A DNA stretch of 64,000 nt from Pseudobutyrivibrio ruminis (GTDB lineage: Bacteria; Bacillota; Clostridia; Lachnospirales; Lachnospiraceae). This document shows, piece after piece, positions 1 to 64,000 of this stretch. The stretch covers positions 62,001 through 126,000 of the forward strand of contig SVER01000006.1 of assembly GCA_015057315.1 (NCBI GenBank), read 5' to 3'. Below the pieces are notes generated by a model. The model made no database searches, was not told the DNA's origin, and saw only the letters and a program-made list of their open reading frames with translations. How positions within the stretch are numbered: position 1 is the stretch's first letter; each line of letters begins with the position of its first letter. The position numbers and the translations under genes are program-made.

Positions 1-602
1 GTCAAAAGGTCTTTGTTATTGAAGACCCTAACATCATCAGAAAGAACTACTGCCTTGCTTGTATAGCTACGGCTGTCCTTTTGTGGGTCGTATACCCATA
101 TGCCGTTTGGAATATCCTTTGCGGATTTGAATCCCATGAACTTGCGAACGGTTTCCTCAACATCGCCATAATCCTCATCAGCCTCTAAGAGGTCTTCCTC
201 CTCTGGCTCCTCAACGATAAGCTCATCTTCTGTTGGCTCTTCCTCTTCACCAGTTTCCTCTTCTGTTGGCTCTTGGCCTATGAGTTCTTCACCTGTGAGC
301 TCTTCGCCTGTAGACTCTGTGTTTTGGGACTCAGTTACTTCTGTGCCCTCCTCAGATGAATTCTCGCCAGCTGTGATTTCCTCTTTATTTTCTTCGTCTT
401 CTGAAGCCCCAGGTTGCTCCTCTTCTGGAACAACTATCTCAGTTTCTCCTGTATTTTCTGTTTCACCTTCTGAAGACATTTCTGTTTGTTCAAGAAGTAT
501 CTCCCCTTGTTCTTCAGCCTGCACCATCTGTATTGGCGCAAAATTAAAGGCTAGTACCAATGCCAATAGGATTGATACTAGCCGCATAAATGTGTTTTTC
601 AT
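1..602 (-). CDS. Secreted acidic-linker protein, C-terminal part outside window
   Basis: An open frame of 200 codons runs off the left edge without a stop. The ATG at 602-600 follows GGAGG at 7 nt spacing. The product starts with a signal peptide (MKNTFMRLVSILLALVLAF, then a likely cleavage after VQA near residue 29). A low-complexity segment very rich in Glu, Thr and Gly follows (about residues 30-145), then the start of a folded part containing VRKFMGFKSAKDIPNGIWVY. The design (signal peptide, long acidic spacer, then a domain) matches the two large surface proteins further right. The visible folded part is too short to name a family. The Shine-Dalgarno sequence is locked in a 10-bp hairpin described separately. 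Seen: frame, signal peptide, acidic spacer. Inferred: export and surface location. Confidence 0.75.
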   Translation of the reverse strand, partial: MKNTFMRLVSILLALVLAFNFAPIQMVQAEEQGEILLEQTEMSSEGETENTGETEIVVPEEEQPGASEDEENKEEITAGENSSEEGTEVTESQNTESTGEELTGEELIGQEPTEEETGEEEEPTEDELIVEEPEEEDLLEADEDYGDVEETVRKFMGFKSAKDIPNGIWVYDPQKDSRSYTSKAVVLSDDVRVFNNKDLL

Positions 603-610
603 ATCGATAT

Positions 611-644
611 CCTCCAAGAATTAATTATGTCCATTTCTTGGAGG
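611..644 (-). promoter_or_regulatory. Hairpin sequestering the Shine-Dalgarno sequence of the partial gene at 1-602
   Basis: On the minus strand CCTCCAAGAA (644-635) is the exact complement of TTCTTGGAGG (620-611), with a 14-nt loop. The 3' arm contains the GGAGG ribosome binding site for the ATG at 602. A 10-bp perfect stem here would block ribosome access unless opened, so translational control is likely. The trigger (temperature, protein, ligand) cannot be told from sequence. Confidence 0.6.
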
Positions 645-692
645 AATAGCAATAGATATTTCGTATTTTTTAGGATTCTTTAGTTTATTTTT

Positions 693-3600
693 TTATAAAG
701 ATTTTTTCACAATCTTAAAGCTTACTTTCTTCTCGCCAGCAAATGCACCAGTACCTCTGATGGTAATCTTGGCTGTGCCTGCGCGAAGGTTGTTTTCGCA
801 TGAAACGATTTCAAAATCCTTGGAAGATAAAGAAACCTTTCCGATCTTAACAGTGATGTTGCTCTTGTCTGGAACGATAGCTTTTCCTGTGTAGGTTTGG
901 TTGGCAACCTTGATTGTAGCCTTCTTCATATCGTAGATATATCTGAAGGAAGCAACCATAGAAGCACCTTCGTATTTGCCTACACCCTTGATGTTTGCAT
1001 TTATCACTGTGCCTGCTGGTACGATATCAGTCTTATCCACAGGAGTGTTGGCGTTTACCACATAATAAACAGTCTTCTTGTTTTCCACACGTGTGATTAC
1101 TGTCTGTTCCGCGTATGTGTAGCTTTCCACATAGTAATCACCCTTTTTGTTGTTTCTTAGTGTTGTGCCATTGTAAGTGTTCTTTATGATAAGCTTTGGC
1201 TTGCAGATGTTAGCCTTGTTAGCATAGGTTACGTTTGAAATGCTTACGTTTAGCATATCTGCATCAAAGCCGTAGCTTTTGGCAACAGTGTATGTTACCT
1301 TTTTAGATTTTTCGTAGTTACCCTTACCAGTGATGGTAAGCTGAACCTTGGTGCCCTCTGGATAAACTGTCTTGGTGTCAGGGGCAATCTCCTGTCCTGC
1401 TGCATCAATAATCATGTAGCTTACAGTGTAATCTGTACCCTGCTTAAGCAAGCCGTTGCCGTCATATACCTTGAAGGCTGCTGCTTTATACACACCCTTT
1501 TTTGTAGATGCAACTGGGGCAAGCAAGCCCTTAACCTCTGCATTATTAATATCTGCAGGTGTCACATTGTAGGTAATCTTGCGGCTGCCTGTGAAGCTGC
1601 CCTTGCCAGTAATGGTCATTGTAGCAGTGAGCTGTCCGTCCACCTTTTTAGTAGAAACCTTTGTTGTGTAATCTGCCTTTTCTGCAAGTGTATATGTGGC
1701 CTGACCAGTCTTAAGCTGAATACTGGTAAGTCCATTTAAGCTTGTCTTGCTATAGACTACAGAATTGACCTGCTTAATATCCATAGCTGTGTCGTTTATA
1801 TTTCTCTTGGCAATATTGAAACTCTTTGATACCGAACCGTAATATTCAGAATCGCTGTTAAAGGTAACTGTGATGGTGCCCTTGCCAAGCTTTGTTTCAG
1901 TGTAAGTCACATCATACTGAGATGGTGCAACTGGTGTCTTCTTCACCTCTACTGTGATGGCAGGCTTCTTTTCAGCGCCATCGAAAATCATGTAATCACT
2001 AGGCGATGTGATGGTAATTACAGTGTTACCGCTTGTGGCCTTTGTAGCACCAGTCTTCTGGCTTTCAATAGTAAATGTCTTTGCGAGTGAGCCGTTAATA
2101 CTGCCCTTACCCTTGATTGTGATGGTTGGGGCAATGCTTACTCCCTTGGCATTTTTCGCATCATACTTGGCTGCCTTTGTATTGTTCTTGTAAGAAACTG
2201 TATAATCAGTTCCCTCTACTAGAAGTGTCTTGCCATAGTATACCTTGTAGCCCTTAAGCTTCACTGCAGCGCCTGTGTATGGAACCTTTACATTCTTTGC
2301 ATCATAATCTGCATTTGCATAAGTCATCCAAAGCTTGCCAGCCTTCGCTGATGTGTATAACGCTGGCGCCTGGCTTTCTACAGTGATTGTAGCTGTAGTC
2401 TCCTGGCTTATTGTGCCATCGATTGTAGCTGTAGCCTTGACTGTGTAAGTACCTGGCTTGCTTAGGATGATGTTTGATGTATATTTACCAGATTTATAAG
2501 CTTCTGAATCTTTTGTTATTTCGTAATTGATTGTGGCATCTACTGTGTCGCAGATGAAATATAGCTTTGCGCCCTCTTCCAATGTGGCGTTATCCACTAT
2601 TTCTCCATAGCTTGCTGCATAAATCTCTGGTGCCTCTACAGCTGTTCTCTTGTCTGCATATCTAGCTATAAGTGTCTGACCATCAGCCAGATTAGTAACC
2701 TTTGTGCTATCAGATATCAGCTGGCCATCTTCGGTATACCAACCAATAAAACGTGCCCCATCCTTAATTGCATCTGGCATGCCAAACTGCCACAGGTTGC
2801 CGCACTCACCATAAGTGCCATCCTTAGCAACAGTTATCTGGGCTGTCTTTGCACCATTAACCTTACCATCTTCTGCATTAAGATTAACGGTGTAGAATGT
2901 AGGTCCAATCCATTTAGCATACAACATCACATTTCCACTAAGACTGCTTAGCATGATGTCCGTATATCTGGCATTTACCTCATCAACAGCAACTGGATTT
3001 GTATATTTTCCATCCAAATACCAGCCTGCAAATACATAGTCCGATTTAGTTGGATGATATACCCTGATTGTGCTAAGGCTTTCGCCATCCTCCACATAGC
3101 TGGTAGGATAGCTACCTGATGCCGTGCCACCATTCATCTGATATTTTATTGTGTTTGTAATAACTATTTGTTCCTTTGACAGGAAGTTTGCATCCACTGC
3201 TTTCATCAGTGCAGCGTATGTCTTAGAAGATTTGTTACCAGCATATATCTTCAGCAACGAATTATTAGTATCCTCAAATGCGTAAGCCCTGCCATTAATT
3301 ATGCTAGTCACATTAGTTCCAAGGTAAACTTCTTCCAGATTAGTACACTTACCAAAAGCTCTATATGGAAGCTTTGTTACATTGGCTGAAACCGTAACTG
3401 TCTTTAGGCCGACGCAGCTAATAAATGCGTACTCATCTATGGTAGTAACATTGTCTGGAATTGTAAGCTCTGTAAGGCCTGTGCAAGACTGAAATGCACC
3501 ATAGCCTATGCGTGTAAGCTTAGTTCCAAATGTAATGTTTGAAAGTCCTGTACAAAGCTGGAATGCATACTTATCAATGTATGTTACCTGGTTTGGAATC

Positions 3601-5003
3601 ACCATGCTACTGATTTTAGTACATCCCTTAAATGCCGCCTGACCAATAGATTCTACTGAATCCGGCAGGTTGATTTCTTCTAATGATGTACAATCCTCAA
3701 AAGCCTTTGTCTCTATCTTCTTCAGCCCATTACCCTGGAATGTAAGATGTGCGATATTTGAAGAATTGAATGCACATTCTTTTATCACTGTAACCGAACT
3801 TGGGATAGAAACTGTGGTTCCTGCTACAAATGAAGCATGATCAAAGATGTTCTCTGGTACATATGCCATATTCTCAGACAATACAACCTCCGACAGCTTT
3901 GTACCTGCAAAAATCTTTGCGCCTACTGTCGATATTTTACCTGATTGGATATTTACTTTTGCAAGATTACCGCAACCATAAAATGCCTTTGACCCAATGG
4001 TCAGCACATTTTCAGGAATAATTATGCTTTCAAGCTTAGTACATGATTCAAATGCGCTCTCGGCAATTGTAGCAAGGCTACTTCCTTCCGCAAATGTAAC
4101 GTTCTGCAAATTAGAACATCCTACAAATGCGCATGGTCCCACCAAAGTCAGGGATTTTGGAAATGACATTGATGTTATGGAAGTACAGCCGTAAAATGCA
4201 TCTCTACCAATTGATTTTAGCTTACTGTTCTCAGGAAAATTAACGCCTGCGATAGCTGTTCCTTCAAAAGCACTTATGCCTATCTTAGTAACAGATGCAG
4301 GAATGTTAACTGTAGTACCAGCAACAAAGCCAGTACCTCTGAATGCATAATCAGAAATACTTTGCAGCCCCTCAGCAAGGGAAAGATTGCTAATAGCACA
4401 TCCTGAAAAAGCTGGCTTTGTCTTATCCCACTCAATGTTAAGAGTAGATGTTGTTTTAAATTCTATCGAAGCAAGGTTAGAACATCCCGTGAACGCACCT
4501 GCTGGAATAGTTGTTAAGGACTTTGGAAATACTACTGATTTAATAGCAGTATTACCAGCAAAAACATCTGCGTTAATAGTCTCCACACCATCAGGTATTA
4601 CAACTGCCCCATCAAAATCTTCGGCAGCTGTAAATCCTGTAAGCACGCCATTTGAATCAACCTCATACGTGTTTTCCTCTGATGTTTTTAATAAATCCTC
4701 CTCTTTTTCAGCTTCCTCTTCCAAAAGCTCTTCCTCTGATAGTGTTTCCTCAGATTGCTCCTCTTCTGCTCCCGCCTGTGTCTGATCTGCTTCTGAATCT
4801 GAGGCAGAGGATGCATCCTGGGATGTGCTTTCCTGTTGAGCTGTTGCCACATCTTGGCTGTTTGTTCCCGTCGCTGTTTGTTGCTCATCTACAGTAGTTA
4901 CTTTCTGCTCCGCTTCTGCCGCTAAAGCATCCATTCTAATTGTAGAAAACGTAACTGTACAGGCCATTGCCATGGCCAATAATCTTACGGATATATTTTT
5001 CAC
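693..5003 (-). CDS. Large secreted BspA-type leucine-rich-repeat protein with InlB-like and MBG-like repeats
   Basis: 1436 residues, GTG start at 5003-5001 behind AGGAGG. A signal peptide (residues 1-29, ending in ALA) is followed by an acidic Glu/Ser/Gln spacer (about 30-112). A long run of BspA/treponemal-type LRR_5 repeats covers about 115-600; the repeated pattern is 'IxxxAFxGCxxLxxIxxPxxVxxIG'. Two InlB B-repeat-like modules lie near 618-700 and 704-780, each with the F.GWY core. A chitobiase C-terminal-like module (about 790-878) and several MBG-like beta repeats of the type 'YxVSYxNN...TIxGKGxxxGxxxxxF' run to the end. No LPxTG motif, SLH domain or C-terminal membrane helix is visible, so the mode of attachment is unknown. 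BspA-type proteins are adhesins in other bacteria; a role in binding substrate or host surfaces is inference. Confidence 0.85.
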   Translation of the reverse strand: MKNISVRLLAMAMACTVTFSTIRMDALAAEAEQKVTTVDEQQTATGTNSQDVATAQQESTSQDASSASDSEADQTQAGAEEEQSEETLSEEELLEEEAEKEEDLLKTSEENTYEVDSNGVLTGFTAAEDFDGAVVIPDGVETINADVFAGNTAIKSVVFPKSLTTIPAGAFTGCSNLASIEFKTTSTLNIEWDKTKPAFSGCAISNLSLAEGLQSISDYAFRGTGFVAGTTVNIPASVTKIGISAFEGTAIAGVNFPENSKLKSIGRDAFYGCTSITSMSFPKSLTLVGPCAFVGCSNLQNVTFAEGSSLATIAESAFESCTKLESIIIPENVLTIGSKAFYGCGNLAKVNIQSGKISTVGAKIFAGTKLSEVVLSENMAYVPENIFDHASFVAGTTVSIPSSVTVIKECAFNSSNIAHLTFQGNGLKKIETKAFEDCTSLEEINLPDSVESIGQAAFKGCTKISSMVIPNQVTYIDKYAFQLCTGLSNITFGTKLTRIGYGAFQSCTGLTELTIPDNVTTIDEYAFISCVGLKTVTVSANVTKLPYRAFGKCTNLEEVYLGTNVTSIINGRAYAFEDTNNSLLKIYAGNKSSKTYAALMKAVDANFLSKEQIVITNTIKYQMNGGTASGSYPTSYVEDGESLSTIRVYHPTKSDYVFAGWYLDGKYTNPVAVDEVNARYTDIMLSSLSGNVMLYAKWIGPTFYTVNLNAEDGKVNGAKTAQITVAKDGTYGECGNLWQFGMPDAIKDGARFIGWYTEDGQLISDSTKVTNLADGQTLIARYADKRTAVEAPEIYAASYGEIVDNATLEEGAKLYFICDTVDATINYEITKDSEAYKSGKYTSNIILSKPGTYTVKATATIDGTISQETTATITVESQAPALYTSAKAGKLWMTYANADYDAKNVKVPYTGAAVKLKGYKVYYGKTLLVEGTDYTVSYKNNTKAAKYDAKNAKGVSIAPTITIKGKGSINGSLAKTFTIESQKTGATKATSGNTVITITSPSDYMIFDGAEKKPAITVEVKKTPVAPSQYDVTYTETKLGKGTITVTFNSDSEYYGSVSKSFNIAKRNINDTAMDIKQVNSVVYSKTSLNGLTSIQLKTGQATYTLAEKADYTTKVSTKKVDGQLTATMTITGKGSFTGSRKITYNVTPADINNAEVKGLLAPVASTKKGVYKAAAFKVYDGNGLLKQGTDYTVSYMIIDAAGQEIAPDTKTVYPEGTKVQLTITGKGNYEKSKKVTYTVAKSYGFDADMLNVSISNVTYANKANICKPKLIIKNTYNGTTLRNNKKGDYYVESYTYAEQTVITRVENKKTVYYVVNANTPVDKTDIVPAGTVINANIKGVGKYEGASMVASFRYIYDMKKATIKVANQTYTGKAIVPDKSNITVKIGKVSLSSKDFEIVSCENNLRAGTAKITIRGTGAFAGEKKVSFKIVKKSL

Positions 5004-5066
5004 GTTTTTCCTCCTAAATATCTGTCATCATTATATATTACAAACTCTAATTAATTGCCGCTGTGG

Positions 5067-5095
5067 AGTATAACATATTTTGACAAGTTTTTCCA
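5067..5095 (-). promoter_or_regulatory. Candidate promoter of the LRR surface protein
   Basis: On the minus strand a TGGAAA-like -35 (5095-5090) is followed by a 17-nt spacer and TATACT as -10 (5072-5067). The start codon lies about 60 nt downstream. The -35 is weak, so this is tentative. Confidence 0.4.
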
Positions 5096-5128
5096 CATAT
5101 ATTGCTTTTTAAACTTTGGTGCAAAAAT

Positions 5129-5149
5129 GGCAGGGCGTTCTGCCCTGCC
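5129..5149 (-). terminator. Rho-independent terminator of the Rpn-type nuclease gene
   Basis: GGCAGGGC and GCCCTGCC form an 8-bp GC-rich stem with a 5-nt loop. On the minus strand it is followed by ATTTTTG. It lies just after the stop of the gene at 5163-5987. Near-identical hairpins recur at 6583-6603 and 7451-7471. Confidence 0.85.
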
Positions 5150-5162
5150 AGATTAAGCAACA

Positions 5163-5987
5163 TTATAACATTGTCATATATTTACTAAATTCACTTTTAT
5201 CAATTCCTAAAGCTTCCATAGCCTGTTCAGCTGTAAGCTTCATGTTTTTCATAAGGTTTTTGATATTTAAAATAGTTGTTCTCTCGCGACCTTTCTCAAG
5301 ACCTTCCTCAAGGCCCTCATGCCTAATGATTGCTTCCTCTTCCCATCTTTGCATATATTTTACACCTACTTCCTCGTTGGCCTTCACCTGAGAAACTCGA
5401 TTCACTATCATATCTAAATTCGGTGAAGAATTGATTTTATCTTCACTTTTATTATATTCAATGAATTTCATTAGCGCAACAAATTCTGGGGAAACATCCT
5501 CTGTATTCTTGCCATGAGTGTTAATGAAAATACGCTTGGCTCCGTCATTTAATGAAAGCTCGGGATACTCCCTGCAGACTTCTTCAAATGTGTAAACATA
5601 CTTGCCAAGCCCGAATAAATCAAATGGCATAATCATTATAATTGTAGTGTTTTTGATGTTGTTAAAGTTGATTTCACCTGGCTCAAGTAATGTGGAATCG
5701 ATTAACGCCTGATAATACCTGGTGCGCTTGACCAGGTCATTTCGCTTTTCTTTTTGCATTTCTGTGTTGTAGATGGTGGATTTATCATCCATGGCATATA
5801 CATCTACCCTGATGGTGCGCAGCCAAGTGGCTGTTCGAAGCTCCTTCTCTGTTTGAGCTTCAGTGAGAAGCTTTAGCTCATCATCACCAAGGATGATTCG
5901 AAGCAAAGCCTCATAAGTTTCTTTGTCCTCCACAACTTCGTCAAATAAGAACTTATCTAATAATGTTAATTCTTGTAGGGTTTTCAC
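5163..5987 (-). CDS. Rpn family PD-(D/E)XK nuclease / putative transposase
   Basis: 274 residues. I choose the GTG at 5987-5985 because AGGAGG lies 6 nt upstream; an ATG at 6032 would add 15 residues with no such site. The PD-(D/E)XK core is visible: D62 in RVDVYA and E76-x-Q78 in YNTEMQ, with the K/R-rich stretch EKRNDLVKRTRYYQ after it. This is the pattern of the Rpn/PDDEXK_2 family, whose E. coli members are DNA endonucleases that promote recombination. The C-terminus has the GLEEGLEKGRE coiled segment and a short helical tail (NLMKNMKLTAEQAMEALG) that recurs in the two decayed copies at 6617-6709 and 7488-7925. The gene is free-standing with its own terminator. Function in the host is not established. 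Confidence 0.85.
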   Translation of the reverse strand: MKTLQELTLLDKFLFDEVVEDKETYEALLRIILGDDELKLLTEAQTEKELRTATWLRTIRVDVYAMDDKSTIYNTEMQKEKRNDLVKRTRYYQALIDSTLLEPGEINFNNIKNTTIIMIMPFDLFGLGKYVYTFEEVCREYPELSLNDGAKRIFINTHGKNTEDVSPEFVALMKFIEYNKSEDKINSSPNLDMIVNRVSQVKANEEVGVKYMQRWEEEAIIRHEGLEEGLEKGRERTTILNIKNLMKNMKLTAEQAMEALGIDKSEFSKYMTML

Positions 5988-6307
5988 AATATTACCTCCT
6001 GTACCCTTTGATGTTAGGATTATAGCAAACAAAATTTCGAGAAGATATGTTCGATTTTGCCAAAATTATAAGTTGAATATATCGATGTTTGGGTGAGTGT
6101 GCCTAAAGGATTCTCAGGTGGCTGAAAACGTTGATTTTGCAAGGCTTTTCAGGGTTAAAAAGTTAAGTTTTTTAGTAGTAATATGTGATTTCACTTAACT
6201 AATGAGATGTGTTATACAGTAACACATTTCACACGCAAAAATAGCTCATTCATGGGACAGGCTAGTAAATCATCTACTTGAGTATCAAATTTCACCATAA
6301 TTCTAAT

Positions 6308-6534
6308 AGTCATACTCCTTACAGAAGAAATAGGCATAGATTCCGCTGTTAAGAGTATCTATTGTCGCCCTATTTACAAAGTCATACTTTTCAAAGCCCA
6401 TTTAACAAGCAAAATCCTTAGTTTTCGGTATCATTTTTTATATTAGGGCAAAAGTCATACCTGCCAAAGTGTATATAGCAAGCCAAAACCTATTTTCCGG
6501 TATCTTTTTGATTTTTCGAGGAAAAGTCATACTC
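6308..6534. repeat. Degenerate 72-73-bp tandem repeat in an otherwise gene-free stretch
   Basis: The octamer AGTCATAC starts at 6308, 6380, 6453 and 6525, a spacing of 72, 73 and 72. A second block, GTATC, sits at matching positions inside the first three units. The units from 6380 and 6453 align over most of their length (AACAAGC/AGCAAGCC, AAATCCTTA/AAAACCTA, CGGTATC). The whole stretch 6033-6582 has no supportable gene. The same AGTCATAC core recurs in the non-coding region at 31.6-31.8 kb. Confidence 0.6.
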
Positions 6535-6582
6535 AATTTTTATATGTGATTAAATGTTCCAGTGATGTGATGGTACAAAAAT

Positions 6583-6603
6583 GGCAGGGCGTTCTGCCCT
6601 GCC
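6583..6603 (-). terminator. Terminator of decayed Rpn-type gene copy
   Basis: Same hairpin as at 5129-5149 (GGCAGGGC / GCCCTGCC, identical 5-nt loop), followed on the minus strand by ATTTTTG. It belongs to the relic at 6617-6709. Confidence 0.75.
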
Positions 6604-6616
6604 AGATTAAGTAACA

Positions 6617-6709
6617 TTATAACATTGTCATGTATTTACTAAATTCACTTTTATCAATTTCTAAAGCTTCCATAGCCTGCTCAGCTGTAAAGCTTCATGT
6701 TTTTCATAA
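6617..6709 (-). pseudogene. 3'-end relic of an Rpn-type nuclease gene
   Basis: About 93 bp matching the last 30 codons of the gene at 5163-5987 almost base for base, including the stop and downstream terminator. One extra A in GCTGTAAAGCTTC shifts the frame relative to the intact gene. The body of the gene is gone; a further 25-bp match to its middle lies at 7019-7043. Decay through recombination or deletion is inferred. Confidence 0.8.
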
Positions 6710-6732
6710 ACATGCATTATAAAAAAATATTG

Positions 6733-6915
6733 TTACTTTTTGAACTGTTGCACTTCTTCTTGAGTAAGCTCAGCTGGAGTCTTTCCATGCTCATCTGCAT
6801 ATCTACTAAGTGCTCTGATATCAATTCCAAAATTCTTTACAGACTGATATGGTGGATACTTTTCGATATACTCAAGAACGGCATTTCTTTTAATACTCTT
6901 CTCCATTGTCATCAT
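6733..6915 (-). CDS. Small conserved-looking hypothetical protein
   Basis: 60 residues, ATG at 6915 with GGAGG 9 nt upstream. The product is charged and soluble: SIKRNAVLEYIEKYPPYQ, then a GIDIRALSRYADEHGKT segment and a Glu/Gln-rich tail ending QQFKK. It has no signal peptide or membrane helix. The good ribosome binding site and balanced helical composition argue for a real gene. It sits between two fragments of a broken Rpn-type nuclease gene, so it may have arrived with the rearrangement. I do not recognise the family. Confidence 0.55.
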   Translation of the reverse strand: MMTMEKSIKRNAVLEYIEKYPPYQSVKNFGIDIRALSRYADEHGKTPAELTQEEVQQFKK

Positions 6916-7018
6916 AGTTGTATACCTCCATTATCGGTACAATCGCCTTCTCCGTTATTTCGCTTCTTTCACAAGATAATTATACCCAAAATAAGGCTCC
7001 CAGCCAATGAGAAAGCAC

Positions 7019-7043
7019 AATTCTGGGGAAACATCCTCTGTAT
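7019..7043 (-). pseudogene. 25-bp fragment of Rpn-type nuclease gene
   Basis: Exact 25-bp match to 5482-5506, an internal part of the intact Rpn-type gene, in the same orientation. With the relic at 6617-6709 it marks the remains of one copy whose middle was replaced by the small gene at 6733-6915. Confidence 0.6.
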
Positions 7044-7081
7044 AACTGTGTCAGGGTAAATTGGGGGAGCTTCATGGACTG

Positions 7082-7240
7082 GGTATATAGTGTATGAAAA
7101 TTGAAGTATATATACCAGAAATGGCTTGTTATGAGGTTGTTGAAGGTGGACTTGGTATATGTTGTGTGAAGATTGATGTATATATACTTTTTTGAGCTGA
7201 TTTTGGCTGTTTGGAGGATGAAAAAGTATATTATATATGA
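7082..7240. repeat. Second short tandem repeat with about 72-bp period
   Basis: A GGTATAT...GTGAA.ATTGA.GTATATATAC block of about 34 bp starts at 7082 and again at 7154; a weaker GTATATTATATATGAA match starts at 7226. The period equals that of the array at 6308-6534. The stretch 6916-7487 otherwise holds only the gene fragment at 7019 and the direct repeat at 7302. Confidence 0.5.
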
Positions 7241-7301
7241 ACAAGTTCACACTATATATACCTTAACAGCGGAATCTATGCCATTTTCTCCCGAAAAAAG
7301 G

Positions 7302-7402
7302 TTTTGAATTGAAATTTATGTTGCTTGTATATACTTTTTTGATTTTACAGGTGAACAGAGGAAGAGCTCCACAGCAGTATCTATGCCTTTTCTTATTAGG
7401 AT
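7302..7402. repeat. Direct repeat, copy 1 (partner at 7926-8026)
   Basis: 101 bp that recur at 7926-8026 with about five mismatches. Both copies contain GTATATACTTTTTTG, ACAGGTGAACAGAGGAAGAG and ATCTATGCCTTTTCTTATT. They flank the truncated Rpn-type gene. Confidence 0.85.
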
Positions 7403-7450
7403 ACTGTGACCTTAAATGGGAATGAGTATTTGGACCATGGTATAAAAAAT

Positions 7451-7471
7451 GGCAGGGCTCTTTGCCCTGCC
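7451..7471 (-). terminator. Terminator of truncated Rpn-type gene
   Basis: GGCAGGGC / GCCCTGCC stem, followed on the minus strand by ATTTTTTATA. It lies after the stop of the fragment at 7488-7925 and matches the hairpins at 5129 and 6583, with a slightly different loop. Confidence 0.85.
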
Positions 7472-7487
7472 ATAGTTAATAGCCTAT

Positions 7488-7925
7488 TTATAACATTGTC
7501 ATATATTTACTAAATTCACTTTTATCAATTCCTAAAGCCTCCATAGCCTGCTCAGCTGTAAGCTTCATGTTTTTCATAAGATTTCTAATGTTAGAAACAG
7601 CATTTTCCTGGCGGCCTTCTTCTCTGCCTTCTGCTATTCCACTATCATGTGCTCTTATTATATCTAAATCGAGTACTCTGCCTCCCATATAATCACCTAC
7701 TCTCCGATTAATATTTACATATTTATTAGTAAGTTTCTCGTTCACTTCTTTGATTAATTTAATGATAACACCTCGTGAAAAAGCTGACAAGATATTGTTT
7801 TCCACCAATTTATCAAGCCTTGTCAACATGACTTCATACTCTTGTATTAAAGCATCAGCCTGCGCACTATCTAGCTCAATTTGCGGTAATTCTTTTTCTT
7901 TCGTAAAAAGATAAAACGGTAATAA
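7488..7925 (-). pseudogene. 5'-truncated Rpn family nuclease
   Basis: The frame keeps the C-terminal half of an Rpn-type protein: LLPFYLFTKEKELPQIE, a coiled stretch with YEVMLTRLDKLVE, then GDYMGGRVLDLDII and GIAEGREEGRQE, ending in the same tail as the intact gene. The N-terminal PD-(D/E)XK catalytic part is missing. The frame continues upstream to 8153 but reads low-complexity Pro/Ser/His sequence unlike the family. Homology stops exactly at 7925, where the 101-bp direct repeat (7926-8026) begins, so that repeat marks the break. The body differs from the intact gene, so this was a divergent family member that shares only its 3' end with it. Confidence 0.8.
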
Positions 7926-8026
7926 TTTTGAATTGATATTTTTGTAGCTTGTATATACTTTTTTGATTTTACAGGTGAACAGAGGAAGAGCTCCACAGCG
8001 GTATCTATGCCTTTTCTTATTAGGAT
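7926..8026. repeat. Direct repeat, copy 2 (partner at 7302-7402)
   Basis: Second copy of the 101-bp repeat, about 95 percent identical to 7302-7402. It abuts the truncated end of the Rpn-type fragment. Confidence 0.85.
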
Positions 8027-8459
8027 GATGGGATTTTGGGGATTGGGGTGATGTGGTTTTGTGCTGGGGTGAGGGTTTTCGCGCTGGTGTGATGTGATTT
8101 TGTGAGGAATCGGGCAGATATGGTGGAATTATAGCAGGCATGTGGAATATCACTTTGAGGGACTACGTCTATTCAGCGATTATATATTCACCTAGACGTA
8201 AATAACAGCGTTTCTTTGGTTTGACCTGCTCTTTCTGACTTGTTGGTTTTGGGAATAGAATATAATTTATCCTTTTTCCTGTAGATACAAGACACTTATG
8301 CTGATATGCTGCCAAGATAATACACACCTAGCAAGTGGGGTACGTCTGTGTTACAGATATTCAGCCAGCTGGACGTAGGGGCGTGAATTTTGGAAGTTAT
8401 TGCTAGTGTAGGAAGCCCATCAGTGAGATTGAAAAGATATGAATGAGATAACACAAACA

Positions 8460-8487
8460 AATGGCAAGGCGGGGATGCCTTGCCATT
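8460..8487. terminator. Strong hairpin, terminator-like on both strands
   Basis: AATGGCAAGGC and GCCTTGCCATT form an 11-bp perfect stem with a 6-nt loop. On the plus strand CGTTTTTTG follows; on the minus strand a T-rich TTTGTTTG follows. It would end transcription of the large gene at 8593-16053. Confidence 0.65.
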
Positions 8488-8513
8488 CGTTTTTTGCATA
8501 TTAAGATGCATAT

Positions 8514-8544
8514 ACAATCAGGGCGGGCGAGCCGCCCTGGTTGT
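8514..8544 (-). terminator. GC-rich hairpin after the 2486-residue protein gene
   Basis: CAGGGCGG and CCGCCCTG pair around a 5-nt loop, extended outward by ACAAT/GTTGT with one G-T pair. No clear T-run follows, so it may act with the hairpin at 8460-8487 or stabilise the 3' end. Confidence 0.5.
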
Positions 8545-8592
8545 GTCAATGAATTGCGTGAGTAATAGATATAACTCATTTTTCCCAAAGGT

Positions 8593-11500
8593 TTATGGTT
8601 CTGGGTCTGGTTGAGTAGTAGTTTTCCATGTAGCTGTAATAGTTACATTTATGGTATCAGCTGATACATCACTTAATGTTGTTGTGTTTAACTTTACTGT
8701 AGTAGCTGCTACTGCTTCTTCAGCTTCGCCAACCTTAACTGTCCATCCTGCAAATTCCTTATCTGTTAATGTAGGATTATTTAAAGTAACTTCCCCATCA
8801 GATATCTTCCATGTTGTAGGATTTGTTTTTCCTGCATCAAGAGCACCACCTGCTAACACATAAGTAATGTTATAAGTAACTTCCTTCCACTGAGCTGTAA
8901 GTTCAACAGTTGTATCATCCTTTAATGTACCAGGATTATAAACAGCTTTATCTGCATAAGTCTTTGCTGCTCCAGTAACTTCCTTATTATCTACTTTAGT
9001 TACTTTCCAACCATCAAACTTATAACCAGCCTTTTTAATTGTAGTATTCTCAGTAAGAGTTGTAGTTGTGTCACCAGTATAAATTACTTGGTCAGCAAGC
9101 GCTCCTGTTGCACCTGTTCCTGCTACATACTTAATTGTAACCTTTTTATTCTCTTCCCATTTAGCAGTGTAAGTTGTAGCTTTAGTTAACTCCTTAGCAC
9201 CAATCGATGTTACAACAACTGCATCTTCTGCTGCAGCTGCGTTTTCATCACCTTTTACCCAACCTTTAAATGTGTAGTTATCACGTGTAGGGATAGGTAA
9301 TGTTGTTGCAGTACCATAAGTATGCTTTATTATTCTTGAAGTTGTAACATCTGCTTCCTCGCCTTCAATCTTGGCAAGCTTTCCACCGTTAACTGCAAGA
9401 GTAACTGCAACCTCTTTAGCCTTCCACTGTGCCTTAACTGTTACATCTGTAGCTGCAGCTGCATCTGCTGCTGTATTTACTGCGATTTCTGTTACTTTAT
9501 TTTTGTCTGGATTCTTTTCATCATAAGTTCCATTGTACCATCCAACAAAGTCGTAACCAGTTCTTGTTGGATTTTCTTCCAGTTTTAATGATTTAGTAAC
9601 GTTATAAGTAAATACCTTTCTTGTTCCATCTTCATAAAGCCAGCTAGCATTCTCTGTATTTGTAGCACCATTCAAATCATAATTAACAATATAATTATGC
9701 TCTTTCCACATTGCTGTAATTGTAACTGCCCTATCTGTAGTGCCAACACCATCATTTCTAGCTTCAAACTTATCTTTATAATTTCCTGATAGTTCACCAT
9801 CAGCTGCCCAGCTTGCGAAATCATAATTCTTCTTTGTGAATGAATTAGTTATGTTAGCTGCTCCACCTGGATAGATTGTGACTGTCTGATCAGGCTGATT
9901 TGCATCGGCTCCCTCGCCTGGCTTTAATGTAATTACTAAGTTAGACTTATTCTCTTCCCAAACAGGTCTAACCTTTACATTCTTAGCTGTATCAGCTGGA
10001 AGCTTTCCACCTGCAAGTTCTGTAGCCTTGCTACCTTCTACGAGTTCCCACTTAGTGAATGAATAACCAAACTTAGTTAATACAGTATTATTTGGTAATG
10101 TTGTAGTAGCTGCGGTAGCCTTTGTAAATGTAGTTGGATATGTAGAAGATACAAACTTTCCACCATCTAATACATAAGTGATTGTGTACTTCTTATCTGC
10201 CCATACAGATGTAAGAGCTACTGCAGAATCTGAAGCAAATGCCTGCTGTGTTCCACCCTTGTATACTGTATCGCCGTTCTTCCATCCTACAAATACCTTC
10301 TCTTCATTTGCTGCTACAAGCTTTGGTAAAGTAACCTTCTTTCCAGCATCAACCTTTGTTGAAGCTACAAACTTTGAAGGATCCTTTAATGTTTCAGCAT
10401 TTGTAAAGTTAATAGTAACTTCTTTTGCCTTCCATGCAGCTGTTAAAGTGACATCTGCTGCAGTATCCTTTGGAATTGAATATGCCTTCTTTCCTGTTTC
10501 TGCCTTCTGTCCCTTAATTTCAACCTTCCAGCCTTCAAATGTATATCCAGCCTTGATTGGATCTGCAATAACCTTTGCTGCTGCAAGTGGTCCAGCGAAT
10601 GTCTCTGCCTTTGTATCAACATTCTTGTAAGTAATCTTGTAAGTGATTGGTGTCCAAACAGCCTTTAATGTAACAGCTGTTCCTGTTGTAACATTAACAA
10701 CCTGAGCCTTATCCTTGAATACTGGATTTGTTCCTGCTGCGGTTATATCCCAACCTGCAAACTTATGGCCAGCCTTAACAAATGGGTTAGCCTGCAGTGC
10801 CTTCTTAGCACCAATTGCTATCTTCTGTGTTACGGCTGCACTTTCTTTAGCCTTTGTTCCACCATTAGCATCAAATGTAATAGTGTACTCGCTTGGTGCT
10901 ACATACTTAGCATATAATGTCTTTGTTTCACCAGGAGCGATGTCTGCATCATATAGTGCATTTCCAATAGGTGTAGCTACAGCCTGAGTGCATGCTGCAT
11001 CTGTGAACCATCCTGCAAATGCATACTTAGTTGTTGTCTTTCCTTCCTTCTTAGATACTGTAAATCCACTTGTTGGAAGTGACTTAAATGTAGAAGTCTT
11101 GCTTGTCATAGCTGCTGTCTTACCAGTAACTGTAGCACCAGTTGGCACTACACCAACTGCAAACTCAACGCGGTAATCCATAGACTTCTTGTCAATCTTA
11201 AAGTTAAATGTCTTTGTTCCACCATATTCACCTGAAAGTGCAATTGTAACCTTTGCAGTTCCTGGCTTTTCGTTATTTGTTACACTGACAACCTTGTACT
11301 GTTCTGTTGTAAGGACATGTGGTGTCTTTACTGTCTTACCCTTAGCATCCTTAGTTGTATCTGTTCCAAGAGTAATATCGAAATCAGTTCCTGCCTCTAG
11401 TGTAACTGGCGAACCTTCATAAACCTTCTTTGTCTTCTGAACTAATTTAGCATTAGTTGCAAGATTTGCTGATAATACATACTTGTAATCTACATTTATA

Positions 11501-14500
11501 GTACCATCATAATTACCCTTGCCTGTTATACGGCATGTGATAATTGTACCAGCCTTCATAATGTCGGTAGGAGCTGGCTTTTCAAATCTAGCATGTGTAC
11601 CTGCGGCATCTACATTATAGAAGTATTCTACTGTATAGTCTGTGTTAGCTTTAAGCTTTTTGCCATCGAATGTAACTACTGGAGCAACACCCTTACCAAA
11701 CTTAGTAGTCTTGTCATTTGTGCCCTGGTCATTAATAACTATACCTTCTTTGTATAATTGTGCCTCTACAATTTTGTATGAAACCTGTATTGGGCTACCT
11801 TTAAAGTTCTTCTTTGCCTTTGGTGTGAATGTAGCTGTACCTTCTGTTCCTGCATTAAACTTCTTTGTAGAGTACTTAACTGTAAAGTTGTTGTTGATTT
11901 CTTTTGTAGACAGATACTTCCAGTCATATGAAGACCTATCAAAATACCATTTAACTCCTGGATTAATCTTTCCAGCATATCCATATGCTTCAAAATCTAC
12001 AACATTTGTTGAATTAGCTGGTGTATCCTTATCAACCTTCTTCTGGTCAGCATCAAGGTCAAATGGTTCAATAGTAAAGTTAACTGTTACCTTACCCTTA
12101 TAACCCTGTGCTGGGTTACCTTCGATAGTAAGTTTCTTGGTACCAGCATTGGTCATATCCTTTGTAGCGTAGTAAACTTTTACCTTATCTGTAGAATTCT
12201 CAAAATCGTCCTTTGCTGATTCCGCAAAAGTAATATCAGAATCTAATACAACACCATCTCCGTCAAGGCCTGAACCATCCTTGATATAAATCATATCATT
12301 AGATAAATCATCAATATCATTATGACCTGCATAATCATATACTAGAGACTTAACAGTGACATCATTTTTATTCAATGTATACTTAGGTGTAACCTCAAAT
12401 GTTATCTTCTTTGTACCAGTATATTTGCCTCGGCCTATAAGAGTTAATGTTGCCTTACCTACCGCATTATTAGTATCTGTACTATAAATTGCAATATAAT
12501 CAGTGCCTTCATACATAGGCTTTTCGGCACCATCTATTCTAGCTGTCTCTGTTAACTTAAGATTGCTAAAACGTGTACCCTTGCCATTAGCAAATGGTAC
12601 CCACTCAACCTTCTTTTCTGTTCCCTCAATCCTTACATTGGCTGCCTTTGTGATATCAATACCACCCTTGAAAGTATAATTAACTTCCTTATAGCCTTTG
12701 TATAATGAACCAGTCTTAGGAACAATTTTTACTACATACTTACCAGCTGTTAATAGATTTTCTGTTACAAAGTAAGGATATGGTTGTGCTAATTCCTTAA
12801 ACTCTACTTCATAATCAGTTCCACGTACTAATTCAACATCATTAACCTTAACTGTTGTTACAACATTGTTTGCTTGATTATTTCCATCAAATACTACTGC
12901 TGAAGAATCGATTGTAACTTTTGCCTTATTAAGATACTTATCTGCTGCTGCAACTTCATACTTTACATATGCCCTGCCTGTATAGTCACCCTGCATCACA
13001 ACTTCAGCAACCTTTGTTCCAGCTGTAGCCGTAATTTCTGGTGCACCTTCGTCTAACTCATCATCACCATTACTATCCTTCCAATCGTAGTATGAAACCG
13101 TGTAATCCTTGTTGGCAACAAAGTTCTTCTTAACATTCTTTGAGCCATTCCAAACCAAATCATACGCTGTAATCTTTGGTGTCTGAATTTTACTATTTTC
13201 TGCAAGTGTTAACTCGTCATATGTATTTGGTGTAGTTAATGGTGTTATGTTCTGTTGCTCAATATCAAATGGCTGTATAAAACCACCTGCATATCTGCCC
13301 TTACCAACTACAGTAATTGTAGGCTCTTTTACTGCATCATATTCTGACGCATGAACATTGTTTGCATACTTAACAGTATAATCTGTTTTATAAGTAAGAA
13401 GTCTTGTGCCAAAGAATACCCTAAGTTCATCTATAGGAATTTCCTTAGCCTTACCACTGTATTCGCGATCAGCATTATCACTTCCCTTATCACCAATCTG
13501 TGACATACTATAATCAGATATCCACAATCCATTTTGTGGAATGTCCTCATAATTTGCTATATCATAATCTTCTTTTACATCGCCCCATTTGTTATGAACA
13601 TAGAGGTCGTAAGTATCCATAACAGCTGGATTGCATCCTTCTTTTACGATAATAGCTGAAATCTTAATGCTATCATAAACTGCGCTTGTTTCTATCTTTG
13701 CGTTTTCTTCTTTGAGTTCAATTGTATCCTTATATAAAACGCCGCTAGTTTCATAGTTTGAAGCACTTATTGGCACATAGCTATCAGGCTCATTCTCAAA
13801 ATCCGCTGTTGTTGAAAGCTTATAATATATTTTAGCATCCTTTGTAGGAGATACTAACTGAATCTTATCGCCATAATATAAATTATAAGGTGAACTTCCA
13901 TCAAGTCCCCTTACTTTAGGCGCTACTAATGTTTCCTTAGCCTCTACAATCTTAAATGTCTTAGAAGCAGAGCCTTCATATAACTCATTCTTCATTACAA
14001 CAGTAACTTTGGCTGCATTATTAGGCTTATTATTACCTTCATACTTTAATTCATAGTATGTAGTAGTAACAGCACTATCGCCTTCACCTGTTGTCACAGA
14101 CTCTGGAATTGTTCTAGGTGTTAAATCTTGTAGCGTAACCGTAGGCTCTACTTTTTCGCCTTCATAATCAAGACCTTCTTCAGCCTCATAATCATTAATA
14201 GTAAATTCTTTATTAAGCTGTGGAATAGTACCTACATAATTTGCCTTCCAAAGATTTTCAATATCATTTGATAAAACAACATCTTTGCCATCAATCTTTA
14301 CTGTAGCACCATCTCCTGCCTCAGCACCTGTAGCCTTTGACCAATATACTAAACCAGCATGGTCAAATGTTGCAGGAATGATATGGCGAGTAAATGTATC
14401 TGTTTCAGTTGCCTCTGCAAAATCATCTATAATTTCATAGGTGCCTTCGTAGTTGCCTTTGAATGTAACTGTAATTTTATATTTTGCAAAATCAGCCTCT

Positions 14501-16053
14501 GTCGCTGTTTCTTCGCCATCAGCATCTAAGGCCTTTTTTGCAACAGTGTAATCACTGTCTTCTGTAAGCTTAGTTCCTTCTGCATCATAAATATCAAATA
14601 CAGAAAGAGCTTCCACGCCAGCAGCAGTCTTTGCACTTCTATCACCCTTAACCTTAATGCTAGAAGTATTTACTGCTGGAATAGTTTCGGTATATTTCTT
14701 ATGATACTTTGTACCATATCCAGTCTTTTCACCTGGCTTTGATTCAGTTGCTGATACTTTAGCCCTAGTTGTTGTAGTATAACTTGCAGTTTTTGATTCA
14801 TCAACATCTACAATTTTAAACGTCTCTGTAAAGTCTGTACCAGAGACTGAATAATTTTTTGCAGCATCTGTATTTTTTAATGTAATTTTTACAGAACCAC
14901 CTGCTGTAGAATTATTATCTCCGTATGTAACTTCAAAGTCTGTTGTTGCTGTCAAACCTGCGATTGTTACAGTTGGCTTAATCTGCTTAGGAGTAACACC
15001 TTCTACTTTTGCTGCCTCAGTCTCGGTTGCCTCTGCATCTGCTGTTTCATAAAATAGATTAAATCCTGCTTCTTCAGTACCTGAATCAGATCCTGATACT
15101 GTCAAAACAACATCCTCAGCTGTTAATTCCTTAGCCGAAATTGTGACCTTAATCTTTTTAGATCCCGTATAACCAGCATCTGTAGAACTTACCTTAACAA
15201 AATAATCACCTTTGTTTATAAGTTCTGATGCCTGAGTTTTACATGCTTCATCAGAAAAGAATTCAAGTTGCAACTTATCAAGTTCTGCCTCACCAAGAGC
15301 GACACCATTTAGTTTTGCACTCTTAATAGTTACATCAGCTATCTGATCAGTATTATCAAATGTTAATGCTGCTCCATTTAACTCAATATCTAACTTAGAA
15401 ATATCAACTTTCCACTGAGCTGTAAGCGTAACACTGTCTGTGGCTGCAGTTTCATCACCAACCTCTGTTTTCTCATATGTATAAGTTCCACCAGCCGCTA
15501 AAACTGTTGCTGTATCTCCAACCTTCCATCCAGCAAATGTATATCCTTCTCTTACTGGTGGGTTATTGGTTGTTATTGTAGATAAATCCAATGTTCCAGA
15601 TGCTGTGGCTTCAGCAACTTCTGCAGTAATTGTTGTTGCAGCTGGAACAGCAATATCCTCACCTTCTACACCATCAGCAAATGATACTGTAACCTCAATT
15701 GATTCTGGTGCTTCTCCAACCACTTCCTGCTCCGCAGTCTCTTCCTCAACTACGAGCTCTTCAGCTGGAGTTTCCTCTGTAGTCTCCTCTACAGGCGCCT
15801 CAGCCTCTGGAGTCACTACCTCAGCCTCAGGTGTTACAACCTCAGGCTCTTCTGCAGGTTCTTCCACAACGACATTAGTATCGTCGTCCACTGGAATTTC
15901 TGCACCAGAACTAGGCAACTCTTGATTTTCTTCAAGACCTGCCGCTGGTTCCGTGTCGGGTACCTCTGCTGCTTTTACATTGATAGGCATGTTAAATGAC
16001 GTTGCAACCATCATTGCAGCGAGAGATCCACTCAGTAATCTCTTAATATGCAT
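8593..16053 (-). CDS. Giant secreted InlB-like/MBG-like repeat protein
   Basis: 2486 residues, ATG at 16053 behind GGAGG. A signal peptide (MHIKRLLSGSLAAMMVATSF..., cleavage near KAA, residue 29) is followed by a Glu/Pro/Val/Thr acidic spacer (about 30-115). One InlB B-repeat-like module (about 118-215) comes next, then a long series of MBG-like beta modules (about 220-1640; 'DYTVxY...GTxTxTGxGxYxG...F'), and a C-terminal block of ten InlB B-repeat-like modules (about 1640-2475). Each has the FxGW core, with variants such as FTKW and FASW. The protein ends TATWKTTTQPDPEP with no LPxTG, SLH or membrane helix. These modules are known from adhesins and stalks. Binding or spacer function is inference. 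It has its own strong promoter and a structured leader. Confidence 0.85.
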   Translation of the reverse strand: MHIKRLLSGSLAAMMVATSFNMPINVKAAEVPDTEPAAGLEENQELPSSGAEIPVDDDTNVVVEEPAEEPEVVTPEAEVVTPEAEAPVEETTEETPAEELVVEEETAEQEVVGEAPESIEVTVSFADGVEGEDIAVPAATTITAEVAEATASGTLDLSTITTNNPPVREGYTFAGWKVGDTATVLAAGGTYTYEKTEVGDETAATDSVTLTAQWKVDISKLDIELNGAALTFDNTDQIADVTIKSAKLNGVALGEAELDKLQLEFFSDEACKTQASELINKGDYFVKVSSTDAGYTGSKKIKVTISAKELTAEDVVLTVSGSDSGTEEAGFNLFYETADAEATETEAAKVEGVTPKQIKPTVTIAGLTATTDFEVTYGDNNSTAGGSVKITLKNTDAAKNYSVSGTDFTETFKIVDVDESKTASYTTTTRAKVSATESKPGEKTGYGTKYHKKYTETIPAVNTSSIKVKGDRSAKTAAGVEALSVFDIYDAEGTKLTEDSDYTVAKKALDADGEETATEADFAKYKITVTFKGNYEGTYEIIDDFAEATETDTFTRHIIPATFDHAGLVYWSKATGAEAGDGATVKIDGKDVVLSNDIENLWKANYVGTIPQLNKEFTINDYEAEEGLDYEGEKVEPTVTLQDLTPRTIPESVTTGEGDSAVTTTYYELKYEGNNKPNNAAKVTVVMKNELYEGSASKTFKIVEAKETLVAPKVRGLDGSSPYNLYYGDKIQLVSPTKDAKIYYKLSTTADFENEPDSYVPISASNYETSGVLYKDTIELKEENAKIETSAVYDSIKISAIIVKEGCNPAVMDTYDLYVHNKWGDVKEDYDIANYEDIPQNGLWISDYSMSQIGDKGSDNADREYSGKAKEIPIDELRVFFGTRLLTYKTDYTVKYANNVHASEYDAVKEPTITVVGKGRYAGGFIQPFDIEQQNITPLTTPNTYDELTLAENSKIQTPKITAYDLVWNGSKNVKKNFVANKDYTVSYYDWKDSNGDDELDEGAPEITATAGTKVAEVVMQGDYTGRAYVKYEVAAADKYLNKAKVTIDSSAVVFDGNNQANNVVTTVKVNDVELVRGTDYEVEFKELAQPYPYFVTENLLTAGKYVVKIVPKTGSLYKGYKEVNYTFKGGIDITKAANVRIEGTEKKVEWVPFANGKGTRFSNLKLTETARIDGAEKPMYEGTDYIAIYSTDTNNAVGKATLTLIGRGKYTGTKKITFEVTPKYTLNKNDVTVKSLVYDYAGHNDIDDLSNDMIYIKDGSGLDGDGVVLDSDITFAESAKDDFENSTDKVKVYYATKDMTNAGTKKLTIEGNPAQGYKGKVTVNFTIEPFDLDADQKKVDKDTPANSTNVVDFEAYGYAGKINPGVKWYFDRSSYDWKYLSTKEINNNFTVKYSTKKFNAGTEGTATFTPKAKKNFKGSPIQVSYKIVEAQLYKEGIVINDQGTNDKTTKFGKGVAPVVTFDGKKLKANTDYTVEYFYNVDAAGTHARFEKPAPTDIMKAGTIITCRITGKGNYDGTINVDYKYVLSANLATNAKLVQKTKKVYEGSPVTLEAGTDFDITLGTDTTKDAKGKTVKTPHVLTTEQYKVVSVTNNEKPGTAKVTIALSGEYGGTKTFNFKIDKKSMDYRVEFAVGVVPTGATVTGKTAAMTSKTSTFKSLPTSGFTVSKKEGKTTTKYAFAGWFTDAACTQAVATPIGNALYDADIAPGETKTLYAKYVAPSEYTITFDANGGTKAKESAAVTQKIAIGAKKALQANPFVKAGHKFAGWDITAAGTNPVFKDKAQVVNVTTGTAVTLKAVWTPITYKITYKNVDTKAETFAGPLAAAKVIADPIKAGYTFEGWKVEIKGQKAETGKKAYSIPKDTAADVTLTAAWKAKEVTINFTNAETLKDPSKFVASTKVDAGKKVTLPKLVAANEEKVFVGWKNGDTVYKGGTQQAFASDSAVALTSVWADKKYTITYVLDGGKFVSSTYPTTFTKATAATTTLPNNTVLTKFGYSFTKWELVEGSKATELAGGKLPADTAKNVKVRPVWEENKSNLVITLKPGEGADANQPDQTVTIYPGGAANITNSFTKKNYDFASWAADGELSGNYKDKFEARNDGVGTTDRAVTITAMWKEHNYIVNYDLNGATNTENASWLYEDGTRKVFTYNVTKSLKLEENPTRTGYDFVGWYNGTYDEKNPDKNKVTEIAVNTAADAAAATDVTVKAQWKAKEVAVTLAVNGGKLAKIEGEEADVTTSRIIKHTYGTATTLPIPTRDNYTFKGWVKGDENAAAAEDAVVVTSIGAKELTKATTYTAKWEENKKVTIKYVAGTGATGALADQVIYTGDTTTTLTENTTIKKAGYKFDGWKVTKVDNKEVTGAAKTYADKAVYNPGTLKDDTTVELTAQWKEVTYNITYVLAGGALDAGKTNPTTWKISDGEVTLNNPTLTDKEFAGWTVKVGEAEEAVAATTVKLNTTTLSDVSADTINVTITATWKTTTQPDPEP

Positions 16054-16243
16054 AAGTCTACCTCCATTAATTTTTTAGAGAATTACAATTCCCTATTCGC
16101 CCAAAATTAATGTGATGCACTTTCCAACTTCGCCTTTGGAAAGTGATTTTTAACGCCAATTCCAAGCTGTGGATGCTTTCTTAGAGGATAATCCTCTAAT
16201 TCGCCCGAAAGCTATCCTGGGAATTATATTCTCCTAGCACGTA
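16054..16243 (-). promoter_or_regulatory. Structured 5' leader of the giant repeat protein
   Basis: About 190 nt between the predicted transcription start and the ATG. On the minus strand, nested stems are visible: AATTCCCA with TTGGAATT outside, then GGAT-GCTTTC with GAAAGC-ATCC, and inside a hairpin TTAGAGGAT / ATCCTCTAA with almost no loop. A separate 10-bp perfect hairpin (CACTTTCCAA / TTGGAAAGTG) follows. GGCGAA occurs three times in or beside single-stranded segments. I cannot match it to a known riboswitch class; it may be an undescribed regulatory leader. Confidence 0.5.
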
Positions 16244-16249
16244 CTTCGG

Positions 16250-16278
16250 ATTATAGTCGCACTTCTTTCGTTTTTCAA
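16250..16278 (-). promoter_or_regulatory. Sigma-A type promoter of the giant repeat protein
   Basis: TTGAAA (16278-16273), 17-nt spacer, TATAAT (16255-16250) on the minus strand. The predicted start is near 16243. Confidence 0.8.
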
Positions 16279-16353
16279 CCCGATTTCAGACAATTAACAA
16301 TTTCTCCTTATTATTTTCACATTTTCGGACACACTTTAGACACAATTAAGGGT

Positions 16354-16404
16354 AAAAAAAGCCCCATCCAGGCAGTGTAATTAATTAACATTGCCCAGAT
16401 GGGG
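16354..16404 (-). terminator. Terminator of the acyltransferase gene
   Basis: Arms CCCCATC and GATGGGG, extended by GGCA/TGCC. On the minus strand a run of seven T (16360-16354) follows. It lies directly after the stop at 16410. Confidence 0.85.
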
Positions 16405-16409
16405 ACAGC

Positions 16410-17555
16410 TTATTTAATAAATAACCATTTGCATTTGTGTAGAAGCCATAGTAAGCCTCGGAAAATATAATACATTACAAAGCCAATTGCAAATATCGAC
16501 AGTGACCAGCAACCAAGCTTCACCAAAAATCCCGAAAAATCGTTGTACAAAAGTGTTATCCAATCCTGTGTTTCCCACAGGCTATAGGCAAACCCATTGT
16601 CGTGAAGCAGATAAATCATAAATGTAGCTTTGGCAAGCCAGTTAATAACCCCGATTGAATTAAGTGGCAATCGTCTAAAAAGCTCAAACATGCAAAGGCC
16701 AATAATGATTACCACAATGCTGTAGTTATCATATTTTGGTATGTACTGGATGAAATCCGATTCGGTTGCCTCTGGTGTAACCATGTTGTAGAAATAAGCC
16801 TGAATCTTACCATTTACTGTGTTGTAATATGATATGCCAACCAACACGTTTGTAAGGATTATAACTAGGATAAATACATATCCTCTTACTCTTTTGAATG
16901 GGTCATATCTTTTGATATATCCCCCTAGTGCAAACAGAAATACTCCCACTACAACGGTGCGAAGTCCCTTAGCCAAATCATCCAGCAGTGAGCCTGACCA
17001 TCCCAGTTGGGATATAGCCAATATGGATAACAGGAATCCAAGATATTGCTTGTTTTCCAGCTTCGCCAAATATTTGTTAAGCCCTAAAGCTGCCACTAGC
17101 ATGATGATGAAATAATATCCAACAAACCATGACATTTTGTTAAAATACTGTATCCTGATGTAGCTAAAAAGTGTATTGTTGTAATCCGTATTTACGGTAT
17201 TCCAAATAAAATACGCTGATGCCAGTACTAATACCACTGCTGCAAACAATAGCTGTGTAAGCAGCTTTCTGGAAATCTTTAGCATATCCACTTCCTTTTC
17301 AGCCAGGAAGTAGCCAGATATCATAATAAACAAGGTATTTCCCACCAGGCCAAATGGCATCATAAGCGCCACGCCCAAAAGCTGCCTATAAAACATGGGA
17401 TAATTGAACCAACCGTTTTGAAGCTTTTCGATTGATGTAACATTAACTAACTGCACATTAACACAATGAATGATAATGTGGTATGAAATAATCATGAGCA
17501 TCGCAACAATTCTAAGTAGCTCAATGTTGGATGCTCGTGAACTTTTATTACTCAT
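16410..17555 (-). CDS. Acyltransferase family 3 membrane protein
   Basis: 381 residues, ATG at 17555 with AAGGAG upstream. The protein is strongly hydrophobic with about ten membrane segments. The N-terminus has RASNIELLRIVAMLMIISYH, the usual start of acyltransferase 3 (OafA/OatA-like) proteins: an R-x10-H pattern with the likely catalytic His in the first helix. FGLVGNTLFIMISGYFLAEKE matches the second conserved block (FFxxSGF/Y). Family members move acetyl or succinyl groups onto cell-surface polysaccharides or peptidoglycan. The acceptor cannot be read here. It is the last gene of a string of closely spaced minus-strand genes and ends at a strong terminator. Confidence 0.85.
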   Translation of the reverse strand: MSNKSSRASNIELLRIVAMLMIISYHIIIHCVNVQLVNVTSIEKLQNGWFNYPMFYRQLLGVALMMPFGLVGNTLFIMISGYFLAEKEVDMLKISRKLLTQLLFAAVVLVLASAYFIWNTVNTDYNNTLFSYIRIQYFNKMSWFVGYYFIIMLVAALGLNKYLAKLENKQYLGFLLSILAISQLGWSGSLLDDLAKGLRTVVVGVFLFALGGYIKRYDPFKRVRGYVFILVIILTNVLVGISYYNTVNGKIQAYFYNMVTPEATESDFIQYIPKYDNYSIVVIIIGLCMFELFRRLPLNSIGVINWLAKATFMIYLLHDNGFAYSLWETQDWITLLYNDFSGFLVKLGCWSLSIFAIGFVMYYIFRGLLWLLHKCKWLFIK

Positions 17556-17577
17556 GAAACTAAATCTCCTTACAAGG

Positions 17578-17829
17578 CTACTGTCCCAGCGCCTGTGCTA
17601 TTCCTTTCGCAAGCTGATCAGCGCAGCTAGTGCCCTTCATGCCGCAGATATTTCCCTTAAGAACATCTACAGTATGTGCTGCATCAGCCCCTTCCAAAAG
17701 CTTGCTGATAGCCTTGGTATTGCCGTCGCAACCACCAGTAAATTTAACATTGTAGAGCTTGCCATCCTCGATTTCAAAATCAATCTGTCTAGCGCAAACT
17801 CCCTTTGGTGTATAACTATATTTTTCCAT
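17578..17829 (-). CDS. TSCPD domain protein
   Basis: 83 residues, ATG at 17829 behind GGAG. The sequence contains the fingerprint of the small TSCPD family: GVCARQIDFEIEDGKLYNVKFTG, then GCDGNTKAISKLLEG and a GTSCADQLAKGIAQAL end. Four Cys are present, two of them in conserved positions. Similar segments occur at the C-terminus of some ribonucleotide reductases, but the free-standing protein has no established function. It lies between the acyltransferase and the YARHG protein with 11-22 nt gaps, so it is probably co-transcribed. Confidence 0.8.
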   Translation of the reverse strand: MEKYSYTPKGVCARQIDFEIEDGKLYNVKFTGGCDGNTKAISKLLEGADAAHTVDVLKGNICGMKGTSCADQLAKGIAQALGQ

Positions 17830-17839
17830 TTTAACTCCT

Positions 17840-18577
17840 TTACATTTTATCTATAGAATTTAGCATGTCCAGATTCTTCACCTCAGTTTCAGTAAAGATA
17901 TCCTCTGTAAAATCCTTTGGCAAGATGCTTGGTGAGTACCAAACCTGTCCCATAAAATAGTTATAGATATCCTGATCCTTGAAGGAATAACCATGACGTG
18001 CATATATTTCGTTCTTTGCAATGTGGATTACCTCTGGTGACAATCCACTAAAATCGCTGGCTGAATAAACCTTATTATCGGTGTCGAACAGGTACTGACA
18101 ATAGCATGCCACATCAGTAACCCCCTTGGATTCCCAATATTTTGAAACCGCAGGCCAGTATTTATTATTATCTAAATAGCTTTTTCTTTCGCTAATAGCG
18201 GCATTAATCTCATCTGCAGACCAATCAGCTATAGATGGGGCATAACCACTAGGATCCACCACAGTAATAACTACATCTGAGTAATCCTCCTGAGGCTCTT
18301 CCTTTGCAGGTGTCTCAGCATCACCAGTAGCAGGTGTTTGGCTTTCCTGAATAGCTACAGCATTCTCTTCCTTTACCTTAAGGCTCTTGTCCTCTTTGTT
18401 CAAAAGACCATAGGTGATGCAGCCTGTAAGAATGCCCACAACTAGAGCCACGCTAAGCTCTATAGCCCATCGTTTTACATTAGTGCCTGTAGGTTGCTTC
18501 GATGCAGATTTATTCTTTTTGAATAACTTACGCAGTCCATAATGCACATCGTCAATTAAATCTAAAAATTCTCCCAT
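17840..18577 (-). CDS. Membrane-anchored YARHG domain protein
   Basis: 245 residues. A cytoplasmic basic N-terminus (about 1-30) precedes one membrane helix (about 34-57, WAIELSVALVVGILTGCITYGLL). A Glu/Thr/Pro-rich extracellular linker (about 65-100) follows. The last 70 residues hold a YARHG domain (EIYARHGYSFKDQDIYNYFMGQVWY). YARHG is an extracellular domain of unknown function common in Lachnospiraceae surface proteins. Ribosome binding site is modest (AAGGGATG). It lies 10 nt upstream of the TSCPD gene. Confidence 0.8.
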   Translation of the reverse strand: MGEFLDLIDDVHYGLRKLFKKNKSASKQPTGTNVKRWAIELSVALVVGILTGCITYGLLNKEDKSLKVKEENAVAIQESQTPATGDAETPAKEEPQEDYSDVVITVVDPSGYAPSIADWSADEINAAISERKSYLDNNKYWPAVSKYWESKGVTDVACYCQYLFDTDNKVYSASDFSGLSPEVIHIAKNEIYARHGYSFKDQDIYNYFMGQVWYSPSILPKDFTEDIFTETEVKNLDMLNSIDKM

Positions 18578-18637
18578 TTTTCATCCCTTTCTTGCCTATA
18601 GTAGTATAACATAAAGCCTTTATATGTTACATATTTA

Positions 18638-19795
18638 TTACAGTGTATTTTCTATCTGATTTCTGGTAGCTGCCACATTCCCCTGAGCCATCTGCCTGCT
18701 GCCACCGCCTTTGGCACCAAGTAGCTCCCTCAGCCCTGTTGCTATGGCAGCGCAATCTCTTGTTTTGCTGCCGATAACAAAATTGTAGCCATCTTCATCA
18801 TTTCCTGAAAAAATAGCGCATAAGCCATCATGCTTTTCTACCAGTGTGTTCACACCATCACGCATGGTCTTTGCATTCAAATCCTCCATGAAGATTGTTA
18901 CATCTGTCAAATCAAGTGAGATTGTTTCTATCTGATTTGTAAGCATGCCTGCCTTAATATCGCATATACGATACTCTAACTGGCGCTTATCTTCCATTAA
19001 TCCAGCTATCTTTTCTGGCACCTCATCATCCTTACAATTAAGCAATTGATAAGATTGTTCCAACAACTTCATACGTCTGTTGTAATCAGCCAGAGCCCTC
19101 AGTCCACACAAAATATATACCCTGGTGCCGCCTTTGTATTTGCCAAAGGATACCACCTTTAGCATGCCAACCTGACCTGTACTTTTTACGTGAGGGGCAC
19201 AGCAGGCACAAAGGTCAACACCCTCTATCTCCACCAGTCTAACAGCACCATTTATCTCCTTTTTACTGCGATAGTTGATGGCACCAAGCAACTGCTGGTT
19301 AGGATAATAAGCCTTCACCGCCACATCTGCGGCAATAATTTCGTTAGCCTTCTTTTCTATATAGTCCACCTGCTCATCGGTGAGTTCTATATTCAAATCC
19401 AATGTAACTGTGTTATCACTGAGATGAAATCCCACATTGTCAGCACCATAGGTGTTATGAGCAATTCCTGTAAATATATGTTCCCCTGTATGCTGCTGCA
19501 TATTATTAAAACGATGCTCCCAATCAATCACTCCGTGAACCTCTTCCCCAATAAGAAATCCACTCAGGCAATAGTGATATATCACATCATCCTCTATCTG
19601 CACATCTATAACCTGTACTTCGTCTAATGTGCCAATATCACTGGTCTGTCCCCCTTGCTCAGGGAAAAATACAGTCTTATCAAGCACCACTTTATAGGCT
19701 GTTTTATCTTCCAGTTTTACTTCTTCACAGGAAATAACCTTGCCCACAAAATCCCTGGCAAATGCATCCTGATCATACAATGCTTCTGTTTTCAT
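18638..19795 (-). CDS. Alanyl-tRNA editing protein (AlaX-L type)
   Basis: 385 residues. The protein hydrolyses Ser or Gly wrongly attached to tRNA-Ala. Metal-binding residues of the AlaRS editing domain are present: H102 and H106 in QQHTGEHIF, and C198 with H202 in CACCAPH. The conserved PEQGGQTSD block is at about 45-53. The C-terminal third has the DHHA1-type end (GGGSRQMAQG) seen in long AlaX proteins and AlaRS. Length fits the long AlaX class. It shares an operon with the asparaginase gene upstream; the gap is 17 nt. Confidence 0.88.
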   Translation of the reverse strand: MKTEALYDQDAFARDFVGKVISCEEVKLEDKTAYKVVLDKTVFFPEQGGQTSDIGTLDEVQVIDVQIEDDVIYHYCLSGFLIGEEVHGVIDWEHRFNNMQQHTGEHIFTGIAHNTYGADNVGFHLSDNTVTLDLNIELTDEQVDYIEKKANEIIAADVAVKAYYPNQQLLGAINYRSKKEINGAVRLVEIEGVDLCACCAPHVKSTGQVGMLKVVSFGKYKGGTRVYILCGLRALADYNRRMKLLEQSYQLLNCKDDEVPEKIAGLMEDKRQLEYRICDIKAGMLTNQIETISLDLTDVTIFMEDLNAKTMRDGVNTLVEKHDGLCAIFSGNDEDGYNFVIGSKTRDCAAIATGLRELLGAKGGGSRQMAQGNVAATRNQIENTL

Positions 19796-19812
19796 ATATC
19801 ATCCAATCTATA

Positions 19813-20820
19813 TTATTTGCTTTTTCTATACAGCATATCCCTGTTTATTTCTGTGTAGAAGGTCTCTCTAAGCTTTTCTCCCGAATAGCCCATGCCCTCT
19901 ATCCACATAAGCTTTGTGATGGTAGCCTCAAGTGTCATATCGTAGGATTCTATCATGTGGAAATCGTGTTTAATCTGACGGCCTACTTCGTACACAGTCA
20001 TATTGCTACCCTCGTTTGCCACCTGAGTAGTCATAACAGCCAGCTTATCCTGGCCTGCCCACTTATCCATCTCCTTGTAAAAGGCTTCCATCAATGTCTC
20101 TGGCATTCCACCTACGCCGAAGCTTTCTATTACGATAATATCATAATGCTCAAAAAGGAAGCTTAGGATGCATGGATTCATACCTGGATAAAGCTTGAGA
20201 AGTGTTACCTTTTCTGACATATCAAAATAGAATTTTACCTCTGACTGCACTGGTGTTTCAGGAATATATCTAAGCAACACCCCGTCTTGAATCACTGCAA
20301 GATAAGGGAAGTTGATGCTGGAAAAAGCATTGTAACTCTTGGCTCTTTCCTTCTTGGCACGGGTTCCACATATTACCTTGCCATCAAAAACGATGCTGAC
20401 ATTCTGGGAATTATCATCTGCCGCGTATATGAATGAATCCAACAGATTAGTCTTTGCGTCAGTAACATCCCTGCTAATTGGCTTTTGCGAGCCTGTCACA
20501 ACTATAGGCTTCTTGGAATCCTGTATCATATAGCTGAGGGCTGCCGCTGTGTAAGCTAATGTATCTGTACCATGACAAACTACAAATCCATCATATTTAG
20601 CATAGTTTTCCTGTATCGCTTTTACGATTTTCACCCAAAGCTCCGGTGTCATGTTTGTGCTATCAATATTCATAAGCTGGATAGCGTGCACATTACACAC
20701 CTTTTCTACAGCAGGAATGTAGGATAAAATATCCTCCGCTGTAAGGCCTGGTGTTAGCCCTGATTCTGTTTGTTTTGAGGCGATTGTTCCGCCCGTTGCA
20801 ATCATTAAAATATTCTTCAT
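19813..20820 (-). CDS. ansA: Type I L-asparaginase
   Basis: 335 residues, ATG at 20820. The enzyme hydrolyses asparagine to aspartate and ammonia. Both catalytic Thr motifs are visible: TGGTIA (9-14) and HGTDTLAYTAAAL from residue 83. There is no signal peptide, so it is cytoplasmic, as expected for type I. The stop of the upstream small gene (20822) and this start are separated by one base, so translation is likely coupled. Confidence 0.9.
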   Translation of the reverse strand: MKNILMIATGGTIASKQTESGLTPGLTAEDILSYIPAVEKVCNVHAIQLMNIDSTNMTPELWVKIVKAIQENYAKYDGFVVCHGTDTLAYTAAALSYMIQDSKKPIVVTGSQKPISRDVTDAKTNLLDSFIYAADDNSQNVSIVFDGKVICGTRAKKERAKSYNAFSSINFPYLAVIQDGVLLRYIPETPVQSEVKFYFDMSEKVTLLKLYPGMNPCILSFLFEHYDIIVIESFGVGGMPETLMEAFYKEMDKWAGQDKLAVMTTQVANEGSNMTVYEVGRQIKHDFHMIESYDMTLEATITKLMWIEGMGYSGEKLRETFYTEINRDMLYRKSK

Positions 20821-20821
20821 C

Positions 20822-21253
20822 TTAGTTCTTTCCTACTGGCACTCCAAAAATCTTTGTCTGGAAGCCATCTAATAATGTTTCATAATCAGCATAGCTGATA
20901 TTGCTTTTAAAATGCTGATTCCATGTATCCCGCAATGTATCGCATATACGAATTGCCTTTTCATTTTCTTCATTCTGTTGAATAGCTGGAAATACATAAA
21001 AAACCATAAAATAGTTAAGGTCCATCAAATCCCCACCGCGAACCTTACCAAACTTTTTGAATGCAGAAGTAACTTCCTCACAGAAGCTTTGTGCCTGAGT
21101 CTGTAGATTATCATCCCCTGCATCTACCAAATCCTTTAAATAGGCATAACGATTACTGTTAAACATCTCCATGTTACTCTGGTATGCCTTTTTATTGCTG
21201 ACCTTACTAAGCTTTCTAGCATCTTCAAACAATTTTTCTACATTATATCCCAT
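20822..21253 (-). CDS. Conserved hypothetical cytoplasmic protein
   Basis: 143 residues, ATG at 21253 with AAGGAG 6 nt upstream. Predicted mainly helical and acidic, with no signal peptide. Segments such as KVRGGDLMDLNYFMVFYVFPAIQ and AIRICDTLRDTWNQHF suggest a compact helical domain. I do not recognise the family. Its stop is one base from the asparaginase start, so it heads an operon with ansA and the tRNA editing gene. Confidence 0.75.
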   Translation of the reverse strand: MGYNVEKLFEDARKLSKVSNKKAYQSNMEMFNSNRYAYLKDLVDAGDDNLQTQAQSFCEEVTSAFKKFGKVRGGDLMDLNYFMVFYVFPAIQQNEENEKAIRICDTLRDTWNQHFKSNISYADYETLLDGFQTKIFGVPVGKN

Positions 21254-21356
21254 AGTGTTCTCCTTTGAATCTATTTCTTTTAAATAGCGCTGTATGCACT
21301 CAACTTTTTTCAGACGAGAGTAAGTGTATTTGTCGGCGGATTAATTTCAAACTATC

Positions 21357-22106
21357 CTAACTACGCTTGTAGGCTGGCATAAGCTGAAGCTTGTGAAGGT
21401 TAGCCACGTGCTTGCGCTCGATAGATGCGATGATGTCAGCTGGGATGCCTTCCTTGTTGCCGGAGATGTATTCGTCAAGCTGGGCATATTTGAAGCCTAG
21501 CTTGTCCTCATCAGACATTCCAGATAGGCCGTCAGATGGAGTCTTGTGAACAAGCTTTTCTGGAAGGCCTAGATATTCACCAATCTGAAGCACTTCTGTT
21601 ACTGTGAAATCCTGAAGCAGTGATACATCGCCTGCTGCATCGCCGTACTTGGTAGAGTAGCCTACATAATCCTCGGAAGCGTTGCAGGTATTTACTACAA
21701 AGGATGTTACTCCCTGTCCCTGAGCTACAGCATAAAGTGTAGACATACGAAGACGTGGTGCAAGATTGATTCGTAAATCCGAAGTAACCTCAAATGTGTT
21801 TGCCTTTTCAAAAGTAGCAATAGCTGCATTGTAATAATCTGTGATAGGGATAATCTCTGATGTAAGACCAAGGTGCTCTACCAAAAGCTTAGCGTCATCC
21901 AAATCGCTCATTTCACCATTTGGCATGATGATGGCTCTGATACGTTCAGCTCCAATTGCTTCCTTTAGCACTGCTGCTGTAACAGATGAATCCTTGCCAC
22001 CTGATATTCCAATAACAGCTCTTGTATCTGTTCCAAATTTATTGAACCATTCTCTAGTGTATTCGATTAACTGCTTTGTCTGTTTTTCTACATTAAACTC
22101 TCTCAT
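21357..22106 (-). CDS. nadE: NH3-dependent NAD+ synthetase
   Basis: 249 residues. It catalyses the last step of NAD synthesis, amidating nicotinate adenine dinucleotide with ammonia and ATP. The ATP pyrophosphatase P-loop SGGKDSS is at 35-41. Later family motifs are visible: LRMSTLYAVAQ, VNTCNASEDYVGYSTKYGDAAGD and KTPSDGLSGMSDEDKLG. There is no glutaminase domain, consistent with the ammonia-dependent form. Start ATG at 22106 with AAGGAA upstream. Confidence 0.92.
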   Translation of the reverse strand: MREFNVEKQTKQLIEYTREWFNKFGTDTRAVIGISGGKDSSVTAAVLKEAIGAERIRAIIMPNGEMSDLDDAKLLVEHLGLTSEIIPITDYYNAAIATFEKANTFEVTSDLRINLAPRLRMSTLYAVAQGQGVTSFVVNTCNASEDYVGYSTKYGDAAGDVSLLQDFTVTEVLQIGEYLGLPEKLVHKTPSDGLSGMSDEDKLGFKYAQLDEYISGNKEGIPADIIASIERKHVANLHKLQLMPAYKRS

Positions 22107-22145
22107 TTTTATTCCTTCTTTCTCGCCATCGACGTTGTTAATATA

Positions 22146-23207
22146 CTATAGTGCTGCTATTAAGCGCTGTGCAATTGCCGCAAAGCCTGCATCATTAGGA
22201 TGTCCTGCCAGGAATGACCCTATCGTATATACGGTACCATCAGGAGCCGTATACTGGTCTCCTTCATTAAGCATGTAATCAGACACTCCCTGAATATCTG
22301 CAAGACTAACATAGGTGCATCCCATTTCTGATGCTACAGCTTTTTTTGTTTTGATTATGCTATCATATTTCCAAAAATTATCAAGCATTACAATACGTGC
22401 ATTTGGGTTATATCCCCTTATGTACTTAATCATATCTGTCAAATCTTCCTTGAAATGATTCTCATGACCTTTAACATTTTCTCCCAGCTCGATAACAATA
22501 GTTCCATATTGATACTTGCTGATGTATTTGTCCAGATCGTCCAATTCGTAATTTCTTGTGTTAGAAAATTCCCAAGAGCGAAGAGACATATAATCGTAAG
22601 ATGAATATCCCTTTGCAGCTACTGTCTGATGTACATAGTCTTTCTCTGGTGCTGTTGCTCCGCAGCCCCAGCCTGAGCCCCACCAATCTGCTGTAGCTGG
22701 ATATAATGTAATGGAATTTCCTATGAACAATATGTCCTTTGTGGCAGATGGTACTCCTGAAATGCCAGGCATTGGGATATCTATATATTCCTCAGAAACA
22801 TCATCTGGAGAAATGTATCCATAGTCACCGTTTATCTTCATCTTGTAATAATCTGTTTCATTACACTGTGCCACCACTGATACTATCTGGTCAGTGGAAA
22901 GTGTTCCGATTACCTCAGCTGCATCGTAAGGATTTTCCCTGACTATAGCTTTTGAAACAGCATAGAATGTTGTTTCCATATCGGTAAATGTATATTCCTC
23001 AGCTTTGCCTTCCTCAGCCAGTTCTTTTTCCTTAGCTGCTTCTTCCTCTTCCTGTTCCACACGTAGACGCTCTTGACTGGCCTCTATCTTTGCCTCTTCT
23101 GCCAGCCTTGCTGCTTCTTTTTTATTCTGCTCTACCACAATAAATCCAAATGCAATTATTAGCGCCACTAATGAAATCCAAAGGCCAATTACTATTTTCT
23201 TTTTCAA
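22146..23207 (-). CDS. Membrane-anchored SGNH/GDSL hydrolase with SH3 domain
   Basis: 353 residues, TTG start at 23207-23205 with GGAG 7 nt upstream. An N-terminal membrane helix (about 4-25) is followed by a Glu/Ala/Lys-rich coiled stretch (about 26-70). A bacterial SH3-like domain (about 78-140, YGYISPDDVS) and an SGNH hydrolase domain follow. The Ser block is LFIGNSITLYPA and the C-terminal His block is HPNDAGFAAIA. ELGENV gives the conserved Gly/Asn region. It probably removes or transfers acetyl groups on a surface glycan. Its neighbours upstream (DHHW protein, MBOAT protein, acyltransferase 3) support a role in polysaccharide O-acetylation. Confidence 0.82.
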   Translation of the reverse strand: MKKKIVIGLWISLVALIIAFGFIVVEQNKKEAARLAEEAKIEASQERLRVEQEEEEAAKEKELAEEGKAEEYTFTDMETTFYAVSKAIVRENPYDAAEVIGTLSTDQIVSVVAQCNETDYYKMKINGDYGYISPDDVSEEYIDIPMPGISGVPSATKDILFIGNSITLYPATADWWGSGWGCGATAPEKDYVHQTVAAKGYSSYDYMSLRSWEFSNTRNYELDDLDKYISKYQYGTIVIELGENVKGHENHFKEDLTDMIKYIRGYNPNARIVMLDNFWKYDSIIKTKKAVASEMGCTYVSLADIQGVSDYMLNEGDQYTAPDGTVYTIGSFLAGHPNDAGFAAIAQRLIAAL

Positions 23208-23244
23208 TGGTTTTCTCCAATCTATCTTTTAATAATAACTTCAT

Positions 23245-24516
23245 CTATTCTGAAAGTGTGTTGATTACTTTTTGTACACTAGAAAGTGCCTCGTAATCAA
23301 ATCTTTCTACAGCCTCTATTACTATGATATCCGCATTTTTAATATCCTCCTTCGCACTATTCATATAATCCCTATGGATAAAGCTGCAATGTGTAAAATC
23401 TTTCGCAATATAAGGCATCATGGCTTCTCTGTAGCTATCCCCTAAGAAGCACAGCTTTTTATCAATCTGACCATTAGATGTTGTCCTGTTGATTTTAGCC
23501 TGTATGTTAAGGCCATCCACCACAATATCCGGTTTATAATCAATAAGCATTTCCGCATCATCATAAGTGATGGCAGAATCCGGCACTCCCATATAGCTAT
23601 ACAAATCGTAGCGTTCTGCCATGGTAGGACCTACTATGTACGCACTTGGATCCTGATATGGTACGCCCATTTTGTCATACAATGCATTAACACCAAACAG
23701 TGCACCCGTGTGATTCCAATGGCTGTCGTATTTGTAGTACACCTGATATCGACCTGTAGCAACTAGCTCTTCTTCCAACGGATAAATAAATGGTGTAGCA
23801 CAATTCGTATTTACGTATTCATACAATTGCTGAATCCTGCGCCATGAGTTGACAATATCCACCGTAGGCATGTACTTGTAGTACACTGAGGATTTGTTTG
23901 GAGCAATGTATATGTACAGCTCCTTACCTTTTGCATCACATATTGATTGCAGATTATTTATTTTATCTACCCAGACCTGCATTTCCTCCTGGGATAAAAC
24001 ATTGGAGCCCTGGTAACATTCTATCTCGTTCTCCCCATACAAAAACAGCCAGCCATCCCTAGCAATAATTACATCATTATTAACATTTAGAGGGAAGAAT
24101 TGCTCGTAAGGTGAAACCTCTTCTACTGGCTCTTCCACCACTTCCTCTTTTACATCTGCCACCTCCTTTTTAGGAGCAGCAGGTTTCTCTTCTGGCTTAT
24201 ACAGCTTTGCACCTATTGCTGTTTCAACCAGCTGGTATTTAGCTTCGATGGCACCATCCAGCTTATTGTACCAGGATATAAAAGTATATCTAAATGGGAT
24301 TCTGTCATCCACATAGTTAGATATGCTCTCACCTGTGTTAAGCAGATTGGTCCACTCTATCTTGGATAGCTTGCGCTTTTCAGTTTCCACCACCGAAAGC
24401 TTTTCGTAAGTGCTCTTGCTAAAAATGCGCACTGTGCCGCCAGCTATCCAGGGGAACACCAGGATTGCCATGAATATCAATATGAAAATTCTGTTTTTAA
24501 ATCTTGTAAAATTCAT
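23245..24516 (-). CDS. DHHW family / AlgJ-AlgX-like O-acetyltransferase component
   Basis: 423 residues. One N-terminal membrane helix (about 8-30) is followed by ETEKRKLSKIEW and VDDRIPFRY, typical of DHHW proteins. An SGNH-like fold follows with DGWLFLYGE (near 150), YIAPNKSSVYYKYMP and the catalytic-type block YKYDSHWNHTG. The C-terminal LGDSYREAMMPYIA carries the Ser nucleophile (GDS). AlgJ/AlgX proteins take acetyl groups passed by an MBOAT protein and place them on an extracellular polysaccharide. The MBOAT gene is directly upstream with a 14-nt gap. The polymer is unknown. Confidence 0.83.
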   Translation of the reverse strand: MNFTRFKNRIFILIFMAILVFPWIAGGTVRIFSKSTYEKLSVVETEKRKLSKIEWTNLLNTGESISNYVDDRIPFRYTFISWYNKLDGAIEAKYQLVETAIGAKLYKPEEKPAAPKKEVADVKEEVVEEPVEEVSPYEQFFPLNVNNDVIIARDGWLFLYGENEIECYQGSNVLSQEEMQVWVDKINNLQSICDAKGKELYIYIAPNKSSVYYKYMPTVDIVNSWRRIQQLYEYVNTNCATPFIYPLEEELVATGRYQVYYKYDSHWNHTGALFGVNALYDKMGVPYQDPSAYIVGPTMAERYDLYSYMGVPDSAITYDDAEMLIDYKPDIVVDGLNIQAKINRTTSNGQIDKKLCFLGDSYREAMMPYIAKDFTHCSFIHRDYMNSAKEDIKNADIIVIEAVERFDYEALSSVQKVINTLSE

Positions 24517-24530
24517 ATCACGTACCCTGT

Positions 24531-25997
24531 TTAAAACTGATAATAAATAAATGGATTGTAAGTTCCATTCACTAAAAACAAAAGACTGATAAGCAGGATT
24601 CCTAAGGCTACTGCCATGTTTCCCTTCACTGCCTTAACACTTAAATGAGCTTGTACAAACCCACCAAAGATTACCGCAAAGATAAGTGCTAATACACTCA
24701 TTCCTGACAGATAAGTAAGCAGGTTTAGTATCCTGATTCCCCCTGCAAACATCCTTGATATGAAAATTCCTGCATCCATTATATTGTCTGCTCTAAACAC
24801 TACCCAAAGGAAATTCACCACAATAAATGTAAGCAGACGGTTGAAAAACTTAATAGGGCATTTTTTTAATATTGCACCAAGCCAAACTCTTTCAACTATC
24901 ATCAAAATGCCATACACAAGCCCCCACACAAGGAAAGTCCAGTTGGCCCCGTGCCATATTCCTGTGAGAATAAATACTATGAAGATATTGATACAGGTCT
25001 TCTTAAGACTGCATCTGCTTCCACCAAGTGGGATGTACACATAATCCCTAAACCAGGTGGATAGTGATATATGCCATCTTCTCCAAAAATCCTGTATAGA
25101 TTCTGCCCTGTATGGATGATTGAAGTTTTCCTTAAAATCGAACCCGAACATCTTGCCCAGGCCTATTGCCATGTCTGAGTATCCGCTGAAATCGTAGTAA
25201 ATCTGGAAGGTATAGCAAATGCTTCCAAGCCATGCTACTGTTGCATCTATCCCTGCTATATTGCCATCCCATATATTATCTGCCACCTGTGCTAACGTAT
25301 TTGCGATAATTACCTTTTTGCCAAGGCCAAAGCAAAACCGCTTAATTCCTTCCGCAAACTGGTAGCTGCCTGCTGCCCTGTCTGTAAGCTGAGTGGATAT
25401 ATCCTTGTAATGGACAATCGGCCCTGCAATAAGCTGTGGAAAACAGGATATATAAAGAGCAAAATACAATACATTAGGCTGAATATCTACCTCATCCTTG
25501 TAAACATCTATAACGTAGGAAAGTGCCTGAAATGTAAAAAATGAAATTCCAACAGGCAGTACAATATTTCCAATACCAAGTGCTCCTGTACCGTTTCCTG
25601 TGAAAATTCCATTCATTCTTTCAGCAAGATTCAAACCATGTGCAAAAAACAGATTTTCAATTGTAGCTATAAATAGGTTGAAATACTTGAAAAAGAAAAG
25701 TAGCCCTAAGTCTGCCACGATAGCAAAGATAAGTCCCACACGCCTAACTTCATCATCATGCCTCTTCTTAGAGCACAAAAATCCTGCCCCCCAGTTAATA
25801 AAAATCACCAGAGAAATCAGGATTAGATACTTAGCCCCTCCAAATGCATAGAACAATAAGGAAAAGCCAAGCAGTATGTAATTAGATATTAGTATTCTTC
25901 TGTCAATCCCACCGCCTATTAGCCTAGGAATGCCATAGTAGGCAAGAAGGCAAATAGGCAGGAAAATTGTGCAAAATAATAATGAGCTGAAAACCAA
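24531..25997 (-). CDS. MBOAT family O-acyltransferase (AlgI-like)
   Basis: About 488 residues, many membrane helices. I choose the TTG at 25997, preceded by GGGAG 6 nt upstream, giving a start MVFSSLLFCTIFLPICL typical of the family. A TTG at 26018 would overlap the upstream gene. Conserved MBOAT segments: FFTFQALSYVIDVYKDE, DFWRRWHISLSTWFRDYVYIPLGGSR, and GIWHGANWTFLVWG with the catalytic His (GIWHG). It moves acyl groups across the membrane to the DHHW/SGNH partner encoded next to it. The stop of the acyltransferase 3 gene lies one base before this start. Confidence 0.9.
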   Translation of the reverse strand: MVFSSLLFCTIFLPICLLAYYGIPRLIGGGIDRRILISNYILLGFSLLFYAFGGAKYLILISLVIFINWGAGFLCSKKRHDDEVRRVGLIFAIVADLGLLFFFKYFNLFIATIENLFFAHGLNLAERMNGIFTGNGTGALGIGNIVLPVGISFFTFQALSYVIDVYKDEVDIQPNVLYFALYISCFPQLIAGPIVHYKDISTQLTDRAAGSYQFAEGIKRFCFGLGKKVIIANTLAQVADNIWDGNIAGIDATVAWLGSICYTFQIYYDFSGYSDMAIGLGKMFGFDFKENFNHPYRAESIQDFWRRWHISLSTWFRDYVYIPLGGSRCSLKKTCINIFIVFILTGIWHGANWTFLVWGLVYGILMIVERVWLGAILKKCPIKFFNRLLTFIVVNFLWVVFRADNIMDAGIFISRMFAGGIRILNLLTYLSGMSVLALIFAVIFGGFVQAHLSVKAVKGNMAVALGILLISLLFLVNGTYNPFIYYQF

Positions 25998-25998
25998 A

Positions 25999-27102
25999 TT
26001 ATTCTCCCTCTCCTTCAATCATCAGCTTAGTGAAAGGTTTTGTTTTAATGAAAAATGCAACTACCTTGTCGCATACTAAAGCTCCTACAAATGTAGTGAG
26101 TGTGCAAAGCACCACCTTTACAGGAAAGCTTGCAGCCGGCAGTAGCGATTGTATTAATCTGATACTGTAGAACTGATTCAGGTAAATGAGCAGGCTCATC
26201 TTGCCGCACCAGCCAAATACAGGCTTATCGAAAACACGATGACAAGGATTAACATCTGAAAATGTAAGAATCAATCCAACGCACATGATAAACAATGTTA
26301 CAAAGCTGTACTTTGGATCAACTCCTGTTACTGCATATCTAAGAACCAGCAAATAACAAGCCAGTTCCAGCACAGCCAGAATCCTCTTGCCTGCAACAGT
26401 GAAATTAATCTTATTCAGCTGTCTTGTGATGCTGTATGCGCTACAGCCCAGTGCCATCTCGCCAAGTCCTCTAAGGAAGCATTTGTAGAAATGCCCTGTC
26501 CAGCCATCAATTCCAGCCAGGCTATGATATTCGTGAGACATATATCCTAGAACAAAAAGTGCTATCAGCGGACATACAATCTTTACAAAAACATCATAAT
26601 GCTTTCTTAAGAAATACCAAAACATAAATGTAACTACAAGCCATACATCCAAATACCATGTAAGCTTATTTACCCATGAGCTATCAAATCCAAAAATCTG
26701 AACAAAGAACAGGGATGCCCAGGAATCAATAGCATAGGCAATCCTGCCCTTAGCTGTGTTGTGCAAGAAATATCCGTTAACAATGACTGTAAGGATAATT
26801 GCAAACAGATGATATGGGAAAACATTCTTTATCTTTTTCCACATCATCTTAGCTGTCTCGGTGCCGATATACTGGCAAGGCATATTGCTCTTAGCATAAG
26901 CACTTGCTGCTAGCAAATAGCCTGATACTAGGAAGAAAAACTCTACACCGATATACCCGTGATTAAAGAGGTATATCCCCTTAATTCCGATGCTAATATT
27001 ACCATCTACTGCAAAGCGCTTATGAATATGGAAGAACAAAATCCCCAATGCAAAAATAAAACGTAAAAACTCCACCCGTCCGTTTTTTGCCTTTTTACTC
27101 AT
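25999..27102 (-). CDS. Acyltransferase family 3 membrane protein
   Basis: 367 residues, about ten membrane segments. The N-terminus (GRVEFLRFIFALGILFFHIHKRF) and the block YIGVEFFFLVSGYLLA are the two hallmark regions of acyltransferase 3, with the probable catalytic His in FFHIH. It sits one base upstream of the MBOAT gene, so it belongs to the same surface O-acylation operon. The target sugar is unknown. The paralogue at 16410-17555 is more distant in sequence. Confidence 0.87.
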   Translation of the reverse strand: MSKKAKNGRVEFLRFIFALGILFFHIHKRFAVDGNISIGIKGIYLFNHGYIGVEFFFLVSGYLLAASAYAKSNMPCQYIGTETAKMMWKKIKNVFPYHLFAIILTVIVNGYFLHNTAKGRIAYAIDSWASLFFVQIFGFDSSWVNKLTWYLDVWLVVTFMFWYFLRKHYDVFVKIVCPLIALFVLGYMSHEYHSLAGIDGWTGHFYKCFLRGLGEMALGCSAYSITRQLNKINFTVAGKRILAVLELACYLLVLRYAVTGVDPKYSFVTLFIMCVGLILTFSDVNPCHRVFDKPVFGWCGKMSLLIYLNQFYSIRLIQSLLPAASFPVKVVLCTLTTFVGALVCDKVVAFFIKTKPFTKLMIEGEGE

Positions 27103-27105
27103 GGA

Positions 27106-27483
27106 TTAAAATTCTCCTTCATGAACATCATCTACGTCATCCACCATGTTTTCTCTTGTGTATACTCTCTTAGCCTCACGCTGCTGCTCAACCTGCACTG
27201 AAAGCATTTCCTTAACATTAGCGGAATTCTTAATATTCTTAATCTCGAATGTTCCAAGGCTCTTGTCAGAGGAGCTTACGATAATAGAACCTACACCAAA
27301 GATTCTCTGACCAAGGCTTCTTTTAAGCTGCAAATCTAAGATTCTATAAAGCCTTACCTCATCCTGTGAAAGGTTAAGCAAGCCTGTCTCAACAAATAGT
27401 CTATCCTCGCTCATGCTATATTTAGTAAAGCTGATTGGAAGACCAAAATATCTTTTTCTATCATGCCATAAAATGTTTGCCAT
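27106..27483 (-). CDS. Bacterial PH domain protein
   Basis: 125 residues, ATG at 27483 behind GGAGG. The pattern is of the bPH_2 (YdbS/DUF304-like) domain: ITFTKYSMSEDRLFVETGLLNLSQDEVRLYRILDLQLKRSLGQ read approximately, then GVGSIIVSSSDKSLGTFEIKNIKN. No membrane helix is present. These domains are often membrane-associated scaffolds of unknown role. The acidic tail (DDVDDVHEGEF) is notable. It lies 3 nt upstream of the acyltransferase gene and probably leads that operon. Confidence 0.8.
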   Translation of the reverse strand: MANILWHDRKRYFGLPISFTKYSMSEDRLFVETGLLNLSQDEVRLYRILDLQLKRSLGQRIFGVGSIIVSSSDKSLGTFEIKNIKNSANVKEMLSVQVEQQREAKRVYTRENMVDDVDDVHEGEF

Positions 27484-27543
27484 AGTATCCTCCTAATTAA
27501 ATATATAGATACATTTATTATAACCAATTCCTAGAATAAAAGA

Positions 27544-27567
27544 AACCAGGGATAAATCTCCCTGGTT
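27544..27567 (-). terminator. Terminator of the GntR/ABC operon
   Basis: AACCAGGGA and TCCCTGGTT form a 9-bp stem with a 6-nt loop, followed on the minus strand by TCTTTTATT. It lies 10 nt after the stop at 27577. Confidence 0.85.
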
Positions 27568-27576
27568 CCTGTAAAA

Positions 27577-28251
27577 TTAAAGACTAAAATTAACTGGTAT
27601 CTTTCTGAATGTAAGCCAGTTTACAAATAGGCCTGCCAGTGTAAAGGCAAGTATGCCAAGCCATACATACAGCTGATTGTAGAATGGATTGATAAACATA
27701 TCGATTATTAATGCTGTGCCATCTGCTGCACCAGATACCGATTCGATGAAACGAGGACCGCCAATCATTATTACTAAAAATATAATATAATAAATCCAGT
27801 ACACTACTTTACCGAACTTAAGCATTCCATTGCCTGCTGTAGCTTCAATCCAATTGAATAGGCAATATACTGCAATTGCAATTTTTAAAATTGTATTCGG
27901 TGTCAGCGAAGTAGATGCAAACATAGCGATTATGGCAATAATTAATACCTCTAAAAAATCCACTAACCTGCTATACAAAAACAATACTTTTCGTGTCATT
28001 CCAAAGCTCAGACCTCTAGGAACCTCATCTGCCAACACAAAAACTTTTATAAATAAGTTAATGATTAAATAGCCATATGCCATAGCGGCAGCTACTACAT
28101 CTCCAGCCCTTATAACATCTTCAATTTCTGTTTTCTTAAAAATAAATTCAAGTACAATTCCTATAACAAATGCTAAAGCAAGGACAAATAGATTCCAGAT
28201 TTCTCCATTCTTTTTAAGCTGCCATATAGCTTTTATATTATTTCTACCCAT
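27577..28251 (-). CDS. ABC transporter membrane subunit (putative)
   Basis: 224 residues with about six hydrophobic helices and no recognisable enzyme motif. It contains KVFVLADEVPRGLSFGMTRKVLFLYSRLVDFLEV, a segment shared in character with the neighbouring membrane protein (SMGARRKDIFIGELIKQ): a cytoplasmic 'G(M/A)(T/R)RK' loop before a helix, common in ABC-2 type permeases linked to YtrB-like ATPases. Placed last in the GntR-ATPase-permease operon; ends at a terminator. Export of an antimicrobial or cell-envelope function is inference from the operon type. Confidence 0.7.
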   Translation of the reverse strand: MGRNNIKAIWQLKKNGEIWNLFVLALAFVIGIVLEFIFKKTEIEDVIRAGDVVAAAMAYGYLIINLFIKVFVLADEVPRGLSFGMTRKVLFLYSRLVDFLEVLIIAIIAMFASTSLTPNTILKIAIAVYCLFNWIEATAGNGMLKFGKVVYWIYYIIFLVIMIGGPRFIESVSGAADGTALIIDMFINPFYNQLYVWLGILAFTLAGLFVNWLTFRKIPVNFSL

Positions 28252-28260
28252 GACATCCCC

Positions 28261-28929
28261 CTATCTAACCATGCTCTTTTGGTTCAGCTTGTATGCCCAA
28301 AACTCGAAAAGAGCAAAGATTATGACTGCAATTATAAGTACAGCAATAATCACATAAGCACCCATTGATTCAATCCCAATTGATACGCCCGTGGCTGAAA
28401 AGTATCCAATAAATCCACCACTGCAACCACCAATCATCGCAATGATAAATACAATTACCTTTCCATGGTTATGAACCTTATGCCCAATAACTAATCCCAC
28501 AGGCCCCAGGGCAAAGCTAACTATACTTGAGAGTATCATTAATAATAAATCCTCATATTTATTAAAAATAACTATGAGGATTACATATACTGCCAAATTA
28601 CTTCCCACAAAAGTCGCCTGTTTAATTAATTCTCCTATGAAAATATCCTTTCTCCTGGCTCCCATCGACAGAGCCATACTATCGTACCAATTAGGACCAT
28701 AGAAGGAATACATCATATTAATCATAACCACGATAATGCAACCTACACTCATAATCATTCGAAACAGATAATCTACAAAGTATTCTTCATCTACTCCAAG
28801 GATAAGCCATTCAATTACAAGCAAGCACTCAATCCCAAGAACTAACCCTACTGCTTTAAGCCCTTCCTTGAAAAAGTATTTTGCTGAACGTTTTGCAAGA
28901 CTACTCATACTAAGCCTCCTTCCTGCCAT
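28261..28929 (-). CDS. ABC transporter membrane subunit (putative)
   Basis: 222 residues with about six membrane helices. Its start overlaps the 3' end of the ATPase gene by 20 nt, and its GGAGG site lies inside that coding end, which implies translational coupling. The loop SMGARRKDIFIGELIKQ resembles the coupling loop of ABC-2 type permeases. It is followed 9 nt later by a second permease-like protein, so the two may form a heterodimer. Confidence 0.75.
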   Translation of the reverse strand: MAGRRLSMSSLAKRSAKYFFKEGLKAVGLVLGIECLLVIEWLILGVDEEYFVDYLFRMIMSVGCIIVVMINMMYSFYGPNWYDSMALSMGARRKDIFIGELIKQATFVGSNLAVYVILIVIFNKYEDLLLMILSSIVSFALGPVGLVIGHKVHNHGKVIVFIIAMIGGCSGGFIGYFSATGVSIGIESMGAYVIIAVLIIAVIIFALFEFWAYKLNQKSMVR

Positions 28930-29788
28930 CTACACACATGGCATAGAAAAGATTCTGAAGTGGCACTGGCTCAACCTGCACATCACCAGCAAAGCCATCT
29001 ACTGGCTCGTCTGCAAGTACTGTTACCACCTTGTTTCTTCCAATAGATTCAGGATGATATGTCTTGAAATTCCTAACTGCTGCATCAACACTATTTTCTT
29101 CTCCACTGACGCGATATGCTCTGGCAAGAAGCTCCTCAGTGTTTTCCTCAATCATAATCTGACCATCATCAATGATGATAACCTTTTCAAATAATGATGC
29201 TGCCTCTTCAATGATGTGTGTACTGATTACGAAGGTTCTGCCTGTGGCTGCATACTCATCAATAACAAGCTTGTAGAACTGCTCTCTGGCAACCACATCA
29301 AGCCCTGCAACCGGCTCATCTAATATAGTGATGTCTGCCTTGCTTGCCATGGCAACGATGATTGTCACTGCTGAAAGCATACCCTTTGAAAGCTTGTTGA
29401 TACGCTTCTTAGGATTAATATTAAATAGCTTGATAAGCTCCTTAGCGTATTCCTCATCCCAGTTGGCATAGAAGGCCTTAGCTGTTCCAAGATAATCCTT
29501 TACCTTAAGTGTGTTAGGGCCAAACATAGTCACCTGAGAAATCTCTCTTGAATAGCAAATGTGTGACAGTGCTTCCTCGTTCTCCCACACTGGCTTGCCA
29601 TCTAATGTAACAGTTCCCTCTGTAGCAGGATTTTGAGCTGTAAGGATAGAAAGAAGTGTTGTCTTACCTGCACCATTTCTTCCAATCAGTCCGTAAATCT
29701 TTCCAGCCTCAATTTCCACGTCTACATTCTTTAGAACTGTATCTTTACCATATTTCTTTACAATATTTTTTCCAGATAATGTACTCAT
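28910..29788 (-). CDS. ABC transporter ATP-binding protein (YtrB-like)
   Basis: 292 residues, ATG at 29788 behind GGAGG. Walker A GRNGAGKTT (36-44), signature LSKGMLSAV (near 134) and Walker B ADITILDEP (near 155) are intact, with a switch His in STHIIEEA. The signature has KGM where LSGGQ is common, as in YtrB/EcsA-like exporters. It drives the two membrane subunits encoded downstream and is controlled by the GntR protein encoded 28 nt upstream. Confidence 0.9.
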   Translation of the reverse strand: MSTLSGKNIVKKYGKDTVLKNVDVEIEAGKIYGLIGRNGAGKTTLLSILTAQNPATEGTVTLDGKPVWENEEALSHICYSREISQVTMFGPNTLKVKDYLGTAKAFYANWDEEYAKELIKLFNINPKKRINKLSKGMLSAVTIIVAMASKADITILDEPVAGLDVVAREQFYKLVIDEYAATGRTFVISTHIIEEAASLFEKVIIIDDGQIMIEENTEELLARAYRVSGEENSVDAAVRNFKTYHPESIGRNKVVTVLADEPVDGFAGDVQVEPVPLQNLFYAMCVDGRKEA

Positions 29789-29816
29789 ATATCCTCCTAG
29801 TCTCCCATAGGGATGC

Positions 29817-30182
29817 TTAATCTGTTATTTCATCTATTAATCGCTTTAAATCACTCTTGGTAATACCGATAAGCTTAGCCTCGGTAATAAGCTTTTTAAG
29901 ATAAGTCTCCTTGAAGCTCTTCTTTCTAGCTTCCATAATCTTTTCCTTTGCACCTGCCTGCACAAACATACCGATACCTCTCTTCTTGTATAATATGTCC
30001 TTATCCACCAGTAGATTAATTCCCTTAGCCGCTGTGGCCGGGTTAATCTTATAAAACTTTGACAGTTCCGTGGTGCTAGGCACCTGCTCTTCCTCTCTTA
30101 AGATATCCCTTAATATTTCGTCCTCTATCATTTCACTAATCTGCAAATAGATAGATTTATCTTCCCCTAAGTTCTCTAACAC
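29817..30182 (-). CDS. GntR family regulator, YtrA subfamily
   Basis: 121 residues. I choose GTG at 30182-30180, 7 nt after GGGAGG; an ATG at 30236 lacks a site and lies inside the operator. The winged helix-turn-helix (about 10-75) has SIYLQISEMIEDEIL and PSTTELSKFYKINPATAAKGINLLVDKDILYKKRGIGMFV. The C-terminus is short (about 45 residues), typical of YtrA-type repressors that control ABC transporter operons. It is the first gene of the operon and lies just below a perfect palindrome over its own promoter. Confidence 0.88.
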   Translation of the reverse strand: MLENLGEDKSIYLQISEMIEDEILRDILREEEQVPSTTELSKFYKINPATAAKGINLLVDKDILYKKRGIGMFVQAGAKEKIMEARKKSFKETYLKKLITEAKLIGITKSDLKRLIDEITD

Positions 30183-30205
30183 ATACTCACCTCCCGTAGT
30201 TCGTT

Positions 30206-30229
30206 GGTTAATTACTTGTGTAATTAACC
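30206..30229 (-). promoter_or_regulatory. GntR operator (perfect palindrome)
   Basis: GGTTAATTAC, 4-nt centre, GTAATTAACC. It covers the -10 region and start of the promoter at 30227-30255, so binding of the YtrA-type protein would block the whole operon. Confidence 0.75.
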
Positions 30230-30255
30230 ATAACACCTATTATATACGTTGTCAA
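30227..30255 (-). promoter_or_regulatory. Promoter of the GntR/ABC operon
   Basis: Consensus -35 TTGACA (30255-30250), 17-nt spacer, -10 TATGGT (30232-30227) on the minus strand. Confidence 0.75.
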
Positions 30256-30265
30256 TATCTTTCTT

Positions 30266-31003
30266 TTATATTAAATTTTCGTATTCGCCGTCACTATTAA
30301 TCCTAAGATTCAAATCGGCCTTCTTTGAGCCATGCAGCACCTCTATCGCGTTTCGCATGTCGGATTTTTCTACAAATTCCTTTGCCTGCTCCAACGGGGT
30401 ATTTTTTGCCTTTCTCTCCACAAGCCTACTGCGTAGCAAGTCTTCATCAGCTGATATAAAGATGGTGTAGTCGGCATAATCTGATAAGTTGCGCCATCCA
30501 TCCTCATCTAATAGTAAATAATTGCCCTCAAGCAGCACAATATCTGCTGTAACCTGAATAGCATTCTCCACCGGATTATGCAGATTCCTATCGTATGTAG
30601 GCCAGTCACAGTTATCGCCACTAGCCACTAGTCTTATTCTTTCTTCCAAGGCCTCTAAATCAAATGTGATTGGTGCCCCCTTTATTTCTACCAGCTTAAT
30701 AGTCCTGCCATCTCTCACTGTGTCATGGCTAAGCAGATAATCCTGATAATGATGAAATCCATCCATGCCAATTGTCTGTATAGCTTTAACACCTTCAGTA
30801 GTCTTTGATAGATGCTCTAGAAAATCAAGCAATGTACTTTTGCCTGCTCCGGGAGGTGCTGCTAACATCACTAAGATTCTTCGGCCCTTTTCCTGCTGCA
30901 TTTTCGTTAATCTCTTAAGCAGCGGGATAAATATTTCTTCAATATTTTGCTCACTGTAATGAGCCTGTATGTCGTACCCGTTTATACATGCATTATATTC
31001 CAT
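30266..31003 (-). CDS. Nucleoside/sugar kinase-like P-loop protein
   Basis: 245 residues. P-loop APPGAGKST (49-57) and the uridine-kinase/phosphoribulokinase-like pattern: GMDGFHHYQDYL after the first strand, GAPITFDLEALEERI, CDWPTYDRNLHNPVENA, and VLLEGNYLLLDEDGW. This matches the 'nucleoside/nucleotide kinase family' (FrcK/YggC-like). The substrate is not known. Its ATG overlaps the msrA stop by one base (TAATG), so the two are translated together. Confidence 0.83.
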   Translation of the reverse strand: MEYNACINGYDIQAHYSEQNIEEIFIPLLKRLTKMQQEKGRRILVMLAAPPGAGKSTLLDFLEHLSKTTEGVKAIQTIGMDGFHHYQDYLLSHDTVRDGRTIKLVEIKGAPITFDLEALEERIRLVASGDNCDWPTYDRNLHNPVENAIQVTADIVLLEGNYLLLDEDGWRNLSDYADYTIFISADEDLLRSRLVERKAKNTPLEQAKEFVEKSDMRNAIEVLHGSKKADLNLRINSDGEYENLI

Positions 31004-31485
31004 TACTTTCTTCTCCCCGATTCCACCATTTCCTTCTCGAAGGCTTCCGGGTTCTTCAGGTAGTAATCCTGATGTTCTTCCTCTGCTTCATAGAAAGATT
31101 TAAATGGCTCTAAAGCTATGTATGCCTTCTTTCCTGAGGCTTTCTCCAGTTCCTCAATCTTGCTTTTTGCCATAGCAAGCTCTTTATCATTCTGATAATA
31201 AATAGCCAGTGTGTAAGAAAAGCCCTTATCTATAAACTGACCATCCTTATCAAATGGATCTACGTTGGCAAGATATATATCTAAAAGCTTATCGTAGGTT
31301 ACATTGCTTTCATCGTACTCTAGAGCAATCGTTTCCCTGTGACCTGTGGTCTGGCTTTTCACTTGCTCATAAGTAGGATTTACCTCGTCACCACCTGAGT
31401 AACCGCATACTACCTTGTCCACTCCGTATATTTTATAGATTGGTGTCACGCACCAAAAACATCCCCCTGCAAAATACGCTTTCAT
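31003..31485 (-). CDS. msrA: Peptide methionine (S)-S-oxide reductase
   Basis: 160 residues, ATG at 31485 with GGAGG upstream. It reduces methionine-S-sulfoxide in proteins. The catalytic motif GCFWC is at 8-12 (nucleophile C9). Family blocks GYSGGDEVNPTYEQVKSQTTGHRE and FYEAEEEHQDYYLKNP are present. There is no fused MsrB domain. Co-translated with the downstream kinase-like gene. Confidence 0.93.
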   Translation of the reverse strand: MKAYFAGGCFWCVTPIYKIYGVDKVVCGYSGGDEVNPTYEQVKSQTTGHRETIALEYDESNVTYDKLLDIYLANVDPFDKDGQFIDKGFSYTLAIYYQNDKELAMAKSKIEELEKASGKKAYIALEPFKSFYEAEEEHQDYYLKNPEAFEKEMVESGRRK

Positions 31486-31831
31486 GTTCTTATCCTCCGT
31501 TACAAACCTTTACACAAGTATATCTTTTTACCCGCAAATATCAATATAGGTTTTTGTTTTTCATCAGAAAAACAAGAACCGGACATAGACCAATATTTTC
31601 TTTTTGAGTATGACTTTTGCGCATTTTTGCAAAAATATACTCGCTGAGGTAACCTAATACACCGTTTGAGTATCTCCTGAGTGAATTTTATCAAAGTCAT
31701 ACTTTTCTATGCCACACCCTCATGCATCTGTGGTGCTACTATCAGTATAAAAGTTTGACTTTTTAATTTTTGCTCTATAATATACTCATTTTTCCTGAAA
31801 GCAGCATTTTACCATGCTCAGAAAGTATGAC

Positions 31832-31950
31832 TTCTTGCTGACAGAACAAGGAAATTGTCAGCAAGAATCCTGCTTTGCAGGACATCAAAATAGATAAATC
31901 TATTTTGATGGTATTTACGATTCCCGAAAAACTGATGTTTTTCAAGAATC
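31832..31950. repeat. Four consecutive perfect or near-perfect hairpins
   Basis: Hairpin 1: TTCTTGCTGACA / TGTCAGCAAGAA (31832-31867). Hairpin 2: TCCTGC / GCAGGA (31868-31882). Hairpin 3: CATCAAAATAGAT / ATCTATTTTGATG with 2-nt loop (31883-31910). Hairpin 4: GATTC-GAAAAAC / GTTTTTC-GAATC (31919-31950). The first three abut with no base between them. Confidence 0.85.
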
Positions 31951-31970
31951 TATAGTTTTTTGCATAAAAA

Positions 31971-32004
31971 ACCGCTACCTGGACAATTCATCCATGGTAG
32001 CGGT
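31971..32004 (-). terminator. Terminator of the secreted HExxH protein gene
   Basis: ACCGCTACC and GGTAGCGGT form a 9-bp stem; on the minus strand TTTTTTATG follows. Lies just after the stop at 32012. Confidence 0.85.
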
Positions 32005-32011
32005 AATTGTT

Positions 32012-34234
32012 TTATGCGGCTGGGTCTTCCTCCAGCTCTTCCTCTGGTGTTTCTGTTTGTGTTATAGTTTCTTCCTGCTCTTGTTCTGGTTCTGTAGATT
32101 CTTCCTGTTCTGGGCCTACTCCAGTAATTTCTTCCTGCTCCTGTTCTGATTCAATATCCTCTTTCTTAACAGGGGCATCTTTTCCATAAGGTAGATATGC
32201 CATATAAGGGTCTACTGTTGAGGTAACATAATCTACTGGTGCCCCAAATGTATTATCTATTATTACGTATGCTTTTCCTTCTACTGATTCACCCTGTAAT
32301 AAAGCACCATCTGTTGAATCAAATGGGCGTAACACTGAACCACTAACAGTACCATTTTCATCAGAAAAATGCTCTAAATAATCTAACGTAGCAACACAGA
32401 ACTTTGCAGAAGCTTCATCCTCTGTAATGAATTTGTCTGTAAAGTCGTCAGCGGATTTATATATGCTTTCCCCGTTTTCATCTTTTGGAGAAACCTTTGT
32501 AATAATCTGGCTTAAATTACTACCAATCCATTGAGTCTCATTCTCTTCATCTAAATATCCATGCATTTCTCTAAGGATAATATCAAGACCGGTTTTATAT
32601 ATTTCGTTATTCATAACATAGTAGGTTTTTCCATCTTCTCCGGTCTCATCATACCTTGCGTGGCCCTCAATGCCATATTTAGCGCGATATTCTGGGTTTT
32701 CGGTAACAAGCTCTGCAAGATACAAACAAGCAAGATAACCTGAACAATATGCACTAAGAGTGTTATCTGTTTCATCTTTACAATATTTAAGTTGCATTTT
32801 ATATTTATTATCCTTGTAGTTTGCTACCAGATTATCTAGAGAATAGCCTTTTGTATTTCCATTCTCATCCCCTGCATAATATCCATAATATTCCTTAAAA
32901 TTTGCACCCCAATACTGATATGCATTTTCTACACAAGTTGCAATTCCTTCCTCAAACCAATTTGGATAACTTACTTCATTTGCGTAATAGCTATCTACTT
33001 CCTTTTCTTTATCGTAATATACGTAGCCGGTCATTCCTGGTCTAGTATAATCAAACATAAATCCATGCATCATCTCATGCACAATTGTGCTGCCTAATTC
33101 TATACTCTTATTAGTCTTTAGCTTCCACAAACCATCATCATCCTGATAAAAAGAGTCCTCAACCGAAGATGCATTTACAGCCACAACATATTTTATATTG
33201 CCCTTATAAATGGCCCTTTCTTTTTCTTCACCAGTTTTTTCATCAATCACTGTCTCATAACTATCCGGATAATGAACTGCACTTACATAAGCTAGCGCAT
33301 TTTTCATATTTTCATATTTCATGTCAGAAAACGCCTGAGTATTTTCGTTATAATTTAGCATTAAAGCATCATTGTAGTAAATATAAAGTCCTGTCTCTTT
33401 TCCTAAAGCATTATCTGTCACAGCCTGAGTAAATGCTGGAAAGCTCTCAACCAACAGATTAACCGCCTGTGGCTGAACAGTATATCTTACAAGCTCAGTA
33501 AGAGCTGCAAGCTTGTCGTAGCCCATAGTTTCAACAGCCTTTTTATCACAATGCATAGCCACTAAGTCAACGCCTGATTCTTCTTTAGGCTGATTATTAT
33601 CTGACGTATCTTTTTTAGATTCTGATGGCTGCACCTGTGCTTGGGTCTGTGCATCAGACTGGGCATTAAGCTCTTCGTTTCTTGCTGCCTGAGCTGTCTG
33701 TTTAATAAAAGAATCTACATTTGCAACACGCTCAGCAGTAAGATTTTTTCCAGCTCCATTTATTCCAGTGATAAAATTAATTCCTGTAGCTGGGTCATCT
33801 ATAAATAAAAGCTCTTCTCCACCAAACAGATTATTTATATACTCAGGAAGATTTACTTTTATTCCACCCTTTACATTTACCTTAAGCTTGTATTCCTTTG
33901 GAATATATAATGCAAATACAGGGTATGCTTTAGTATTGTTTGAAGCAATCTTGCAGATATTACCGTCTGCATCTACCCAAACTACTGGTATCTTCCATGT
34001 AGCGCCATTGTCAGCAATAGCTCTTGCGCTCATTGGAAGGACTTCTCCAGGCTTAGGCTCATCAATACCTACTATATTGATAGAGCTCACCTCGTTAGTA
34101 ACTACAGCTGAAGCCTGGCTGTTATTGTTTTCCACCTGATTTAGTTCTACTGCACGTGCACCAATCGGTGTAAAAATCTGGCTTGCCATTGTGATAGCAA
34201 GTAATGTACTAGCAATCCTAATATGATTTTTCAT
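32012..34234 (-). CDS. Secreted putative zinc metallopeptidase (HExxH, peptidase MA-like)
   Basis: 740 residues, ATG at 34234 behind AGGGG. A signal peptide (1-28, ending ARA) is followed by a beta-rich region and a Gln/Ser/Asp-rich linker (about 190-230). The peptidase core has HEMMH at 386-390 and WFEEG at 426-430, so H386, H390 and E429 could bind zinc, as in gluzincins of the peptidase MA type (HExxH ... WFxEGxA). The C-terminus is an acidic repeat (EQEQEE, PEQEES, EPEQEQEE) with no wall anchor. Activity on extracellular protein is inference; no close characterised relative is recognised. Confidence 0.75.
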   Translation of the reverse strand: MKNHIRIASTLLAITMASQIFTPIGARAVELNQVENNNSQASAVVTNEVSSINIVGIDEPKPGEVLPMSARAIADNGATWKIPVVWVDADGNICKIASNNTKAYPVFALYIPKEYKLKVNVKGGIKVNLPEYINNLFGGEELLFIDDPATGINFITGINGAGKNLTAERVANVDSFIKQTAQAARNEELNAQSDAQTQAQVQPSESKKDTSDNNQPKEESGVDLVAMHCDKKAVETMGYDKLAALTELVRYTVQPQAVNLLVESFPAFTQAVTDNALGKETGLYIYYNDALMLNYNENTQAFSDMKYENMKNALAYVSAVHYPDSYETVIDEKTGEEKERAIYKGNIKYVVAVNASSVEDSFYQDDDGLWKLKTNKSIELGSTIVHEMMHGFMFDYTRPGMTGYVYYDKEKEVDSYYANEVSYPNWFEEGIATCVENAYQYWGANFKEYYGYYAGDENGNTKGYSLDNLVANYKDNKYKMQLKYCKDETDNTLSAYCSGYLACLYLAELVTENPEYRAKYGIEGHARYDETGEDGKTYYVMNNEIYKTGLDIILREMHGYLDEENETQWIGSNLSQIITKVSPKDENGESIYKSADDFTDKFITEDEASAKFCVATLDYLEHFSDENGTVSGSVLRPFDSTDGALLQGESVEGKAYVIIDNTFGAPVDYVTSTVDPYMAYLPYGKDAPVKKEDIESEQEQEEITGVGPEQEESTEPEQEQEETITQTETPEEELEEDPAA

Positions 34235-34292
34235 GTTCTCAACCCCTTTTCACTTTCCTCTTTCTTTTTTTTAATATATCACCGGGTTTATC

Positions 34293-34302
34293 ACACTAGT
34301 GT
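34293..34302. promoter_or_regulatory. Short palindrome in the divergent promoter region
   Basis: ACACTAGTGT, a 10-bp perfect palindrome between the divergent genes at 34234 and 34463. It could be an operator; no other support. Confidence 0.25.
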
Positions 34303-34334
34303 CACATAGGTTTAATCTTTTACTATCAAACACT

Positions 34335-34365
34335 TTGTCTTTAACTGTCCGATAAGTTATGGACA
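34335..34365 (+). promoter_or_regulatory. Promoter with overlapping palindrome for the acyl ligase operon
   Basis: TTGTCT (34335-34340), 17-nt spacer, TATGGA (34358-34363). An imperfect palindrome TGTCC-g-ATAA-g-TTAT-GGACA (34346-34365) covers spacer and -10. It is a plausible operator for the TetR-type protein encoded at the far end of the operon. Confidence 0.5.
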
Positions 34366-34462
34366 CTTTCTTTACATTTGTTCATTAAAAGATTCAGACT
34401 CTAGCTTTGAATTTTCTAATGTGGTAGTTTTCATAATAACAAAAAATAATGGAGATTTTGTT

Positions 34463-35845
34463 ATGAAAAAATACAAACTTACAGCATCACAAAGAATGCA
34501 TAACAATTGGATTAACAGATATGGCACACAGCAGGTTTCCGGCCTAAGCATCGTGGCATCACTTAAGGCTGATTTGGATTTTCAGCTTCTTAAGAAGTGT
34601 ATAGAGCTTGAAATCAAGCGCTACGGCTGTATGCGAGTACAGTTTACAAAGCCAGATAAGAATGGAGAAATCCTTCAGTATATTGTGGAGGATAAGGAAT
34701 ATGATATCCCTCTTAAGGATTTATCAAAGCTTACCATGGATGAGGCCAATGCAACCATGCAGTCATGGGCATATAACACCATTGATGGAGATGATGTTCC
34801 CATGTTTGAAATCTTTCTTATGAAGCTTCCGGACGGATACAATGGGTTCTTTCTTCACATGGATCACAGGCTAATAGATTCCTGCGGAGTTACCGTTCTT
34901 ACTAACGATATTATGTCCCTGTACACACATTTCAGATTCGATGCCCCTTTTCCCGATGATTTGGCTGACTACGAAGCTGTGTTACAGAACGATTTGAAAA
35001 AGGCCTCAAATGAGAAGCGCTTTATAAAAGATAAAAAGTTTTGGGATGATTTAATAGATAAATGGGGCGAGCCTGTTTACAGCGATATTGCAGGGCCTGC
35101 CACCTTAGAAGCATCCCGCCAAAAACATAACAATCCTAAACTAAATTCTGCAGATATCGAGCTTAAAAATCTTTTTGTAGAAGTGAAGGATTACAAATTA
35201 GAGGCAGATGCAGCAACACAGCTATTTGATTTCTGTCAGAATCATCAGCTTTCTATGACAAACCTGTTGCTCCTTGGAATACGCACCTATCTATCCAAGG
35301 AAAACAATGGGCAGGAGGATATTTCAATCCAGAATTTCATTTCCCGTAGGTCCACCCATGATGAATGGACCTCTGGCGGAAGTAGAACCATTATGTTTCC
35401 TTGCAGGACAGTGATTAACCCTGACACGGAATTCTTAGATGCAGCCTATGAAATACAAAATATGCAAAATCAAATCTACATGCATTCCAACTACGACCCT
35501 GATTTGATTTATGAAGAGATTACAAGAAGGTATGGCACTCCTAAAAATACTACCTACGAAAGCTGCTACCTAACCTATCAGCCTCTTCCTGTTAAGATGG
35601 AAAATCCATACTTAAAGGATATTCCACTATACTGCAAGTGGTTTGCAAATGGCGCCGCCACCAAAAAGATGTATCTGACTGTATCTCACACTGAGGATGG
35701 TGGCATGAATTTTTCATATCACTATCAGGTGGCTGATTTGACAGAAAAACAGGTAGAGCTTTTCAACTATTATCTGATGCGCATTATTTTTAGAGGCGTG
35801 GAACAGCCAAATCTTACTATTGGAGAAATTATAAATATCGTATAA
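34463..35845 (+). CDS. Condensation-domain-like acyltransferase
   Basis: 460 residues. I choose the ATG at 34463, 8 nt after GGAG, rather than an upstream ATG at 34421. The protein resembles the condensation/PapA/wax-ester-synthase fold: N-terminal LTASQRMHNNW, then DHRLIDS at 134-140, a variant of the HHxxxDG motif that keeps the second His (H135) and the Asp (D139). A C-terminal DFCQNHQLSMTNLLLLGIRTYLS segment fits the second half of the fold. It would join an acyl group held on a carrier protein to an acceptor. The next two genes supply the carrier and the loading enzyme. Product unknown. Confidence 0.75.
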   Translation: MKKYKLTASQRMHNNWINRYGTQQVSGLSIVASLKADLDFQLLKKCIELEIKRYGCMRVQFTKPDKNGEILQYIVEDKEYDIPLKDLSKLTMDEANATMQSWAYNTIDGDDVPMFEIFLMKLPDGYNGFFLHMDHRLIDSCGVTVLTNDIMSLYTHFRFDAPFPDDLADYEAVLQNDLKKASNEKRFIKDKKFWDDLIDKWGEPVYSDIAGPATLEASRQKHNNPKLNSADIELKNLFVEVKDYKLEADAATQLFDFCQNHQLSMTNLLLLGIRTYLSKENNGQEDISIQNFISRRSTHDEWTSGGSRTIMFPCRTVINPDTEFLDAAYEIQNMQNQIYMHSNYDPDLIYEEITRRYGTPKNTTYESCYLTYQPLPVKMENPYLKDIPLYCKWFANGAATKKMYLTVSHTEDGGMNFSYHYQVADLTEKQVELFNYYLMRIIFRGVEQPNLTIGEIINIV

Positions 35846-35865
35846 ACGAAGTGGAGGGATTAATT

Positions 35866-36105
35866 ATGTCAATGGAAAAACAGTTTAAGGAATTAGTTTC
35901 ACAGTACTGCCAGGTTTCACCTGATAATCTGAAGGGCGACAGCCGATTCAGAGAGGATTTGGATTTTAGTTCTCTGGATTTTATGTCCTTCTTAGGTGAA
36001 TTAGAGGACGAATTCGATATTGAGCTTCAACAGGAACGCATAGTAAACATCCGCACAGTCGGCGAAGCACTATCAATGATTCAGGATTTACAGGAGGCAT
36101 CATAA
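35866..36105 (+). CDS. Acyl carrier protein
   Basis: 79 residues, ATG at 35866, 8 nt after GGAGG; an ATG at 35851 lacks a site. Four-helix carrier pattern with the phosphopantetheine attachment region DLDFSSLDFMSFLGELEDEF; the Ser before Leu (S36) is the likely modified residue. It is too unlike housekeeping AcpP to be the fatty-acid carrier, and its position between condensation-like and ligase genes points to a dedicated pathway. The stop overlaps the ligase start (TAATG). Confidence 0.88.
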   Translation: MSMEKQFKELVSQYCQVSPDNLKGDSRFREDLDFSSLDFMSFLGELEDEFDIELQQERIVNIRTVGEALSMIQDLQEAS

Positions 36106-37661
36106 TGGAAAATCTACGCACGCTTTGGGAGAAAACCGCCGGCTCCTACAAACAGCTTACCGCCATCAGGTATTTGGATAAAAAGGAAATAAAAGAGGTT
36201 ACCTACGATAGCTTAGATAAAATGATAAGGTTAATCCGAGGGGGGCTATATAGTACTGGAATATCTGCTTCCCATGTGGCTATCATAGGCGAAACCAGTG
36301 TTCAGTGGATAGCCAGCTATCTTGCCATAGTAACTGGTGATAATGTGGCTGTGCCCCTTGATGCCCTACTGCCCGCGGAGGGTCTAATCGATTTATTAAA
36401 TCGCTCTCATGCTAAGGTACTGTTTTTAAGTCCTAAGCTTATTAGCCTTGCAGACCAGGCTCTTAAGCTGTGTCCTAATCTGAAACAGATTTGGCTGCTT
36501 AACGATTCTTACGAACAGTTTATCCAAAACGCCAGAATTGGTACATTACCAGAGCTAATGAACCTTGGTAATAATAAGATTGATGTGATTGCCTCTAGTC
36601 CATCCAGCCTTGCCACAATCATATTTACATCTGGCACCACCGGCAAAAGCAAGGGTGTAATGCTTACCCAAAAGAATCTGTACGACAATGTAGCTAATGT
36701 ACAATATGAGGTGGAGCCAGGCTGTGTAATGATGAGTGTGCTTCCTATTCATCATGCTTACTGCCTTGTTATGGACTGGCTAAAAGGGTTCTCTCTAGGT
36801 TCTATAGTATGCATCAACGATTCCTTCATGCACATGGTGAAAAACATGAGCATCTTCAAGCCAGAGGTAATACTGATGGTGCCGCTTATGATTGAATCCA
36901 TATACAAAAGATTGTCAGCTAATGCTGATTGGCCTGTTGATGTTATTAAAGAAAAAATATTTGGTGGAAATCTTAGAATCATTTTTACTGGTGGAGCCCA
37001 CCTTGACCCATTTTATATTGAAGAGTTTGCCAAATATGGAGTTTATATTTTAGAAGGCTATGGAATGTCTGAGTGTTCACCTGTAATTACTACAAATACT
37101 CCTGATAATCACAAGCCAGGCTCTATTGGAAAGCCTCTTGATAATGTGGAAATCAAACTCGAAAATGACGAAATATTAGTCCGTGGCACCAGTGTTATGA
37201 AAGGCTATTTTGAAATGCCTGCAGAAACTGAAGCAGCCTTTACAGATGGTTGGCTTCACACTGGAGACAAGGGATACATTGATGAGGATGGTTATTTATT
37301 CATTAACGGTCGTGTCAAAAATCTAATCATTATGTCTAACGGGGAAAACATTTCGCCGGAAGAGATAGAAAATAAAATCGCTTTGAACCCTTTGGTGTCT
37401 GAGGTTATCATATCAGGCAACAATACAGGGCTTACCGCCCACATCTATCCTGATATGGATTATGCTAAAGCACATAACATTAGCCCTTTTGATATCAACA
37501 ATGTACTACAGGATTTTATTGATGAATATAATAAAGCCCAGCCAAGCTACAGGCATATTACAAGCCTTATAGTCAGGACTGAGCCGTTTATTAGAAGCAC
37601 TACTGGTAAAATCAAACGAAATGATCCATTAAATCTCAATAAAGGGCAAGATGCCGTTTAA
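36105..37661 (+). CDS. AMP-forming acyl ligase (acyl-CoA/acyl-ACP synthetase family)
   Basis: 518 residues. Adenylation-enzyme motifs are intact: TIIFTSGTTGKSKGV (from 171), EGYGMSECSPVI, WLHTGDKGYIDEDGYLFINGRVKNLI, and the C-terminal Lys region TGKIKR. It probably activates a fatty or other carboxylic acid and loads it on the neighbouring carrier protein. GGAGG lies just before its ATG inside the carrier gene end. The last 33 nt overlap the convergent TetR gene on the other strand. Confidence 0.88.
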   Translation: MENLRTLWEKTAGSYKQLTAIRYLDKKEIKEVTYDSLDKMIRLIRGGLYSTGISASHVAIIGETSVQWIASYLAIVTGDNVAVPLDALLPAEGLIDLLNRSHAKVLFLSPKLISLADQALKLCPNLKQIWLLNDSYEQFIQNARIGTLPELMNLGNNKIDVIASSPSSLATIIFTSGTTGKSKGVMLTQKNLYDNVANVQYEVEPGCVMMSVLPIHHAYCLVMDWLKGFSLGSIVCINDSFMHMVKNMSIFKPEVILMVPLMIESIYKRLSANADWPVDVIKEKIFGGNLRIIFTGGAHLDPFYIEEFAKYGVYILEGYGMSECSPVITTNTPDNHKPGSIGKPLDNVEIKLENDEILVRGTSVMKGYFEMPAETEAAFTDGWLHTGDKGYIDEDGYLFINGRVKNLIIMSNGENISPEEIENKIALNPLVSEVIISGNNTGLTAHIYPDMDYAKAHNISPFDINNVLQDFIDEYNKAQPSYRHITSLIVRTEPFIRSTTGKIKRNDPLNLNKGQDAV

Positions 37662-38204
37662 AAATACAGTAGTTAGAATATCAGCTATTTCCTCAGCGGG
37701 GGCTTTACAATCCTCCGCTGTCCATTTGTGAAGCACACCAAGATTAATCCCTATGGTAGCTGCTATATAATAAGAAAAGCTCTGATTATTCTTGATTATT
37801 CCAGAACCAACCTCACTTACCTTAGCAACATAACGATGAAACATAAGCATAGCTTTTTCAAGAAAGCTATCCCCTCTTGGACTGTGCAATATGCTGGTTA
37901 AAAAGGGATTATCCTTGGTGTAATTGCAAATAGCGAGAAAATAGGAATGGCACAGCTGCCTGTCTCCCTTTGGATGAAAGCTTTCCATCAGCTCAAAAAT
38001 ATCATTGATAGTCTTGTCCTCTGCAGCGCTTATCAGTGCAGGCACATTCTCATAGTGATTATAAAATGTACTCCTAACAATTCCTGATTTTTTCACCACA
38101 TCAGACACTGTAATTTTTTCAAACTGCTTTTCCTTGCTCAGCAGGAAGAATGCCCCTATAATAGCATCCTCCGCTGTGCTGTATCTTTCATCTAATTCTT
38201 TCAT
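37629..38204 (-). CDS. TetR/AcrR family regulator
   Basis: 191 residues, ATG at 38204 behind GGAG. The N-terminal helix-turn-helix is typical: AIIGAFFLLSKEKQFEKITVSDVVKK read as two segments, then SGIVRSTFYNHYENVPALI. The C-terminal ligand domain is divergent (DUF4190-free, TetR_C type). Its 3' end overlaps that of the acyl ligase gene by 33 nt tail to tail, so it probably controls that operon, perhaps through the palindrome at 34346-34365; the ligand could be an acyl compound. That link is inference. Confidence 0.85.
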   Translation of the reverse strand: MKELDERYSTAEDAIIGAFFLLSKEKQFEKITVSDVVKKSGIVRSTFYNHYENVPALISAAEDKTINDIFELMESFHPKGDRQLCHSYFLAICNYTKDNPFLTSILHSPRGDSFLEKAMLMFHRYVAKVSEVGSGIIKNNQSFSYYIAATIGINLGVLHKWTAEDCKAPAEEIADILTTVFLNGILPFIEI

Positions 38205-38269
38205 AACCGTCTCCGTAAATTCGTTGCAGCTATTTTAAAAGCCAGTGCGTAGCTAACAAGCTATTAAAA

Positions 38270-38365
38270 AACCACCCTGTAGGCAACAAGCTCTAATATT
38301 TCTTAAGCGAAGCTTTCTATGCTGAGCGTAGAAATCATTAGGCTTGTAGCCGTGACTGGGTGGTT
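38270..38365 (-). terminator. Long branched terminator after phosphoglucomutase
   Basis: Outer stem AACCACCC / GGGTGGTT, a second stem pairing GGCTACAAGC with GCTTGTTGCC, and an inner hairpin. On the minus strand the outer stem is followed by TTTTTAAT. Unusually long for a terminator (96 nt). Confidence 0.75.
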
Positions 38366-38372
38366 GTGTTAC

Positions 38373-40055
38373 TTAGCTAAATAATGGTTTTAAAGCATCA
38401 GCAAGCTTGTCTTTCATTGCCTGTGCCTCAGCAAGATCCTTACCCTTTGTAGTGAAGTAAGTCTTAATCTTAGGCTCTGTACCTGAAGGACGAACAACTA
38501 CTGTACATCCATTCTCAAGACCGTAGATAAGTACGTTTGCTGATGGAAGACCAGTCTCTGCTGTGTTCTTGTAATCTGTAACCTTTGTTACAGCAATGCC
38601 TGCGATATCCTTTGGTGGATTCTCACGAAGAGAGCTCATAATACCAGCCATTGTGTCCATACCTGAAAGGCCTGGGAACTCGAATGAGTCTACCTTGTTA
38701 AGGTAACGGCCATACTCAGCATAAATCTCCTCAAGACGCTGCTTGATAGAGCTTCCGATGCTGCGATAGTAAGCAGCCATCTCGCAGATAAGCATTGAAC
38801 CAATAACTGCATCCTTATCACGTACATAAGGACCAGCAAGGTATCCATAAGACTCTTCGAAACCGAAGATAAATCTATCAACTTCTCCGTCAGCCTCAAG
38901 ACCGGCAATCTGATCACCAATCCACTTGAAGCCTGTAAGAACTGAACGAAGCTCTACGCCGTAGTGCTCTGCAACTGCATCTGCAAGTGGTGTAGAAACG
39001 ATTGACTTAACTGCTACAGGGTTCTTTGGCATTGTGCCCTTTTCGATACGTCCTGCTGCAATGTAATCAAGAAGAAGTACACCAACCTCGTTACCAGAAA
39101 CAAGCTCATAGCTTCCGTCTGGACACTTCATAGCGATACCAACACGGTCTGCATCTGGGTCAGTAGCAAGCATAAGGTCTGCACCCTCCTTCTTAGCAAG
39201 CTCAAGACCAAGCTCAAGTGCCTCTAAGATTTCTGGGTTTGGATAGCTACATGTTGTGAAGTAACCGTTAGGATATTCCTGCTCAGGAACGATTGTGATA
39301 TCTGTGATACCAATATCGTTAAGAACACGTGTAACTGGAACTAAACCAGAACCGTTAAGTGGGCTGTAAACAAGCTTAAGACCAGCTGTCTTGCAAAGAC
39401 CTGGACGAACCTGACGCTCTTCGATTGCTGCGTAGAATGCGTTCTTGCAATCATCTCCAACGAACTTGATAAGTCCCTTCTCAACACCCTCAGCGAAAGA
39501 CATAACTTTTGCACCTGTGAGGACATCTGTCTTCTGAATCTCCGCATATACGATAGCTGCTGCATCATCTGTCATCTGGCAGCCGTCTGGACCGTATGCC
39601 TTGTAACCATTGTATTTAGCAGGGTTATGAGAAGCTGTTACCATAATACCTGCGTTGCATTTATAGTATCTAGTAGCGAATGAAAGTGCTGGAACTGGCA
39701 TAAGTGCATCGTAAATACGAACATTAATACCATTAGCAGCAAGAACACCAGCTGCAGCCTTAGCGAAAACATCGCTCTTGATACGGCTATCGTAGCTGAT
39801 AGCAACTGTCTGGTTACCACCCTGTGTCTTAACCCAGTTTGCAAGTCCCTGTGTAGCCTGACGTACAACATATACGTTCATTCTGTTAGTACCTGCACCG
39901 AGGACACCACGAAGGCCAGCAGTACCAAATGCAAGTGCTACTGCAAATCTGTCCTTAATCTCGTCATCGTTACCCTCAATCTTTGCAAGCTCAGGCTTTA
40001 AATCTGGATCATCCAAATCCGCTGCAAGCCAACGCTTATAATCATCATTGTACAT
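38373..40055 (-). CDS. pgcA: Phosphoglucomutase / phosphomannomutase
   Basis: 560 residues. AAGGAG fits the ATG at 40055 (9 nt spacing); the ATG at 40064 would overlap the site itself. The alpha-D-phosphohexomutase signatures are present: TASHNP at about 140-145 with the phospho-Ser, DPDADRVGIA (metal loop, near 298), GFEESYGYLAG (sugar loop) and RPSGTEPKIK (phosphate loop). It interconverts glucose-1-phosphate and glucose-6-phosphate for glycan synthesis and glycogen. Codon use is strongly biased, suggesting high expression. Monocistronic, between a terminator and the 52-bp repeat array. Confidence 0.93.
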   Translation of the reverse strand: MYNDDYKRWLAADLDDPDLKPELAKIEGNDDEIKDRFAVALAFGTAGLRGVLGAGTNRMNVYVVRQATQGLANWVKTQGGNQTVAISYDSRIKSDVFAKAAAGVLAANGINVRIYDALMPVPALSFATRYYKCNAGIMVTASHNPAKYNGYKAYGPDGCQMTDDAAAIVYAEIQKTDVLTGAKVMSFAEGVEKGLIKFVGDDCKNAFYAAIEERQVRPGLCKTAGLKLVYSPLNGSGLVPVTRVLNDIGITDITIVPEQEYPNGYFTTCSYPNPEILEALELGLELAKKEGADLMLATDPDADRVGIAMKCPDGSYELVSGNEVGVLLLDYIAAGRIEKGTMPKNPVAVKSIVSTPLADAVAEHYGVELRSVLTGFKWIGDQIAGLEADGEVDRFIFGFEESYGYLAGPYVRDKDAVIGSMLICEMAAYYRSIGSSIKQRLEEIYAEYGRYLNKVDSFEFPGLSGMDTMAGIMSSLRENPPKDIAGIAVTKVTDYKNTAETGLPSANVLIYGLENGCTVVVRPSGTEPKIKTYFTTKGKDLAEAQAMKDKLADALKPLFS

Positions 40056-40181
40056 AATATTCATCTCCTTGTTTTGCTAACTTAAAACTCCTTTAATTTT
40101 AAGTTTTTAGGTTAGGCATGTCAACCAAAGTAATGTTAATTATTTTTTGTATATCTAATTGGGTTGGACGCGGCGCCTGAA

Positions 40182-40377
40182 TTTACCACTATAAAACAGA
40201 TTCTTCTATATTCAGTGGTAATTTCTGTGTATCTTTACCACTGTAAAACAGATTCTTCCATATTCAGTGGTAATTTCTGAGTATCTTTACCACTGTAAAT
40301 CGGCTTCTTCCATATTCAGTGGTAATTTGGGGTAATCTTTACCACTGTAAATCAGCTTCTTCCATATTCAGTGGTAA
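40182..40377. repeat. Four-unit 52-bp tandem repeat with internal dyad
   Basis: Units start at 40182, 40234, 40286 and 40338, exactly 52 bp apart. Each runs TTTACCACT(G/A)TAAA..C, then (G)CTTCTTCCATATTCAGTGGTAAT and a short linker TTCTGTGTATC or similar. TTACCACTG and CAGTGGTAA in each unit form a stem of 9 bp. The last unit stops 3 bases before the folC stop codon. Units are about 85-95 percent identical; there are no unique spacers, so this is not CRISPR. The rest of the gap (40065-40181) shows nothing. Confidence 0.92.
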
Positions 40378-40380
40378 AGC

Positions 40381-41745
40381 CTAAGCTTTTGATTCATTAC
40401 TTATTTGAGATATTAGATATAGTGAACCTGCAATACAGACTACATCTGCTTTTTCCTTGATGCCATCAAGTGTCATATCAGCACCGAGTACGACTGCATC
40501 CACGCCTCTTGCCCTTATCATCTCTGCCAGCTTCTCTGGTGGCATGGTACGAGGGTTTGGAACGGCTACAGTATAGCATTTATCTGCAATAGGAAGCAGT
40601 GTGTCTAGGATGATGTCTACTTCCTTGTCGGCTAGGATGCCAAGTACAAATGTAATTTTCTTGCCAGGGAAGTATTCTTCTAAAGACTGGCGAAGGACTG
40701 TGGCACCTTGTCTGTTATGGCCGCCATCTATGATTACCGGTGGATTATCGGAAAGCAATGTAAACCTTCCAAACCACTTCGTATTTGCGATACCTTCTGC
40801 TATAGCTTCTTCACTAATTGGATAACCTAGGGCGAACAGCGTTCTTGCTGCTGCTATAGCTAAAGCTGCGTTGTCAATCTGATAGGTACCGAGCATAGTA
40901 GTGAAATACTCTTTACCATCTGCCGTCATAAACCTCTGTCCATGAATATCCCTAGTGATTACCTTAGATGATTGGACGAATTCTATAGGAACAATCTCAT
41001 TTATTTTTTCTACAAATTCAATTTCGGTGCAACTGTCATCCTTATAATATGTAATCTCCATATCTTCAAATGACTTACAAACTTTCCTTAAAACCTGTTC
41101 AACCTCTCGTTCCTGCACAGCACTTACTACTGTAGTTCCAGACTTTATTATCCCAGCTTTTTCTGTAGCAATCTCCGTAAGTGTGTTTCCAAGAATAGTC
41201 ATGTGGTCGTAGCTAATAGGAGTGATAACCGACACTAGTGGTGCAGGGATTACATTAGTAGTGTCCATCCTGCCACCCATGCTCACTTCTAGCAGCACCA
41301 GCTCACAGCCCATTTTTATAAAATAAATAAAAGCCATCACTGTCAAAAACTCATACTCGCTGACAAAAATCCCTTCACTAGCAAGCTCATCATAGGCTGG
41401 CTTAACCTGAGAAAACACCTCTGCAAAATCTTCATCAGAAATATCAATGCCATTCACCCTAAACATTTCGTTATAGCGATACAAGAAAGGTGAAGTAAAG
41501 GCACCCGTAACAACGGATGCCTCATTAAGAATATTAGCCAAATATGTGCAGGTTGAACCTTTGCCGTTGGTTCCTGCTATATGAACATATTTAAGTTTAT
41601 CCTGAGGCCTATCAAGCTTTTCTAATAACATAAGCTCCGCATCCAGTGAGAAAAAATCCTTCTTTGCACCACCATCAACTGGTGGTGTGAAATGGGGCAT
41701 ATTCTTGAAAAACCTGATGGCCTTGTCATAGCTATAATCTATCAT
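40381..41745 (-). CDS. folC: Bifunctional folylpolyglutamate synthase / dihydrofolate synthase
   Basis: 454 residues. The Mur-ligase-like P-loop AGTNGKGST is at 57-65. Other family blocks: SPFLYRYNEMFRVNG, EVSMGGRMDTTNV, and DGGHNRQGA. It adds glutamate to folates, retaining them in the cell, and may make dihydrofolate. Its ATG overlaps the folT stop (ATGA), so the folate transporter component and this enzyme are made together under the THF riboswitch. Confidence 0.93.
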   Translation of the reverse strand: MIDYSYDKAIRFFKNMPHFTPPVDGGAKKDFFSLDAELMLLEKLDRPQDKLKYVHIAGTNGKGSTCTYLANILNEASVVTGAFTSPFLYRYNEMFRVNGIDISDEDFAEVFSQVKPAYDELASEGIFVSEYEFLTVMAFIYFIKMGCELVLLEVSMGGRMDTTNVIPAPLVSVITPISYDHMTILGNTLTEIATEKAGIIKSGTTVVSAVQEREVEQVLRKVCKSFEDMEITYYKDDSCTEIEFVEKINEIVPIEFVQSSKVITRDIHGQRFMTADGKEYFTTMLGTYQIDNAALAIAAARTLFALGYPISEEAIAEGIANTKWFGRFTLLSDNPPVIIDGGHNRQGATVLRQSLEEYFPGKKITFVLGILADKEVDIILDTLLPIADKCYTVAVPNPRTMPPEKLAEMIRARGVDAVVLGADMTLDGIKEKADVVCIAGSLYLISQISNESKA

Positions 41746-42260
41746 ACTGCTAATCTCTTTATTCCTACCTTTTCAAGTGAATTAAGAACTGTATACATAA
41801 TCACTGTGTATACAGGAATCATAATAAGCTCCTTTGGCAGACGTGTGACAATCGCTGCAAGATAACCGTTCTTAAGATAAAGAAGGCTAAGCCAGTAGCT
41901 GTTCATGATAGTACCTACAATAAATGTGTGCACTACCTGAGCCGCAAAAATCCTAGGTAGTGTGCACTTCTTACCATGAAGCATTACACCAAAGATGATA
42001 CCACTCATGATGCCGCTGATAGTAAACCCAGGGAAGAATGGACCTGTAGGCTTAACCAAATATCCTCCGATATCTGTAAGTGCACCTACCACTCCTGCTA
42101 CGCCTGGTCCAAACATCATGCCAGCAAGGGCAATTGGAATCGAACCAAATCTGATTTCAATCAACTGATTGATAGGCAGCTTAAAGAAGCCTAGGACGAT
42201 GCCTACTGCTGTAAGCATAGCTGCAACTGTGAGTGTCTTTGTGTTCATTAATTTTTTCAT
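41742..42260 (-). CDS. folT: Folate ECF transporter S component
   Basis: 172 residues. The start is the ATG at 42260 with AAAGGAGG upstream; the frame stays open to 42380 but that part overlaps the riboswitch. Five or six membrane helices; RFGSIPIALAGMMFGPGVAGVVGALTDIGGYLVKP is the typical substrate-binding-subunit pattern of FolT. It binds folate and works with a shared ECF energy module encoded elsewhere. The riboswitch in its leader confirms the folate link. Confidence 0.9.
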   Translation of the reverse strand: MKKLMNTKTLTVAAMLTAVGIVLGFFKLPINQLIEIRFGSIPIALAGMMFGPGVAGVVGALTDIGGYLVKPTGPFFPGFTISGIMSGIIFGVMLHGKKCTLPRIFAAQVVHTFIVGTIMNSYWLSLLYLKNGYLAAIVTRLPKELIMIPVYTVIMYTVLNSLEKVGIKRLAV

Positions 42261-42329
42261 AAAAAATACACCTCCTTTGCAGTTTCCTTTTCCTACAATG
42301 AAGGCGTATACCATGTACCTTACTATGTA

Positions 42330-42423
42330 GCAGCGGGATGCGACCATAAAACCGCGGATATTCCTTCGTCCATCTGTCAACTCCCTGTACAGACAGCACT
42401 TAACGCTTTACAGTCTACTCTGC
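42330..42423 (-). promoter_or_regulatory. Tetrahydrofolate (THF) riboswitch
   Basis: On the minus strand the conserved elements occur in order: GCAG-AGTAGA (42423), GCGTTAAGTG, GGGAGTTGACAGATGGACGAAG read in two blocks, CCGCGGT, and GCATCCCGCTGC closing the P1 stem (GCAG/CTGC). This matches the folT-type THF riboswitch consensus known from Clostridia. It controls folT-folC. Confidence 0.88.
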
Positions 42424-42450
42424 ATTTGTCTAATTAATCGTTTCGCATAC

Positions 42451-42479
42451 AGTATAAGATTAGCCACCAGTTAATGCAA
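42451..42479 (-). promoter_or_regulatory. Promoter of folT-folC
   Basis: TTGCAT (42479-42474), 17-nt spacer, TATACT (42456-42451) on the minus strand, about 25 nt before the riboswitch. Confidence 0.75.
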
Positions 42480-42511
42480 TAGAAAATATTATTTTTTGCT
42501 ATAAAATAAAT

Positions 42512-43477
42512 TTATCTCTCTGAAAACTGCTTTATTGTATTAAGGATTGCTTCCCTGTTCTTTCCTTCTAAATAATACTGAGACAGCTCATCCTTATGGT
42601 ATTCCGCTATAGATCCGCTTGTCCCTTTTTCCAACAGTTCTGTAAAAAATCTCTCCCAACTAAAATATATTCTAGAATCAATATAATCTTCTGGTGTTTC
42701 CAATATTTTTTGCAAATCATTAATATCTACTACTTTTGATTTCAAGATAAACCACTCGAAGGATTCTGGTAAAATCAATCCTATTTTATATCCCATATCT
42801 CTAAGCTGAAGGATTTTATCTATAAAAGCGCCAAATGCAGCTCCATCAGCTATAACATAACAACCATCTTTAGTATCTAGTGACAATATTTTTTTATAAA
42901 TGTTCGAATTTCCATCTGCGCTTATGCAAGAAATGTCGGGAACCGCTACTGAATAAAACTGGTAACCTGATTTACTATCTTCAACTATTAAACACTTTGC
43001 CGATATTTTTTTATTTTCAACATCATCATACAAAGGATAAAATTCATTATATACACGTTGCGGGAAATTGTACTTACCAGAATTTCTTATACCATAAACT
43101 TCGTTTACGCTATATGGCAGACATTTAAGATAATCACGCGTTATAAGTACATAATAGTTTGATGTATTTTTTATTACACTGGCAAACTCCTTCGTTTTAA
43201 TAAAATCATAGTCCTCGTCAATAAAGATAATAGAGTCTGATACAGATTTAATTGCTTCCTGCCACGCAATTAGGCCATCAGAATATACCACACAAGGAAC
43301 ATCTGACTCTACTTTGACACCTGTTCTCCCCTGGAATCTAGCAAATTGACTAAGCAAATCAATCAACGTGGTTTTTCCTGTTGCACTATCACCACGGATT
43401 ACCGTAATATTCCTTTTGATTTCAAACTCATATTTTATTTTTTTCGTCTCTACTATAATATGGTGACTTCCTATCAT
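42512..43477 (-). CDS. P-loop ATPase partner of a DUF4869-like protein
   Basis: 321 residues. Walker A GDSATGKTT (29-37) is preceded by a strand typical of ABC/SMC-like ATPases (KRNITVIRG), and Walker B is IIFIDED (83-89). The rest (VLITRDYLKCLPYSVNEVYGI, later YYLEGKNREAILNTI) matches no family I can name. No signature motif (LSGGQ) is visible, so it is not a transporter ATPase. Its ATG overlaps the stop of the DUF4869-like gene by one base (TAATG), so the two act together. Codon use and AT content are higher than in the folate genes next door. Confidence 0.65.
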   Translation of the reverse strand: MIGSHHIIVETKKIKYEFEIKRNITVIRGDSATGKTTLIDLLSQFARFQGRTGVKVESDVPCVVYSDGLIAWQEAIKSVSDSIIFIDEDYDFIKTKEFASVIKNTSNYYVLITRDYLKCLPYSVNEVYGIRNSGKYNFPQRVYNEFYPLYDDVENKKISAKCLIVEDSKSGYQFYSVAVPDISCISADGNSNIYKKILSLDTKDGCYVIADGAAFGAFIDKILQLRDMGYKIGLILPESFEWFILKSKVVDINDLQKILETPEDYIDSRIYFSWERFFTELLEKGTSGSIAEYHKDELSQYYLEGKNREAILNTIKQFSER

Positions 43478-43926
43478 TATAAGACCTCATCTATAACAGT
43501 TAATGCTGCAAGAGTAAATTCTTTTTTATCTTTATATATGCTATTTGTATTCAACAGGCATATTTCAAAATCATTTATTTCTTCAAATCTCATAGCATAG
43601 CGTAAGGTAACTGTAATATCTTCTTTTTGACCAATTTTTTGAAGCCATATTGCACAATTATCTCCACAACTAGTTGCATCAAAAATAAGGGTTGGATTCT
43701 TATAAATTGAAATAAGTGTTTTAACTCCACCAGATAGTTTTTCCGGCGGAATAGCCCCTAAAACACTGCTTTCAAAAACTTCACCCTCTTTATAGGTTGT
43801 TTTATCAACATCTCTTACCATATCCTGCACAAATGTATCTTCGAACCATTCTTGTTCGTAGTTATTATTAAACCAAGCTGGTCCATAAAGATTTTCTTCC
43901 ACTGTTCCATAAAATATTTTCAGCAT
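43477..43926 (-). CDS. DUF4869-like protein
   Basis: 149 residues, ATG at 43926 with GAGGTG 4 nt upstream. Starts MLKIFYGTVEENLYGPAWFNN, and contains SSVLGAIPPEKLSGGVKTLISIY and SCGDNCAIWLQKI, the pattern I associate with DUF4869, a family of unknown function in Firmicutes. No signal peptide. Two Cys and an Asp-rich region (FEDTFVQDMVRDVDK) are noted. Coupled to the ATPase downstream. I assign the family from memory of its pattern, so treat as tentative. Confidence 0.6.
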   Translation of the reverse strand: MLKIFYGTVEENLYGPAWFNNNYEQEWFEDTFVQDMVRDVDKTTYKEGEVFESSVLGAIPPEKLSGGVKTLISIYKNPTLIFDATSCGDNCAIWLQKIGQKEDITVTLRYAMRFEEINDFEICLLNTNSIYKDKKEFTLAALTVIDEVL

Positions 43927-44073
43927 ACAGCACCTCTTTATTACATCTTTACTGTCTTATAGTTTATTTTAGTTTGATGCTAAAATCAATAAATCATAGA
44001 TTTTCGTTTTTCACCAGAAATAGATTATGCGCAATTTGTTTTTAATGTATACTTGCCTCAATTATTTGTATAA

Positions 44074-44157
44074 GGAGGAGGTCTTCCTGGCTATATCAAC
44101 GGATTTGTAAAGCTTGATAAAAATGATTGCACGAAGATATATGAATTGATGGTTTAG
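44074..44157 (+). pseudogene. C-terminal remnant of an unidentified gene
   Basis: A plus-strand frame of 27 codons reading GGLPGYINGFVKLDKNDCTKIYELMV and a stop, preceded by an in-frame stop. It has protein-like composition but no start. It ends 17 bp before the IS element and may be the tail of a gene cut by rearrangement. The rest of 43927-44174 shows nothing. Confidence 0.35.
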
Positions 44158-44243
44158 CACGCAGTTTCGAACTATCATAAAAATGCACTCAGGCATTGCC
44201 CCAATGTCATTAAGTTAACATTGCGGTGGAGGCTACGATGAAG

Positions 44244-44280
44244 AAAACGAGATTGAAGTGATATGCTTCAATCTCGTTTT
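44244..44280. terminator. Bidirectional terminator at the 3' end of the IS
   Basis: AAAACGAGATTGAAG and CTTCAATCTCGTTTT form a 15-bp perfect stem with a 7-nt loop, with T-runs on both strands. Confidence 0.9.
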
Positions 44281-44349
44281 TTCCTTTTTTAGACATTAAA
44301 AGAAGACAGATTGTATATCTGCCTAAATAACATTTTTAACTTTTCATTT

Positions 44350-45665
44350 TTATGCTACTCTATATAAGAAACCTCTAAAGATTCTTGCTGACTGGTATCT
44401 TTCACGATGTCGGTCTGGTCTAATGGGTACAAGATTTCTTGATATGATGGTTTCTAAATCAGGTGGAGATGTAATACCGCGGTAAAACTTTTTGCACATG
44501 TGAGCAGCAACTGAAAAGTTGGCTTTATATGTATATTTTCTTTGTTTTTTCTTAATGACTACGTGCGAGGTAATCATTTCTGCAAAATTATACATTATCA
44601 AATGTGCATATAATTCCTGCTGTATGCATTCCACTTTTTTGTGTGAAAATCAAGCATTCCCATGGTATATTTCAAATCCCTAAATGATGTTTCTATTCCC
44701 CATCTTAAAGCATACAGTTTCTTTATTTTTTCTGGTGGATACTTATTATTAGGAAGATTAGTTATAATTGTTTCATATGAACCCTCAGAAAGTGGGAATC
44801 TTACAATTCTAAATGAGAGTTTATAAAACTTGGTTGGTTCACCTTTTCTATTTTTATTTGGAAGATAATCAAAAATCGCATTGTTTGGAATCAATCTATA
44901 ATGATTTTTATCTTTTAATAATTCCTTCACTTTATTAGTTTGCTTCCGAGTGAGGTTAAGTTCGAAACCGATATCATAAGAATCCTCATTTGGTAGTGAC
45001 AAACCCTGTTTAATTCCACATTTACCATCTTTAATTCGAAACAAAAAATACCATCCTTTTTCTTGAATATGAGCTAGGTTGTTGTAACTTTCATATCCTC
45101 TGTCTGCCATTAAAAGAGCACTATCTAGCAAAGAACGATCAACCATCTCGACAAGAGCAAGATGCTCATTAGCATACTTTGATTTCTGAATAATTGCATC
45201 CTGATATATTTGATGCTGGAGATTATATAGAGCATTTAGGTGCAGGAGATTGTAAGGCTTTTGACCATTTGTGCCAGGCAAATAGGAATCCACATCATCT
45301 GGATTCGTTGGAATTTGAATTTTTGAACCATCTATTGCAAGTATAGGTAATTGATCATCAAAAGAATCACATAGTTTTTTTGAAAAAAGACGAAATATCG
45401 CCTCAAAAGCCTCTACTGTTATTTTACTTCGTTGCTGGCAAAAAGCAGACGCAGTTGGTGTTTCAGAACTATCATTAAATAAATCTAGCAATTCATTTGT
45501 AAGACTACCGCTTCCCATACCAATAATTCCTGTAATGACTTTTTCCATAGACAATTTTCTTTTCCGTGAGAAATTTCTTTCAGAATCAATACAGAAAGAT
45601 TTTGCATTATCTGCAATTGTTTTAATTTGTGACATCAAAAGTTTCTTTACCATTTGTGGTTTCAT
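44350..45665 (-). CDS. IS4-family transposase, expressed by -1 frameshift
   Basis: ATG at 45665 behind GGGAGG. The zero frame gives 355 residues and holds the DDE parts: AIDGSKI, ALLMADRGYES and the IS4 signature Y-(2)-R-(3)-E-(6)-K in YALRWGIETSFRDLK. After FHTKK the zero frame soon stops, while the -1 frame continues with VECIQQELYAHLIMYNF and 94 residues of typical transposase C-terminus. The shift point is A_AAA_AAG (44640-44634), in the correct phase. A -1 slip gives 438 residues, the normal IS4 length. TGCATA / TATGCA could form a small stem 5 nt downstream. A simple one-base deletion is the alternative. Confidence 0.82.
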
Positions 45666-45707
45666 GTGCGCCTCCCTGAAATTTGTAAATATACTTACAA
45701 TTTCAAG

Positions 45708-45752
45708 GGCCGCTTTCGCTACCTCTGAAAATAATCAGTAGCGAAAGCGGCC
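45708..45752 (-). promoter_or_regulatory. Strong hairpin in transposase leader
   Basis: GGCCGCTTTCGCTAC and GTAGCGAAAGCGGCC form a 15-bp perfect stem with a 15-nt loop, about 45 nt before the transposase start. It could limit translation of read-through transcripts, as known for other IS elements. Confidence 0.6.
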
Positions 45753-45796
45753 GCACTTTTCTGCATTAATGTCAACCCTTTATAGAAAAAAGACCC

Positions 45797-45816
45797 CTGC
45801 ATCATTCCTGATGCAG
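45797..45816 (-). terminator. Terminator inside the upstream end of the IS
   Basis: CTGCATCA / TGATGCAG, 8-bp stem, followed on the minus strand by GGGGTCTTTTTTC. It would stop transcription entering the transposase gene from outside. Confidence 0.7.
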
Positions 45817-45904
45817 AGATCTTTATACATCCCTCTTAACTTAATGACATTGGGCATTGCCCGAGTGCATTTTTTTATGACCACCCACAATAAGTTTACT
45901 TAAA

Positions 45905-45923
45905 AATACTAAGAAACTTAGTA
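45905..45923 (-). terminator. Terminator of the RiPP-type operon
   Basis: ATACTAAG / CTTAGTAT with 3-nt loop, followed on the minus strand by TTTTTAAG. Lies 26 nt after the ABC exporter stop. Confidence 0.65.
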
Positions 45924-45948
45924 TATTCACTGAATATGGCCCCGTAAA

Positions 45949-47574
45949 CTATAAAATATCATTAATGATTAAATGCTTATCCATAATCTTACATTCTTTA
46001 TTGCATAAATACCTGTATTCTTGCGAATGTGAAATAAGGATAATAATTCTTCCGTTGAATTTATCTCTTATATAGGTCATTATATCTTTTCCAGTTTCAA
46101 AATCAATTGAGTTAAAAGATTCATCTAAAATCAACACATCTGGATCCATCAATATTGTTCTAGCTAAAATTATTTTTTGAGCATCTCCACCCGAAATGTT
46201 AGCACGGTTTTCTTGTATTTCAGTATCTAAGCCTAAATCTATTATCTTATCCATAAACGGTTCTGCGTATAAGTTATCTAAAACATCATCCGAGTAGTGC
46301 TCTCCTAAAGTGATATTATTAATTATAGAGGTTGGTAGTAATTCTGTTTTTTGTGAAATGTACAATATTTTTTTTCTTACATCCTCATTGTTTATATCTT
46401 TTATATCATAATTATTAATCTTTACTCCATCATTTAGATTTAATTTCGCAATCATTTTTGCAATTGTTGATTTTCCACGCCCAGATTCGCCTGTAAGAAA
46501 AACGATATCCCCAACATCAAATTTTGCAAAGACATCGGCAAGTAAAATATTATCTTCATAACCAATACTTTTAGATTCTATTGTTATTTCATTTACATGC
46601 TCGATACGTACATTACCATTTGATTCTACGTTATATCTTAAATCTATATCTACAAAATCTAGTGCACCAGCTAGTTCTCGCATATCGATTTGTAGATTAA
46701 GCATATCACTAAGTGACGAATAGTACATATCATTAATCAACATCAAAAATGCCAAATCACCAAAAGAAATAATTTTTGTTCCAAAATATAAAACAATAAT
46801 AATGTATGATGCATTTTTTAAGGTAGATGCAATAAAATCCAAAATCACACACACATCCATTGCATATTGATTTCCTTTTTTTTCAGCATTTAATACACAA
46901 TCAAAGTTATTTACTATTAAATCTTTGATTCCCTTCTTATCTGCTAATTGCTTCATATTTTCTGGGCTTGAAACTATTACTTTTAGATTCTTCTTACAAA
47001 TAGCTCTCTTTGTTTGCAAATCTTTGCTTAGCAGAGTTAACCTCGATTTTTCTCCGTTCAAGAGTTTTTTGAACCCTATATATTGCAATGGTATTTGAAT
47101 TAAATAAAAAATAAATAATGTTTTATTAATTGTGAATATTAAGCATAGTGCAGTAATGCTTATTATCACTGAAACTAATAAACCAGTTAAAGAAGCAGAA
47201 AAAAAATTAAATACAGTTTGAACAGTATTTTCAATTCGTTCCATTATATATGTCGGTTCCTTATCTTGAATCGCGTCATAATTCATGTGAAAGAATTCAT
47301 TGTATAGCTTTTGAAATTCATTTTTTTTAAATTTTAATCCAAACCAAAATTTAAATCTATTTTGCATGAATTTAAATAGGTATAAGCCAAATAATACACA
47401 TGCATATTTAAATAATGTCTTTAAAATGCTTGTACTATTATAAATATCATTTAATCCATTTTTTAATATTACTGGTCCAGCAATTGATAAAACACATACA
47501 GCGAGCAAAAGTACTATATTGATAAATAATTCTTTATGATATTGCTTTAAAAGTTCAATAGAATATTTTTTCAT
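45949..47574 (-). CDS. ABC exporter, membrane domain fused to ATPase
   Basis: 541 residues. An N-terminal transmembrane domain (about 1-310, six helices) is followed by an ATPase domain with Walker A TGESGRGKST, signature ISGGDAQK and Walker B DVLILDESF, and the switch His in ISHSQEYRY. Half-transporter; would work as a dimer. There is no N-terminal C39 peptidase domain, so it does not cut the double-glycine leader of the precursor itself. It follows the SPASM fragment by 3 nt and is the export gene of the RiPP-type cluster. Very AT-rich codon use. Confidence 0.87.
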   Translation of the reverse strand: MKKYSIELLKQYHKELFINIVLLLAVCVLSIAGPVILKNGLNDIYNSTSILKTLFKYACVLFGLYLFKFMQNRFKFWFGLKFKKNEFQKLYNEFFHMNYDAIQDKEPTYIMERIENTVQTVFNFFSASLTGLLVSVIISITALCLIFTINKTLFIFYLIQIPLQYIGFKKLLNGEKSRLTLLSKDLQTKRAICKKNLKVIVSSPENMKQLADKKGIKDLIVNNFDCVLNAEKKGNQYAMDVCVILDFIASTLKNASYIIIVLYFGTKIISFGDLAFLMLINDMYYSSLSDMLNLQIDMRELAGALDFVDIDLRYNVESNGNVRIEHVNEITIESKSIGYEDNILLADVFAKFDVGDIVFLTGESGRGKSTIAKMIAKLNLNDGVKINNYDIKDINNEDVRKKILYISQKTELLPTSIINNITLGEHYSDDVLDNLYAEPFMDKIIDLGLDTEIQENRANISGGDAQKIILARTILMDPDVLILDESFNSIDFETGKDIMTYIRDKFNGRIIILISHSQEYRYLCNKECKIMDKHLIINDIL

Positions 47575-47577
47575 TTT

Positions 47578-48819
47578 TTATCTCTCTTCAAAGTTTATTG
47601 TTTCCAAATAATGTTTAGATTCCAATTTAGCGTATTTACAATAATCTTCGTCCATAGACAACATATCTCCAGTTTTATTATAGCAAACAGCTTTACATGG
47701 TCCACCACATATGTATTTATAGCTACATGATACACAATGTGAATCAGTTGTTACATCATTATCCATGAACAATTTTGTTATTTTATTTTTTTCAATTTTT
47801 TCAAACCATTGTGAATCAAAAATATTTCCCAAACAGTACACATCGTTTATCATAGCTTGACAAGGGAAAATATTACCATCGGAGTTAATTGCAATAACTT
47901 CGTAGCATGCGTTACATTTTGCAATTTTAAAATATGCATCAAATGAATGTTTTGACATTTGCAATTAACTAGTAGGGTACATACATTTCTCATTCCTTTT
48001 TGTAGGTTGCAGCGGAAGAGGATCAACCGAATGAAAGCCTTGAGAAATAAAAAACTCTTTAAAATCTGCATATAAATTTTCATTCTCGCAGCTAACAACA
48101 GGTTTAATAGTAATCTTCTTTCTATATTTATCTTCATATGACATAATATTATTCAAGATATTAAATGATTTCGAGTTCTTTCTTGTTTTAGCATTTTCGA
48201 TTTCATCAATAGCATCCAAACTAATGTCAATATGATATGCAGCCTCTACTATTTTACTATCAATTTTAATTGTAGAATTTGTCATCAGATGAACTTTAAA
48301 ATCATTTTTATTTGCAAATAAAACTAACTCACTTATATCATTTCGAAGCATTATTTCACCACCGGTAAATACCAAGTAATCAAATCCATGTTCCTTCAAC
48401 GATATTATTATTTCTTTCCATTGTTTTGTAGTTAGCTCTCGTGTTTTTCCAATGTTATCTTTATCATAACAATATGTACAATTAAGATTACATCTTTGGG
48501 TCAAATGAATATAGGCTTTATGTGGAATAAACTTTCTATAATTCTGGTATATGTTTTTAAAATCAGCTTTTTTATAATTATCAAATGAATCAAATAAAAT
48601 CTCGTTAAGCAACAATAACCTAAGTAATTCTTTCATGTCCGGGTCAACATTGCAATCTTCACCATCATGCGCCTCTAATCTAGTAATTAGTTTTGAAAAT
48701 AAATCAACCCCCCTATTATCTAGGCCAAATATTTTATTCAAATATGTACTATAAATTATATTTAAACCCTCATTGTTTTTTAACATCAAAAATTTTTCAT
48801 CAAACCCATATATTTTCAT
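47578..48819 (-). pseudogene. Radical SAM/SPASM peptide maturase interrupted by in-frame TAA
   Basis: One frame of 414 codons with a single TAA at 47967-47965. The first part (284 residues, ATG at 48819) has a winged-helix-like N-terminus (possible precursor-binding RRE, about 5-80) and the radical SAM motif C110-x3-C114-x2-C117 in CNLNCTYCYD, then FTGGEIML. The second part (128 residues) is a SPASM domain: KCNACYEVIAINSDGNIFPCQ, then CVSCSYKYICGGPCKAVC and a final C, enough Cys for two auxiliary Fe-S clusters. The next start after the stop (TTG, then ATG) has no ribosome binding site. So it is a nonsense mutation, a read-through case or a sequence error. The ATG overlaps the precursor stop (ATGA). 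Confidence 0.85.
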
Positions 48820-48986
48820 GCTGCTATGTTTTCCTCTCTCATTAAAGGAACTCCAGCTTTCGCTGGAGTTCCTTCAGTTTTCATATAAGCAGTGCCACCA
48901 AAACTCCCCGCACTACCACCACATGATGCCTGAATCTCTTGAGTATTCATTTCAGGCATAAAAAATTGAAATTTCTTTTCTTCCAT
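48816..48986 (-). CDS. RiPP-type precursor peptide with double-glycine leader
   Basis: 56 residues, ATG at 48986, 7 nt after GAGGAGG. The leader MEEKKFQFFMPE is followed by MNTQEIQASCGG, which fits the double-glycine leader pattern (M at -12, E at -8, I at -7, GG at -2/-1). The core would be 32 residues: SAGSFGGTAYMKTEGT, then PAKAGVPLMREENIAA. The core has no Cys; the only Cys is at -3 of the leader. The stop overlaps the radical SAM start (ATGA), proof of coupling. The modification cannot be predicted. Too short for usual gene calling. If GG is not a cleavage site, the Cys could be part of the core. Confidence 0.8.
   Translation of the reverse strand: MEEKKFQFFMPEMNTQEIQASCGGSAGSFGGTAYMKTEGTPAKAGVPLMREENIAA
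48847..48872 (-). repeat. GNRA-loop hairpin inside the precursor coding region
   Basis: On the minus strand GGAACTCCAGC-GAAA-GCTGGAGTTCC, an 11-bp perfect stem (13 with flanking A-T pairs) closed by a GAAA tetraloop, in the last third of the precursor gene. It could damp transcription or stabilise the 5' part of the mRNA, raising precursor over maturase. Confidence 0.85.
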
Positions 48987-49000
48987 AAAACAACCTCCTC

Positions 49001-49095
49001 AAAAAATAACTGCTACACTGCTGTAATCGACGGAGAAAATCTGATTGTTCTTGAGTTCTTCGCCGTCGGTGATTTACCGTCAGCAGTTATTTTTT
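49001..49095 (-). promoter_or_regulatory. Structured leader of the RiPP-type operon
   Basis: AAAAAATAACTGCT and AGCAGTTATTTTTT (14 bp perfect) enclose an inner stem CGACGG / CCGTCG. The minus-strand 3' arm ends in TTTTTT and is followed at once by GAGGAGG, the precursor ribosome site. A second CTGCTG (49018-49023) can pair with CAGCAG (49081-49086) instead, so two structures exclude each other. Attenuator or riboswitch-like control is inferred. Confidence 0.6.
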
Positions 49096-49564
49096 GTGCT
49101 GTCAAGGGTGGCGTCCGGCTACCTCAACCTATATATCTGCAATTTTCAAGGTTCATCTGAGCCTATTTTTTATACCCAGTTTTTTCATAGATCATTTGAC
49201 ACTATCAACATATAGGCTACTAACATACTACTTGAATATTTAATCACAAATGTATGTCTTTTTCTTGTATGAATTGTGAATTATTCCACGTTTCCAAAGG
49301 CTTCACGTAATCCATTACTGTTCTGGAATACTAAATCCAATTCTAAAAGTTCGCAATCGTTGTATACTTAATGGCATTTATCCGCTTAACAACCACCTGA
49401 AAAAATGCGTTCTTTGAGAACTTTGTAGAAATCCACTTAACTTTTTCCAGAAGGCGATAAGTGGATTTGGGACATTTCTGAAACCCGCTTAACATTTAGC
49501 AGATACATCCCACCCACAGGATTTATTATCTAAATATACTTCAGTATGACACTACTAAGAAAAG
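49096..49564. other. Gene-free stretch with degenerate 52-bp repeat
   Basis: No gene. CCGCTTAAC-type blocks at 49382, 49433 and 49485 (51-52 bp apart) and a dyad ATCCACTT / AAGTGGAT (49431-49475 region) resemble in layout the 52-bp array at 40182. Confidence 0.5.
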
Positions 49565-49595
49565 ACCTATTTGGCATTTATCACCAAATAGGTCT
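49565..49595 (-). terminator. Terminator of the carbohydrate operon
   Basis: GACCTATTTGG and CCAAATAGGTC form an 11-bp stem with 9-nt loop; on the minus strand TTTTCTT follows. Lies just after the stop at 49603. Confidence 0.9.
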
Positions 49596-49602
49596 TTATA
49601 TA

Positions 49603-52600
49603 TTACTTATTACCCTTTTTCAATACTTTTGTAAAAACTACATATCCGCCACTTACAAGAATTAGTGCCAGTGCAATGAGTATTAATATCAGAATTGCAT
49701 TACTATCTTTTTTCTCGCCTGTAGTAGGTGTTTCTTCATCAGATATGATTTCTTCTGATTGCTCATTATTCTCTTCTAATGTGTTCTCAGCCGAATCTTC
49801 AAATGTAGAATCTTCACTATTTTCTAATTTCTCATCTACACTGCTTTCAGCTTTGGACTTTTGCTTAGAGCTATTAGCTGCCTTTACCTTATCAGTTGTT
49901 TTAGCAACTTTATTGTTTCCAGCAGCAGGCACCTTAGGAGTATCAATTACTGTGATGTCCTTTGCTGGGCTTACAGCTTTGTTTACCTCATGATTAACTG
50001 GTGTGGTACCTGTGCTTCCACCTTGCGATGGCTTAAAAGGATTAACTGGATTAATGATAGGCTCCTTTGTTTTGTCTTCTTTTATCTTGCCCTTTGTCAA
50101 TTCATCTGTAAGCTTAACATATCCGCAGAAGCCGCCTGTCATGTCAATAAAGCTTACTCCATCCACTGCTGCAAATACAGGATTTGGATTGTAGCTGTAG
50201 TTTGAATCGTAACCAGTATCATTGATATCCTTTACTAATCTAGCTTTTTTATCAAGGGACTTTTCAGTGAAATCATATTCGCAAAGCTTTTCTGGAAGCG
50301 CCTCAGCCTTTGACACTTTAATCTTGATATCATCAGATGATGAAAGTTCTCCATCTGAGACTGTAAGTGTAAGCACATAGTTACCAGCTTGATTAAAGCT
50401 TACATCAGTGATTGCCTGATTATCCTTGTCTATAGCTACTGCTGCAATGTTTGGCTTGCTCTTTACTGTCCACTTGTATTCTAATGAAGAATTAGGATAT
50501 CCATCATCAATAGCGGATGCTTTTAGTCTTGTAGTTGCAACAGCTCCTAAAAGTAAGTTTGTTCCTGTAGCTTCTTCTAATTCTGTCAGCTTTTCCTCTG
50601 GCACTACTTCATCTGTTGTAACTTTCAGCTTAGAATCCTCTGCTGTGACAGATTCAACTTCATCTATGTTTTCCTCTGTTGTTTCAGCATCTTTTTCAGT
50701 AGCTTCTTCTGCAGGTACTTTACTAGCTTCTTCGATATCAGAGTCTTTCTCTTCTTTCTTTTCTTCTGACTTCACATCCTTTTCTAGCGGTTTTTCCACA
50801 TCTTCCTTTTCTAGCTTTTCAAGCTCTTCTTCCACTGGCTCACCGCCTAGAACTGCCCATTCAATTACACCTACACCAGAATTATTAGCTTCCTTTTTAT
50901 TTAGCTGAATTCTTAATCCATCAGTCATAACTGGCTTGAAGGATGTTACATTATACTTATCCGCTTCCAGACCAAAGCCCGATGCATCCTTTACTTCTTT
51001 CCAATCATCCCCATCCTTGTAGCTGATAGTATAATTCTTAGGGAATTGAATTCCCACTACTTCCTCAGAATCATTATCCTTCCAGAAGTAAATAGCTGAT
51101 TTGCTAATGCTTATCTTTTTATCCCAGGTGTATGTAATAGTCTCGTATTCTGATGTGTTGCCCCATGAGCCATAAGCACCAGTAGCTGGCTTTTCCATGG
51201 ATGCTGAGGATGACACGCCATCATTTACTGCACCTAATGTTTCCCAGCTAGAAACATAGCTTGTTGAAACTGAAGCATCTAAAGCCAGATTAGTATCCAT
51301 ATCCAGGGAATTAACTGCACTATTAAGTCTGTCGGCCATCTCATCTAATTCTTTTTGAGACACACCCGTCTTTGCAACCAATTCCTTAGCCTCTGCCAAA
51401 ACAGATTTCATATCAGAATATCCTGATTTAACAAAGAATGAATCAACCTTTTCAGCTCTTGAAATAGCACTATTTAATCCAGACTTATCAACAGCGCCTT
51501 CCATAAATCCATATACTTTCCACTCAATTACACCACAACCTAATGTCTTAGGATTGATGGTCATTCTAAGAGATGTGGTCTGTATTGGCTTGATTGTGGT
51601 TTTGTTGTATTTATCCAGCTCTGTTCCAAGGCCTTCCACTATCTCGCATTCCTTCCACTGGCCACCTTCAAGGTACTCTAGCTTAACAGCTGCTGGTGAG
51701 AAATTACCACCATTATCCTTGAAGAAATATGCATCCTGACCTGTGATGATAACCTCATCATCCCATGTGTATGTCACCCATGCTGGTGCGCCCTGTGCTC
51801 CACCTAGCCAGTTGTGCCATACACCATGGGATGTATCATTTGAAGCTGATGGGTCATAACCATCATTTAAACCAGCTACACCACCTAAATCCTGTGGTGT
51901 GTCAACAATAGCTGTTGGAGTAGCATAAGCTGCAAGATTTACCTCTTTACCGTCAACTACAACAACATTAGCTTTGGCCTTAACAGTAGATTTAGCTACT
52001 GAACCTTCTACAGCAAACACACCCTTGGAGCTATAAGCTTCTGCCGAAACCTCATCCCATTTTACTTCCACATTTCTGTAAACACCATCAGAATATAAGG
52101 CACTAACTTCTTTTGGTAAAGCTGGTGCTTCGTTTATCTTAGTAACAACTGCTGCATCCTTAATCGATACAATTTCTCTATCCTTCAAATCTCCAAAAAG
52201 CTTTGAAACCTCTTCTTCATCAAATGCTTTTGAATACATACTAAAGCCTTTAATTTTTCCATTTAAGAAGCTAATAGATTCCTCGTGAGAGCGTCCCAGA
52301 TAGTTTCTTTGAGCCTCTCCTAAATCTGAAAATACAAAGCCTGAATCTAATGTAGCAATCTTATCTCCATCAAGGTAAGCAGCAATATTTCCATTATCAT
52401 TTGTTAATACTAATTTCTTATCATATTCTGGTGCTATCGCATATACGGTATCCACTGTTTTCAGCTTCTTTGACTTCATGTCAGTAGCAGCAATGCTTAA
52501 CTGATTATTTCCTTTGAAGCTCACATACAAGTAGTTTTCATCTAAATCACCAAATTCGATAAGTCTTGTTCCATTCTCCTGATTTGCAGAAAGATTGAAG

Positions 52601-55578
52601 TCAATGACTATTGTAGCCTCATCTATTCCATCTACCTCCGGAAGATATGTTTCAATATCATTACCTGCATCTACAATTGGAGCTGTGTTTTTTGCAGCTG
52701 CTCCAATCTTAAATTCAACCTCTGATGTATCTTTCTTTCCAAGAGGAACAGAAACTGTCACAGTCTGATTCTTTGCTGCCTTAAATGTTCCATGAGCTTT
52801 ACCATCAACCAGGATTGTGTAGCTGCCATCTGCAAGTCCTGTTAAATCAATGCTTGTATTATGCGCTGTTTTTTCAAGATTTGTTACAGTAAGCTTTACA
52901 TCACTGCAATCCTTAGCAATTATCGCATTTACGTATCTGTCCCTATCTAGCTCTACATAGCAACCATCATCTATCAGGTTTAATCTGGTGTTCAATCCAT
53001 CAAGTGGTTTTATAGAATAACTATCTCCATTATCAACCACATTACAGCCGTATCCAAATAAACCAAACACTGGATCTGTAGCAACATCTGCAGATAAAAT
53101 CTGAAGTGCTCCAAAGAGACCCAAATCTGCCTCACCAGCCATCTGTCTCCAGCCGTTGTGAATCTTTCCGCCTCCAGTTCCTTGACCGCCTAGATTTCCC
53201 ATTTCACTTTGATAAGTCCAGGCAACTGTTCCTATATTCTCAGGGTCAGCATCTATCTGACCTGAATTGATGCATGTAAGGTTTGCCAGCTTTGCAGCAT
53301 AATTAACTCTTTCTGCCTCGGCAGATTCTACTGAATTTAATCCATTATTTTCAAGTCGCAAATAATCATCCATGCAGTATCCTGCAAGTGCTGCTGTATA
53401 CTGGAAGTTCCACCAGCTTTCGCCACAGATAGTGGTAGGATTAGCGTAGTGATACCACACTGGCTGAAGTCCTCTACATGCCCTTGTTTTCAAATCAATC
53501 TTTTGCATCATGCTTAGGGCATTAGCTTCATCACTTCCAAGATTTAGCTTAGCAAGGGTATATACAGCTTCCTCACCTGTATTATCATAAGAATACTCTG
53601 AGCCATAAGGATACTTGGTGCTAGAGAAATTCTTATACTTTCTTGCCATAATATCTTCAATCTCAGCAGCCTCATCGGTATATCCTTCTGCCTTTAAAGA
53701 GGCGATAATGTCAGGTGTAGTAAGCTCGCCCATTACACCTGTTGACCAGTTATAATACACCCCGTCTGTGTAAAGAGCCTTCATTATGTTGTATGCTCTA
53801 AGTAGATAGGTATCTTTATCTTCAATATACTCTACAATGTCAGGATATTTGCTGGCAATCTTGTACATTGAATAATAGGTGTTGTAGATGTGAGGATATG
53901 CATAGCCACGGTATGTAGGAGTATCATTTGGCTCCTTCATTTGGAAATCGTGGATAAGGTAATCCTCCTGATGCTCCTGCATAAGTCCATGCCATATAGC
54001 AGTATCCAAATACTCATCAATTGCAGTTATTTCCTTTTCTACTGGGATGTAAACATTCTTTTCAGCAATATATTCACCGTGGGTTAATCCCCAATCATCG
54101 CCCCAGCCCCAATAGCCATTGAAAACACCGCGCTTTGATTTGGTATCCATCATCCAATCGTCAAATACCTTATCATAAAGCTCGCCTTCGGCATCCCACT
54201 GGGTCTTATCTACCATAAACTGTGAATGAGTATTCAATGCATTGCTTACATCATCCATGATATAGAACTGCAGCTCAGTTTCCTTTGTTCCATTGTCATA
54301 GGAAACCACTACATCGTTTTGTCCTAAATCATCAAAGGCTATATCGTATATATGATACTGTTCCCCATCGATTAGCTTTGTAGATTCATACTTTACATAA
54401 GTGCCAGTTTCTGATTTTTCGCATGGCAAATTATTGCTGACACTATTCTTATTGTCATCAAATAAATTCAGCTCATGAGGACATTTAACACTTACCTTCA
54501 AGTCCTTGGCATCATATTTCGTATGAAGATACATTTTGGCTGGCATGTTCTTAGCAAAGGTCATGCCTGGAACAGCCACTGCATCTATTATTCCCTCTTC
54601 ATAAAGGGTAGATTTCATATCCTCTTCATTATCAACTGGACTAAAATCGAATGAATACTTTTTAGACTCACCCTTCTTCAATTCTAATGCTGTATTATCA
54701 AGATATCCTCGATTAGTTTTCTTAATAGCATCTGAATGAATGTAGAAAACATTCAGTCCACTGGCCCATCCATCCTGATCCTGACACCATGATTTTTCGT
54801 TAGCTGCTCTTTCCTCAACTCTCCAGTGATCCTGATACTCAAAGCTGGCATCTGTTGCGTCATCTGGAGTAAGTAATACATACTGCCCCTGCCCACTAGG
54901 GCGTGTAGCATATATATATGAAGAATTCTTTCCCACAAAGCTGTGGTCTACAACTCTTGTCTCGTAGATTTCATCTCCACCAGACCAATATTCGTTAAAT
55001 GTAATAGGTAGACCTAAATCTCCTACTGTAAGAACTTCATCGCTCTTGTTTTCTATTTCAATGTCCCACTTTATCCTGTCATTAACAAGAGTATAGGTTT
55101 CCTTAACCTGATAGCCTTTTATTCCTTTGGCTTCAGTTGCGTTCCCGCCGTATGTAACTATTACCTTGTTATCTTTAAGTTCGATGGTTCTATCCGAGTC
55201 AGACTGGCTTGTGTATCCTTCCCTATATTCACCATCAGAAAATTTAGTTGCAAACATCAGCTCACCCATCCATTGGTGGGTGCTGCTAGCCCCCTGAGCA
55301 GGAGCATTTTCTTCGTTCATCACATAGTTTGTAGGATATTTATCTCCCACTATATACAGCTTTCTAATCTGGCCGTATTTTCCTATGTTTACAGAGAAAT
55401 AATCATTGGATAATGTATAGCTTCCATCTGCTTCCTCTGTCGTCTTTGTTTGACTTGTTGCCTTATCTTCTTTAGCCAATACATCAATTGTCCCCATACT
55501 ACCTGGCAAAGTTGTAAATGCTGTAATTGTAGCCAGTGCAAGCGACAGAACCTTCTTCTTCATTCTCGTGTTTGACAT
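49603..55578 (-). CDS. Wall-anchored multidomain glycan-active protein (DUF5695-like)
   Basis: 1991 residues, signal peptide (about 1-35). A large N-terminal region (about 50-940) looks like DUF5695: beta-rich start, then an (alpha/alpha) barrel-like part with WGWGDDWGLTHGEYIAEK and GYAYPHIYNTYYSMYKIA, probably a glycosidase. Then a LamG-like domain (about 965-1110), a Big_4-like domain (about 1150-1205), two discoidin-like carbohydrate-binding modules (about 1212-1355 and 1434-1560; each ends GVIEWxVxG), a FIVAR-like helix bundle between them (about 1365-1430), an acidic linker (about 1580-1660) and an Ig/PKD-like domain (about 1675-1765). The C-terminus is a sorting signal: TPTTGE at about 1951, a hydrophobic helix and KKGNK. 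It should act outside the cell, supplying oligosaccharide to the importer and GH127 enzyme encoded upstream. Catalytic residues not identified. Confidence 0.78.
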   Translation of the reverse strand: MSNTRMKKKVLSLALATITAFTTLPGSMGTIDVLAKEDKATSQTKTTEEADGSYTLSNDYFSVNIGKYGQIRKLYIVGDKYPTNYVMNEENAPAQGASSTHQWMGELMFATKFSDGEYREGYTSQSDSDRTIELKDNKVIVTYGGNATEAKGIKGYQVKETYTLVNDRIKWDIEIENKSDEVLTVGDLGLPITFNEYWSGGDEIYETRVVDHSFVGKNSSYIYATRPSGQGQYVLLTPDDATDASFEYQDHWRVEERAANEKSWCQDQDGWASGLNVFYIHSDAIKKTNRGYLDNTALELKKGESKKYSFDFSPVDNEEDMKSTLYEEGIIDAVAVPGMTFAKNMPAKMYLHTKYDAKDLKVSVKCPHELNLFDDNKNSVSNNLPCEKSETGTYVKYESTKLIDGEQYHIYDIAFDDLGQNDVVVSYDNGTKETELQFYIMDDVSNALNTHSQFMVDKTQWDAEGELYDKVFDDWMMDTKSKRGVFNGYWGWGDDWGLTHGEYIAEKNVYIPVEKEITAIDEYLDTAIWHGLMQEHQEDYLIHDFQMKEPNDTPTYRGYAYPHIYNTYYSMYKIASKYPDIVEYIEDKDTYLLRAYNIMKALYTDGVYYNWSTGVMGELTTPDIIASLKAEGYTDEAAEIEDIMARKYKNFSSTKYPYGSEYSYDNTGEEAVYTLAKLNLGSDEANALSMMQKIDLKTRACRGLQPVWYHYANPTTICGESWWNFQYTAALAGYCMDDYLRLENNGLNSVESAEAERVNYAAKLANLTCINSGQIDADPENIGTVAWTYQSEMGNLGGQGTGGGKIHNGWRQMAGEADLGLFGALQILSADVATDPVFGLFGYGCNVVDNGDSYSIKPLDGLNTRLNLIDDGCYVELDRDRYVNAIIAKDCSDVKLTVTNLEKTAHNTSIDLTGLADGSYTILVDGKAHGTFKAAKNQTVTVSVPLGKKDTSEVEFKIGAAAKNTAPIVDAGNDIETYLPEVDGIDEATIVIDFNLSANQENGTRLIEFGDLDENYLYVSFKGNNQLSIAATDMKSKKLKTVDTVYAIAPEYDKKLVLTNDNGNIAAYLDGDKIATLDSGFVFSDLGEAQRNYLGRSHEESISFLNGKIKGFSMYSKAFDEEEVSKLFGDLKDREIVSIKDAAVVTKINEAPALPKEVSALYSDGVYRNVEVKWDEVSAEAYSSKGVFAVEGSVAKSTVKAKANVVVVDGKEVNLAAYATPTAIVDTPQDLGGVAGLNDGYDPSASNDTSHGVWHNWLGGAQGAPAWVTYTWDDEVIITGQDAYFFKDNGGNFSPAAVKLEYLEGGQWKECEIVEGLGTELDKYNKTTIKPIQTTSLRMTINPKTLGCGVIEWKVYGFMEGAVDKSGLNSAISRAEKVDSFFVKSGYSDMKSVLAEAKELVAKTGVSQKELDEMADRLNSAVNSLDMDTNLALDASVSTSYVSSWETLGAVNDGVSSSASMEKPATGAYGSWGNTSEYETITYTWDKKISISKSAIYFWKDNDSEEVVGIQFPKNYTISYKDGDDWKEVKDASGFGLEADKYNVTSFKPVMTDGLRIQLNKKEANNSGVGVIEWAVLGGEPVEEELEKLEKEDVEKPLEKDVKSEEKKEEKDSDIEEASKVPAEEATEKDAETTEENIDEVESVTAEDSKLKVTTDEVVPEEKLTELEEATGTNLLLGAVATTRLKASAIDDGYPNSSLEYKWTVKSKPNIAAVAIDKDNQAITDVSFNQAGNYVLTLTVSDGELSSSDDIKIKVSKAEALPEKLCEYDFTEKSLDKKARLVKDINDTGYDSNYSYNPNPVFAAVDGVSFIDMTGGFCGYVKLTDELTKGKIKEDKTKEPIINPVNPFKPSQGGSTGTTPVNHEVNKAVSPAKDITVIDTPKVPAAGNNKVAKTTDKVKAANSSKQKSKAESSVDEKLENSEDSTFEDSAENTLEENNEQSEEIISDEETPTTGEKKDSNAILILILIALALILVSGGYVVFTKVLKKGNK

Positions 55579-55608
55579 TTGTCCCCCTTAATTCTCCTTT
55601 CTACTACA

Positions 55609-57561
55609 TTAAAACTTCTCCTTCATCCAAACTAACATTTCTTCGTTCTTCTTTCTGTTTCCCCAATAACAATAAGGAACCGCAGTCAGTCTCACCTCCT
55701 CAAATTTATTTTCAAGCTCACCATATAATGTACTAGAATCCCAGCCTTCTTCCTTTAGGCGATAACCATCAAAGCTGATTCTAGTGGTGCCTCCTAAAAT
55801 GCTATTATCAAACTCTTCCTCAAGTTTAGTTTTTGAAGAAACGAATGTGCATGCCAGGTTTTCCCCATTATCAATTTCCTCTAGACAATACACTAATGGT
55901 CCTTTCATGATTGCAAGCTTTCCAACATCTGCTCTTACCTTTGGATTAGAGCGAATGAATCTTGCTTTCATATCAAATTCAAAATTTATATCCATGCTCG
56001 TGCCAGATAAGGTCACATTGATATAACCTTTGTCCTGTTTCATATCAAGTCCTGCCCCACTAACGCAGATTTTTGGATTCTTTGCATAATAAGGAATTCT
56101 AAGTGCAAGGGTTCCTTCCATTTGTTCATCTGATTCTACATGAACTGATACTTTACCATTCCATGGAATTTCACTTTTGATATCAAGTCTAACTTCCTTG
56201 CCTGATACTTCAGCCTTTATCTTAGATGAAACATACATATTCAAATAAATCTTATCGTCAGCTGCGTATGCTATATACTGTCCCAAAGATGCAAGTGTTC
56301 TAGCTATATTAGGTGGACAGCAGGCCACGCCAAACCACTTTTGTCTTTCGCTTTTTACATGAAGTCTTGAAGTGTGGTCCATACATGCAGCTGGCCAAAC
56401 TTCCAAAGGATTTACATAGAAAAAGCCTTTTCCATCCATAGCAATTCCCGACAATACTGTGTTATATAATGCTCTTTCTACCTCATCAAAATATGTGGCT
56501 TCCCCTGTGATTTCACCCATTCTTTTTCCAAACATAGCCAGTCCGATGGATGCGCAACTCTCAGAATAATTACAATCATTTGGCAGATCATAATCGGTTG
56601 TAAATCTTTCCAACCAACCTGATGAGCCTATGCTGCCTGTTACATACATTCTTCTGTGAACCATATCATCCCAAAGCACCTTGCAGGCATCTAACAGTTC
56701 CTTATCATCTGTTTCTACAGCTACATCTGCCATAGCACTATACAAATAAGCTGCTCTAACAGCATGTCCTTCAGCAGTTTTTTGCTGTCTTACTGGAAGA
56801 TGGGACTGACTGTAGCTAGGATCATAATTTATAAATTCTGGAAAGATTCTCTCAAAATCTTCCTGCTTTTCTTCTTCAAGAAAATAGTTATCTCCTACAC
56901 CTCTTATATCAATAAAATGCTTTGCCAAATCAAGATACTTTTTAACACCTGTAGTTCTGTATAGCTTTACCAGTCCAACCTCTACTTCTGGATGACCAGG
57001 GTATCCGTGGCATTTACCCTCTTCCTTACCAAAAACATCACACAACAAATCTGCCAAGCGACATACTACGTCTATAATTTTTCTTTTGCCTGTAGCTTCA
57101 TAATAAGCAACTGCCGCTTCCATAAAATGTCCTGCAGTATATAATTCATGGCCTTCACATAGATTCTTCCATTTTTTATCTGGCGCATTAATGATGAAAT
57201 ATGTATCTAAATATCCATCAGGCTGCTGCGCCTTTTCGATTAAATCTATAGCTTCGTCTGCCATAGCTTCCAGCTTTTCATCACAGCCATAGGCTGCCAG
57301 ATAAAATCCAACAGCCTCTAACCATTTTGCAAGGTCCGTATCTTGGAAAACTGCTCCCTCAAATTTTCCATTTGATAAACCTGCCGCTATCTTAAAATTT
57401 TCAATGCAATGACTGGTTTCAACATCCTCTAACCTGTCATTTAAAACATCCCACTGATATGGAATGATTACTTTTCCTACTAAATCTCTGTACTTATTCC
57501 AAAACTCATCAGTGATTTTTATGTCACTGATTGGAATTGATGAATTTGCATTATATTTCAT
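55609..57561 (-). CDS. GH127 beta-L-arabinofuranosidase
   Basis: 650 residues, ATG at 57561 behind GGGG. No signal peptide, so cytoplasmic. The family GH127 zinc-thiolate active site is intact: E334 and C336 in NYSESC and C414-C415 in ACCPPN, matching Glu338, Cys340, Cys417 and the Cys418 of the Bifidobacterium enzyme HypBA1. Other family blocks: YLDTYF, GHELYTAGH, GYPGHPEVEVGLVKLYR. It releases L-arabinofuranose from beta-linked oligosaccharides (as on plant extensins or arabinans); some relatives act on other sugars. It lies 9 nt after the permease gene and shares its operon. Confidence 0.9.
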   Translation of the reverse strand: MKYNANSSIPISDIKITDEFWNKYRDLVGKVIIPYQWDVLNDRLEDVETSHCIENFKIAAGLSNGKFEGAVFQDTDLAKWLEAVGFYLAAYGCDEKLEAMADEAIDLIEKAQQPDGYLDTYFIINAPDKKWKNLCEGHELYTAGHFMEAAVAYYEATGKRKIIDVVCRLADLLCDVFGKEEGKCHGYPGHPEVEVGLVKLYRTTGVKKYLDLAKHFIDIRGVGDNYFLEEEKQEDFERIFPEFINYDPSYSQSHLPVRQQKTAEGHAVRAAYLYSAMADVAVETDDKELLDACKVLWDDMVHRRMYVTGSIGSSGWLERFTTDYDLPNDCNYSESCASIGLAMFGKRMGEITGEATYFDEVERALYNTVLSGIAMDGKGFFYVNPLEVWPAACMDHTSRLHVKSERQKWFGVACCPPNIARTLASLGQYIAYAADDKIYLNMYVSSKIKAEVSGKEVRLDIKSEIPWNGKVSVHVESDEQMEGTLALRIPYYAKNPKICVSGAGLDMKQDKGYINVTLSGTSMDINFEFDMKARFIRSNPKVRADVGKLAIMKGPLVYCLEEIDNGENLACTFVSSKTKLEEEFDNSILGGTTRISFDGYRLKEEGWDSSTLYGELENKFEEVRLTAVPYCYWGNRKKNEEMLVWMKEKF

Positions 57562-57570
57562 TTGTTCCCC

Positions 57571-58404
57571 CTATGCTTTTACTGCTCCGTTTGTAAGTCC
57601 ACTAACAATATACTTCTGCATAAATATGAATATCAATACTATTGGGAAAATTGCCACAAGACCAAAGGCCATTGTTGCATTCCAAAGTGTCTGATACTGC
57701 TGCACGTAGTTGTAAATATTTGATGTAATTGGTCTCATATTTGGATCTGTCATAAATGTGATTCCATAAATCAAATCGCCCCATGCATAAACAAATGAGA
57801 ACACCGCTGCTACAATCACACCTGGCTTTGCAATCGGCAACATTATTTTAAAAAATGATGTTACCGGATTGCAGCCATCTATTGCCGCTGCCTCGTCTAG
57901 CTCCTTTGGTATAGAAAGGAAATAAGTACGAAGAATGATGATTGAGAAGGGAATTCCCAAAGTCGCATCTGCAAGGATTGGCGCTAGGTAATTATTTAAT
58001 AATCCCACTTTTGAAAACATAATGTAAAGTGGTGTCAAAATAAGTGTAGATGGCAACATTTGCATCATTAAAAAAAACAGTATCAGCAGCTTTTTGGCAT
58101 TAAATCTAAATCTTGCTAGTCCGTATGCTGCTGGTATAGATAATACTGTTGATATTACCATTGAAGAAAATGCTATTAAAAAGCTATTCTTAAAGCCCTT
58201 CATTGTTGCTGATGATTCAGAAAACTGGCTTTGGAAAGCTTCTAGTGTAAGGTTTTTAGGCCACATTGGTGTTGGAACCTGGAAGATTTCCACCTGAGTT
58301 TTAAGTGCTGTAACAATCATCCAATATAGAGGAAACATAAGAATAACGAATATCACCACTCCAATGATAAAGCTTATGGTGTTTTCTTTTCTTTCTCTTT
58401 TCAT
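57571..58404 (-). CDS. Sugar ABC transporter permease (MalG type)
   Basis: 277 residues, six membrane helices. The EAA loop is visible: ELDEAAAIDGCNPVTSFFKIMLPIAKPG. The N-terminus KREYRKEN-like is short. Its ATG follows the partner permease stop by 1 nt, so they form a heterodimer. It serves the lipoprotein at 59387; the ATPase is not encoded here and is probably a shared MsmK-type subunit. Confidence 0.92.
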   Translation of the reverse strand: MKRERKENTISFIIGVVIFVILMFPLYWMIVTALKTQVEIFQVPTPMWPKNLTLEAFQSQFSESSATMKGFKNSFLIAFSSMVISTVLSIPAAYGLARFRFNAKKLLILFFLMMQMLPSTLILTPLYIMFSKVGLLNNYLAPILADATLGIPFSIIILRTYFLSIPKELDEAAAIDGCNPVTSFFKIMLPIAKPGVIVAAVFSFVYAWGDLIYGITFMTDPNMRPITSNIYNYVQQYQTLWNATMAFGLVAIFPIVLIFIFMQKYIVSGLTNGAVKA

Positions 58405-58405
58405 C

Positions 58406-59320
58406 CTACATTACCTCCTCTTCTGCATTTATTAGCTTGATGTAGAACATTCCTACTACAAATAGAATTAAAAATAGAATGTTTGCAGAAGCTGCGCCCT
58501 TACTGAATTCAAACTGTTCAAATGACAGCTTGTAAGCGTATGTTGAAGCCAATTCTGTTGCATTGATTGGTCCACCCTTAGTCATTACCCAAACTAAATC
58601 AAATACCTTAAACGTATATACGAAGCCAAGTGTTAAAACAGACATGATTGCTGGTTTAATCACTGGAATTGTTATCTTAAACAAAGTCTGAAGCTTATTG
58701 GCCCCATCGATTTTTGCACTTTCATAAATATCTGCTGGTACAGTTGTTAGACCTGTAAGCAGTAACATCATATTAAAAGGAATTCCAATCCAAATATTCG
58801 CAACTACAATAGCCACCATAGCAGTTGGGCCATTCAATAGCCAATCAACAGGTGTTTTAATAATATGCAATTGCATTAATAGCTGGTTTGCTATACCACC
58901 TGAGCTTGCAAAAATAAACTTAAATAAAAGACCTGCTACAGTAACTGGAAGCAACCAGGATATCATTGTTGCACCTCTGAAAAATGCTGATGCTGGGAAC
59001 TTCTTACTAAATAATAATGCAAGTATAAATCCAATAATAAACTGGAAAAAGATTGAAGCTACAGTAAATATTAAAGTATTCAAAATAGCACGGCTCATTA
59101 CAGAATTAGCGTCTGTAAATAACTCTACATAATTTGAAAGACCTATAAATTCCTGTGCCTCTGGTCTTGAAAAATTAAAGACATTAACATTCTTTAAACT
59201 AAGAATGATATTTGAAATTGTGGGATATCCAACAAAGATAAGCATATAGATTACTGCTGGAAGAGAAAACAAAAATCCCATTTTCCCTGGTCCATTCAAC
59301 TTCTTTTTTCTAGAAATCAT
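58406..59320 (-). CDS. Sugar ABC transporter permease (MalF type)
   Basis: 304 residues, six membrane helices, ATG at 59320 behind GGAGG. EAA loop DIYESAKIDGANKLQTLFKITIPVIKP and the N-terminal FLFSLPAVIYMLIFVGYPTISNI pattern are typical. Forms the channel with the MalG-type partner downstream. Confidence 0.92.
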   Translation of the reverse strand: MISRKKKLNGPGKMGFLFSLPAVIYMLIFVGYPTISNIILSLKNVNVFNFSRPEAQEFIGLSNYVELFTDANSVMSRAILNTLIFTVASIFFQFIIGFILALLFSKKFPASAFFRGATMISWLLPVTVAGLLFKFIFASSGGIANQLLMQLHIIKTPVDWLLNGPTAMVAIVVANIWIGIPFNMMLLLTGLTTVPADIYESAKIDGANKLQTLFKITIPVIKPAIMSVLTLGFVYTFKVFDLVWVMTKGGPINATELASTYAYKLSFEQFEFSKGAASANILFLILFVVGMFYIKLINAEEEVM

Positions 59321-59352
59321 AACATCCCTCCAAAATAACTATTTCTAAAAAT

Positions 59353-59374
59353 GGCGGGGAATTACTTCCCCGCC
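59353..59374 (-). terminator. Intra-operon terminator between binding protein and permeases
   Basis: GGCGGGGAA / TTCCCCGCC, 9-bp GC-rich stem with 4-nt loop, followed on the minus strand by ATTTTTAG. Partial termination here would give more binding protein than permease, as is common in such operons. Confidence 0.88.
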
Positions 59375-59386
59375 AAATGTTAATTC

Positions 59387-60658
59387 TTACTTAACGGCAT
59401 CAACTGCTGCCTGTGTATCCTTTGCAGCCTGATCTGGCGACTTAGCAAGTGTAAGTACTTCCTGGAAACCAGTCTGAATTGCATTTGAGTATGAAGGCCA
59501 AATTGGTGAAGGTCCTCTTGGAATAGAAGTTTCAAGCTGTGTAATGAACTCTGCCTGAATAGGATCATCTGTCCAATAGCTATCCTTTGCAGCTTCTGTC
59601 TTAGGTGGGAATGAACCATACTGCTTCATTGCATCTACCATAACATCTGTCTGATTGTAGTACTCAAGGAATGCCTTAGCACCATCCATGTTGTCTTTCT
59701 TAACAGCACCCATGTTTTCACCACCAAGGATAGATGTAGCCTGGCCGCTTGAAGCATCCTTCTTAGGAAGAACAGTTACACCATAGTTCATATCAGGAGC
59801 GTCTGCTTCGATTCCAGGAATCTGCCATGGACCATTCTGCATCATAGCAATGTTTCCTGCTTTCCAGTTATTACATACATCTGTCTGAGCCCAGTTCACA
59901 CACTCCTTAGACCATGAACCATCGTTAATCATATCCTGCATAAGCTGATATGCATCCTTGCCACCTTCAATATCTGTGTAAGAACCGCCTGCTGTGTATA
60001 ACCACTGTAGGCACTGGAATGTACCTTCATCTGTTCCGATTGCTGCATTACCAAAGCCTGTTACGCCATAATCTGTAAGCTTCTTAGCCATCTCATGGAA
60101 TTCGTCCCATGTAGTGTTCTCATCTGGATAAGGAACCCCTGCATCATCAAGAATATCCTTGTTGTAGAAAAGGGCTGTACAGTTTGTAGCAAATGGAAGA
60201 CCATAATGCTTGCCATCCATCATTGTAGAATTCATTGGTCCCTCTAGATACTCTGACCAATCAATATCAGCATCTGAAATGTCACCAAACAAATCCATTG
60301 CTATGAATGATGACATATCGCATCCATCAAGAATAACTACGTCTGGAAGCTCGCCAGATGCAATACCAAGTGTTAACTGCTTCTCATAATCAGCAAATGG
60401 TACATAGGTATGACTTGCTACGAACTCATCCTGTGATGAATTGAATCCATCAATCAGGGATTCCATCATTTTCTTCTGAGCATCTGTCTCAAAATAATCC
60501 CAAATAACTACCTCTTGCTTGTCTCCTGCCTGTGCTGTCTGTGTTCCTTCCCCTGAACCAGTTGCTTCTGTTCCACTTCCTGAGCTACCGCAGCCTACCA
60601 TAAGTGACGCTGCCATTGCACCTGCTAATGCCATTGATACGGCTTTCTTAAATCTCAT
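59387..60658 (-). CDS. Sugar-binding lipoprotein of ABC transporter
   Basis: 423 residues, ATG at 60658 behind GGGAGG. Lipoprotein signal with lipobox LMVGC (Cys23). Family 1 extracellular binding protein pattern: VVIWDYFETDAQKKMMESLIDGFN, then GELPDVVILDGCDM, PFATNCTALFYNKDILDDAG and GNIAMMQNGPWQIPGIE. It delivers an oligosaccharide, probably arabinose-containing, to the two permeases. It is a close paralogue of the lipoprotein at 60791. Confidence 0.92.
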   Translation of the reverse strand: MRFKKAVSMALAGAMAASLMVGCGSSGSGTEATGSGEGTQTAQAGDKQEVVIWDYFETDAQKKMMESLIDGFNSSQDEFVASHTYVPFADYEKQLTLGIASGELPDVVILDGCDMSSFIAMDLFGDISDADIDWSEYLEGPMNSTMMDGKHYGLPFATNCTALFYNKDILDDAGVPYPDENTTWDEFHEMAKKLTDYGVTGFGNAAIGTDEGTFQCLQWLYTAGGSYTDIEGGKDAYQLMQDMINDGSWSKECVNWAQTDVCNNWKAGNIAMMQNGPWQIPGIEADAPDMNYGVTVLPKKDASSGQATSILGGENMGAVKKDNMDGAKAFLEYYNQTDVMVDAMKQYGSFPPKTEAAKDSYWTDDPIQAEFITQLETSIPRGPSPIWPSYSNAIQTGFQEVLTLAKSPDQAAKDTQAAVDAVK

Positions 60659-60673
60659 AAAAAACCTCCCTTC

Positions 60674-60724
60674 GAATACTTACCCCCGAGATACTTTGTA
60701 TCTCCTTTGTTTATATAAGTATTC
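60674..60724 (-). promoter_or_regulatory. Nested palindromes in the leader of the sugar-binding protein
   Basis: Outer arms GAATACTTA / TAAGTATTC enclose an inner hairpin GAGATAC-TTT-GTATCTC. On the minus strand it ends 4 nt before the GGGAGG site. Could be the binding site of the YesN-type regulator or an mRNA structure controlling translation. Confidence 0.6.
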
Positions 60725-60790
60725 TAAGAGAGGTTTTGATTTTAAAAAATTCTAATAAATTAAAAAAGGTGGAAAAAATTCATCCAAATT

Positions 60791-61993
60791 TTAGTTCAAG
60801 GTTTTACCTGCTGCTTCATCTGGTGTTAATTCTCCTGTCACTACATCTGCAAAGCTCTTAGGTAATTGCTTGGATATTCTGGAATATCCCTCTATTCCTG
60901 TACGAGGAATTGCATAAGTCATTTGCTGACTAATAATTTCCAGCTTAGGATTATCCACTATTATCTCATTTGCAGATTTTATTCTGGATGGAAGTAGATT
61001 TGCATCGCTGCAAAATCTTTCCGTTCCGCCCTTTTCCATGCAATATTTTATAAACTCAATGGAGCCTTCTACATTTTTACCTTTGATTATTCCTAAGTTT
61101 TCTCCGCCTAGTATCACTGCATTTCTTTTATTCATAGGCATAGGTGAAAGGCCATAGCTAATTCCTGCTTCATCCAGCATAGGAAAAACCCATGGTCCAT
61201 TTTCCATCATAGCTATATCCCCTTCTATAAATCTTCTTGCAATATCTGTTTGGCTATAGTTAAGACAATCCGCCGGCATACAGCCATCTTTTATAAGTCC
61301 TGCTAAATAATCATAGGATTCACTGATTGCTTCCCTGGTAAGCTGTGTATCAGAATCAGAGGCAGCCATCACCCATGACAATAACTGAAATGAGCCTTGC
61401 TCAGAATCCATGGCACTCATCAAAAATCCATAGGTACCATCCTTTGATAATAGCTTTGCTGTTTCACTAAGCTCATCCCAGGTTTTAGGTGGAGTAACCC
61501 CTGCCGCCTTTAACAAATCACTTCGATATATCAAACAAACATTGTTGCTGTTAAACGGAACTCCGTAGTATTTATCATTGTATTTGATAGTATCTACAGA
61601 TGCCTCATAATAATCTGTATCTAGATTAAGGGTACTGGCGTACTCAGATATATCTTCAAACATATCAAGCTGAATGAATTTTTTCATATCAGGATTATCA
61701 ATAATTACCACATCTGGAAGCTCTTGTTCTGTATATGCCCTGGAGATTTTCTTGTCAAATTCTGTCATTGGAACATACTCCCATGACACCTGATATTTAT
61801 CCTGGCTTTCGTTAAAGCTGGCGGTTAACTTGTCCAATCCATTAGCCTGTGCTTCTGTTTCATAGTAAGACCATATCAACAATTGTTCTTTTTCATCAGG
61901 TGTGTTTTCCACATCAGAAGTACTTCTTCCACAGGCTGTATTTGTAATTGCCATGCACATAGCCAGTGTTATTAGTTTCAGACCTTTTTTCAT
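60791..61993 (-). CDS. Second sugar-binding lipoprotein, coupled to the response regulator
   Basis: 400 residues, lipobox TNTAC (Cys22). Paralogue of the protein at 59387: LLIWSYYETEAQANGLDKLTASFNESQ, ELPDVVIIDNPDMKKF and GDIAMMENGPWVFPML match it block by block. Its ATG overlaps the stop of the response regulator (ATGA), not the transporter, so it may present ligand to the sensor kinase rather than feed the importer. That role is inference; serving the same permeases is the alternative. Confidence 0.88.
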   Translation of the reverse strand: MKKGLKLITLAMCMAITNTACGRSTSDVENTPDEKEQLLIWSYYETEAQANGLDKLTASFNESQDKYQVSWEYVPMTEFDKKISRAYTEQELPDVVIIDNPDMKKFIQLDMFEDISEYASTLNLDTDYYEASVDTIKYNDKYYGVPFNSNNVCLIYRSDLLKAAGVTPPKTWDELSETAKLLSKDGTYGFLMSAMDSEQGSFQLLSWVMAASDSDTQLTREAISESYDYLAGLIKDGCMPADCLNYSQTDIARRFIEGDIAMMENGPWVFPMLDEAGISYGLSPMPMNKRNAVILGGENLGIIKGKNVEGSIEFIKYCMEKGGTERFCSDANLLPSRIKSANEIIVDNPKLEIISQQMTYAIPRTGIEGYSRISKQLPKSFADVVTGELTPDEAAGKTLN

Positions 61994-63477
61994 CTTTCTC
62001 TAAACTCCTTAGGTGAGACGCCTTCTATATCCTTAAATACTCTATTAAAGTATTTGGTATCTGTAAAACCTACCTGTTCTGCAATCTCGTATATCTTCAG
62101 ATTGCTGCCTGTAAGCAACCGCTTAGCATGGCTGACACGAAATTCATTAACAAATGCAGAAAAATTTTTGTTCATTTCCCTATGAAAAAGCGTACTCAAA
62201 TATTCTGGGGTTATAGACAAATAATCTGCTACTTCCTCCTGAGAAATCTTGTTAGCATAGTTCTCTCTGATGTAGGCTATTGCCTTTAGTATAGTATAAT
62301 TGTGAATATCATCACGGGTAGCTTCACCTGCAAACACTACTGCTGCCGCCTCGTCCAAGCATTCCTTTATTTCAGATAACAGCTTTGCCCTTGATATCTT
62401 TTCTACTGTATCTAATTCCCTAAGCTGCCTGCCTTTATCAGGCCATATTTTAATGGCAAGCTGCAAAATAAACCCTGCAAGGCTTTGATATGCAATTCTT
62501 ACTGAATATGGGTCGTAGGCTTTGCCTATAAAGCTTTTAGCAAAATTCTCACTCCAAGTCTTCCAGCCTTCTACATCATTGTTCACAAGTATCTTTTCTA
62601 TTTCTTTTTCAGTATCTTTACTATATTTATAATCCGTATATACGATATCTGTACTGCCCTCTATTACAATTCTGGTATCTAACATTTCCCCATACAAAAA
62701 TTTCTTATCTGATTTAAGAGCTATATCCTTTAGCTCCTTTAAGCTAGACAAGCTTGCCACATACCACACAGAATCCTTTAGGCAATCAACAACATCTATT
62801 CTACGGTTAAGCATGGCTACTATTTCCTCGTCAGATAAATACTTACTGGTAGACTTATCATAAAGCATGAACAAATCCTTATTATCTTCAGATAAATACA
62901 AGCCCTTATATTCCTTAAACTTTTCCATAACGGTAGTCTTGTCAAAGCATCCGCTTGTGCTATATCCTCTTAAAAAGCATAATTCATATCCTTTTGATAA
63001 TTCAAAAATCCGCTCCGCCTTGCCTATGTTTTCATCATTGTTTTCAAGAGCACCAGAAGCTATTGCTCTAATATAAGATGCAGGGTCTGCATCTATTCTA
63101 GTGGCCTCTGCACTAATCTTGGCAGAGATGGATTTTAGCACCCCGTCTACCGCATCCACGGTAATCGGCTTAAGCAAATAATCATCAGCTCCGCAGGTGA
63201 TAGCACGCTTGGCATAATCAAACTCGGCATAGCCTGTAAGAATAACGCTATGGCATTTTATCTGGCGATTTTTTATTTCTTCTAACATCTGTAGTCCATC
63301 CATCTCTGGCATTTTAATATCAGTGAATACCAAATCAGGATGAAGGCTTTCTATGGTTTCCAATCCCTCTCTACCGTTTTTCGCCTTGGCAATTACTTCA
63401 TGTTCCCCATAGCTAGATAATAATCTGGATAACCCATTTCTTATTTTGATTTCATCTTCAACTATAACTATATTCAT
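61990..63477 (-). CDS. YesN-type response regulator with AraC DNA-binding domain
   Basis: 495 residues. An N-terminal receiver domain has phospho-acceptor D53 in LVFTDIKMPEMDG and the acidic pair at the start (VEDE). A long central region (about 125-380) of unknown fold follows. The C-terminus is an AraC helix-turn-helix pair (about 390-490): ISQEEVADYLSITPEYLSTLFHREMNKNFSAFV, then IYEIAEQVGFTDTKYFNRVFKDIEGVSPKEFR. It should activate the carbohydrate operon. It lies 3 nt after the kinase gene. Confidence 0.92.
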   Translation of the reverse strand: MNIVIVEDEIKIRNGLSRLLSSYGEHEVIAKAKNGREGLETIESLHPDLVFTDIKMPEMDGLQMLEEIKNRQIKCHSVILTGYAEFDYAKRAITCGADDYLLKPITVDAVDGVLKSISAKISAEATRIDADPASYIRAIASGALENNDENIGKAERIFELSKGYELCFLRGYSTSGCFDKTTVMEKFKEYKGLYLSEDNKDLFMLYDKSTSKYLSDEEIVAMLNRRIDVVDCLKDSVWYVASLSSLKELKDIALKSDKKFLYGEMLDTRIVIEGSTDIVYTDYKYSKDTEKEIEKILVNNDVEGWKTWSENFAKSFIGKAYDPYSVRIAYQSLAGFILQLAIKIWPDKGRQLRELDTVEKISRAKLLSEIKECLDEAAAVVFAGEATRDDIHNYTILKAIAYIRENYANKISQEEVADYLSITPEYLSTLFHREMNKNFSAFVNEFRVSHAKRLLTGSNLKIYEIAEQVGFTDTKYFNRVFKDIEGVSPKEFRER

Positions 63478-63479
63478 AC

Positions 63480-64000
63480 CTACTCACACTCACTTTTAGG
63501 AATATACAATGTTATCTCAGTTCCGATTTTCTCCACACTATTAATATTCCAATGAGCCATACCTCCGTAATACATTACCAGCCTTGAAAATGCATTTTTC
63601 AGGCCTAACCCCGCTTTGTCTATGTTGTCATCATTGATAACTGCATCTCGATTATTCATTTTGTTAACAAGCTCTTCCTCAATTCCATTCCCATTATCTG
63701 CAATACTGATTTGAAGGAACCTGTTATCTTCTGATATATCCATATTTATAGAAAGCATTCCACCTTCTTCAATCCCCTCAAATCCATGTAATATAGCATT
63801 CTCTACAAATGGTTGGATAAGTAGCTTGTGAATATAAAAATTCTTTATTTCCGGTTGCATATTAATCTCATATTTGAATGCCCCCTCATATCTAATCTGC
63901 TGCAACTCCAAATATCTTTGAAGAAAATCACATTCTGCAATTATAGGCGTCTTTTCCTCCACCTTGCTCACTGAATGCCTTAATATCAACCCCAGGTTAC
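63480..64000 (-). CDS. YesM-type sensor histidine kinase, N-terminal part outside window
   Basis: C-terminal 173 residues, open to the right edge. The HK region reads LGLILRHSVSKVEEKTPIIAECDFLQRYLELQQIRYE, typical of YesM/LytS-like kinases just after the phospho-His, followed by the ATPase domain: LIQPFVENAILHGFEG (N box), ISIADNGNGI (G1 box), GLGLKNAFSRL (G2). The membrane sensor part is not in the window. Forms the two-component pair with the gene at 61990. Confidence 0.9.
   Translation of the reverse strand, partial: NLGLILRHSVSKVEEKTPIIAECDFLQRYLELQQIRYEGAFKYEINMQPEIKNFYIHKLLIQPFVENAILHGFEGIEEGGMLSINMDISEDNRFLQISIADNGNGIEEELVNKMNNRDAVINDDNIDKAGLGLKNAFSRLVMYYGGMAHWNINSVEKIGTEITLYIPKSECE

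Follow-up and report, generated by a model that had tools for sequence, protein, structure and literature searches.

The window, as we call the whole 64,000-nucleotide stretch of Pseudobutyrivibrio ruminis DNA that was analysed (on contig 30 of genome G000), contains a RiPP cluster in which a short precursor gene, a radical SAM/SPASM maturase gene and an ABC exporter gene lie on the same strand, with an insertion at each end:

44202..45852 (-): IS4-family element, with the transposase in two overlapping frames, inserted 3' of the exporter into the loop of the hairpin that terminates the operon; absent in both sister species
45949..47574 (-): ABC exporter, 541 aa, with membrane and ATPase domains and without a C39 peptidase match
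47578..48819 (-): radical SAM/SPASM maturase, a single gene with an in-frame TAA at 47967-47965; the family-invariant cysteines are retained in the family alignment
48816..48986 (-): precursor gene, 56 aa, with a leader at about residues 1-20, a probable core from Cys22 (SCGGSAGSFGGTAYM) and a C-terminal extension, all boundaries putative
48845..48874 (-): perfect hairpin (13-bp stem, loop of 4 bases) within the 3' portion of the precursor frame
49004..49206 (-): IS fragment of 203 bp, which corresponds to an end of a multicopy insertion sequence and adjoins the precursor Shine-Dalgarno site on its upstream side; absent in both sister species

Precursor gene and exporter

An initial annotation of this DNA had described a radical SAM/SPASM RiPP cluster with an ABC exporter lacking C39, and the 541-aa exporter without a C39 match agrees with that description. 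Likewise, the short gene with a ribosome site was recovered as a 56-aa ORF at 48816-48986 (-), with a GAGGAGG Shine-Dalgarno site 5' of it and a stop codon that overlaps the radical SAM start at 48819 as ATGA. The peptide had rightly been called overlooked, since no curated model catches it (0 NCBIfam and 0 Pfam matches). Moreover, the precursor frame is kept in both sister species (records L019 and L020, identical over the fetched stretch to genomes G419 and G406), with 98% identity in L019 (one residue change) and 96% in L020 (two). The annotation had also proposed that a frame absent from orthologous loci, or equal rates of synonymous and non-synonymous change, would speak against a gene. 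On the first point the frame is present in both sisters; on the second, each pair differs by 1-2 synonymous and 1-3 non-synonymous changes, numbers too small to reveal selection, and dN/dS therefore cannot decide whether the frame is coding, the precursor dS against the window copy (0.03-0.06 in the sisters) being based on one or two changes. We conclude that the short precursor gene is real. A precursor search of 397 family genomes, a sample outside which both sister genomes fall, matched the window alone.

The stop codon in the maturase and the insertions at the cluster ends

The maturase gene comprises 414 codons including the terminal stop, and the in-frame TAA is codon 285, between the radical SAM and SPASM domains. 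Past the TAA, the maturase frame continues through the SPASM domain to 47578, in a sequence nearly identical to that of the sisters, whose maturases are uninterrupted and 413 aa long in both L019 and L020. The Pfam Radical_SAM and SPASM models score above their cut-offs in two separate frames in the window and in one protein in L019, and the CxxxCxxC and SPASM cysteines align as those of one enzyme, present as one protein in L019; the window genome has no open maturase reading frame. What had been annotated as a radical SAM gene followed by a separate SPASM sequence is thus one gene cut by a TAA and open in both sisters, and the cluster, which had been treated as working, has an interrupted maturase in the window genome.

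The possibility that the maturase is split and not broken, its halves being made by termination-reinitiation at TAA-TTG-CAA-ATG and working together, draws on the TTG directly after the TAA and on the in-frame ATG two codons on. We consider it highly improbable, as no ribosome site was seen for the second frame before the SPASM half, and the maturase is a single open frame in both sisters and in six distant relatives. The TAA may alternatively be a consensus error of the assembly, with the cluster functional in this strain, and the finding of a single in-frame stop with the remaining frame undamaged fits such an error; this seems quite unlikely to us, since the cluster has also received an independent insertion at either end, a further sign of decay, even if expression could survive each of them.

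Among the three carriers, these two insertions occur in the window only. The 203-bp fragment matches, at 93% identity, an end of an insertion sequence of which genome G423 has five copies; these copies have 1.7 kb in common at 100% identity, including a 433-aa frame whose best match, below cut-off, is an IS6 transposase model. The fragment brings its own strong hairpin. At the other end, the IS4-family element has a 10-bp GGGCAATGCC target duplication, read by eye. Further downstream, a 52-bp tandem repeat was observed (3.8 copies, 40182-40377), and by eye a similar unit stands beside an IS end in contig C89.

In the window genome, the TAA would leave the translated enzyme without its SPASM domain, and the IS fragment separates the upstream region from the precursor, so that the modified peptide is probably not made. 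Judged from its sequence, the cluster appears inactive or nearly so in this strain, and the sisters supply two natural intact copies.

Core position, leader processing and likely chemistry

Six distant Clostridia loci (L021-L026, 29-34% identity) were among the 80 loci kept from one scan of GTDB species genomes. Intact precursors stand beside the maturase in five of them, and their cores combine Cys, often as CxC, with a Gly-rich tail, as in CACACGSKVGHGSGAMIS (L025), CSCGCGGAGAGEGA (L023) and CSCTGSCGCGDGSGRGQGSGK (L022), all from small genes upstream of the maturase. The small-ORF criterion, set after inspection, was passed by 9 of the 530 ORFs of the six loci, five of these lying directly upstream of the maturase; both L024 precursors fail it. 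In Anaerococcus porci (L026, 5440-5628), a precursor frame of the same style as its relatives and with an indistinct start reads ELEACQCLCGLQA, then TGA, then SGSGGGGG, beside an open maturase frame, a YcaO gene, an S41 peptidase and an exporter; it is either another decayed precursor or a draft error.

The precursor search was extended to 10 further distant maturases in each of two overlapping lists, and yielded L047/L048 and GG-leader peptides in L051, L054 and L059, with no clear precursor candidate seen beside the other maturases of those two lists. The Prevotella precursor (L047 1138-1350; L048 5354-5566, with the same core) combines a GG leader with a CGCGCGC Gly-rich core, and in L047 its neighbours are a related maturase, an outer-membrane beta-barrel protein and a C39 exporter. 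Prevotella corporis L047 resembles the window in its related maturase, and its core, ACGCGCGCAGGAGNGSGAGR, is in the style of L023; it differs in its GG leader and C39 exporter, and in belonging to the Bacteroidota. In L047 the GG lies about 30 residues ahead of the first Cys of the CxC (CxCxC) Gly-rich core, and in L051 the GG-leader peptide has a different, Cys-containing core; both exporters carry C39. In a tree of 30 maturases, L019-L026 alone are not one clade, since L047 and L051 fall among them, the resulting group of ten having support of 92/98, just under the starred level.

When ten precursors were aligned (L026 and L047 left out), the invariant columns were one Cys and one Gly only. 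Cys22, conserved in the window, L019 and L020, is the one Cys column common to all ten. The window precursor had no BLASTP match to L025, and in comparisons with the eight distant precursors its score was reached by 7 to 395 of 2000 shuffles; because pairwise similarity is this weak, the argument on the core rests on position and composition. The relatives' Cys/Gly C-terminal stretch is taken as the modified part, which places the GG after Cys22 within the core, and the C39-less exporter fits Cys22-Gly-Gly as a core start. From these comparisons, Cys22-Gly-Gly looks like the start of the core and not like a double-glycine cleavage site. The double-glycine leader of the initial annotation is therefore not supported, the residue shared by the relatives being the Cys that opens a Gly-rich C-terminal stretch, and the GG of L047 lying well before its core; the Cys-free core depended on a cut after GG that the relatives do not support. 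As the core probably keeps Cys22, the statement that thioethers are unlikely should probably be reversed, which corrects the predicted chemistry of a RiPP cluster that no curated model covers.

We weighed against this the reading in which the cut falls after Gly24, made by a C39 exporter encoded elsewhere in the genome, and leaves a Cys-free core with a C-C, cyclophane or epimerised modification. The genome does encode two C39 matches on other contigs, in frames of 741 and 734 aa, so that GG cleavage in trans is possible; the peptide has hydrophobic residues at -7, -12 and -15 relative to the GG, as double-glycine leaders do (pattern as given in the accessible part of PMC10885120), and Phe29 and Tyr34 would be available for modification. 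Nevertheless, position -4 holds Ser in the window and Ala in L020, no C39 match was obtained for the cluster exporter of the window, L019 or L020, and Cys22 is kept in all three species. Furthermore, four of the eight distant precursors (L047 counted) have no F, Y, W or H past the first Cys, and a fifth has His only, which argues against a shared aromatic crosslink. We therefore regard cleavage after Gly24 as unlikely, and retain Cys22 as the probable core start.

Regarding leader removal, the window cluster has neither S41 nor C39, and the genome has two matches of each elsewhere. An S41 peptidase occurs in the maturase gene run in three of the six distant Clostridia loci, adjoining the maturase in L023 and L025 and lying behind the YcaO gene in L026, and such enzymes are candidate leader proteases. 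The exporters of L022, L023, L025 and L026 have no C39 match; no exporter was found close to the maturase in L021 and L024, the latter having two ABC-2 membrane proteins more than 3 kb from the maturase on the opposite strand. In the accessible part of a review on RiPP leader proteases (PMC10885120), the terms "S41 family", "S41 protease" and "S41 peptidase" occur 0 times and bare "S41" occurs 15 times, at least partly in DOIs.

RNA folding adds a further element to the layout. All six distant loci have a folded element in the gap that separates the last precursor from the maturase, and the hairpin inside the precursor frame of the window is also present in both sisters. For the window and the six distant hairpin regions, which were picked after inspection, the number of shuffles (of 300) that fold equally well is 0 to 3. 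Good folding was also seen in two of the seven upstream controls, a set without L026 (the window with its IS fragment, 0/300 shuffles, and L022, 3/300). We tentatively propose, as a possibility that we doubt more than we trust, a RiPP subfamily with its own layout: a Cys/Gly-core precursor, an RNA hairpin and a radical SAM/SPASM maturase, with an S41-type peptidase and a C39-less exporter replacing double-glycine processing in some members, and with the hairpin captured inside the precursor frame in Pseudobutyrivibrio, giving a translated C-terminal extension and a core reduced to a single Cys.

With respect to known systems, the best NCBIfam match is StsB, the thioether-forming streptosactin maturase, for five of the seven maturases scanned (L019, L021, L022, L024 and L025), with scores of 85-115 bits against a cut-off of 625 bits, and another model is best for L023 and L026; among the matches listed, none of the seven reaches the cut-off of a curated maturase family. 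L019 itself scores 93.1 bits with NF045574 (StsB), and in the ranthipeptide comparison it reaches 67.2 of 340 bits for PapB and 52.4 of 425 bits for the SCIFF maturase. For the precursor model NF045558 (StsA, cut-off 42 bits), the window and L020 precursors have no match, and both L025 precursors match below cut-off (23.8 and 23.3 bits; E 3e-5 and 4e-5); the model's only match in the window genome lies elsewhere, at 13.8 bits. In 398 phylum genomes the StsA model gave no match at E 0.001, and no control genome matched either. Among curated models, the cluster is thus nearest to streptosactin and far below the cut-offs.

Streptosactin (GGG subfamily; StsA/GggA, StsB/GggB) resembles the window cluster in pairing a radical SAM/SPASM maturase with a short precursor whose Gly-rich core contains Cys. 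Its bridges are Cys25-Ser28 and Cys31-Gly34 (PMC8172795, consulted in part, where another passage prints Cys15 for the first Cys), an i+3 spacing that is also that of Cys22-Ser25 in the window peptide. It differs in having two Cys and in coming from streptococci, whereas the window peptide has one Cys and comes from gut Clostridia. An uncharacterised streptococcal "CGG" subfamily also appears in the accessible part of a review (PMC13361665). Since neither Ser nor Gly occurs at position i+3 from the Cys in L021 and L024, an i+3 thioether is a hypothesis for the window peptide and not a family rule.

The best solved relative of the family profile is 5wgg, labelled only "Radical SAM domain protein", which we take to be CteB, a thioether enzyme. 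This likeness to the SCIFF/CteB ranthipeptide system goes along with clear differences: the window has no SCIFF precursor match, the maturase is far below the SCIFF cut-off, and the SCIFF core contains six Cys, unlike the window core. The family profile also aligns from position 8 to 5v1q, presumably SuiB with its N-terminal recognition domain, which suggests such a domain in the maturase. In an intact copy, the N-terminal region of the maturase would bind the N-terminal leader of the precursor, and the enzyme would modify the Cys/Gly-rich C-terminal core, most likely through a Cys thioether (Cys22-Gly-Gly-Ser25); a separate peptidase would then remove the leader and the C39-less ABC protein would export the product. 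The most likely product of the intact copies is a thioether (sactipeptide-like) peptide, which would link gut Clostridia to streptosactin-like chemistry. Overall, the cluster is of an ordinary kind and belongs to a radical SAM/SPASM subfamily for which no curated model exists.

Site history and distribution

At E 1e-15, the maturase matches four of the 29 genus genomes: the window genome, the two sisters at 99-100% without the stop, and one at 28%. The exporter has the same length in L019, L020 and the window. Identity over the cluster is 99.6% to L019 and 98.6% to L020, and the flanks are mostly 92-96% identical; they depart from this in the adjoining 494 bp upstream, where identity to L019 is 98.2%, and in some short segments with 88-91%. 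Alignment to L019 stays at high identity beyond the precursor, up to about 49600. In the same comparison with the window, dS is 0.006-0.048 for maturase and exporter and 0.07-0.13 for two flanking genes. Moreover, a third species (G418) has an empty site, where the two flanking genes stand side by side without the cluster. Because cluster identity exceeds flank identity and this site is empty in G418, we conclude that the cluster moved recently. An iron-type alcohol dehydrogenase gene occupies the same site in G421, and L020 holds both this gene (8999-10174) and the cluster (L102 is the record for the same chromosomal site), which makes the site an insertion hotspot.

Taken as a whole, the account that we favour, with moderate confidence, is that of a recently moved, decaying RiPP cassette, the intact form of which makes a Cys/Gly-core thioether peptide with a separate leader peptidase; one cassette would thus have been gained, and be decaying, at a single site within a group of sister species.

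Few genomes of the family have the maturase, which gave matches in 3 of 397 at E 1e-20, window genome included; among 391 class genomes, the maturase profile at E 1e-60 found the window genome and one other (the L026 record). The plasmid and phage search returned no record covering 80% of P0001 or L019. For the L025 maturase, two plasmid records have at least 80% coverage at 24-27% identity, and in viral contigs the top-ranked match covers part of the protein at 23% identity. Rfam gave four matches from three families on 45700-49700, all below the gathering score and taken as chance. In the open-access literature, nothing was found on this cluster, on radical SAM RiPPs in Pseudobutyrivibrio or on radical SAM precursors with an S41 peptidase; a Hungate1000 bacteriocin paper reports Pseudobutyrivibrio with nisin variants, and the accessible part of its main text contains "radical" 0 times (PMC13289728).

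Next to the cluster, 49603-55578 (-) encodes a 1991-aa surface-type protein with DUF5695, Big_4 and laminin-G-like domains and, by eye, an anchor-like end, which is the neighbour of the insertion site in all three carriers and likewise in G418, where the site is empty.
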